Below, one piece after another: positions 1 to 39,203 of a stretch of 39,203 nt of DNA. Numbering within the stretch: position 1 is the first letter of the stretch; every line of letters starts with the position of its first letter. The stretch is taken from assembly GCA_026388515.1 (NCBI GenBank), contig JAPLJO010000074.1:1-39203 (forward strand). Reading direction: 5' to 3'. The position numbers and the translations under genes are program-made. The notes under the pieces were generated by a model. That model saw only the letters and a program-made list of their open reading frames with translations. It ran no database searches and was not told the DNA's origin. Source of the DNA: Deltaproteobacteria bacterium (GTDB lineage Bacteria > Desulfobacterota > Syntrophia > Syntrophales > UBA2210).

Positions 1-1
1 G

Positions 2-271
2 TCAATTTATGCATTCGTCACATTGAAGGCCGGTGTGCAGAAGTCCGACGACCTGAAGAAGGAACTGGTTGCTCACGTGCGCAAGGAAATCGGACCCATC
101 GCCACCCCCGAAAAGATTCAGTGGGCCGATGCGCTGCCCAAGACCAGAAGCGGTAAGATCATGCGCAGGATATTGAAAAGAGTCGCCGCCAATGACATAA
201 GCCAGATTGGCGACACCTCAACGCTGGCTGATCCCTCCGTGGTGGATGACATTGTGAAGAACAGAATGTAA
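2..271 (+). CDS. acs: Acetyl-CoA synthetase (AMP-forming), C-terminal fragment
   Basis: The reading frame is open from the left edge, so the gene begins outside the window and only about 89 C-terminal residues are present. The visible part is the small C-terminal domain of an AMP-forming acetyl-CoA synthetase. It contains the A10 motif [11 protein letters not shown], whose lysine is the adenylation lysine in this family and the usual target of reversible acetylation, and then a typical Acs tail ending VDDIVKNRM. The enzyme joins acetate and CoA using ATP through acetyl-AMP. In a fatty-acid oxidiser it could assimilate acetate or run in reverse (inference). etfB starts about 135 bp downstream. 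The intact A10 motif contrasts with the two AMP-ligase homologues later in the window. Propionyl-CoA synthetase cannot be fully excluded from a fragment. Confidence 0.9.
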
Positions 272-295
272 GTGACGGGAATGTAAAGTCCGGAG

Positions 296-318
296 ACCGG
301 CCTTTTCGGAAGGCCGGT
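296..318 (+). terminator. Hairpin after acs
   Basis: A perfect 9-bp stem (ACCGGCCTT / AAGGCCGGT) with a 5-nt TTCGG loop lies 24 bp after the acs stop codon. No T-run follows, so it may be a weak or Rho-assisted terminator or a 3'-end processing hairpin. It separates acs from etfB. Confidence 0.5.
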
Positions 319-405
319 TACCGCATTACGGGTATGGATTAATAAAAACATTGATGAGCCGGCGGGATCCTGCATGCCGGTCTTCATCGGCGAAAGGAGG
401 TTGCT

Positions 406-1176
406 GTGAACATAGTAGCGTGTGTGAAACAGGTTCCTGATACGGAAGCGTTGATCAAGGTAAAGCCTGATGGTTCAGGAATTGACGAGGGTGGTATCAA
501 GTGGGTTATGAATCCCTACGACGAATACGGCGTGGAAGAGGCGCTTCGGCTGAAGGAAGCCAAGGGCGGCGAGGTCACGATCGTGTCCGTTGGCCCGGCG
601 AGAGCCATGGAAACCATCCGTACCGCGCTTGCCATGGGTGCTGAAAAGGGCGTCCACGTGAGCGATCCACTGCTTGACAATACCGATGCCTACACGACGG
701 CGGCGGCGCTGGCGGCGGTCATCAAGGGACTCAATCCCGATATTATTTTCTGCGGTCAGCGGGCAATCGATGATGACTCGGGGCAGGTCGGTTCGATCCT
801 TGCCGCCATACTTGGTATTCCCCAGGTCACCATAGTGACGAAACTTGAAATGGCGGACGGTAAAATAAAGGCGATAAAACCAATCGAGGGCGCACAGCTT
901 GTGATTGAGAGCACGCTGCCCTGCGTGATCACGACGCAGAAAGGTTTGAATGAACCGCGCTACGCATCGCTGCCCGGTATCATGAAGGCGAAGAAGAAAC
1001 CCGTCGACGTGAAAAACGCGGCGGCGCTTGGTATCGCAACGGAACCCAAGGCAAAGGTTGCCAAGATGACGCCCCCTCCAGACAGGGCGCCTGGAAAGAT
1101 CATCGCGGGTGATGATCCGGCTGCGAAGGCCGCCGAACTGGTCCGGCTGCTGAGGGAAGAAGCCAAGGTAATATAA
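406..1176 (+). CDS. etfB: Electron transfer flavoprotein, beta subunit
   Basis: This 256-residue protein matches the usual length of EtfB/FixA. It starts with the family N-terminus (NIVACVKQVPDTEA) and has the nucleotide-binding segment GQRAIDDDSGQVG near residues 118-130. EtfAB is a soluble heterodimer that takes electrons from acyl-CoA dehydrogenases and passes them to a membrane oxidoreductase. The GTG start at 406 is supported by AAAGGAGG five bases upstream. etfA follows after 28 bp, so the two are surely cotranscribed. The EMO-like oxidoreductase downstream and the acyl-CoA dehydrogenase at 7.7-8.9 kb are the likely electron acceptor and donor (inference from context). Nothing visible indicates the bifurcating FixABCX type; no fixC or fixX homologue is nearby. 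Confidence 0.95.
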   Translation: MNIVACVKQVPDTEALIKVKPDGSGIDEGGIKWVMNPYDEYGVEEALRLKEAKGGEVTIVSVGPARAMETIRTALAMGAEKGVHVSDPLLDNTDAYTTAAALAAVIKGLNPDIIFCGQRAIDDDSGQVGSILAAILGIPQVTIVTKLEMADGKIKAIKPIEGAQLVIESTLPCVITTQKGLNEPRYASLPGIMKAKKKPVDVKNAAALGIATEPKAKVAKMTPPPDRAPGKIIAGDDPAAKAAELVRLLREEAKVI

Positions 1177-1204
1177 TCGAAAACATTGGAGGAGGACGAC
1201 AACA

Positions 1205-2182
1205 ATGGCAAAAGGTGTATGGATGGTTGCTGAACAGAGAGATGGAGCCTTGCGTAAGGTATCCTTTGAAATAGCGAGCGCGGCGAGGAAACTTGCCGAC
1301 GAACTGGGTGACGAAGTGTGCGCCGTAGTAATAGGGTCCGGTGTCGAAGGCCTTGCTCCCGAACTGGGCAAATACGGTGTCGACAAGGTGTACGTGGCTG
1401 ATGCGCCGGTCTTCGCCAATTATACGACCGATGCATATGCGGCGGCGGTGGCGAAAGTGGTCAAGGAAAACGACCCGGCAATTCTTCTTTGTGCCGCATC
1501 CGTGCTCGGAAAAGACCTCTCATCGAGGCTCGCGGGAACGCTGGCGACGGGACTGGCCGCCGACTGCACGGAACTGAAAATCGCCGATGGCAAGCTGATT
1601 GCCGTGCGCCCGATGTATGCCGGCAAGTGCTTCGGCCAGGTCGTGACGAGCTCCTTCCCCCAGATGGCGTCACTGCGTCCCAACGTGTTCCCGGTAAAGG
1701 AGAACGCCAAGGCCGGGGCCGTGGTCAAGTTTGACGCCGGGGTGAGCGATGCCGACGTCAAGGCGAAGACTGTCGAAGTACAGAAGGATGCCAGCGGGAA
1801 GATGGAACTGACGGAAGCCGATGTAATCGTCTCGGGCGGACGCGGCATGAAAGGTCCCGAGGGCTATGCCATACTCGAAGAACTGGCGGGTCTGCTTCGG
1901 GCGGCCGTGGGCGCATCGAGGGCGTCTGTTGATGCCGGCTGGAGGCCACAGAGTGACCAGGTCGGGCAGACCGGCAAGGTCGTGTCCCCCAATCTGTATA
2001 TTGCCTGCGGCATCTCCGGTGCCATTCAGCATCTGGCGGGCATGAGCTCTTCAAAGTATATCGTGGCAATCAACAAGGACGCGGAAGCGCCCATCTTCGC
2101 AAAGGCGGACTACGGTATTGTGGATGACCTTTTCAAGGTCGTGCCTGAAGTGACCAAAGAAGTGAAGAAGATTCTCTCGTAG
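1205..2182 (+). CDS. etfA: Electron transfer flavoprotein, alpha subunit
   Basis: A 325-residue EtfA/FixB of normal length. The C-terminal FAD-binding domain is clear: SGGRGMKG near residue 209, [12 protein letters not shown], the [25 protein letters not shown] block, and the tail [21 protein letters not shown]. These segments bind the FAD that shuttles electrons from acyl-CoA dehydrogenase. The ATG at 1205 follows GGAGGAGG. The gene is paired with etfB upstream and ends 9 bp before a strong hairpin, so etfBA looks like a self-contained transcription unit, with the oxidoreductase gene starting about 220 bp later. Confidence 0.95.
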
Positions 2183-2191
2183 GAATTTCAA

Positions 2192-2222
2192 TCAGGGGAG
2201 CGGCGTCACGCCGCTCCCCTGA
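2192..2222 (+). terminator. Strong hairpin after etfA
   Basis: A perfect 14-bp GC-rich inverted repeat (TCAGGGGAGCGGCG / CGCCGCTCCCCTGA) with a 3-nt loop starts 9 bp after the etfA stop. Only a short T-containing stretch follows (CGTCTTTA). It probably ends or attenuates etfBA transcription. Confidence 0.7.
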
Positions 2223-2400
2223 CGTCTTTATACGACGGCAGTCCGGAACTGCTCATATCATGAATAGTCACGTCACGAACCCCGGCACCACGGAAGAGGC
2301 CCCGGCGGTTGACCGGTAGGGAATATACGTAATCTGAATACAATAATGACGGGCCGTGTTTTTTCATGTCACGGGTGCCCGCTCAAGAGAGGGAGGCGTT

Positions 2401-4527
2401 ATGACGCACGGTGGAGATATATTGAAGGTTGGGAATGAGGGAAGAGAAGTTTTCTGGAATGCCCCGTTTCCCACGGAACCCATCCTCTTTCTGTTTACGG
2501 CGATTGTACTTGCCATAGCCGCGTATGGTGTGTACCTGCGCTGGCAGATGTGGACGGCAATCGGTAAACCGGAAGACAGGACTGACCAGCCGAAGGAACG
2601 TATACGGTCACTGATAATAAACGGTCTTTTCCAGGTCCGGACCTTCAGGGAGTACTATGCCGGCATATTTCACAGCCTGATATTTTTCGGATTTTTTGTG
2701 CTGATATTCGGCGCCGCCGTCGACGCCACTCAGTTCCATATCGGTCTTCCCTTCTTCCATGGAAAATTTTACCTGTGGTTTTCGCTCCTGATGGAAATAT
2801 TCGGCCTCGCGGTGCTGGCGGGTGTCGTGATGGCGCTGGTACGGCGCTACGTCCTGAAACCCGATCTCCTCGGGTACCAGGGAAAACCCGACAACACCTT
2901 CGACGATGCCGTCGTCCTCATTCTCATAGGAGCGATTATCGTGACGGGATTCATCATAGAATCGCTTCGCATCTACGTGAATTATAATCTTGACGGATAC
3001 ACCTGGGAGGTATGGTCGTTCGTAGGATTCGCGCTCTCCCATATATATACGGGAATCAGCTACGACTCGGTAAGGATGGCCCACAAGGTAATGTGGTGGA
3101 CCCACTCGTTCCTCACGTTTGCATTCATCGCCTATCTGCCGTGGTCCCGTCTCATGCACATCATCACCTCGCCGGTGAACCAGTATATGAAATCCCTCAA
3201 GCCGAAGGGATATCTTGAACCGATCAGGGACTTCGAAACGGCTGAAACCTTCGGCGTGGGTAAGCTCGAGGCTTTTACCTGGAAGCAGATATTCGATTCC
3301 GACGCCTGCACGCGGTGCGGCCGCTGCCAGGACGGATGCCCCGCCTATCTTTCCAAGAAACCCCTTTCTCCAAAGAAACTCGTGCAGGATATCAAAACGC
3401 ACTGGGAAGACAGGGTAAAGATAGTCCTGGCGGCCAGGAAGCTTGCAAAGGAAAAGGGTGGGGAGCCTGAAATACCACCTCCCGACAAGGCACTTCTCGG
3501 CGACGTCATCGATATGCATGAACTCTGGGCCTGCACGAACTGCATGTACTGCATGGAGAACTGCCCGGTCTATGTCGAACATGTGCCCAAGATAATCAGC
3601 ATGCGACAGTGCAAGGTGCTCATGGATGCGGAATTCTCTCCGGAGCTGCAGCTTACCTACCGCAACATGGAGAACAATTCCAATCCTTGGGGCATCGGCG
3701 GGCATCTGAGAGCCGACTGGGCGAAGGAAATCGGCGTGAAGACACTCGCCGAGGACCCGAACGTGGAGTACCTGTTCTACGTCGGCTGTTCAGGGTCTTT
3801 CGATGATCGCGGCAAGAAGGTGTCTGTTGCCTTCGCAAAGATTTTGAAAGCTGCCGGGGTGAGCTTCGGCATACTCGGTACGGAAGAAGGGTGCTGCGGT
3901 GATTCCGCGATGCGCGGCGGCAATGAGTACCTGTACCAGTCTCTCGCACAGGCGAATATCGAGCTGATGAACGGATACGGCGTGAAGAAAATCATCTGCA
4001 CCTGTCCCCATGGCTATAATGCACTGAAGAAGGACTACCCCCATTTCGGCGGCAATTTCGAAGTGTATCACCATAGCGAGATTCTCGCCGATCTCATTGC
4101 CGGCGGCAGGATACGGCTCAAGAAGGCCGTCTCGTCGCTCTGCACCTATCATGACTCATGCTTCCTGGGACGGTATAACGATATATACGAACAGCCGCGG
4201 AAGGTACTCAGTGCCGTGCCCGGCGTGCGCATGGTGGAAATGAAGCGAAACCTGGAGAAAAGTTTCTGCTGCGGCGCGGGCGGCGGGCGTATGTGGATGG
4301 AAGAGGATATCGGCGAACGCATCAACGACATGAGGACGGATCAGGCCATCGAAGCGGGAGCGGAAACGATCGCCGTCGCATGCCCCTTCTGTCTCACCAT
4401 GATGGCCGACGGTATCAAGGACAGGGCGATGGAAGAAAAAATGAAATCCCTCGATATCGCCGAAATCGTATGGGACGCGATGGATCTCGAGGAGGCGCAG
4501 GCGGCACCGGCAGCTCCTTCGGAATAG
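2401..4527 (+). CDS. EMO-like membrane FeS oxidoreductase (ETF:quinone oxidoreductase, HdrBC/DUF224 type)
   Basis: This 708-residue fusion has three parts. The first ~280 residues are a NarI-like cytochrome b membrane domain with several hydrophobic segments and candidate haem histidines (HSLIFFGFF, LSHIYTG, WWTHSF). An HdrC-like module follows with two 4Fe-4S motifs (CTRCGRCQDGCP near 303 and CTNCMYCMENCP near 378). The C-terminal part is HdrB-like, with two CCG domains (EEGCCGDSAMRGG and SFCCGAGGG). Proteins of this architecture beside etfAB in syntrophic fatty-acid oxidisers are established as EtfAB:(methyl)menaquinone oxidoreductases. I chose the ATG at 2401 because GGGAGG sits four bases upstream; a GTG at 2356 would add 15 residues without a clear ribosome site. 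By context it should carry beta-oxidation electrons into the quinone pool. Confidence 0.9.
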   Translation: MTHGGDILKVGNEGREVFWNAPFPTEPILFLFTAIVLAIAAYGVYLRWQMWTAIGKPEDRTDQPKERIRSLIINGLFQVRTFREYYAGIFHSLIFFGFFVLIFGAAVDATQFHIGLPFFHGKFYLWFSLLMEIFGLAVLAGVVMALVRRYVLKPDLLGYQGKPDNTFDDAVVLILIGAIIVTGFIIESLRIYVNYNLDGYTWEVWSFVGFALSHIYTGISYDSVRMAHKVMWWTHSFLTFAFIAYLPWSRLMHIITSPVNQYMKSLKPKGYLEPIRDFETAETFGVGKLEAFTWKQIFDSDACTRCGRCQDGCPAYLSKKPLSPKKLVQDIKTHWEDRVKIVLAARKLAKEKGGEPEIPPPDKALLGDVIDMHELWACTNCMYCMENCPVYVEHVPKIISMRQCKVLMDAEFSPELQLTYRNMENNSNPWGIGGHLRADWAKEIGVKTLAEDPNVEYLFYVGCSGSFDDRGKKVSVAFAKILKAAGVSFGILGTEEGCCGDSAMRGGNEYLYQSLAQANIELMNGYGVKKIICTCPHGYNALKKDYPHFGGNFEVYHHSEILADLIAGGRIRLKKAVSSLCTYHDSCFLGRYNDIYEQPRKVLSAVPGVRMVEMKRNLEKSFCCGAGGGRMWMEEDIGERINDMRTDQAIEAGAETIAVACPFCLTMMADGIKDRAMEEKMKSLDIAEIVWDAMDLEEAQAAPAAPSE

Positions 4528-4554
4528 CCCGCATCATTATGGACGAGTAATCAC

Positions 4555-4591
4555 AAAGCCCCCGGCAGTAATCACCCCGGGGGCTTTTTTT
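4555..4591 (+). terminator. Rho-independent terminator after the EMO-like gene
   Basis: An 11-bp stem (AAAGCCCCCGG / CCGGGGGCTTT), a loop of about 11 nt and a run of seven T's. This is a textbook intrinsic terminator 27 bp after the oxidoreductase stop codon. Confidence 0.93.
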
Positions 4592-4677
4592 ATGGTGTTT
4601 TGATCAAAAATCTATTAAAAAAATGACCCACGCGGGCGCTGTGGTATCCGCCTGCATGAAGAAGAGGTGCTCCACCG

Positions 4678-6369
4678 GTGGTTTCCTGCGATGACAAACC
4701 GTGGTTGAAATCCTACGAACGGAACGTGCCCGAGCACATCGCCTATGAAAGAACCTGCATGCCGGAGTATCTTGACAGGGCGGCAGAGTCCTTCCCCGAC
4801 CGTGATGCGCTCATTTTTGAAGGGTACAGGATTACCTTCAGGGAACTGAAGGACATGGTCGATCGTTTCGCCTCCTTTCTCGCACACCGGGGGATTTCCA
4901 AAGGTGATGCTGTTGCGGTGCTGCTCCCCAATACCATTCCCTGCGTCGTTTCATATTTTGCCATACTTAAATGCGGCGCGATTGCGGTAATGAATAATCC
5001 CCTTTCCGCCAATGCCGAGCTGGAATACCAGTTCAGCAATTCGGGCTCGCGCCTGCTCATCACACTGGATCGCCTCCTTCCCCGCATGATCAGGCTGCGG
5101 CCGAAAACCCCGGTGCGGGAGATCGTCTCTACCGCCATCGAGGATTATCTGCCCTTCCCGAAGAAGCTCGTCTACCCTTTTTTCGCGAAGAGAAGGAAGA
5201 AAACCCCGGAAGCGGGAAAGGCGCCCGACGTATATTCATGGAAGGGGTGCCTCGCCGGTCATGATCCCGCGCTACCGTCCGTGCGGGTTGATTTTGAAAC
5301 CGTCGCCATGTACCAGTACACGGGCGGCGCCTCGGGCACCTCGAAGGGCGTTATCCTTACCCATGGGAATCTGAGCACCCAGGTGCAGATGCTCCAGGTC
5401 TGGTTTTCCACGTTTGCAAGAGGAAGGGAAATCATGCTGGGGGCACTGCCGTTTTTTCATGTCTTCGGTCTTTCCACGGTGATGAATTTCGCCGTCTCGA
5501 TGGCGTGGACCAATGTGCTCGTTCCCAACCCGAAGGGGGCGCGACTCCTTGAGGCCATACGGAAATACCGGCCGACATTTGCCCCTCTCGTTCCCACCAT
5601 GTATGTCAGGATGCTGGCGCATCCGGATTTGAAAAAAACGGACATGACCTGCCTCAGGGGGTGCTTTTCGGGGAGTGAACCGCTGCCCGTTGAGGTGATT
5701 CATGATTTCGAGCACATCACCGGTGCGACAATCGTCGAAGGATTCGGCCTCACCGAAACATCCCCCGTGACCCATATCAATCCGTTTTCCGGCGCGGCCC
5801 GGAAGGTGGGAAGCGTGGGCGTACCTGTTCCCGACACGTGCTGCAGGATTGTAAGCACCGAGGATGGCGTTACCGATGTGCCGGTGGGTGCTCAGGGCGA
5901 GCTCATTGTCAGCGGCCCCCAAGTCATGAAGGGCTACAAAGATATGCCGCGGGAAACGGACCAGACAATCCGTGACGGGTGGTGCTACACCGGAGACATC
6001 GCCACCATGGACGACGACGGGTATTTCTACATCGTGGACCGTATGAAAGACATGATTATCTCCGGCGGCTACAATATCTATCCCCGTGAAATCGAGGAGG
6101 TGCTCGACGGACACCCGAAGGTGCGCGAAGTCTGTGCTATCGGTGTTCCCGACCCCAGGCGGGGTGAGTGCGTGAAGGTGTTTGTCGTATTGAAAGAGGG
6201 GGAGACGGCAACGGGAGAGGCGCTCAAGGACTACTGCAGAACGCGAATGGCGAAATATAAAATTCCCCGTGAAATCGAGTTCAGGGAGGTGCTGCCCGGA
6301 ACGGGAGAGGGTGCCGACCGCAGGAAGGAACTGAAGGCCGAGGAACTGATGAGGCGGCAGGAACCGTAA
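4678..6369 (+). CDS. AMP-dependent acyl-CoA synthetase homologue lacking the A10 lysine
   Basis: A 563-residue member of the ANL adenylating family, long/medium-chain acyl-CoA synthetase type. Visible motifs are A3 YTGGASGTSKG (214-224), A5 EGFGLTETSP (354-363), A7 YTGD (437-440), and the hinge/A8 region DRMKDMIISGGYNIYPREIEE (from 454). The C-terminal A10 loop, normally LPKTxxGK, reads LPGTGEGADRRKELK (539-553): both the PKT lysine and the catalytic GK lysine are replaced. In studied relatives that lysine is needed for the adenylation half-reaction, so activity may be reduced, changed or absent (inference). The GTG start at 4678 has a modest AGAGG upstream. The gene follows a strong terminator, stands alone, and converges with the - strand beta-oxidation operon. 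The substrate cannot be read from the sequence. Confidence 0.85.
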   Translation: MVSCDDKPWLKSYERNVPEHIAYERTCMPEYLDRAAESFPDRDALIFEGYRITFRELKDMVDRFASFLAHRGISKGDAVAVLLPNTIPCVVSYFAILKCGAIAVMNNPLSANAELEYQFSNSGSRLLITLDRLLPRMIRLRPKTPVREIVSTAIEDYLPFPKKLVYPFFAKRRKKTPEAGKAPDVYSWKGCLAGHDPALPSVRVDFETVAMYQYTGGASGTSKGVILTHGNLSTQVQMLQVWFSTFARGREIMLGALPFFHVFGLSTVMNFAVSMAWTNVLVPNPKGARLLEAIRKYRPTFAPLVPTMYVRMLAHPDLKKTDMTCLRGCFSGSEPLPVEVIHDFEHITGATIVEGFGLTETSPVTHINPFSGAARKVGSVGVPVPDTCCRIVSTEDGVTDVPVGAQGELIVSGPQVMKGYKDMPRETDQTIRDGWCYTGDIATMDDDGYFYIVDRMKDMIISGGYNIYPREIEEVLDGHPKVREVCAIGVPDPRRGECVKVFVVLKEGETATGEALKDYCRTRMAKYKIPREIEFREVLPGTGEGADRRKELKAEELMRRQEP

Positions 6370-6437
6370 GAGAGGTCTCTACAACCTCACCGATCCGCCG
6401 TGCAGCGGCCCGCGGTATCATGATTTCCCGCTCATGC

Positions 6438-7646
6438 TCATGCGCCGAATTTCGAAAGCCGCCGCGCGTGCGCGAGTGCAAGTCCCATGAGGTACACCAT
6501 GGGAAGTCTCCCGAGGCCTCCCGTGATGCAGTCCCGTTCACCGAAATGCATCACCGCGTCCGGCCTGCACAGGGCTGATGAGAGGAGCACCGGAACGGGA
6601 TGCCAGCTGTGCGAGGCCATGACGGCCGGCGTGGAATGATCTCCCGTGATGACAAGCACATCGGGTTTCAGCGCGACCACTTCCGGTATCAGGGAATCGA
6701 TTTCTTCTATTGCCTTCACCTTCCCGTCGAAATTGCCGTCCTCTCCCCTCGCGTCCGTCGCCTTCACATGGAGAAAGAAGAAATGGTAGCGGCGGAAATT
6801 TTCTCTGAGGGAGCCGAATTGATCCCTGACTGACGCCGTCACGGGGTGGACGGTCATGCCGAGCAGCCGTGCAATCCCCCGGTACATGGGGTAATTGGCG
6901 ATCGCGAGCGCCTTTAATCCGAATCGTCCTTCAAAGGTGCGATATTCCCTGAACCGTGCGAAGCCCCTGAGGAGAATCGTGTTTGCCCGCAATTCTGCGG
7001 CGAGCACGCGGCGTGCCCGGGCGGTCACCTCTTCAATGAGGCGTCGCGTCGTTTCCGCCTCCGGCACTGTGGCGCGGGGCACACGCGGTGGTTTTCCCGT
7101 CAGTTCAGGGTCGGTGTCGGTAATTTCCTCGCGGAGGTTGTCTCCCCGGAGCACCAGGAGTGCCCGGTGTTCCTTTTCCGGTACAAACAGCACGTCCGCG
7201 CCGGCGGTTCCCGTGAGATGTTCGTTCAGCCTGCGGCAGAGCCGCGCGCAGGTTTCCGTATCAATGCGCCCCGCGCGCCTGTCGGTGATCATGCCTTTTT
7301 CATCGGCCGTGGCAAAGTTGACCCGCGCGTAGAGATCGCCTTCCTTCATGGCGAACTCAATGCCGGCGGCGGTGAGGAGTCCTCTCCCCACATTGTGTAT
7401 CACCGGGTCGTATCCGAAAAGGGCGAAATGGGCGGGCCCGCTCCCCGGAGTGATGCCATACCCGATGGGATCGAGGATCCCGCAGATCGACTGTCGTGCG
7501 AGGCTGTCGAGATTCGGCGTCACCGCCGTCTCGAGTTCCGTCCTGCCCGTATCGGGGTGGGGGAGACCGCCGATGCCGTCGAGAATGACAAAGACAATCG
7601 TGGTAGTATTCTCAACCACAAGGGTATCGATGAGTTCGGGATTCAT
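6438..7646 (-). CDS. apgM: Archaeal-type 2,3-bisphosphoglycerate-independent phosphoglycerate mutase
   Basis: A 402-residue protein of the alkaline phosphatase superfamily that matches ApgM rather than the longer GpmI. It has the N-terminal metal site VILDGIGG (Asp23), the catalytic serine in TPGSGPAHFALFGYDP (Ser69), and C-terminal metal ligands in ITGDHSTP and HSWHPVPV. It interconverts 3- and 2-phosphoglycerate in glycolysis and gluconeogenesis. The ATG at 7646 follows AGAGG. It is the last gene of the - strand cluster, 65 bp after the acyl-CoA dehydrogenase with a hairpin between them. Sugar synthesis from acetyl-CoA would need this step, which might explain its place, but that is inference. 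Confidence 0.9.
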   Translation of the reverse strand: MNPELIDTLVVENTTTIVFVILDGIGGLPHPDTGRTELETAVTPNLDSLARQSICGILDPIGYGITPGSGPAHFALFGYDPVIHNVGRGLLTAAGIEFAMKEGDLYARVNFATADEKGMITDRRAGRIDTETCARLCRRLNEHLTGTAGADVLFVPEKEHRALLVLRGDNLREEITDTDPELTGKPPRVPRATVPEAETTRRLIEEVTARARRVLAAELRANTILLRGFARFREYRTFEGRFGLKALAIANYPMYRGIARLLGMTVHPVTASVRDQFGSLRENFRRYHFFFLHVKATDARGEDGNFDGKVKAIEEIDSLIPEVVALKPDVLVITGDHSTPAVMASHSWHPVPVLLSSALCRPDAVMHFGERDCITGGLGRLPMVYLMGLALAHARRLSKFGA

Positions 7647-7658
7647 GGGCGCCTCTAT

Positions 7659-7692
7659 GGAGGGGGGCAGGACCGTTCAGGGTCCCGCCTCC
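7659..7692 (-). terminator. Intergenic stem-loop between acyl-CoA dehydrogenase and apgM
   Basis: An imperfect inverted repeat with GGACC/GGTCC inner arms and GGAGG/CCTCC outer arms in the 65-bp gap. No T-run is seen. It could act as a partial terminator or mRNA-stability hairpin that uncouples apgM from the beta-oxidation genes. Confidence 0.35.
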
Positions 7693-7711
7693 CGGGCATG
7701 TATATCCCCGG

Positions 7712-8860
7712 CTATCTCATGCCAAGGAGTTTCCGCGCAATCACGATGCGGTGGATTTCGTTGGTGCCCTCGTAAATCTGGCATATCTTCGCATCCCGCA
7801 TGTGGCGCTCCGCGGGATATTCCTTGCAGTAACCGTAACCGCCGAATATCTGGACGCCCTCCACGGAGGCCCTCATTGCCGCGTCCGAGGCGAACATTTT
7901 TCCCATTGCCGCTTCTTTTTCAAAATTAAGCCCGTGGTCTTCGTACCATGCGGCCTTGAGCAGGAGCAATTCCGCGGCATCGAGCTCGGTGGCCATATCG
8001 GCGAGCTTCCATTGGATTGCCTGGAAAGAACTGATGGCCTGGCCGAACTGGACACGCTCTTTTGAATACTGGAGCGAGTCTTCGAGAACGGCCCTTCCGA
8101 TTCCCAGCGCCTGGGCGCCGATGCCGATGCGGCCCGCGTTGAGGCCTTCCAGCATCTGGCGGAAGCCCTCGCCGGGTTTCCCCAGGAGATTTTCCACGGG
8201 AACCTCCGCGTCCTCAAAGACGAGTTCCGCGGTGCCCGAGGCGAGAATTCCGATTTTTTCCTCGATGGCGCCCACGGAAAAGCCCGGTGTATTTTCCAGG
8301 TCCACCAGGAGATTGATGATTCCCTTGTATCCCTTCGAGGGATCCTCCGTGGCGGCCAGCACGCAGCATTTCGCCACGTTGCCGCTGGTGATGAATTTCT
8401 TGACGCCGTTGACGATGTACTTGTCGCCTTTGCGTTCCGCACGGCATCGAAGCGCTCCCGCGTCGCTCCCCGCCCCCGCCTCGGTGAGCGCGTAGCATCC
8501 TTCCACCTCACCGTGAGCCACGGGGTAGAGAAACTTCATTTTCTGCTCATGGGTGCCGAACATTTTGACGGGGTACCCGTAGAGCGAGTTGTTCACCGAC
8601 ATGATGACCCCGCAGCTTGCGCATCCGCGGGCAACTTCGGTGAGGGCGAGGACATAGGTGACGTTGTCCATGCCGGCGCCGCCGTACTCCGTGGGAGTAG
8701 ACACCCCCATAAGCCCCATCTCGCCGAGCTTCCGGCAGATTTCCTTCGGATGCCGGTGCGTCTTGTCGAGTTCCCCGGCGATGGGCCTGATCTCCTCATC
8801 GGCAAAACGCCGTACCATGTCGAGTACCATCTGTTGTTCTTCTGTAAGTCCGAAATTCAT
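7712..8860 (-). CDS. Acyl-CoA dehydrogenase (short-chain/butyryl-CoA type)
   Basis: A 382-residue acyl-CoA dehydrogenase of normal family length. It has the FAD/substrate signatures CYALTEAGAGSDAGAL and KKFITSGN, the GAQALGIGRAVLEDSLQYSKER segment typical of the C-terminal helical domain, and the C-terminal QIYEGTNEIHR in which Glu364 is the expected catalytic base. It oxidises acyl-CoA to trans-2-enoyl-CoA and reduces EtfAB, whose genes lie at 0.4-2.2 kb. The ATG at 8860 follows AAGGAGAG. It lies 73 bp downstream of the enoyl-CoA hydratase in the same operon. The neighbouring four-carbon pathway genes suggest butyryl-CoA as substrate, but chain length cannot be proved here. Confidence 0.92.
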   Translation of the reverse strand: MNFGLTEEQQMVLDMVRRFADEEIRPIAGELDKTHRHPKEICRKLGEMGLMGVSTPTEYGGAGMDNVTYVLALTEVARGCASCGVIMSVNNSLYGYPVKMFGTHEQKMKFLYPVAHGEVEGCYALTEAGAGSDAGALRCRAERKGDKYIVNGVKKFITSGNVAKCCVLAATEDPSKGYKGIINLLVDLENTPGFSVGAIEEKIGILASGTAELVFEDAEVPVENLLGKPGEGFRQMLEGLNAGRIGIGAQALGIGRAVLEDSLQYSKERVQFGQAISSFQAIQWKLADMATELDAAELLLLKAAWYEDHGLNFEKEAAMGKMFASDAAMRASVEGVQIFGGYGYCKEYPAERHMRDAKICQIYEGTNEIHRIVIARKLLGMR

Positions 8861-8933
8861 AGGATCTCTCCTTCGTCGTATAGTCGGATTCTTCCCGGGC
8901 GCATCCCCGGTTCATGCCTTTCGCCCGGCACCG

Positions 8934-9716
8934 CTACCTGCCGGTGTACAGCGGCTTTCTTTTTTCGAGAAACGCCTTCATTCCTTCCTTCTGGTCCCGT
9001 GTGCTGAAACACTGGGCACAGCATTCCACTTCGAGCCTGTTCGCATTATCCAGTGCAAGATCGTAGCCGAAGTTCATGGAGTGTTTCGCCATCTTGACGG
9101 CGAAGGGCGGCATCCCGGCAAGCTTCGCAGCGAATTTCTTTGTTTCTTCCATAAGTGTGTCCGCCGGGTATATGCGGTTCACGAGCCCGATTTCATAGGC
9201 GCGAGACGCGGTGATCAACTCACCGGACAGCACGAGTTCCTTTGCCCTGCCCATGCCGATGAGGCGGGCAAGCCGCTGGGTGCCTCCCCAGCCGGGGATC
9301 AGGCCGATAAGGATTTCAGGCTGTCCGAAGCGTGCCGTCTCCGAGGCGAACCTCATGTCGCAGGCGATGGAAATCTCCGTGCCGCCTCCCAGGGCGAAGC
9401 CGTTCACCGCCGCGATTGACGGTGTGGAGGCGGTTTCCAGGAGCCGCAGCGTGTCATGCCCGAGCTCCATGAACAGGAGCGCCTCACGCGGTTCCATTGC
9501 CTGCATCTGAGAAATGTCCGCCCCCGCGACGAATGCCTTGTCCCCCGAGCCAGTCAGAATGATTACTTTTACCGATTCATCATCCCTGCATTTCAGTACC
9601 GCGTCACGGAGCTCCGACATGGTCTCCGAATTCATGGCATTCAGTGCCTTGGGCCTGTTGAAGGTAATGGTGGCGATGCCGTCTTCGATTGCAAAAAGTA
9701 TGTTTTTATATTCCAT
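8934..9716 (-). CDS. Enoyl-CoA hydratase (crotonase)
   Basis: A 260-residue crotonase-fold protein. The oxyanion-hole segment AFVAGADI (61-68) and both catalytic glutamates are present: Glu114 in GGGTEIS and Glu134 in GQPEILIGLIPGWGGTQRL. It hydrates crotonyl-CoA and related enoyl-CoAs to (S)-3-hydroxyacyl-CoA. The ATG at 9716 has GAGGAGG eight bases upstream. It lies 31 bp after the 3-hydroxyacyl-CoA dehydrogenase and before the acyl-CoA dehydrogenase, so the operon carries consecutive pathway steps. The family symbol would be crt if the substrate is crotonyl-CoA. Confidence 0.92.
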   Translation of the reverse strand: MEYKNILFAIEDGIATITFNRPKALNAMNSETMSELRDAVLKCRDDESVKVIILTGSGDKAFVAGADISQMQAMEPREALLFMELGHDTLRLLETASTPSIAAVNGFALGGGTEISIACDMRFASETARFGQPEILIGLIPGWGGTQRLARLIGMGRAKELVLSGELITASRAYEIGLVNRIYPADTLMEETKKFAAKLAGMPPFAVKMAKHSMNFGYDLALDNANRLEVECCAQCFSTRDQKEGMKAFLEKRKPLYTGR

Positions 9717-9747
9717 ATAAAGGCCTCCTCATGCGCACAGTGTGCGT

Positions 9748-10608
9748 CTATTGATTGCGGTAGTCGTAGAATCCTCTCCCCGATTTTCTGCCGAGATAGC
9801 CGGCGTCAACGTACTTTTTCAAAAGAGGGCAGGGGCGGTACTTCGAATCCCCAAGCCCCTTGTGGAGGACATCCATGATTGCCAGGCACGTATCGAGACC
9901 GATGAGATCGGCCAGTTTCAGCGGTCCCATGGGATGATTCATGCCGAGTTCCATGATGCTGTCGATCGCCTCGGCGGTGCCCACTCCCTCGTAGAGCGCG
10001 TAGACGGCCTCGTTGATCATCGGGAGAAGGATTCTGTTCGATACGAAACCGGGAAAATCGTTGCACGCAACGGGAGTCTTGCCGAATTTCTTTGCCAGGC
10101 CTTCGGTGAGTTCGAAGGCAGGCTGCGAAGTGGCGAGACCCCGTATAATCTCCACGAGCCGCATGACGGGGACGGGATTCATGAAGTGCATGCCGATGAC
10201 AAGCTCCGGCCGCTTCGTTGCCGCGGCGATCCTCGTGATGGGAATGGACGAGGTGTTCGAGGCGAGCACCACACCGGGTGCGCAGCATTCATCGAGTTTT
10301 CTGAATATGCCGAGCTTCAGGTCTTCCCTTTCCGTTGCCGCCTCCACCACAAAATCGGCCCCCGTCATATCTTCAATCTTCGTGCTGGTGCGGATGCGTT
10401 TCAGAATGGCTCCCTTGTCGCCGGCGGTCAGTTTCTCCTTTGCCACCAGCCGGTCGAGGTTTTTTGATATCGTGGCGAGACCCTTCGCCACGAACTCCTC
10501 GGCGATATCATGCATGATGACCTCACAGCCGCCCTGGTGTGCGGCGACCTGGGCAATGCCGTTGCCCATCTGGCCCGCTCCCACGATGCCCATTGTCTTG
10601 ACTTCCAT
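9748..10608 (-). CDS. 3-hydroxybutyryl-CoA (3-hydroxyacyl-CoA) dehydrogenase
   Basis: A 286-residue stand-alone dehydrogenase of the Hbd/PaaH class. The N-terminal Rossmann fold shows [11 protein letters not shown] (10-20); the catalytic region [17 protein letters not shown] holds the active-site histidine, followed by the all-helical dimerisation domain ([15 protein letters not shown]). It oxidises (S)-3-hydroxybutyryl-CoA to acetoacetyl-CoA with NAD(P)+. The ATG at 10608 follows AAGGAG. It is closely spaced between thiolase (61 bp) and enoyl-CoA hydratase (31 bp). The usual symbol would be hbd or paaH. Confidence 0.92.
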
Positions 10609-10669
10609 GGTTTTTCTCCTTCCCTGGATGAATTGGTGTGGTGATCCACCACGGCGGTCCTTCCGGGAA

Positions 10670-11959
10670 TTACACCCCTTCGAGCACCACCGCCATACCC
10701 TGCCCGCCGCCGATGCACAGCGTGGCGAGGCCGCGCGGGAGATTTTTCTTTTTCATCTGCAGTGCGAGACTGTACACGATTCGCGCGCCGGTGCAGCCGA
10801 TGGGGTGCCCGATCGATATCCCGCTCCCGTTCAGGTTGCACCTGTCGAGACTGATACCCAGTTCTCTCATGCAGGCGATTGCCTGGCAGGCGAAGGCTTC
10901 ATTGAGTTCCACATAGTCAATGTCCTTCATGGTGATGCCGAGCTTTTTCATTACCTTTCGTGTCGCCGGGATCGGACCGAGTCCCATGTAGGCGGGATCG
11001 ACGCCGCCGGAGGCATATCCTTTTATTTTTGCCAGGGGCTGCAGGCGGAGTTCACGGGCCTTTTCAGCGCTCATGACCACCACGGCGCATGCCGCATCGT
11101 TGATGCCCGAGGCGTTTCCGGCGGTGACGGTGCCGTCCTTTTTAAACACGGGGGGAATCTTGGACATCTTCTCGAGCGTCGTATCCATGGGGCGCTCGTC
11201 GACCTTGAAGATGACTGGATCGCCTTTCTTCTGGGGAATCACCACGGGGACGATTTCCTCGGCGAAGGTGCCGTTCGCGATAGCCGCCCGGGCCCTCTGA
11301 TGGCTCAGGAATCCCAGTTCGTCCTGCTCATGCTTTGTGATTCCGTACTTCTCGGCGATGTTTTCCGCCGTCAGTCCCATGTGGTACTGGTTGAAGATTT
11401 CGAAAAGCCCGTCATGTACCATAAGGTCTGTAATTTTACCGAAGGGCATGTCCATGCGATAGCCCCACCGGGCGCTCGGAAGGGCGTAGGGAACCATGCT
11501 CATGTTTTCCATGCCTCCCGCCACGACGATATCGGCATCCCCGGCGGCGATTGACTGTGCCGCCAGTGTGATGGCCTTCATGCCGGACGCGCACACCTTG
11601 TTGATGGTGAAGGCATTGGATTCCTCGGGAAGCCCCGCATAAATGGACGCCTGCCGGGCCGGGTTCTGTCCCTGTCCGGCCTGGAGAACATTGCCCATGA
11701 TGCACTCGTCGATATAGACGGGTGTAAGGGCCCCGTCGTAGTTATAATATTTTTTGTTGATGGCGGTCATGTCGAAATCGCCCAGCTTGTCGGGACGGCA
11801 TGACTTCACAAAATCGCTGATCACGGGCCTCAGCCCCGCTCTCGTCAGGGCCTCCCTGATGACGAGGGCCCCCAGATCAACACATTTGACATCCTTCAGT
11901 GCTCCGCCGAAGTTGCCCACGGCGGTCCTTGCTCCGCTGACAATTACCGCGTCTCTCAT
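10670..11959 (-). CDS. Acetyl-CoA acetyltransferase (thiolase) with an internal insertion
   Basis: A 429-residue thiolase. Catalytic residues are present: Cys123 in [11 protein letters not shown], His385 in [10 protein letters not shown], Cys415 in [11 protein letters not shown], plus the NEAFACQA motif. It cleaves acetoacetyl-CoA to two acetyl-CoA, the last beta-oxidation step. It is roughly 35 residues longer than typical biosynthetic or degradative thiolases (about 390-395). The extra stretch lies near residues 47-78, between the first helix and the conserved [17 protein letters not shown], and includes two cysteine/lysine-rich turns and a YYNYDG segment. The ATG at 11959 follows AAGGAG. 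It lies 61 bp upstream of the hydroxyacyl-CoA dehydrogenase gene. Confidence 0.92.
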
Positions 11960-12047
11960 ATATCACTCCTTATCGTGGTATAGTTCATAACATACTTTTG
12001 TGCCTGTGTGCCGCCGAGTGTTCCCGCCGGACACACACATTCATCAA

Positions 12048-13538
12048 TCATGCGGCCCCGGTGGAAGACGCATCGTCTTCCAGGGCATCTACGAACATCA
12101 CCTCCCGCGGACATTTATACGGGGAGAGATACTGCCTGCAGTATTTAATGATCTCCTTCTCGTCCGCCGCGGCATTTTCCGCCTTCACCACAAGGGCGGT
12201 CACGATTTCCCCCCGCATCAAATCCGCTTTGCCGACGACACGGGAAGATGCCACGGCGGGGCACATGGCGAGGATGTCTTCCACTTCCCGGGGATATACA
12301 TTGAACCCGTTGGTGATGATCATCCGTTTCTTCAATCCCATGATGTAGATGTATCCCTCTTCGTCGATCATGGCCAGATCACCGGTGAATAACCACCCCT
12401 CTTTAATCACCTCGGCCGTGGCCGCCTTGTCGTTGAAGTATCCCTTCATCACATTGGGGCCGCGGATGAGAAGTTCCCCCGTCTCGCCCGGGCCAAGCAC
12501 CTTCGCGTTTTCATCAACGATCCGCACCTCCACGCGGGGAATGGGAACCCCTATCGACCCCGGCTTGTTTTTCATGTTGATGTGGTTGACGGCGCATACC
12601 GGCGACGCCTCGGTAAGCCCGTATCCCTCCAGAAGAGGTACGCGGAACCTGTCGTAGAACATGGGGATGTATTCGGCCGGCATTTTTGAGCCGCCGGTAA
12701 TGCAGAACCGCAGGGAGCCCAGATTATGAAGATCCGCACCGGCATGCAGCAGCATGCCGAGATAGAGGCGCGGGACGGCGGCGATAAAGGTGATGGATTC
12801 ATCTTCAATTGCCGTGAAGATGCCTTCCATATTGAACTTGTCCATCATTACCACGCTGGCGCCTACTTTTATGGTCATGAGCATGTTCACCGACGCGCCG
12901 AATGAATGATAGAAAGGTATCAGGCCGAGGACCCGGTCATGCTCCGTTCCTTCGCAGACATCCCGGAGGAGGACCGACTGGGTCGAAAGATTATAGTGGG
13001 TCAGCACCGCCCCGAGCGGTTTTCCCGTGAGTCCTGATGTGTAAATGATTGCCGCGGGATCGTCACCGGAGAGTTCCGCGTGTGCCAGGTGACCGGGGCG
13101 GCTGGCGATGGCGTCGGCGAGAGAAAAGTTCTCCCCGGCGCCGCCGGTGATAATCAGGTGCCTGCAATGCAGGAGCTCGTTCCTGATTTCTTCGTGTTTG
13201 CGCACTGAGGATGGAATGCTGATAAGCGCCTTCGACTCGCTGTTATTCAGCAGATGCGTCATTTCGTATGGCGTCGATGCCGGATTGAGCGTCACCGCCA
13301 CGGCCCCGATTCTGAGGACCGCAAAGTACGCGACGATGAACTCGGGAATGTTGGGGAGCATGACTGCGACTTTGTCGCCCTTCGCGATCCCCAGGTCTTT
13401 CAGTTGCATGCCGAGGGCACAGACCGCCCGGTCCATCTCTTCGAAGGTAAAATGTACGTCCTTATAACTGAGGAAATTACTCTCTGGAAACCGGTGACAG
13501 GTGTCTTCAAGTATTAATGCGAGATTTGCCCGATTCAT
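12048..13538 (-). CDS. AMP-ligase (ANL) family protein with degraded active-site motifs
   Basis: A 496-residue acyl-CoA synthetase homologue, first gene of the - strand beta-oxidation operon. A5 (LEGYGLTEASP, 303-313), A7 (FTGD) and NGFNVYPREVED (410-421) are normal. Three functional positions are not: the A3 loop reads YTSGLTGKPLG with Leu175 where PKG lysine is expected; the hinge is GLKKR with Leu402 in place of the usual Gly-Arg; and the protein stops at DALEDDASSTGAA, before or without the A10 lysine. In studied homologues these positions handle ATP and the adenylation step, so the protein may be inactive, limited to a partial reaction, or regulatory (inference). I chose the ATG at 13538 because GGAGG lies five bases upstream; the seven upstream codons would overlap that site. 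Confidence 0.82.
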   Translation of the reverse strand: MNRANLALILEDTCHRFPESNFLSYKDVHFTFEEMDRAVCALGMQLKDLGIAKGDKVAVMLPNIPEFIVAYFAVLRIGAVAVTLNPASTPYEMTHLLNNSESKALISIPSSVRKHEEIRNELLHCRHLIITGGAGENFSLADAIASRPGHLAHAELSGDDPAAIIYTSGLTGKPLGAVLTHYNLSTQSVLLRDVCEGTEHDRVLGLIPFYHSFGASVNMLMTIKVGASVVMMDKFNMEGIFTAIEDESITFIAAVPRLYLGMLLHAGADLHNLGSLRFCITGGSKMPAEYIPMFYDRFRVPLLEGYGLTEASPVCAVNHINMKNKPGSIGVPIPRVEVRIVDENAKVLGPGETGELLIRGPNVMKGYFNDKAATAEVIKEGWLFTGDLAMIDEEGYIYIMGLKKRMIITNGFNVYPREVEDILAMCPAVASSRVVGKADLMRGEIVTALVVKAENAAADEKEIIKYCRQYLSPYKCPREVMFVDALEDDASSTGAA

Positions 13539-13668
13539 ATACGCCTCCATTGCCGGCAAGTGACCTCAATATCACAAAGGATGTGGTCCTTCAACAATTT
13601 TACATGTCCGCGGTGTAATTCTAACATGCCGGTAATAAAAAAGATTTCGCCGGATGCCGCCGGGCTCC

Positions 13669-13696
13669 TTGACTTTTCCATCCTCCTTACTATATG
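13669..13696 (+). promoter_or_regulatory. Putative sigma-70 promoter for folD
   Basis: TTGACT and TATATG hexamers are separated by 16 bp, 42 bp before the folD start. This is a good match by eye in the intergenic gap between the divergent AMP-ligase homologue and folD. Confidence 0.5.
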
Positions 13697-13737
13697 TTCA
13701 CCCGGCTTCACATTTTTGCGGGGGTAGAACGACGGAC

Positions 13738-14589
13738 ATGGCTCTCATTCTTGACGGGAAAAAGATTGCCGGGGAGGTGCGTCGGGCGGTCGCGGAGGAA
13801 GCGCTGACGCTGAAAGACGGCAGAGGAATCACGCCGGGCCTCGCGGTTATTCTCGTGGGTGACAATCCCGCATCACAGATCTACGTCCGGGGCAAGGAAA
13901 GCGCCTGCGCGAAGGCAGGTTTTCTCTCCCGGGCATTCAGCCTCTCCGCCGCCGCAACGGAATCGGAACTTCTTGCGATTATCGGCGGCCTGAACCGTGA
14001 CCCTGCGATTCACGGCATCCTGGTGCAATTGCCGCTGCCGCGGCATCTGCGCCCTGATATCCTCATTGAAGCCATTGACCCCGCCAAGGATGTGGACGGA
14101 CTGCATCCCTTCAACACCGGACGTCTCTTCACGGGCAATCCCTATCACACTGCATGCACCCCGTCGGGAGTCATCGAGCTTCTGGACCGTTACGGGATTG
14201 ATATGGCGGGGAAAGATGCCGTCATAGTAGGAAGGAGCAATCTGGTGGGAAAGCCGCTCGCGCTCATGCTGCTCGCGCGGAACGCCACGGTCACCATGTG
14301 CCATACAAAAACGCACAATCTATCTGCGGTGACGGTCCGGGCCGATATTCTCGTCGCCGCCGCGGGCAGCCCCGGGATGGTGACCGGTGCAATGGTAAAG
14401 GAAGGGGCCGTGGTCATTGACGTGGGCATGAACCGCCGTGACGATGGTTCGGTGGTGGGAGATGTTGCCTTCAGCGAGGTGGCCCGGAAGGCCTCGTATA
14501 TCACTCCCGTTCCCGGCGGCGTGGGGCCCATGACCATCGCGATGCTTCTCAGGAATACGCTGAATGCAGCACAGAGAATTGCCGGCTGA
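13738..14589 (+). CDS. folD: Bifunctional methylenetetrahydrofolate dehydrogenase / methenyltetrahydrofolate cyclohydrolase
   Basis: A 283-residue FolD of normal length. It has the catalytic Tyr49/Lys53 segment (IYVRGKESACAKAG), the substrate region HGILVQLPLP, the conserved DVDGLHPFN block, the nucleotide-binding VIVGRSNLVGKPLALML, and the C-terminal TPVPGGVGPMTIAML signature. It interconverts methylene-, methenyl- and formyl-tetrahydrofolate in one-carbon metabolism and, in many anaerobes, in the methyl branch of the Wood-Ljungdahl pathway. I chose the ATG at 13738, where the family N-terminus (MALILDGKKIAGEV) begins; the 28 codons upstream in frame are not family-like and contain the putative promoter. 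Confidence 0.96.
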   Translation: MALILDGKKIAGEVRRAVAEEALTLKDGRGITPGLAVILVGDNPASQIYVRGKESACAKAGFLSRAFSLSAAATESELLAIIGGLNRDPAIHGILVQLPLPRHLRPDILIEAIDPAKDVDGLHPFNTGRLFTGNPYHTACTPSGVIELLDRYGIDMAGKDAVIVGRSNLVGKPLALMLLARNATVTMCHTKTHNLSAVTVRADILVAAAGSPGMVTGAMVKEGAVVIDVGMNRRDDGSVVGDVAFSEVARKASYITPVPGGVGPMTIAMLLRNTLNAAQRIAG

Positions 14590-14716
14590 AGTAAGAATGA
14601 CGATACTGCCGCACCCCCGCACCCGCCCGCTCATCATCACGGTTTTGTAATTTCCTGGAGAATGCAGAGTATGCATGAGACACAGATGCGGAAGCAGTAA
14701 AAAGGGAGATTCGCAC

Positions 14717-15331
14717 ATGGTAGACACGATTGACTGGCTGGGGCATTCGAGTGTTCGGATCCGCGCGGAAAAGATCGTGTATATCGACCCGTGGAAGCTC
14801 GGAAAATGCGGGAAGGCCGATATTGTGCTTATCAGTCACCCCCATTCCGACCACTGTTCGCCGGGGGATGTGAAAAAAGTCCTGAGGGATGACACGGTCA
14901 TTATCGCGACGGCCGACTGCGCCCCCGGGCTGCCGGGGAATATCAGGGTGGTACAGCCGGGTGATGAGGTATCCCTCGGAGCGATACGTGTGACCGCGGT
15001 GCCTGCCTATAATGTGAATAAGGCCTTTCATCCGAAGGCGAAGGGCTGGGTTGGTTTTGTGATCACCGTCGGCGGAAAGAATATCTACTATGCCGGCGAT
15101 ACCGATGTAATCCCCGAGATGAAAAAGTTGAAGGCCGATATAATGATCGTGCCCGTGGGAGGCACCTATACAATGACGGCCGAAGAGGCCGCGGATGCGG
15201 TGAATATAATCAATCCCGAAACTGCCGTTCCCGTTCACTACGGTGACATTGTGGGAAGCCTCGATGATGCAAAACGGTTCAAGGAGCTCTGCCGTTGTGA
15301 AGTGGTGATAAAGCCTGCGGTAACCGCATGA
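14717..15331 (+). CDS. UlaG-like metallo-beta-lactamase-fold hydrolase
   Basis: A 204-residue MBL-fold protein. It begins with the UlaG/RNase Z-like N-terminus DTIDWLGHSSVRI, has the metal motif SHPHSDHCSPGD (HxHxDH) near residue 40, NIYYAGDTD near residue 130, and a late histidine in PVHYGD. The substrate is unknown; members include sugar-lactone hydrolases and many uncharacterised proteins. The ATG at 14717 has AAAGGGAG about eight bases upstream, better than starts further upstream. It lies 127 bp after folD and 205 bp before groES, so it may be expressed from folD or alone. Confidence 0.82.
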   Translation: MVDTIDWLGHSSVRIRAEKIVYIDPWKLGKCGKADIVLISHPHSDHCSPGDVKKVLRDDTVIIATADCAPGLPGNIRVVQPGDEVSLGAIRVTAVPAYNVNKAFHPKAKGWVGFVITVGGKNIYYAGDTDVIPEMKKLKADIMIVPVGGTYTMTAEEAADAVNIINPETAVPVHYGDIVGSLDDAKRFKELCRCEVVIKPAVTA

Positions 15332-15439
15332 AGAAAGTCCGTGGTTCGCCCGCCCTCCGGACCTGCGTTCGCTCTGCCGATCAATCTTCTTCCGGGGAGG
15401 TGTTCCTGCAGAAAATTCGCATATTTTATCAGAACTTAC

Positions 15440-15467
15440 TTGACATAAGTGAATTTATGTTTAATTT
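15440..15467 (+). promoter_or_regulatory. Putative groESL promoter with an internal inverted repeat
   Basis: TTGACA (15440-15445) and TAATTT (15462-15467) are 16 bp apart. The spacer holds the inverted repeat ACATAA-N6-TTATGT (15443-15460), which would suit a repressor. It does not match the CIRCE sequence bound by HrcA. It lies about 70 bp upstream of groES. Confidence 0.45.
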
Positions 15468-15536
15468 ATACTCGCTCTTCGGACTAGCACCTCAAACCCT
15501 TCGGAAATATTAAATAAGTATGAAAGGAGATATACG

Positions 15537-15827
15537 ATGAAGTTGAGACCCTTACATGACAGGATTATTGTAAAGCGTCTGGAAGAAGAGGAAAAGACCA
15601 AGGGGGGGATCATCATACCCGACAGCGCCAAGGAAAAACCCATGGAGGGGAAGGTCATCGCCGTGGGCAAAGGCAAAGTGACGGAAGATGGGAAGCTGGT
15701 GAAACTCGATGTCAAGGCCGGTGACAGGGTCCTTTTCACCAAATACGCCGGCAGCGACGTGAAGATTGACGGCGTCGATCATCTCATCCTGCGTGAGGAT
15801 GACGTCCTGGGCATTATAGAAAAGTAA
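15537..15827 (+). CDS. groES: Co-chaperonin GroES (Hsp10)
   Basis: A 96-residue GroES of standard length. The N-terminus [20 protein letters not shown] and the mobile loop [15 protein letters not shown] (about residues 22-36) bind Gro[29 protein letters not shown] and the C-terminal [11 protein letters not shown] complete the fold. It caps the GroEL chamber in the cytoplasm during ATP-driven protein folding. The ATG at 15537 follows AAAGGAGATATACG. groEL starts 30 bp downstream in the usual operon order. Confidence 0.98.
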
Positions 15828-15842
15828 AAAATCAGATAATGA

Positions 15843-17498
<1,656 letters not shown>

Positions 17499-17534
17499 CA
17501 GGGAGCATCACATCACTATAGAAGCGAATTGAGT

Positions 17535-17566
17535 GAGGGCCCCGCTCGCAGGCGAGCGGGGCCCTC
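17535..17566 (+). terminator. Terminator after groEL
   Basis: A perfect 15-bp GC-rich inverted repeat (GAGGGCCCCGCTCGC / GCGAGCGGGGCCCTC) with a 2-nt formal loop, followed by GTGTTTTC. It likely ends groESL transcription. Confidence 0.8.
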
Positions 17567-17644
17567 GTGTTTTCATCGAAAGCAGTTGCCTGTCGGCGAC
17601 GATGTATGTTAAGAGATGCGGAATTAATTGAGGCGGAGAAATCC

Positions 17645-20446
17645 ATGGATTACAAGGACACCCTTAACCTTCCAAGAACCAGTTTCCCAATGAAAGCGAA
17701 CCTCGCCACGAAAGAGCCCGAGATGCTCAAAAAGTGGGAGGACATGAATATTTATAAGAAAATCCGGGAAATTTCCAAAGGCCGGAAGCCCTACATTCTT
17801 CACGACGGCCCTCCCTACGCAAACGGTGATATTCACCTCGGAACGGCACTGAATAAAATCATAAAGGACATCGTGGTCAAATCGAAAAACATGATGGGCC
17901 ATGACAGTATCTATGTGCCGGGGTGGGACTGCCACGGACTTCCCATCGAGCACCAGGTTGATCAGACCCTGGGTGATAAGAGATTTACCATCCCGCAGGC
18001 GGAGAAGCGGCGGCTCTGCAGGGCATACGCCGAGAAGTTTGTTGACATACAGCGCAACCAGTTCAAACGGTTCGGCGTGTTCGGTGAATGGGACTCCCCC
18101 TACATCACCATGGACTATGATTACGAGGCGACGACCATTGCGGAGCTCGCCACGCTGATTCTCAACGGTTCCGTGTACAAGGGGAAAAAGCCGGTCTACT
18201 GGTGTGCCTCGTGCAAGACCGCTCTCGCCGAGGCGGAGGTCGAATACAAGGACCACGAAACACCCTCGATATACGTGAAGTTCCGCGTCGTTTCGGATAT
18301 CGCGCCGGTCCGTGCGAAGCTCGCGGGAGAAAAGGTGAGCGTCGTCATCTGGACCACCACGCCCTGGACCATTCCGGCAAACCTGGCGATTGCACTCCAT
18401 TCGGATTTCGATTATGTGGCCCTCAAGGTGAAGGGTGAAGTATTCATTCTCGCAAAGGAACTCATCGACTATTGTCTCGATGCCTTCGGGTACCGCGGCG
18501 CACCCCACGAAATAATCGACGAATTCAAGGGGACTGCCCTCGAAGGACTGAAATGCAGGCATCCCCTTTATGACCGCGAGAGCGTCCTCATCGTCGCCCC
18601 CTTCGTCACCCTCGAAGCGGGGACGGGCTGCGTTCATATCGCGCCGGGCCACGGCCAGGAAGACTATGAAATCGGCCTTCACTACGGGCTCGATGTTTAT
18701 GCGCCCGTCGACGACGACGGGAAATTCACCCCCGACGTGGGGTATTTCGCCGGCGAATTCGTCTTCGATGCCAACACATCGGTCAACAGAAAACTCAAAG
18801 AAAACGGCGCGCTCCTCGGCTCGCACGATATGGTTCACCAGTACCCCCATTGCTGGCGATGCAAGAATCCGATTATTTTCAGGTCCACGGAACAGTGGTT
18901 CATTTCCATGGAGAAGAACGGGCTGCGGCAAAAAGCGCTTGCCGCCATCGACAGCGTCGCGTGGGTTCCCGGGTGGGGTCGTGACCGCATTTACGGCATG
19001 ATCGAGAACCGTCCGGACTGGTGTATTTCGCGGCAGCGCGTCTGGGGTGTGCCCATCGCGATTTTCTACTGCACGAAATGCGGCAGTGTCCTGGCGACGG
19101 AAAAAACCCTGAGTCATGTGGTGGCGCAGGTCAGAAAGTCCGGTGCCGATGTGTGGTTCGAAAAAGAGGCGAAGGATCTTCTTCCCGAAGGCACGACCTG
19201 CCCCGCGTGCAAGGGCGGTGAATTCAAAAAGGAAACGAATATCCTCGATGTGTGGTTTGATTCCGGCGTAAGCCATGCCGCCGTACTTGAAAAAAAGGGG
19301 CACTGGGAAGGCCTCCGGTCGCCCGCCGACATGTACCTCGAAGGAAGCGACCAGCACCGCGGCTGGTTTCATTCGTCCCTTCTTGAATCCGTCGGGACAC
19401 GCGGCAGGGCTCCCTACCGGACGGTGCTTACGCACGGGTTTGTCGTTGACGGTGAAGGCAAAAAGATGTCCAAGTCGCTGGGAAATTTCGTCGATCCCCA
19501 GGAACTGGTGAATGTGTACGGTGCCGAAATACTCCGCCTCTGGGTCGCCGCCGAGGATTATACCGATGATATCAGGATTTCCGATGAAATCCTGAAGCGT
19601 CTTGTCGAAGCATACCGGAGGATCAGGAATACGAGCAGGTACATTCTGGGAAACCTCTATGACTTCGATTACGAAAAGGACATGGTGGCACTCCCGGAGA
19701 TGAGAGAAATCGACCGGTGGGCGCTCCACCGTCTTCAGGAAATAATAAAGCGTGTCCGCAACGCGTACGAAGAATATCAGTTCCACGTCGTGTACTACAC
19801 GCTTCATAATTTCTGCACCGTCGACCTGAGCGCGCTCTATCTCGACGTCCTGAAGGACCGCCTCTATACCTCGCGGGGGACATCGAAGGAACGGCGCTCC
19901 GCCCAGACCGCCATGTACCTCATCCTCGATGCGATGGCGCGCCTCCTCGCTCCCATCCTCACCTTCACGGCGGAAGAAATATGGGAGCATCTGCCTTCCG
20001 GCACGGGGAAGGCGGACAGCATCCACATGGCCCCGTTTCCCGATGTGGATGCGTCGTGTGTTGACGAGGCATTGAACGAGCGATGGGAATCGCTGATTAC
20101 CGTAAGGGGAGAGGTGTCGAGGGCGATAGAAACGGTGCGGCAGAAAAAAATTGTGGGGCACTCCCTCGACTGCCGTGTTGACATCGCGGCACCGGGAAAA
20201 TTACGCACGCTTCTCGACATGTATCGCGATGAACTGGCGGCGCTCTTTATCGTATCGCAGGTGAACCTGGCGCCGGACAGCCGGGGATTTGACAATCCCC
20301 ATGAAAGCGCCGAGATACAGGGGCTCACGGTGGGCATTGCAAGGGCCGGTGGCGTCAAGTGCGAACGGTGCTGGAATTACAGCGAGACCGTGGGCGCGGA
20401 CAGCGCACATCCGGCGATCTGCGGGCGGTGCCGCACGAATCTTTAA
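17645..20446 (+). CDS. ileS: Isoleucyl-tRNA synthetase
   Basis: A 933-residue class Ia aminoacyl-tRNA synthetase of normal IleRS length. The HIGH-type motif is in [15 protein letters not shown] (56-70), the IleRS signature [11 protein letters not shown] follows, the CP1 editing domain contains [12 protein letters not shown], and the KMSKS loop is [10 protein letters not shown] near residue 607. The C-terminus carries a zinc-type cysteine cluster (CERCWNY and CGRC). It attaches isoleucine to tRNA-Ile and edits valine. I chose the ATG at 17645 with GGCGGAG upstream; the in-frame codons back to 17567 do not resemble the family. No T-box leader was seen. lspA follows 62 bp downstream, a common pairing. 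Confidence 0.98.
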
Positions 20447-20508
20447 CTGCGGGGAAGAGCAGGAGATGAGGTAGAATCATTATCCATGACTATCCGGGGG
20501 TATGGCCG

Positions 20509-20985
20509 ATGAAATTGAAATATGCACTATTCGCAGGGACGCTCTTTGCAACGGTGATTATCGATCAACTTCTGAAGTCCTCCATACGGTCCATGATGGC
20601 GCTTCACGACTCCATCACGGTGATACCCGGTTTTTTTAATATCACCTACGGCACCAATCCCGGCGCTGCCTTCGGGTTCCTGGCCAAGGCCCCTCCCGCG
20701 TTTCGCACGCTTTTTTTAATCCTTGTGTCCATTGTTGCCATCGTGCTGATTCTCTATTTCATCGTGAAGAACAAGGCCACCGACAACCTTCTCACACTGT
20801 CGCTCTCCCTCATCATGGGCGGCGCCATCGGAAACCTCGTGGACCGCGTGCGGGCGGGCGAGGTGACCGACTTTCTTGATTTCTCCCTCGCCTCCTACCA
20901 CTGGCCGGCCTTCAACATGGCCGATTCGTTTATCTCCATCGGGGCGGTCATTCTTATCTACGAGATATTCAAGAGACGGGGATAG
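20509..20985 (+). CDS. lspA: Lipoprotein signal peptidase (signal peptidase II)
   Basis: A 158-residue inner-membrane aspartyl protease with four hydrophobic segments. The two catalytic aspartates are visible: Asp121 in GEVTDFLDF and Asp139 in FNMADSFISIG, along with the conserved DQLLK near the N-terminus and NPGAAFG. It cleaves signal peptides of prolipoproteins. The ATG at 20509 has a G-rich but weak ribosome site. It follows ileS, as in many bacteria, and converges with a lipoprotein gene downstream that would be one of its own substrates. Confidence 0.96.
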   Translation: MKLKYALFAGTLFATVIIDQLLKSSIRSMMALHDSITVIPGFFNITYGTNPGAAFGFLAKAPPAFRTLFLILVSIVAIVLILYFIVKNKATDNLLTLSLSLIMGGAIGNLVDRVRAGEVTDFLDFSLASYHWPAFNMADSFISIGAVILIYEIFKRRG

Positions 20986-20986
20986 C

Positions 20987-21002
20987 GCGGCATCGCTGCC
21001 GC
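20987..21002. terminator. Small hairpin between lspA and the convergent lipoprotein gene
   Basis: GCGGCA-TCGC-TGCCGC, 6-bp stem immediately after the lspA stop codon; no T-run. Weak candidate only. Confidence 0.3.
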
Positions 21003-21089
21003 CCCGCATCGAGCACTCGAGCAATCATACCTGCGCATACATCACCGGGCGGGCGAAGGTGACCTTTGCCGCTGGAGGGATTCCGCCTC

Positions 21090-21545
21090 TCAGGGGGGCA
21101 GCACAATCGTCACATCGAGGGACTGGCTTCCCCATTCAAGGGCATCATCGTGATCGCGGAAGAAGATATCGATATGATCACCGGTGATGGCCGTCCCCCG
21201 GTCGTGCACGACACCCCACCCGTACCCCGGGACATACATTCGTGTACCGAAGGGATAGTAAGGATCCGCGGCGATGGTTCCCTTGCGGGCCCTCGTGCCG
21301 TCCGCCGTGATGCCGATTTCTTTTTCCTCACCCTCACGGGGGCCGTAGGCGTAGACGGGAGGGCCGACGTAATTAAACTTTCTCTTCCATCCGCATGACT
21401 CGGGACCCGCATCGTAGGCGGTGACCAGCATCCTGCGCACTTCCTTCCGCCCCCTCCCGGCGGGGAAGGTGGCACAGCTCGAAATAAAGAAGAGTATCGT
21501 GAAAAGAATTACACATCCGGTGACGGTGCGATGGTGACCTTTCAT
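21090..21545 (-). CDS. 3D (Asp-Asp-Asp) domain lipoprotein, MltA-C-terminal-like
   Basis: A 151-residue predicted lipoprotein. The signal peptide MKGHHRTVTGCVILF... ends in lipobox ISSC (Cys24). The mature part carries a 3D domain: VTAYDAGPESCGWK, ADGTRARKGTIAADPYYPFGTRMYVPGYG, and HDRGTAITGDHIDIFFRDHDDALEWG. In MltA and RpfB-like proteins this double-psi barrel with three aspartates cleaves peptidoglycan glycan strands, so cell-wall lytic activity is likely. The start is uncertain: the ATG at 21545 fits the signal peptide, whereas an ATG at 21629 follows the dctQ-like stop codon by one base and would add 28 basic residues. Neither has a strong ribosome site. Confidence 0.78.
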   Translation of the reverse strand: MKGHHRTVTGCVILFTILFFISSCATFPAGRGRKEVRRMLVTAYDAGPESCGWKRKFNYVGPPVYAYGPREGEEKEIGITADGTRARKGTIAADPYYPFGTRMYVPGYGWGVVHDRGTAITGDHIDIFFRDHDDALEWGSQSLDVTIVLPP

Positions 21546-21630
21546 AGTAGGGAAAATACCATGGAACCGCCCCGGCTTCAAGACGAGATACCGGCGCTTC
21601 CGGTGCCCCCGCCGTTCCGGGTGACGCATC

Positions 21631-22116
21631 CTATTTTGATTTCGTTGTGCTGAATGTCACCAAAAGGTCATAGGCGAGCACTATGCAGACGAGAATGCAT
21701 CCGCCGGCGATGCTCAGGATGAAGGGATAAATAGGCATCTGGATGGTGAGCGATACCTCGCCGCTTGCCCTCAAATCAAGGGCGTAGCGTGTGCTCTGCC
21801 ATGCCACGATTCCAAAGAGCACAATGGCGATGAGGTGATTTACGGTGTCAAGCGCCGCCTTGATTCTTCTGGGAAGTTTCTGGACGATGAATTCCACCGA
21901 AATATGGCCTTTTTCTTCCGTCGTATAGGCGAGCGAGAGTGCAATCACCACGGTCCCCAGGAGACCTACGATCTCGTAGGTCCCGGGGATCGGATGACGG
22001 AAAAAGCGGAGCACGACGTCGCTGCAGGTCAGGAGCATCATTCCCACCAGGGCGGCTGCAGCGATCCAGTTGGCGCCGCCTGCGATTAAATGAATGGTAT
22101 CACCGAGTTTTTTCAT
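21631..22116 (-). CDS. TRAP transporter small permease (DctQ family)
   Basis: A 161-residue integral membrane protein with four hydrophobic segments and the DctQ pattern (GMMLLTCSDVVLRFF, PIPGTYEIVGLLGTVVIALSLAYT, GHISVEF). TRAP small subunits pair with a large DctM permease and a periplasmic binding protein to import organic acids using an ion gradient. The binding protein gene is 210 bp upstream on the same strand. No large permease gene follows; the next gene is the 3D lipoprotein. I chose the ATG at 22116 (MKKLGDTIHL); a GTG at 22149 would add 11 polar residues. Confidence 0.85.
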   Translation of the reverse strand: MKKLGDTIHLIAGGANWIAAAALVGMMLLTCSDVVLRFFRHPIPGTYEIVGLLGTVVIALSLAYTTEEKGHISVEFIVQKLPRRIKAALDTVNHLIAIVLFGIVAWQSTRYALDLRASGEVSLTIQMPIYPFILSIAGGCILVCIVLAYDLLVTFSTTKSK

Positions 22117-22191
22117 GGAATGTTCTTTTTGTTCGGGTACTCCCCGCACTCATCACGGGGCCATGCCGGTTCAGGAAGCGCGTTCTCCTAT

Positions 22192-22206
22192 CCCGCCCGA
22201 GGCGGG
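22192..22206. repeat. Short GC hairpin between dctP-like and dctQ-like genes
   Basis: CCCGCC-CGA-GGCGGG, in the 210-bp gap between the binding-protein and small-permease genes. A second pairing, TGAGGCG with CGCCTCA, lies at about 22249-22275. Such hairpins between TRAP genes may set unequal expression by stabilising the binding-protein mRNA (inference). Confidence 0.35.
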
Positions 22207-22326
22207 CTCTCGACAATATCCCCGGTCAAGGCGCACACATTCCAGGAAGTGAGGCGAACGGTGAACGTCCGCCTCAGTAATGAGGAAGAGCGCGCCACAC
22301 AGAAGATGACCTTTCCTGCGAATTAA

Positions 22327-23346
22327 TTACTTGCTGAATTTCGCAATCAGTCTTCTGATTTCGGCTATCGCCTTTTTTCCGGGAAGGCCTTTCTCCTCTT
22401 TGGCCTTCACATACTCGTCGATGGCCGGCTGTGCCGCCGCCGCCCACCTGGCGTTTTCCTCGGCGGAAAGGGGAATGATTTCATTTCCCAGGCTGAGTGA
22501 GAACGCTCTCCCTTCAGCGTCGCTCTCGTCCCACACGGTGCCATGTTTATCAATCCATTGAAGGCTCACTTCTTCAAAGATTTTTTTGATATCGTCGGGC
22601 AAAGCATTCCATTTGTCAAGATTCATCACCACAAACATAGCCGTGGTATACCCGATGTCGGTACATTCGGTGGTGTATTTAATAACCTCCGCCTGTTTCC
22701 AGCCTTTCAGTGTTTCCATCGGTGCAAATGTTCCTTCAACCACGCCCTTCTGAAGGGCTTCGTAGGTTTCACCCTGCGGCATCGCCACCGGGACCGCACC
22801 GAGGGCACTCGCCACCGAAGGATTGGGACAACGTATCTTCATGCCCTTGAGATCGGCGATTGTTTTCACCGGTTTTTTGGTGTGGAGCAGTCCGGGACCA
22901 TGGGCGTGGATATAGAGAAGCTTTACATCATTCAGTTCCGCAGGTTTCATTTCCTGGTAGAATTCATTGGCAACACGTGTCGCCACCATGCCCGTGGGGT
23001 ATCCGTGTGGAAGATCGAGGGACTCCATAACGGGGAACCGCCCGCGCGTATAGGCGAAGCAGGACATGCCGATATCAGAAATTCCTTTTGCCACGCCATC
23101 ATAACACTGGTCCGCCTTGGTGAGGGTTCCTCCCGGAAAGGCTGTGATGGTGACTGCTCCATTGGTACGTTTCTGAATTTCTTCCGCCCATGCCATCGCC
23201 TCTTTACACTGACTATGGGTGGGACCGAAAAAGATGCTGTACGTGAGGTTGACCGTTTTTGCCTGCACGTCACTACTGCTCGCGGGAATCAATAGCAAAG
23301 CCGCCGCGATGACTGCAAGTACGAGAGCCGATAGTTTCTTCTGCAT
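22327..23346 (-). CDS. TRAP transporter substrate-binding protein (DctP family)
   Basis: A 339-residue periplasmic binding protein. A Sec signal peptide ends near VQA-K (residues 1-29). The mature protein follows the DctP pattern: [37 protein letters not shown], then [41 protein letters not shown], which contains the conserved substrate-carboxylate arginine (KIR), and a long C-terminal helix. It delivers a carboxylate-type solute to its membrane partners; the ligand cannot be inferred. The ATG at 23346 follows AAGGAGG. It is the first gene of the short TRAP operon. Confidence 0.93.
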
Positions 23347-24025
23347 GGGTTCCTCCTTATTCTATTATGGTAGTGCTTCTTGCCTCATTTTTTAAGGGAA
23401 AGGCAAGTGGTTCGGTATGTGGGTCCTGGAAAATACGGGTTACTCGGAAAACCGGGGGAGCCTGCGCAACCATCACGAACGACGGCCGGCAGGCATCAAT
23501 ACATGTAGGTGATGCAGTAGAAGAGAATACGATGGAATGGTGTGGTACAAAATTTCATCTTTGCACGCTGGTTTTTATTGTTGCTGTTTCAGCTATTGTA
23601 TTTTTAATTCCCTGTCAAGTCTTTTTTCGAAGGAATCCTCTGCCGTTGCAGAAGCACCGGGCATGGTCACGCGCGGTGCCGTCTACGGCGACTCTCCCGG
23701 CGGCAGTCTTCCGCGGGGATTCCGCCGACCCCTGTTTATTCATCCTGCCGGGTCTTTTTCAGTTCCGACTTCAGCTGCGCGGTCTCGGCCCTGCTTCTTC
23801 CCGGCTCTTCTTTCGTATGGATATGAGTACCGGTTGCGAGTGGTAAAAGAGGTAGCATAAAAACATGTCGCGGGTAAGCCGAAATTAGGAAAAAGTACTT
23901 GCCTAAAAATAAATATTACATTAAGTTACACTACCTTTCGGGATGGGAAGAGGGTTGGTTCAATGCCCTTCCGGGGGGCCGCGGGAGAAGGCTGCTTTTC
24001 TCGCACTGAAAGATGAATATCACCC
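23347..24025. other. Gene-poor gap between dctP-like gene and hisI (679 bp)
   Basis: No convincing gene. On the + strand, frames near 23367-23860 stay open but lack a ribosome site and family features. On the - strand, 23736-23858 would encode 40 residues with a charged, helix-like tail (AQLKSELKKTRQDE), also without a ribosome site. TGTCAA at 23613-23618 read on the - strand is a TTGACA hexamer, but its nearest good -10 (TACAAT) is only 12 bp away. About 23890-23935 is very AT-rich and probably holds the promoter of the his cluster, but I cannot fix its hexamers. Confidence 0.5.
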
Positions 24026-24391
24026 ATGATAGAACTTGATTTTGACAAGGGGGGAGGAATTATTCCCGCCATCGCCCAGGATTGCAGATCAGGCGAAGTG
24101 CTGATGCTTGCCTATATGAACCGTGATTCCTTTGCAAAGACGATGGAGACAGGGAAAGCAACCTACTGGAGCAGGTCGAGGAATGCGCTGTGGGTGAAAG
24201 GTGAAACCTCGGGCAATGTGCAGTTCGTGAAGGAAATTCTCGTGGACTGCGACAATGACGCGATTGTCCTTAAAATAGAGCAGGCCGGCGGCGTGGCATG
24301 CCATACCGGGTACCGGTCCTGTTTTTTCAGAAAAATTTCCGGCGGATCGCTGGAAGTGATAGGGGAAAGGATATACGATCCGGGAGAGTGA
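24026..24391 (+). CDS. hisI: Phosphoribosyl-AMP cyclohydrolase
   Basis: A 121-residue stand-alone HisI, without the HisE pyrophosphatase domain found in fused forms. Signatures include [55 protein letters not shown] and [12 protein letters not shown]; the cysteines are metal ligands. It opens the ring of phosphoribosyl-AMP in histidine synthesis, a cytoplasmic step. hisG starts 7 bp downstream, so the two are cotranscribed and probably translationally linked. Confidence 0.96.
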
Positions 24392-24398
24392 AAAGGAA

Positions 24399-25271
24399 AT
24401 GAATCAGTTGAAGATCGGCATTCCCAAGGGAAGCCTCGAAGCGAATACAGTGGAGTTGTTCAGGAAGGCCGGCTGGCGCATCACCTATGATGAACGCAGC
24501 TATTTTCCCGATATTGATGATGAGGAGATGTGCTGTTCGCTGGTCAGGGCCCAGGAGATGTCGCGGTATGTCGATGAGGGTATCCTCGACCTTGGCTTGA
24601 CGGGACGCGACTGGGTGCTGGAAAACGAATCCGACGTGGTGGTGGTGCAGGACCTCGTCTACTCGAAAGCCTCCACGAGGCAGGCGCGGTGGGTTCTGGT
24701 GGTGCGGGAGGATTCCCCCATCACGCGCATCGAGGATCTCCAGGGAAAACGGATTTCCACGGAGCTCGTCAACTTTACGAAACGTTACTTCGAGGAGCGT
24801 AATGTCGGTGTTCATGTGGAATTCTCCTGGGGGGCGACGGAAGCCAAGGTAGTGGAGGGTCTCGTCGATGCTATCGTCGAGGTCACCGAGACGGGGAGTA
24901 CCCTCCGGGCCAACAAGCTTAAAATCATAGAAGAACTCATGAAAACGAACACCCAGCTGATTGCCAATAAAGCGGCCTGGGATGATCCCTGGAAGAGAAA
25001 AAAAATCGAGCAGATAAGCACGCTCCTCAAGGGATCACTCATGGCGATGGGCAAGGTGGGACTGAAATTGAATGTATCAAAGGAAAATCTGGCACGGGTG
25101 GTGCTCCTGCTCCCCTCGCTCAAAGCCCCGACGACCTCCGCGTTGTACAAGGAAGAATGGTTCGCCGTTGAGGCAATTGTGGAAAAGGATATCGTGAGGG
25201 ACCTGATTCCCCTGCTCAGGGAAGCCGGTGCAGAGGGAATTATCGAATATCCTCTCAACAAGGTAATCTGA
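24399..25271 (+). CDS. hisG: ATP phosphoribosyltransferase, long form
   Basis: A 290-residue HisG of the long class, with a C-terminal ACT-like regulatory domain that allows histidine feedback without HisZ. The catalytic domain shows [31 protein letters not shown] and the PRPP-binding loop [30 protein letters not shown]; the C-terminal domain ends [22 protein letters not shown]. It commits ATP and PRPP to histidine synthesis. The ATG at 24399 follows AAAAGGAA. hisB starts 12 bp downstream. Confidence 0.97.
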
Positions 25272-25283
25272 AGGGGGTGCACA

Positions 25284-25871
25284 ATGGCGAGAAAAGGATC
25301 GGTGACGCGAAAGACCAGGGAAACCGATGTGCGCGCGGAAATCATCATGGAGGGCCGAGGGAGAGGCGCCATATCCACGACGATTCCCTTCCTTGACCAC
25401 ATGCTTACCCTGCTCGCACGCCACGGATTCATGGATATCACCGTCAGGGCGACGGGGGATACAGAGGTTGATTACCATCACCTCGTCGAGGATGTGGGAA
25501 TCACCCTCGGCAAAGCCCTTCAGAAAGCACTGGGCGACAAGGTCGGCATGTCCCGGTACGGGTCGGCCTCCGTTCCCATGGATGAGAGCCTGGCGGAGGT
25601 GAGCATTGACGTCTCGGGAAGGCCCTACCTTGTATGGAATGCCGATTTCAATGGAAAGAAAATCAGGGACTTTGATCCTCAGCTCTTCAGGGAATTCTTC
25701 AAGGCCCTCGCCGACCACGGGGGGATCACCTTGCATATTAATGTCCTGTATGGTAAGAACCCGCACCACATGATCGAGTCAATATTCAAGGCCTTTGCCC
25801 GGGCGCTGCATACGGCGACCTCGATTGATGACCGCATCAAGGATGTGTTATCGACAAAAGGAAGCCTGTAG
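25284..25871 (+). CDS. hisB: Imidazoleglycerol-phosphate dehydratase
   Basis: A 195-residue monofunctional IGPD, lacking the phosphatase domain of enterobacterial HisB. Metal-binding histidine/glutamate motifs are visible: FLDHMLTLLARHG, DYHHLVEDVGITLGKAL, and LADHGGITLHINVLYGKNPHHMIESIFKAFARAL. It dehydrates imidazoleglycerol phosphate in histidine synthesis. The ATG at 25284 follows AAGGGGGT. It is third in the his cluster. Confidence 0.97.
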   Translation: MARKGSVTRKTRETDVRAEIIMEGRGRGAISTTIPFLDHMLTLLARHGFMDITVRATGDTEVDYHHLVEDVGITLGKALQKALGDKVGMSRYGSASVPMDESLAEVSIDVSGRPYLVWNADFNGKKIRDFDPQLFREFFKALADHGGITLHINVLYGKNPHHMIESIFKAFARALHTATSIDDRIKDVLSTKGSL

Positions 25872-25952
25872 GGTGTGTATCTCTCCGCCGTCGACGCATG
25901 AACCAAAACCCCTGCCGTATGTTTCCATAGGGAGTGTTGCCGCCACGAGGGG

Positions 25953-26696
25953 GTGATTTCCATCAGGAACTATTTCCCGTATTCAAGAGGTTGCTACAGT
26001 TGTATCGCGGTGCTGGTCCTCTGCGTCTCAATCGCGGGCTGTGCGGCTGACCGTTCCGTGACGGAGCGGCCGGCATCATACGCCGTGTCGCAGAAAGCCT
26101 TTACCACGATCGCCGTGGTTCCCTTTCAGAAAATGACCACCGATGAACCCTCCGTGCACTATGTCCGCTGCCCGGTCTCCGGATCGATCATGAGAACCTG
26201 CGCATACACGGGTGCACCCGAACAGAAGGTTGAGGAAATGTTCACCCGGCGGCTGCGGGGAATCGAATCGGTCCTCACCGTCCCCCCGGAGAGGGTGCAG
26301 GGAGCGTACAGGAGACTCGCCAGTGATTCCTTTGTCACTTCTCCATTGCAGATTGCCCGTTCCATGGGCACGGAACTGAATGTCGACGGGGTCATTCTCG
26401 GCTATCTCTTCTGTTACCGGGACCGGAAAGGATATCCCTATTCCGTCGAATATCCCGCGTCGGCGGCATTCAGCGTGTACCTGATAGATGTGAAGAGCGG
26501 CGCAATCGCGTGGAAGGGCATATTCGACAAAACACAGGCCTCTCTGATGGAGAACGTGCTCGATATATCGTCCTTCATACGGCAGGGGGGGCAGTGGGTC
26601 ACGGCGGATGAGCTTATCGAGGAAGGCGTTCTCGAAATGATGGAGTCCTTCCCCGGGGCGCGGCGAAGCGTGAGTGCCCCGGCAGAGGGAATCTGA
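25953..26696 (+). CDS. Putative outer-membrane or periplasmic lipoprotein, family not recognised
   Basis: A 247-residue predicted lipoprotein within the his cluster. A hydrophobic signal segment ends at lipobox SIAGC (Cys30). The mature protein begins with a segment including FTTIAVVPFQKMTTDEP, resembling the AVVPF strand of several envelope lipoproteins of the CsgG/LpoB/GNA1162 kind, and later has VDGVILGYLFCYRDRKG and FSVYLIDVKSGAIAWKG, again typical of that fold. Cysteines occur at CPVSGSIMRTC. A specific function cannot be given. The GTG at 25953 sits next to an AGGGG stretch, so the start is uncertain. It lies 81 bp after hisB and 200 bp before hisA, with no visible link to histidine synthesis. 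Confidence 0.7.
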   Translation: MISIRNYFPYSRGCYSCIAVLVLCVSIAGCAADRSVTERPASYAVSQKAFTTIAVVPFQKMTTDEPSVHYVRCPVSGSIMRTCAYTGAPEQKVEEMFTRRLRGIESVLTVPPERVQGAYRRLASDSFVTSPLQIARSMGTELNVDGVILGYLFCYRDRKGYPYSVEYPASAAFSVYLIDVKSGAIAWKGIFDKTQASLMENVLDISSFIRQGGQWVTADELIEEGVLEMMESFPGARRSVSAPAEGI

Positions 26697-26788
26697 GCAG
26701 TCATCATACCGGCATCTGATTTCTCCCCGCACAACGAGTTGTTGAATATTCAGTGAGAGACGGTCTCGTACAAAGTCATAATTGGCAT

Positions 26789-26873
26789 GGCTTCGCAAAA
26801 AAAGCTCCGGGTTCAAGGCGCGCGAATTCCGGGGAATGAAGCGCAGCGCGGAAGAGGGGCTTTTGACAAAGCC
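26789..26873. repeat. Palindromic intergenic repeat-like unit upstream of hisA
   Basis: The ends pair as GGCTT / AAAGCC, and an inner stem AAAAGCTCC (26800-26808) pairs with GGGGCTTTT (26856-26864). The interior holds GTTCAAGGCGCGCGAATTCC and GGGGAATGAAGCGCAGCGCGG. The layout resembles palindromic interspersed repeats I know from other deltaproteobacterial genomes, with arms like GGCTTCGTAAAAAG. It has no coding capacity, and only one copy is evident here. Confidence 0.5.
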
Positions 26874-26896
26874 GGAAGTTTGAGGGAAACCACCGC

Positions 26897-27670
26897 ATGA
26901 TCATAATCCCTGCGATAGACCTGAAGGACGGCAAATGTGTCCGTCTCATGCAGGGTGATTTCGGACGCGTGACCGTATATGCCGATGACCCCGTGGAGGT
27001 GGCGCAGAGATGGCGGGAAGCCGGCGCCGGGCGCATCCACATCGTTGACCTCGACGGTGCACGGACGGGCACTCCCTGTCACAGGGACGTTATCGAAAGA
27101 ATCGCCCGCAGTATTTCCGTTCCCCTCCAGGTCGGCGGAGGGATACGGGATAGCGCCGCCATCGCCGCCTATCGTGAGGTGGGCGTCAGGTGGGTCATCA
27201 TAGGGACCGCCGCACTGGAAAAGAGCGATTTCGTGTTCGATGTCTGCGCACGGTACCCCGGTGCGGTGATTCTCGGCATAGACGCGAGGGACGGCAGGGT
27301 TTCGGTAAAGGGCTGGCGCGAGGATACCGGGGAGACCCCCGTGGCGCTCGCCAGGCGCTACGAAACATCGGGCTGTGCCGCCATTGTCTATACCGACATC
27401 ACGCGGGACGGGACGGGAGCGGGAGTCAATACGGCAGCGACAAAGCTTCTTGCCGAATCGGTGAATATTCCCGTCATCGCCTCGGGCGGAGTATCGGGGC
27501 TGGCGGATATTGATACACTTCTGGAGATTGAACCCGCGGGCGTCATCGGCGTTATTATAGGCAGGGCGCTCTATAACGGCAGCCTTGATCTCGCCGGGGC
27601 ACTACGGCATGCCGCCCGTGCCGGGGTGCGCGGCCGGTATGCAGAGCATCCTCGCGGGGAAAAGAAATAG
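26897..27670 (+). CDS. hisA: Phosphoribosylformimino-5-aminoimidazole carboxamide ribotide isomerase
   Basis: A 257-residue TIM-barrel isomerase. Typical segments are IIPAIDLKDGKCVRLMQGDF (catalytic Asp8), IHIVDLDGARTG, PLQVGGGIRD, GIDARDGRVSVKGW, VYTDITRDGTGAGVN (second catalytic Asp), and VIASGGVSGLADI. It carries out the Amadori rearrangement in histidine synthesis. The ATG at 26897 follows GAGGGAA. hisH and hisF, which often flank hisA, are absent here; the HIT-protein gene follows 19 bp downstream. Confidence 0.96.
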   Translation: MIIIPAIDLKDGKCVRLMQGDFGRVTVYADDPVEVAQRWREAGAGRIHIVDLDGARTGTPCHRDVIERIARSISVPLQVGGGIRDSAAIAAYREVGVRWVIIGTAALEKSDFVFDVCARYPGAVILGIDARDGRVSVKGWREDTGETPVALARRYETSGCAAIVYTDITRDGTGAGVNTAATKLLAESVNIPVIASGGVSGLADIDTLLEIEPAGVIGVIIGRALYNGSLDLAGALRHAARAGVRGRYAEHPRGEKK

Positions 27671-27689
27671 AGAGGGAGGAATGGGTGCG

Positions 27690-28034
27690 ATGGAATCGTG
27701 TGTGTTCTGCAGAATCGTAAAAGGTGAACTGCCGGCGACGGTGGTATTTGAATCTGAAAGCGTCATCGCCTTCGATGATATTCATCCCATGGCGCCCGTT
27801 CATGTAATCATTATTCCGAAACGGCATATCGCGACACTGATGGACCTCGATGACAAGGGACTCGACATCATGCGGGACATCACCCGGGCGGCGCAGGAGG
27901 TGGCGCGCAAAAAGGGGGTGGATGCGAGCGGGTTCCGGATGGCGATAAACTGCAACAAAGAGGGAGGTCAGCTTATATTTCACCTCCATGCGCATCTTCT
28001 TGGTGGTGAGCAGCTTGATGACAGGATGGGATGA
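27690..28034 (+). CDS. HIT family nucleotide-binding/hydrolase protein
   Basis: A 114-residue HIT-domain protein. It starts with the zinc-type CVFCRIVKGELPA, continues with FDDIHPMAPVHVIIIPKRHI, and has the histidine triad HLHAHLLGG near the C-terminus. Members (HinT-like) hydrolyse AMP conjugates such as adenosine phosphoramidates. GGAGGA at 27675-27680 lies about ten bases before the ATG at 27690; an ATG at 27681 is in frame but only one base from the ribosome site. It is probably cotranscribed with hisA. Confidence 0.93.
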   Translation: MESCVFCRIVKGELPATVVFESESVIAFDDIHPMAPVHVIIIPKRHIATLMDLDDKGLDIMRDITRAAQEVARKKGVDASGFRMAINCNKEGGQLIFHLHAHLLGGEQLDDRMG

Positions 28035-28091
28035 GGGGCACTTGTAATTGACTTCTCACAAGAGATTTATGGGGCATGATTCAGGCACAAT

Positions 28092-28119
28092 TTGACAACG
28101 AGGCAACAGAAACTACATT
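28092..28119 (+). promoter_or_regulatory. Putative sigma-70 promoter for the yqeY-dnaG-rpoD operon
   Basis: TTGACA (28092-28097) and TACATT (28114-28119) are separated by 16 bp, in the 151-bp gap before yqeY. It is one of the best promoter matches in the window by eye. Confidence 0.6.
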
Positions 28120-28185
28120 AGAAATCATGGATGGTGCATGATACATTCGTGATAGCTTAATGAAACAAGGCAAAAAGGTGGCTCT

Positions 28186-28635
28186 ATGAACGAACTGACA
28201 AAGAAAATAGAAGCGGACATGACAAAAGCGGCGAAAACGCAGGACAAGGCGCGGCTCTCGGCGCTCAGAATGGTCAAGGCGGCGCTCCACAACAGGGAAA
28301 TCGATCTCAAAGAGGCATTCACTGAAAAAGAGGCGATTCAGGTACTGTCCTCCCTCGTAAAACAGAGAAAAGACTCGATTGAACAGTTTACAAACGGCAA
28401 GAGGTTCGATCTGGTCCGGAAGGAGGAGGCGGAACTGGCAGTGATACAGGAATTCATGCCCTCCCAGTTGACGGAGGAGGAGGTCAGAAAGATTATTGAA
28501 AATGCCATTGGTGAGACGGGGGCGACGGGGATTCGCGATATGGGGAAAGTGATGAAGGAGCTCATGCCCCATGTCACGGGCAGGACCGATGGAAAGATAG
28601 TGAGTGAGCTGGTAAAGGCGAGGTTGTCCGCCTGA
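28186..28635 (+). CDS. GatB/YqeY domain-containing protein
   Basis: A 149-residue YqeY-family protein. It has the family opening MNELTKKIEADMTKAAKTQD, ALRMVKAALHNREIDLK, EEAELAVIQEFMPSQLTEEEV and the C-terminal VMKELMPHVTGRTDGKIVSELVK. The domain also occurs at the C-terminus of GatB, where it helps bind tRNA; the stand-alone protein has no firmly assigned role. The ATG at 28186 follows AAAGGTGG. It is the first gene of a yqeY-dnaG-rpoD group, an arrangement seen in many deltaproteobacteria. Confidence 0.93.
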   Translation: MNELTKKIEADMTKAAKTQDKARLSALRMVKAALHNREIDLKEAFTEKEAIQVLSSLVKQRKDSIEQFTNGKRFDLVRKEEAELAVIQEFMPSQLTEEEVRKIIENAIGETGATGIRDMGKVMKELMPHVTGRTDGKIVSELVKARLSA

Positions 28636-28703
28636 GAAACCGCGGTGACGCGGACACTGCGGATGCTACATATCGTATGCAGCGTGCCGCTAAGGAGATT
28701 CCC

Positions 28704-30506
28704 GTGGACGGGCATATTTCCCGTGATGCCGTTGACGAAATACGAAGCAGGGTCAACATTGTGGATCTCGTATCCGAACATGTAACCCTGAAGAAGGCCG
28801 GAAGAAACTTCGTCGGACTCTGCCCGTTTCACAAGGAGAAGACTCCTTCTTTCACGGTGAACGCGGACAAGCAGATTTTTTACTGCTTCGGCTGCCATGA
28901 GGGGGGGAATGCGATTTCCTTCGTCATGAAAATAAACAATATGACGTTCCCCGATGCGGTGACGCATCTCGCCAGGAAAATGGGCATCGCCATCCAGGTC
29001 AGGGAACCTTCGCCGAAAGAGCGGAAGGAGGCGGGCGAGCGGGAGAAGCTGCTGCGGATCAACCGGATGGCGATGGAGTTCTTTTCCAAGACGCTTGCCT
29101 CTTCGCGGGGTGAAACGGCACGGGCCTACCTGCGGAAGCGGGGAATCGATGAGGCGGTGCAGGAGAAATTTCACCTTGGATATGCCGTGGACGAGTGGCG
29201 CGAACTCAAGCGGTTCTTTGAAGACCGCAAAGCGCCCCTTCCGCTGGTGGAAAAGGCGGGCTTCCTGGTCAGAAAAGACAACGGCGACTATTACGACCGG
29301 TTTCGCGGAAGAATCATGTTCCCCATCAGCGATTTGAACGGCAACGTGATTGCCTTCGGCGGGAGGGTGCTCGGGGACGGAGAGCCGAAATACATGAATT
29401 CACCGGAAACGCCCGTCTATACCAAGGGAAGGACGCTTTTCGGCCTTTATGAGACCAGGGATGATATACGGAAAAAAGACAGCGTCGTCATTGTCGAAGG
29501 TTATTTTGATTTCCTCGCCCTGTGGATTGCAGGGGCAAAACACGTCGTCGCCTCCCTCGGCACCGCCCTCACGAGGGACCAAGTTGAGCTTTTAAAGCGG
29601 TTCACGAGAAATGTCGTGCTTATCTTTGATCCCGATGAGGCCGGAAGAAGCGCCACGGAGCGCGGCCTCCAGCTCTTTCTCGAAGAAAAAATGCACTCGC
29701 GCATCGTGATACTGCCGGGAGGCTGTGATCCGGCCGATTATGCGGCGAAATTCGGCGCTGAAAAAGTGGGAGAAGTCATTGATCGGTCCGACTCGATGGT
29801 GGATTATTATATTGACCACGTCATAGGAAAAAAGGACACGCTTGAGGAACATGCCGATACGGTGAGGAGCGCGGTCTCCTTCATTGCGGGCATCCGCGAC
29901 CCCGTGGAGAGGAATCTCTTTGTGAGAAGGGTCTCGGAGCGGCTTGGCATTGACGAGGGTCTGATAAAAAATGAAATCGCCTCGGCGCCGGGGAAAAGCA
30001 GGGGGCCGGCACCGGTCCGGGATGACCGTCCCCGGAAGCGGGCGGGCACCGTCGATGCGGTGGAACTGACGCTTCTCTGCCTGATGGCCGAACGTCCCGA
30101 AAAGATTCCCCTCGTGGCGGAGGAACACATACTTTCCTTTTTCATGGACCCGGAGCTCGCCAGGCTGGGACGTGTGCTCGTGGAAGAAAAGCCCGAGGTC
30201 TCGGAATTTGTGAGCGCCCTGCCCGAGGGAGAAGTGAAGGAGAAGCTGCTCGCCCTCATGGTGGACGGGGCGGTACCCGGCGACGACCTCATTGACAGGG
30301 TGTTCAGTGATACGATAAAGCGGATACGGGAGAAATGGTTCAAGATGAAGCACCGGATGCTGAAGACGGAGATTCAGAAAGCACAGGAGGCGGGGGATAC
30401 GGAGCGCTGCACCACGCTTCTCCGTGAAAAGGAATCACTGCTGAAAGAAGCACGGAAGGCACTGCAGGCGGGTGCCGCCTCAGGCAATGCGCAAGGAGAT
30501 GCGTAA
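28704..30506 (+). CDS. dnaG: DNA primase
   Basis: A 600-residue DnaG. The N-terminal CHC2 zinc motif is Cys40-x2-His43...Cys61-x2-Cys64 ([24 protein letters not shown]). The RNA-polymerase domain has [18 protein letters not shown], and the TOPRIM site shows VIVEGYFD (Glu near 264) and [10 protein letters not shown]. The C-terminal ~150 residues form the less conserved helicase-binding region. It makes primers at the replication fork. I chose the GTG at 28704 because AAGGAG lies six bases upstream; an in-frame ATG at 28677 has no ribosome site. The stop codon overlaps the rpoD start by one base. Confidence 0.95.
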
Positions 30507-32260
30507 TGAAAAAAATAATCCATTCCGATGAAGTAAAAAAACTGATTTTACTGGGGGAGGAAAAGGGGTTCCTGACCTTCGATGATATCAACGACATGCT
30601 GCCGTCGGACGTACTGTTAGACCAGATCGATGATATCATGATGCTCTTCGGGGAGAAGAATATCGATATCATCGATGCCGAAAAGGACGACAAGACCGCG
30701 ACCCATAAGGTAGCCGAGGAGGTGGATGACCTGAAGGAAGCAGATGCACAGCTTCTGTCCATCTCGACACTCGGGAAAACCAGCGACCCCGTGAAGATGT
30801 ATCTTCGGGAAATGGGGCTCGTCTCGCTTCTCTCCAGGGAAGAGGAGGTGGAGATAGCGAAAAAGATTGAGGAAGGCGAGAAGAGGATCATGGATACGCT
30901 TTTCAGCCTCCACTATTTCATACATGAAGTTGTCGAAATGGGCGCGCGCCTGAAAAAGGATGAACTGAAAATCAAGGCGATCATCGACAACATAGAGGAC
31001 GAGAGCGGTTTCGTGGAGGAGGATACTCAGCGGCAGCGGGTGCAGACCCTCATCGATCAGGTGACCAGGCTCTACGGGAGAAACTGCCGGATCGAGACCG
31101 CATTGAAAGAGGGGCGCCTCAATGACGGCAAGGTAAGTCGCCACCGAAGGGAATTGCAGATCAACGCGAAGAAAATAATAGAGCTCTGCTGCGAAATAAG
31201 GCTGAGCAAACGGCGCATCAACAGGATGGTCTCGGAGCTGAAAGATGCCGCCGAACGCGTCAGGAAGCTGGAGCGGAAAATCAACACAGCCAGGGACAAA
31301 ACAGGGGTAACCCTCAGCACGCTGGAAACCCTCTTTACCCTGAAGAAGAGTAAGCCTCGTGAAGCAAAGGCGTTTGCGAAAAAAAACAAGGTAAAAATTC
31401 CCTTCGAGAAACTGAAGGAAACGGAAAAGGCGATACGGGATTCAAAGGCGGAGATGAGAAAAATCACCTCCCTGTATTGTATGTCGAAAGATAACATTAA
31501 AATCAAAGTGGCGGCCATTACCTCCGGGGAAATTGAGGCGAACGACGCCAAACAAAAACTCATCCAGGCAAACCTGCGGCTCGTCGTCAGCATTGCAAAA
31601 AAGTACACGAACCGCGGACTGCAGTTTCTTGACCTTATCCAGGAGGGCAATATCGGCCTCATGAAGGCCGTGGAAAAATTCGAGTATCAGCGGGGGTACA
31701 AGTTTTCCACCTACGCGACATGGTGGATCCGCCAGGCGATCACCCGTGCCATCGCGGACCAGGCGCGCACCATCCGCATACCCGTTCACATGATAGAAAC
31801 CATCAACAAGCTGATACGGACATCGCGGTACCTGGTGCAGGAGCTCGGCAGGGAGCCGAATTCGGCGGAGATCGCCGAAAAAATGGAATTTCCCCTCGAC
31901 AAGGTACGGAAGGTGTTGAAAATCGCCAAGGAGCCCATATCGCTGGAGACCCCCATTGGTGAAGAGGAAGACAGCTCGCTGGGCGACTTCATCGAGGACA
32001 AGAAAATCATGTCCCCCTCGGACGCGACGATGAGCATGGACCTGGCGAAACAGACGAGGAAGATACTCTCCACCCTCACGGCCCGGGAGGAAAAGGTCCT
32101 GAGAATGAGGTTCGGCATCAGCGAAAGAATGGATTTCGATACCACGGTGGATGATGACAGCGTACACACCGTCGAGCGGGCCAAGCAGATTGAGCAGAAC
32201 GTCCTCAAGCAGATGCGGCAGTCATCACGGCGAAGGGAGATAAAAAGCGGCACGAAGTAG
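30506..32260 (+). CDS. rpoD: Primary-type sigma-70 factor with divergent region 4.2
   Basis: A 584-residue group-1-type sigma factor. Region 1.1 is at the N-terminus ([25 protein letters not shown]), region 1.2 at [29 protein letters not shown], a non-conserved domain follows, and region 2 is intact ([58 protein letters not shown]), as are region 3 and region 4.1 ([15 protein letters not shown]). Region 4.2 is unusual: where HTLEEVG...VTRERIRQIEAKAL is expected, the sequence is [20 protein letters not shown] (544-563), with a changed first helix and no arginine at the position of E. coli Arg584. Other frames do not restore the consensus, so this is not a simple frameshift. It is cotranscribed with dnaG; the ribosome site AAGGAG is inside dnaG. 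Confidence 0.93.
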
Positions 32261-32587
32261 CGTGCAGTAAACGATACCCGGCCCGGGAATCATTGTCGGT
32301 TTATGGTCAGTGCCACCCACAACTAAATGAAAGATTAATCACGAGCATTATCTATTACTACTTCAAATCTTTGTCTCGTAAATATCCATCCGAAATCAAG
32401 TTCAAGATTAACAAACTCAAGGTAAAATGGTTCATATAAATCACTTTTGTAGGGGGCTCTAAATCAATAGGAGGGATTATGGGTAACTGAAGACCCCGTT
32501 TTTAGGCAATTCATATTACTCATAATTATCCCCCCTCACACAAAATAAAACTTTCTAGTGCGTGATTGAGTTTCTATTGCAAAATCT
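32261..32587. other. AT-rich intergenic gap after rpoD (327 bp)
   Basis: No gene or tRNA was found. A small CCCGG-C-CCGGG palindrome sits at 32277-32287 and could be part of the rpoD 3' end. The composition changes to AT-rich about here. An imperfect long hairpin at 32469-32536 is listed separately. Confidence 0.5.
32469..32536. repeat. Imperfect long hairpin
   Basis: The left arm AGGAGGGATTATGGGTAA (32469-32486) pairs imperfectly with the right arm at 32516-32536 (TTACTCATAAT, then TATCCCCCCT), with small bulges and a G-T pair. The loop is about 29 nt. No function can be assigned; it lies just beyond the 3' end of the broken AIPR gene. Confidence 0.4.
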
Positions 32588-33514
32588 TTACTCAACTAAT
32601 TTGCACTTTTTATAGAATTCTGCTGGCTCTAATAAATCGATATCATCATCAATCTTATTTTTAAGATTTTTATAAGCCTCGATTCTTAAAAAGAAATTCC
32701 TTGGATTGAAAAGTTCATTATTCCTATCCGCTTCATTTTTTGCCCTGAACACTTCATATCGTATTGCTGAGTTGCATCGGTTGAATAGGGCTTCTGAAAA
32801 AGATTCTACACTAGGGATTATCACTCTTAAATTTTCTATAGTTAGAGCATTATTATATGCTTTACTTATAATATATCCTGCGAGAGCTAATAGAGTTGTA
32901 TCAGCATGTCCTAAATATTCCTTTATCAGAGCATCATTTCCACTTGGATTTTCTCCTAAGTTCTTGATTACCTCCTCAGTGTGATTCGCAAATCTTTGTG
33001 ACAGAACAAATGGAAGAAATAATTCTTCAGCATAACGATTTCCGGGGAATACAAAGTTGTAAAGTCCCTGAGTACTCAAATCCCAGATCAACTTAGGACT
33101 AGACTTTGCTTCTATCGGTTTACCATTAAAAGCCAGATACGCTTTAGCTGCTTCAACATTTGATATTCTTCTGTAAGTTCTACAACCAGTTATTAGAAAT
33201 CCTCTTTTTTGTTCGGTTGTGAGAGAGTCCCATTCACCTTCTTTGCAGTCGTAAAAATACGGAATTTCCCAATGAATAAATTTGAGTTGAAGTTCTTTCT
33301 GTATAGGATCGTTTGAGCGAAGAGTTCGTTCGCTAACTTTGGTCTGTGAATTTGTATATGTGGCAATTTTTCCTTTCAAGTCTTCGTCTGACGTAGCGAT
33401 TATTCGTACGAGAAAATTTGTTTCAGAAGAGCATCTATGTACCGTTGGGCGATTCAGTATTGATACTGTCTGGCATCCATTCACAATTTGTGGGTGGTAT
33501 ATATACGCATCTCT
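32588..33514 (-). pseudogene. 5'-truncated AIPR family (abortive infection phage resistance) gene
   Basis: The frame encodes the C-terminal part of an AIPR-domain protein. It opens with HPQIVNGCQTVSIL, the conserved AIPR block, then FLVRIIATSDEDLKGKIATYTNSQTKV and SERTLRSNDPIQKELQ. Family members are usually about 550-700 residues with a sizeable region before this block; here the frame upstream of HPQIVNG runs only about six more codons to a TGA at 33515-33517, so the N-terminal half is missing. AIPR proteins are tied to phage defence and are often found beside restriction-modification genes, none of which are visible. A short internal GTG start at 33484 would give 298 residues, but truncation is more likely. 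The gene is AT-rich, unlike the core genes to the left. Confidence 0.75.
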
Positions 33515-33516
33515 TC

Positions 33517-33795
33517 ATGGTCAATAAGAAGAAGTGTAATTCTTGCGGTATCTGTATCAAGAAATGTCCGACAAAAAATATAACCATGAATAAGAAAGAT
33601 TTCCCCAAATGGGGGAGAAATTGCATATCATGCTGGTACTGCGAAATGAGTTGCCCGACGGAAGCAATTACGTCTACTGTTGATTGGCCTATCATGATCC
33701 CATTCATGAAATACAATATCAGCAAAGCACTCTCTACTCTCTCAATTGATAAAACCAAAGTGACATTCAGTAAGGGAAAAGTGAAGCGGATTTAA
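33517..33795 (+). pseudogene. Di-cluster 4Fe-4S ferredoxin, probably truncated from a flavodoxin-ferredoxin fusion (EFR1-like)
   Basis: The 92-residue frame from an ATG at 33517 has two 4Fe-4S motifs: CNSCGICIKKCP (near residue 7) and CISCWYCEMSCP (near residue 36), then a tail with DWPIMIPFMKYNISKAL. This layout fits the C-terminal part of EFR1-family proteins, which normally carry an N-terminal flavodoxin domain of about 160 residues; here that region is replaced by the antisense of the AIPR fragment. No ribosome site precedes the ATG. It could still be expressed as a small ferredoxin, so 'pseudogene' is an inference. It lies head-to-head with the truncated AIPR gene. Confidence 0.6.
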
Positions 33796-33933
33796 TTGGT
33801 AAATGGAAGACTTCTGCTGTCACTGAACGATAACGACTCGCGTAAACGAAATAAAGTTGGCTTCCACGAAATTTCAGAAAAAAGCCGTCGGGGATATTAA
33901 TCATTTGATTTATAAGAGGAAGCAGGAGAAACT

Positions 33934-35064
33934 ATGAAGAAGGAAACCATATGCGTCCAGAGCGGTACATACCATGATCTCGCCACCAGGGGCGTTAACA
34001 CTCCAATATTCACATCATCATCATTTGAGTACCTAGAACGGGAAGACTGCCCCTATCCGCGCTATTTCAATACGCCGAACCAGGAAGCCGTTGTTCGTAA
34101 GCTTTGCGCGCTTGAGGGCGCCGAGGATGGCGTGCTTTTCAGCTCCGGCATGGCAGCAATTAGCACTGCCATATTGGCCTGTGCCGGGGCGACAGATCAC
34201 GTCGTCATGCTGGACGCACTCTATGGTGGCACGCATGCCTTTGCCACGGATACCTTTGATCGGTTTGGCATTCGGTACTCGTTCGTAGCCACAAATGCGG
34301 ATGCGGTAGCGCAGGCGCTGACGCCAGGCACTAAAGCGATTGTGATCGAGTCTCCTACAAATCCCCTGTTAAGAATTATCGACATACGCCGTGTGGCGGA
34401 AGTCGCCAAGCGCCGAGGGATTACAACGATCTTCGATAACACATTCGCGACCCCCATCAACCAAACGCCTTTGGCGTTGGGGATTGACGTGGTTGTCCAC
34501 AGCGGAACCAAGTATATGGGTGGTCATAGCGATCTCTGCTGCGGAGTTGTGCTCACATCAAAGGAACGCGCAGGTCAAATCCGGGCGATGGCCCGACACT
34601 TGGGTGGCAGCTTGAACGCAACTACCTGCTATCTACTCGAACGGAGTCTAAAGACCCTCGCTCTGCGAGTGGAGCGTCAGACATGCAACGCGCTTCGCAT
34701 TGCGGAGTTTCTTGCCGGACATAATGCAGTCAGAAACGTCAACTATCCTGGATTGCCGGGGTTCATAGGACACAAGATTGCTAGCACGCAGATGACAGGT
34801 TTTGGGGCCATGCTGTCCTTCGAATTGAACCAGGGAGTACGGCAGGCAGACTTTCTGCACCGGTTGCAGATCATTCGCCCCGCTGTCAGTCTGGGCGGGG
34901 TAGAGACTCTTATCTGCGCTCCAGCCGAAACATCACATGCAAAGATTTCGGCGGATGAACGGCGCAGAATTGGAGTTACAGATGATCTCCTTCGATTGTC
35001 TGTGGGAATCGAGAATGTCGATGACCTGATTAATGATCTGAAGCAAGCATTGAATGACAAATAA
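33934..35064 (+). CDS. Trans-sulfuration PLP enzyme (cystathionine gamma-synthase/lyase or methionine gamma-lyase family)
   Basis: A 376-residue fold-type I PLP enzyme of the Cys/Met metabolism family. Key features: SSGMAAISTAIL (70-81), DALYGGTHAF (94-103), Asp168 in TIFDNTFATP, and the PLP lysine Lys193 in VVHSGTKYMGGHSD. The C-terminal region has LGGVETLICAPAETSHA and LLRLSVGIENVDDL. Family members cleave or form C-S bonds (cystathionine synthesis or breakdown, H2S or methanethiol release); sequence alone does not decide which, so no symbol is given. The ATG at 33934 follows CAGGAGAAACT. It appears single-gene, intact, and more GC-rich than the adjoining gaps. Confidence 0.9.
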   Translation: MKKETICVQSGTYHDLATRGVNTPIFTSSSFEYLEREDCPYPRYFNTPNQEAVVRKLCALEGAEDGVLFSSGMAAISTAILACAGATDHVVMLDALYGGTHAFATDTFDRFGIRYSFVATNADAVAQALTPGTKAIVIESPTNPLLRIIDIRRVAEVAKRRGITTIFDNTFATPINQTPLALGIDVVVHSGTKYMGGHSDLCCGVVLTSKERAGQIRAMARHLGGSLNATTCYLLERSLKTLALRVERQTCNALRIAEFLAGHNAVRNVNYPGLPGFIGHKIASTQMTGFGAMLSFELNQGVRQADFLHRLQIIRPAVSLGGVETLICAPAETSHAKISADERRRIGVTDDLLRLSVGIENVDDLINDLKQALNDK

Positions 35065-35470
35065 GAATCGAACAACAGAGTGGTAGATATCTGCCGTTGT
35101 TGCGCGTCCGTTGAAACCCACACCCTACGATACCAAGTATTTGATTGGAGGTTCACCCGTAGTAGATTTGTAACGGTAATTTTTAGATATATCATATTCA
35201 TTTTAATGCTTCTTAGGTGGACGAAGCATTCCTGTACTATGCAAATTGTAAACCGCGACAAAAATGCAGGACTTTAATCCGTAATAAACATAATTCACAT
35301 CCGACAACAAACATCTACATCATACCTTAAATTTTGTGGCCAATATTGCCTTGACATACAAGACCAAGCATCGTGGTGTTGGGGATTTAGAAAGCGACTC
35401 TAAGTCCCCTTTTTTCATTTGGGTAATTTTGGCCGTCCGCAACGCAATCGGTCATCCCCCAAATGTCCTC
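35065..35470. other. Intergenic gap with an orphan terminator (406 bp)
   Basis: No credible protein gene. A possible promoter is TTGATT (35141-35146) with TAGATT (35163-35168), 16 bp apart. Another TTGACA at 35351-35356 has no good -10. A strong + strand terminator lies at 35381-35415. Confidence 0.5.
35381..35415 (+). terminator. Rho-independent terminator in the gap after the PLP enzyme
   Basis: GGGGATTTAGA (35381-35391), a 7-nt loop, TCTAAGTCCCC (35399-35409) and six T's. The stem is 11 bp with one G-T pair. It lies 317 bp after the PLP-enzyme stop, much farther than usual, so it may end a long 3' UTR or a small RNA. Confidence 0.85.
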
Positions 35471-36112
35471 TTATCGGGTGAAATGCGCTCCCATTTCAAA
35501 GGCCTTTGCGCAGTCGAGGGGAAATACTTCCCGCCGCCTCTGGGCCTTCTTCTCAGGGTCGAAGCGGGGGGCGAATACCTTTGAATAGTCTTCAAACTGG
35601 TAGGTGTCATAACTGCACAATGACTCCGAAGCCCCGAATATTCTTGCCAGGATCATCTCATTCCAGCTGATGTGGTGATCGAAGCCCCGTTCTTTCGCCA
35701 TTTTCTCGGTCGCACCCAGGGTGTAGATGAAGCCGGTCGAAATCTTTCTCGGGAAGAGCGACCCCGGTGGGTCGGTATAGGGAGAAAAGGGGAAGAACAA
35801 GCGCTCCATAAAGGACCTCATCTCCCCTGTAACGGTTCCGTAATAGATCGGGGATCCGAGGATAAGAGCCTGGACATCCAGAACCGCCTTCAGGAGAGGG
35901 GTCAGGTCGTCTTTCACGACACACCTGCCATAGCTCGGGCCGTCTATCGTCTTGCAAGCGAAGCAGCTCACACACCCTTTGAAATCGAGGTTATAGAGAT
36001 GCACCAGTTCTGTTTCCGCGCCCTTGGACGCCGCACCATCGAGCGCTCTTTCGAGCAGTGTCGCCGTATTCCATTTCTTTCTCGGACTTCCGTTAACTGC
36101 AATCACTTTCAT
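35471..36112 (-). CDS. Flavodoxin-fold NAD(P)H-dependent FMN reductase / iron-sulfur flavoprotein-like
   Basis: A 213-residue flavodoxin-like protein. The FMN phosphate loop is GSPRKKWNTATLL (8-20). A cysteine set follows (Cys47, Cys50, Cys53, Cys64, in GCVSCFACK and YGRC), then the DDLTPLL segment, and LILGSPIYYGTVTGEMRSFMERL is a family hallmark. Such proteins reduce quinones, flavins or metals, and in anaerobes some carry a 4Fe-4S cluster on similarly spaced cysteines. The substrate is unknown. The ATG at 36112 has GGGAGG about eight bases upstream. The gene stands alone on the - strand, divergent from the aldo/keto reductase. Confidence 0.88.
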   Translation of the reverse strand: MKVIAVNGSPRKKWNTATLLERALDGAASKGAETELVHLYNLDFKGCVSCFACKTIDGPSYGRCVVKDDLTPLLKAVLDVQALILGSPIYYGTVTGEMRSFMERLFFPFSPYTDPPGSLFPRKISTGFIYTLGATEKMAKERGFDHHISWNEMILARIFGASESLCSYDTYQFEDYSKVFAPRFDPEKKAQRRREVFPLDCAKAFEMGAHFTR

Positions 36113-36437
36113 GTGTCATACCTCCCTTGTTTAATTGCCTCTTCATGTACCTCTGATTGAGAAGAGGGCCGCCGCCAGGGCCCTTTCTGCGTCTAGTATT
36201 ACACATACAAAGACAGGGCAACAGGCTAATAACGCAACACGAAAGAAAAAATTTGTACCATTACTAGAGGCTATATGAAAATACATTTTAAACAGCTTGC
36301 CTTTGTATTGCATATACTGGACAATTAATTATTGCAGTTACAGTAAAGTCGGCAGTTATTAAATACAGCCGGATAATTTGTCAAAATCGTTTATAACTAC
36401 CCAAAAAAGACAGCATTCAACTTAAAAGAGTGGACCC
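36113..36437. other. Divergent intergenic region (325 bp)
   Basis: This is the shared upstream region of the FMN flavoprotein (-) and the aldo/keto reductase (+). A hairpin at 36160-36188 pairs AGAAGAGGGCC with GGCCCTTTCT with one bulge and would lie in the leader of the flavoprotein mRNA. AT-rich sequence at 36240-36400 probably holds promoters; TGGACA with TACAGT at about 36316-36342 is one weak candidate. The heptamer GCAGTTA occurs twice between about 36333 and 36358. Nothing else could be assigned. Confidence 0.45.
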
Positions 36438-37487
36438 ATGGAAAAGATAAGACTGGGCAAAACAAATATAATGGTATCACAGTTGGGTTTCGGGAGCATT
36501 CCCATCCAGAGGGACTCGGAAGAAGAGGCGGTGGCCATTGTAAAGAGATGTCTAGAACTGGGCGTCACCTTTCTCGATACCGCCAATGCCTATACCACCA
36601 GCGAGGAGCGGATAGGAAAGGCGATTGTGGGTAAACGCGAAGGGCTCGTCATTGCCACGAAGACCACTGCCCGGAACCGAGAGGATGTGGAAAAACATAT
36701 CAATTTGAGCCTTAAGCGCCTCGGCGTCGAATACATCGACCTTTACCAGTTCCACAATGTGAGTGACTCCAACGCAGTGAAGACCGTCCTTGATCCCAAT
36801 GGACCAATGGCTGTGGTTAGAGAGGCCCAGAAATCAGGGCGGATCAGACATATCGGCGTCACCTCGCACCAGATAGAAATAGCCAAAGAGGCCGTAAAAT
36901 CCGGCCACTTCGAGACCGTTATGTTTCCTTTCAACGTTGTCACCTCTGAGGCTGCCGAAGACCTTCTGCCCCTATGCAGAGAATACGACGTCGGTTTCAT
37001 CGCTATGAAGCCCCTAGCTGGAGGCATGCTGGAGAACGTCGCCATTGCATTTAAATATCTGATGCAATTTCCGGATTTGCTGCTCATTCCGGGCATAGAA
37101 AAGATCCATGAGATCGATGAGATTGTGACAGTGATGAAAGAGACAAGCGCGATGACGGAATCTGAACAGCAGGAGATCCAAAGACTAAGGGAGCAGTTGA
37201 GCACCAAGTTCTGCCGGCGATGCGACTATTGCCAGCCCTGCGATATGGGAATACCCATATCGGTCGTGATGCAGAGCAGCAGTTTCGTAAAGCGGTTGCC
37301 GCCTGAGAGCACCTTCTCCGGCTGGATTGCCGCCGCAATGGAGAAGGCAGCTGAATGCACCCAATGCGGCGATTGCGAAGAACGATGTCCCTTTGATCTC
37401 CCCATCAGGGAAATGATTGTCGAGTATGTGCATTCCTACGGGGAGGCGAAAAAGAGGTACCAGGAACGGGTTAATACCACCCACTAA
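36438..37487 (+). CDS. Aldo/keto reductase with C-terminal 4Fe-4S ferredoxin domain
   Basis: A 349-residue fusion. The N-terminal TIM barrel has the AKR tetrad: Asp47 and Tyr52 in FLDTANAYTTSEERIG, Lys75 in IATKTTARN and His106 in LYQFHNV. The tail carries two cysteine clusters, CRRCDYCQPC and CTQCGDCEERCPF, as in the ferredoxin-like aldo/keto reductases common in anaerobes. These probably pass electrons between NAD(P)H or ferredoxin and a carbonyl substrate; the substrate is unknown. The ATG at 36438 has a weak ribosome site. An MBL-fold hydrolase gene starts 37 bp downstream, so the two likely form an operon. Confidence 0.92.
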   Translation: MEKIRLGKTNIMVSQLGFGSIPIQRDSEEEAVAIVKRCLELGVTFLDTANAYTTSEERIGKAIVGKREGLVIATKTTARNREDVEKHINLSLKRLGVEYIDLYQFHNVSDSNAVKTVLDPNGPMAVVREAQKSGRIRHIGVTSHQIEIAKEAVKSGHFETVMFPFNVVTSEAAEDLLPLCREYDVGFIAMKPLAGGMLENVAIAFKYLMQFPDLLLIPGIEKIHEIDEIVTVMKETSAMTESEQQEIQRLREQLSTKFCRRCDYCQPCDMGIPISVVMQSSSFVKRLPPESTFSGWIAAAMEKAAECTQCGDCEERCPFDLPIREMIVEYVHSYGEAKKRYQERVNTTH

Positions 37488-37524
37488 ACCTATAGATTCC
37501 AGTCGAACATGGTAGGAGGTAATG

Positions 37525-38340
37525 ATGCAAAAGATTACCAATAATATTTACACCGAAACCGGGTTTCGAGGGTGCAATCCCGGCTTCGTAATCACTACGG
37601 AAGGGGTAGTGATGATTGATACTCCTCAGCTGCCAGCGGACGCAATAGGGTGGCGCAATGAGATCTCGAAACATGGTTCTGTTCGCTACCTGATAAATAC
37701 CGAGCCTCACGGCGATCATTTCACCGGGAATTACTATTTCGAGGGCACAGTAGTGGCTCATGAGGGAACCAGAGACGTAATTCTAGCAGCCTCAGTGAAA
37801 CAACTAAGGGAACGACTCGGGCAGACAGCGCCTGCGAGCCTTTCCCTTATGGAGGGATTCAGCTATCGCCCGCCCACCATTACCCTTTCCCAGCGACTGA
37901 CTCTCTACGTAGGCGATCACACCTTCCAGCTCATTAACCTCCCTGGGCACACCCCTTACCAGGTGGCAGTTTATATCCCCGAGGAGAGGGTAGTCTTTAC
38001 CTCAGACAATGTATTTGGCAAAGTACAGGCTTGGCTTCACCAAGCCCTCCCTTATGAGTGGTTAAATTCATTGAAGCGAATTCAGGAGCTGAAGGCCGAT
38101 ATCCTGGTTCCAGGGCACGGCAGCATTTGTAACCAAAGTTACATCCCTGAAATGAGCGCTTTTATTCAGGCTTGGATAGATGCAGTCGCTGCGGCCATTA
38201 ACCAAGGGATGAGTCTGGAGGAGGCTCAAAACAAGGTTTCACTCCTCGATCGCTATCCTATGGAGAAAGGGAGCGAAGCCATGGCACAAGAGGTGCAGCG
38301 GATGAATGTAGCACGCCTGTATGAAGTGCTTAAAAAGTAG
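37525..38340 (+). CDS. MBL-fold metallo-hydrolase (variant ExHxDH metal motif)
   Basis: A 271-residue metallo-beta-lactamase-fold protein. The first metal motif reads INTEPHGDHFTGNYYF, that is, E-x-H-x-D-H with glutamate where the usual first histidine stands; LPGHTPYQ, FTSDNVF and LVPGHGSIC supply the later metal positions. The glutamate form recurs in some MBL-fold subgroups and does not by itself mean loss of function. The substrate is unknown. I chose the ATG at 37525, five bases after TAGGAGG; an adjacent ATG at 37522 is also possible. It lies 37 bp after the aldo/keto reductase and 401 bp before the broken TetR gene, which may once have regulated the pair (inference). Confidence 0.88.
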   Translation: MQKITNNIYTETGFRGCNPGFVITTEGVVMIDTPQLPADAIGWRNEISKHGSVRYLINTEPHGDHFTGNYYFEGTVVAHEGTRDVILAASVKQLRERLGQTAPASLSLMEGFSYRPPTITLSQRLTLYVGDHTFQLINLPGHTPYQVAVYIPEERVVFTSDNVFGKVQAWLHQALPYEWLNSLKRIQELKADILVPGHGSICNQSYIPEMSAFIQAWIDAVAAAINQGMSLEEAQNKVSLLDRYPMEKGSEAMAQEVQRMNVARLYEVLKK

Positions 38341-38741
38341 AAAATAAACTACCGTGCTTTGGGGGGCAGGTCACAGAAAAACCATCACGCTTTGGAGCAA
38401 GCTGCTTCTTCCTGAACTAAATAGAATTTGGCACAGCGTATTAGCTTCAAGTTTTTCCTGTAATCGTGTAACTGACAATTTCTATAAAGTGCACACTTTC
38501 AAGTAATCGTCAGTCTTTCACTTCGAATACCGACACGGAAGCGCATCAATAATTATAACTAGTCAACTGCCGAAAAATAACTTGCAAGGAGGCGCTACGA
38601 GAAAAAACAATCTGGCTTTACCTTATAAAATCATTATGCGAAAGAATCAGAAGCAAGCGTCGCTCCGCTCCGACAACGTTACCGATTTCATCAGAATAAC
38701 CATGTAAACGAGTAGTAATTTTATAGGGGGAAAGATTTGTT
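38341..38741. other. AT-rich gap before the TetR-like pseudogene (401 bp)
   Basis: No convincing gene. A frame with upstream AAGGAGG (about 38585-38591) runs to a stop near 38707 but has no normal start codon near that site; its late ATG would give about 23 residues. GCTTTGG occurs twice near 38355-38395. No terminator or clear promoter was recognised. Confidence 0.4.
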
Positions 38742-39203
38742 ATGGGAAAGAAACGAATCACAAAAGGAGAACGATATTCTCAGATAATAGATTGTGCGAC
38801 GAAGGTATTTGCCAAAAAAGGATATTCTGGTGCAACCACAAAGAACATCAGCGAGGCCGCTGGTATCTCTGAAAAAAATAATCTATGTTCATTCATTTCA
38901 AAAACAAGCAAGACCTGTTTTTGAAGTGCTTTAATAGAGTTGAAGAAGAGATGCGATTAAACTTCAGAAGAATTATACGAGAGTATAAAGGAAACCCATT
39001 AGCCATTTTAGAACAAATTGGTCTATTCCTTTTCGATTATATAAACAAAAAAATACGCTTTCAGCCTCATAGGCTTACATGCGAGAGAAGTAAATAACAA
39101 GGTGATAAAAGAAGAATACAAAAAATCGATAACCATGTACATTGACACTCTTGAAATAACCGTTAAAAAGGTCATAGAAAAAGGCATGATGCCTCCCTCT
39201 CTC
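38742..39203 (+). pseudogene. TetR/AcrR family transcriptional regulator, frameshifted, runs off the right edge
   Basis: The N-terminal DNA-binding domain is clear: RYSQIIDCATKVFAKKGYSGATTKNISEAAGISEK from the ATG at 38742. It then breaks. The expected IYVHFKNKQDLF continues in another frame from about 38885 (HFKNKQDLFLKCFNRVEEEMRLN), and after FQPHRL the match returns to the first frame near 39078 (HAREVNNKVIKEEYKKSITMYID). Three small changes explain this: one extra A in the A-run near 38873, a 4-base tandem duplication (ATTCATTC) near 38890, and one extra A near 39077. The net change is +6. The C-terminus lies outside the window. Either the gene is decaying or the assembly has errors. A ribosome site AGGGGG precedes the ATG. 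Confidence 0.82.

Follow-up and report, generated by a model that had tools for sequence, protein, structure and literature searches.

Head-to-head fragments of an AIPR/AbiU-type gene and an EFR1-like gene downstream of rpoD: a possible insertion of foreign DNA into a probably acquired gene

In the window (the whole stretch of 39,203 nucleotides analysed here, which belongs to contig C174 of the assembly), two gene fragments abut head to head within positions ~33494-33511: (i) the C-terminal part of an AIPR/AbiU-type gene; and (ii) the C-terminal part of an EFR1-like flavodoxin-ferredoxin gene. On one side of them lies the chromosomal backbone with dnaG and rpoD, and on the other side a compositionally foreign arm (Table 1).

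Table 1. Features around the junction, with positions in the window
Feature	Position	Strand	Remarks
dnaG (primase)	28677..30506	+	Chromosomal backbone; Pfam; upstream of rpoD in relatives
rpoD (sigma-70)	30506..32260	+	Last conserved backbone gene; Pfam
AIPR/AbiU-type C-terminal part	32588..33514	-	Open frame including stop codon; homology from ~33502 downwards; ~290-300 N-terminal residues absent
Breakpoint zone	33494..33511		AIPR homology stops, EFR1 homology starts
Compositionally foreign arm	33505..39203		Runs to contig end; EFR1 remnant, PLP enzyme, FMN reductase, aldo/keto reductase, metallo-beta-lactamase-fold protein, broken TetR gene
EFR1-like flavodoxin-ferredoxin C-terminal part	33511..33795	+	Retains the tail and both 4Fe-4S motifs; lacks the flavodoxin part
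Cys/Met-metabolism PLP-dependent enzyme	33934..35064	+	Pfam; 77% identity with two genomes from a different family of the order

The minus-strand frame is open from the stop codon at 33515-33517 down to 32588, a run of 305 codons with a chance probability near 5e-11 at the local base composition, and its first residues are RDAYIYHPQIVNGCQT. The match to the Pfam family AIPR (PF10592) begins at residue 6 of the frame and position 60 of the 308-position profile (78.3 bits vs. a cut-off of 25), and the PADLOC AbiU profile matches from position 297 of 537. According to an alignment with seven full-length homologues, the window copy starts a few residues ahead of the QIVNG motif. Out of 61 loci with AIPR homologues, 60 gave a match, three of which were cut by the locus edge; in all the 57 uncut AIPR/AbiU homologues, 300-399 residues lie upstream of the point where the window copy starts. 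This N-terminal region of about 300 residues, which is joined to the AIPR core, is absent in the window. Judged by its sequence, the fragment is most likely the remnant of an AIPR/AbiU-type phage-defence gene.

Matches to AIPR were found in three out of 149 relatives, the own genome included, and at E 1e-8 the own genome is the only one with a match among 395 genomes of the phylum; no other AIPR core was found in it. No confirmed AIPR relative was found in genome_contigs, nor in viral_contigs with a single-sequence query; an alignment query returned 54 viral loci. The matches in plasmids (five records) and phages (three) are all distant, and PDB sequences gave only marginal matches, to unrelated proteins. 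The trinucleotide bias of the fragment is atypical (correlations of 0.37 and 0.45 with the backbone) and, in consequence, the AIPR fragment itself was probably acquired.

The plus-strand frame, with an ATG at 33517, is open over 94 codons (chance probability near 1e-3 at the local base composition). Its best NCBIfam match is EFR1 (NF038196), over profile positions 177-230 of 242 and with 59.9 bits, below the cut-off of 75. The cysteines of its two 4Fe-4S motifs are common to the orthologues, and Fer4 is recognised in two stretches. Three full-length EFR1 orthologues have the same C-terminal tail, each with about 190 more N-terminal residues: (i) L014, from the same order; (ii) L098, from a Syntrophaceae MAG (L098 and L013 are the same place); and (iii) L099, from an Olavius-associated delta-proteobacterium. 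The flavodoxin domain was recognised in L014 and L099, both of which were scanned, and in L098 by alignment. An EFR1 N-half of the window's subfamily was not found elsewhere in the own genome; a flavodoxin on contig C93 was considered as the missing half and rejected, being a complete 169-aa protein. Over 89 EFR1 sites, the window has 7 private differences, next to 9 in the intact L099, 5 in L014 and 3 in L098, which fits a remnant without excess change, as expected of a recent break. Neither fragment looks old, as would be the case for a recent event or an artefact. Separately, in Smithella sp. SCADC (L100, 4001-4244) the EFR1 orthologue appears shrunk by internal deletions as compared with the ~96% identical region of G092.

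It could be argued that both short frames are complete working genes, i.e. a ferredoxin starting at the ATG mentioned above and a short AIPR starting at a GTG at 33484, given that neither frame is interrupted and the two 4Fe-4S motifs are preserved. Nevertheless, this is hardly credible: no short AIPR exists among the 57 uncut homologues, no short EFR1 among the three full-length orthologues with the same tail, and the promoter-like sites (5 found vs. 5.7 expected) show no excess over chance. A preliminary description of this DNA had regarded both genes as 5'-truncated and not as natural short forms, and the full-length AIPR and EFR1 homologues agree with it.

The same description placed the breakpoint within about 20 bp, as is indeed the case, since the two homologies switch within the breakpoint zone. 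It was also right in that, on the minus strand, AIPR homology starts abruptly at QIVNG next to a stop codon at 33515. Regarding the ferredoxin, for which it gave a start at 33517-33530 without a flavodoxin domain, the flavodoxin part is truly absent and the coordinates fit, but similarity to the EFR1 orthologues (LF.V..KKC) begins already at 33511 and perhaps at ~33502; by its score, the extra stretch up to 33502 ranks within the highest 4.6% of 855 control positions. A second copy of the break was not found in the own genome, where the sole other match to a 141-bp junction query corresponds to query bases 1-22, off the break. Likewise, a 31-bp junction sequence has no exact match in viral_contigs, and no DNA similar to the region was found in plasmids. 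Both sides of the junction are AT-rich. The best inverted pair beside it measures 10 bp (32313-32322 and 33488-33497), which by our estimate is no more than chance would give in 1.8 kb. Integration at a tRNA was considered and rejected: neither a tRNA nor an Rfam match turned up in the window, and no tRNA in the 18 rpoD loci of relatives.

The surroundings of rpoD in relatives provide a reference for this locus. Among 18 family relatives, 17 have xseA (exonuclease VII large subunit; Pfam) after rpoD, and in 9 of the 18 a ridA-like gene on the minus strand is located between both. The exception to the rpoD-xseA adjacency among the 18 rpoD loci (L048-L065) is L061 (G003). Neither ridA nor xseA follows rpoD in the window. 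While the own rpoD is on C174, the own ridA, xseA, ispA and dxs are on another contig, C82, in matching order, with ispA and dxs arranged as in the two relatives compared at length. With rpoD at the left, the layout reads as follows: in C174, rpoD and the AIPR C-half (-); and in the reversed C82, a candidate AIPR N-half (-), ridA (-) and xseA (+). We infer that C174 and C82 are chromosomal neighbours. No sequence joining the two contigs was found, and no repeat of at least 11 bp common to the rpoD-AIPR and AIPR-ridA gaps was found either.

The candidate N-half comes from a search of the own genome with a profile of the AIPR N-terminus, which pointed to one weak place, C82:24952-25086 (E 0.018). 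The frame at this place has an ATG preceded by AGGAGG and comprises ~150 codons, followed by two strong hairpins (folding z -5.0) just before the contig end. Its recognition is weak and covers ~60 residues: the PADLOC AbiU profile matches it at positions 20-82 (E 0.0017), and a comparison with the N-terminal profile by hhalign yields P 6.6e-5 and a probability of 64. Pfam did not call it AIPR (the best family was Mrr_cat_2, E 0.14), and tblastn against plasmids gave no match. Codon-position GC is similar in the two AIPR halves (0.47/0.32/0.23 and 0.44/0.35/0.27) and unlike that of the EFR1 remnant (0.25/0.42/0.50). In its orientation, the C82 half would form one minus-strand gene with the C-half of the window, and it adjoins ridA/xseA. 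Since place, orientation, uniqueness and codon-position GC all fit, the two halves would belong to one and the same AIPR gene between rpoD and ridA. Searches of the assembly did not recover AIPR codons ~150-290 and, hence, this is not a clean insertion. As for the end of C82 (L189, 10324-10438), the first of its two adjacent hairpins is also present on C101 (L039, 47-62), and they resemble an interspersed repeat or one end of a small insertion element; a 29-aa frame running off the C82 edge has no Pfam or plasmid match.

The presence of an AIPR-like N-half beside ridA/xseA has consequences for the origin of the junction. The preliminary description held that both genes had lost their N-termini at the same point, and suggested a deletion, an inversion or an insertion-excision. 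Both genes are indeed truncated at this point. However, a loss of the AIPR 5' half jointly with that of EFR1 is unlikely, as the former is probably still in the genome, and insertion or replacement inside AIPR is favoured over a deletion between divergent genes. A single deletion between complete divergent genes (AIPR on the minus strand, EFR1 on the plus strand), removing both 5' halves and the intervening DNA, offers the simplest geometry for truncating both 5' ends in one step, and the genome indeed lacks an EFR1 N-half of the window's subfamily, the C93 match being a complete flavodoxin. Nevertheless, as the AIPR 5' half seems to survive, such a deletion is improbable: the AIPR/AbiU-like N-half, in the expected place and orientation beside ridA-xseA, would have to be unrelated. 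Even less probable is an inversion with one breakpoint in AIPR and the other in EFR1. It would place the two 3' parts head to head, as seen here, but it predicts a reciprocal AIPR-N/EFR1-N junction, whereas the AIPR-like N-half of C82 runs into the hairpin repeat and no EFR1 N-half of that subfamily is found in the genome.

The arm beyond the junction differs in composition from the backbone. The trinucleotide bias of 33934-39203 correlates with that of 1-32260 at 0.79, as compared with 0.909-0.978 for 18 overlapping backbone pieces of equal size. Five smaller arm pieces (0.8-1.4 kb) reach 0.36-0.74, and the lowest value for 1.1-kb pieces of the backbone is 0.723, which one arm piece, that of the aldo/keto reductase, exceeds. 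The shift in composition is not located at the junction itself but at the end of rpoD, 1.2 kb before it. The arm products that were scanned gave no match to a transposase or integrase family, and synteny with the arm was checked, and not found, in genomes with homologues of EFR1 or of the PLP enzyme. At the contig end, a TetR-type regulator gene (38742-39203, +) is split into two shifted frames with two frameshifts, which reflect either a pseudogene or sequence errors.

A foreign arm could also be the product of a chimeric contig, which would switch at 33494-33511 from a true AIPR gene to DNA from elsewhere in the genome or from another organism. This is the main rival explanation, it would look the same as an insertion, and it is rather unlikely on balance. 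In its favour, the genome is a draft of 175 contigs with 4.84% estimated contamination (and 100% estimated completeness), the arm past the junction has a foreign composition, AIPR lacks its middle, and the two fragments show no other damage. On the other hand, assembly joins usually need a shared repeat and the junction is unrepeated in the genome; besides, the composition already shifts before the junction, both sides of which are AT-rich.

The explanation towards which we somewhat lean is that an acquired AIPR gene between rpoD and ridA was split by at least 5.7 kb of foreign DNA, whose edge lies inside an EFR1-like gene. As suggested by synteny, the interval between rpoD and ridA-xseA would first have received an AIPR/AbiU-type defence gene on the minus strand. 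Afterwards, at least 5.7 kb of foreign DNA would have entered this gene, possibly by illegitimate recombination, and the AIPR middle (~codons 150-290) would have been replaced or displaced, so that it is now either lost or beyond the contig ends. The edge of the incoming piece may have fallen inside an EFR1-like gene and, in consequence, only the ferredoxin end of the latter would have been carried in. The head-to-head junction would then be one edge of the insertion, and the far edge would correspond to the end of C82, with the AIPR N-half followed by the hairpin repeat where the contig stops. The AIPR and EFR1 remnants are probably non-functional. A reversible split of AIPR by an excisable element, whose excision would restore the gene and phage defence in part of the population, has a very slim chance of being true.

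Regarding annotation, the two frames at the junction should be entered as gene fragments, and not as an intact defence gene and an intact ferredoxin gene. In addition, C174 and C82 can be suggested as neighbouring contigs of the assembly, and the locus suggests an uptake of foreign DNA into the rpoD-xseA gap in the lineage of the window; should the join be due to misassembly, it would instead point to a wrong contig end. This is most likely an ordinary kind of genome scar, for which no new mechanism is needed.

Compared with known families, the window copy of EFR1 (NF038196; flavodoxin plus two [4Fe-4S]) shares its tail with L014, L098 and L099, but lacks the flavodoxin part and remains under the family cut-off. 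Similarly, the AIPR copy (PF10592; PADLOC AbiU; abortive-infection phage resistance) shares the family core with the QIVNG.Q and TNSQT motifs, but begins at the QIVNG motif, without the ~300 residues found in 57/57 uncut homologues. It is a general phenomenon that defence genes in genomic islands are disrupted by mobile or foreign DNA. Unlike such cases, the products scanned here revealed no recombinase or transposase family at either of the edges; like them, the window locus shows a different resemblance, in that it combines a broken accessory defence gene, a backbone boundary and foreign composition.
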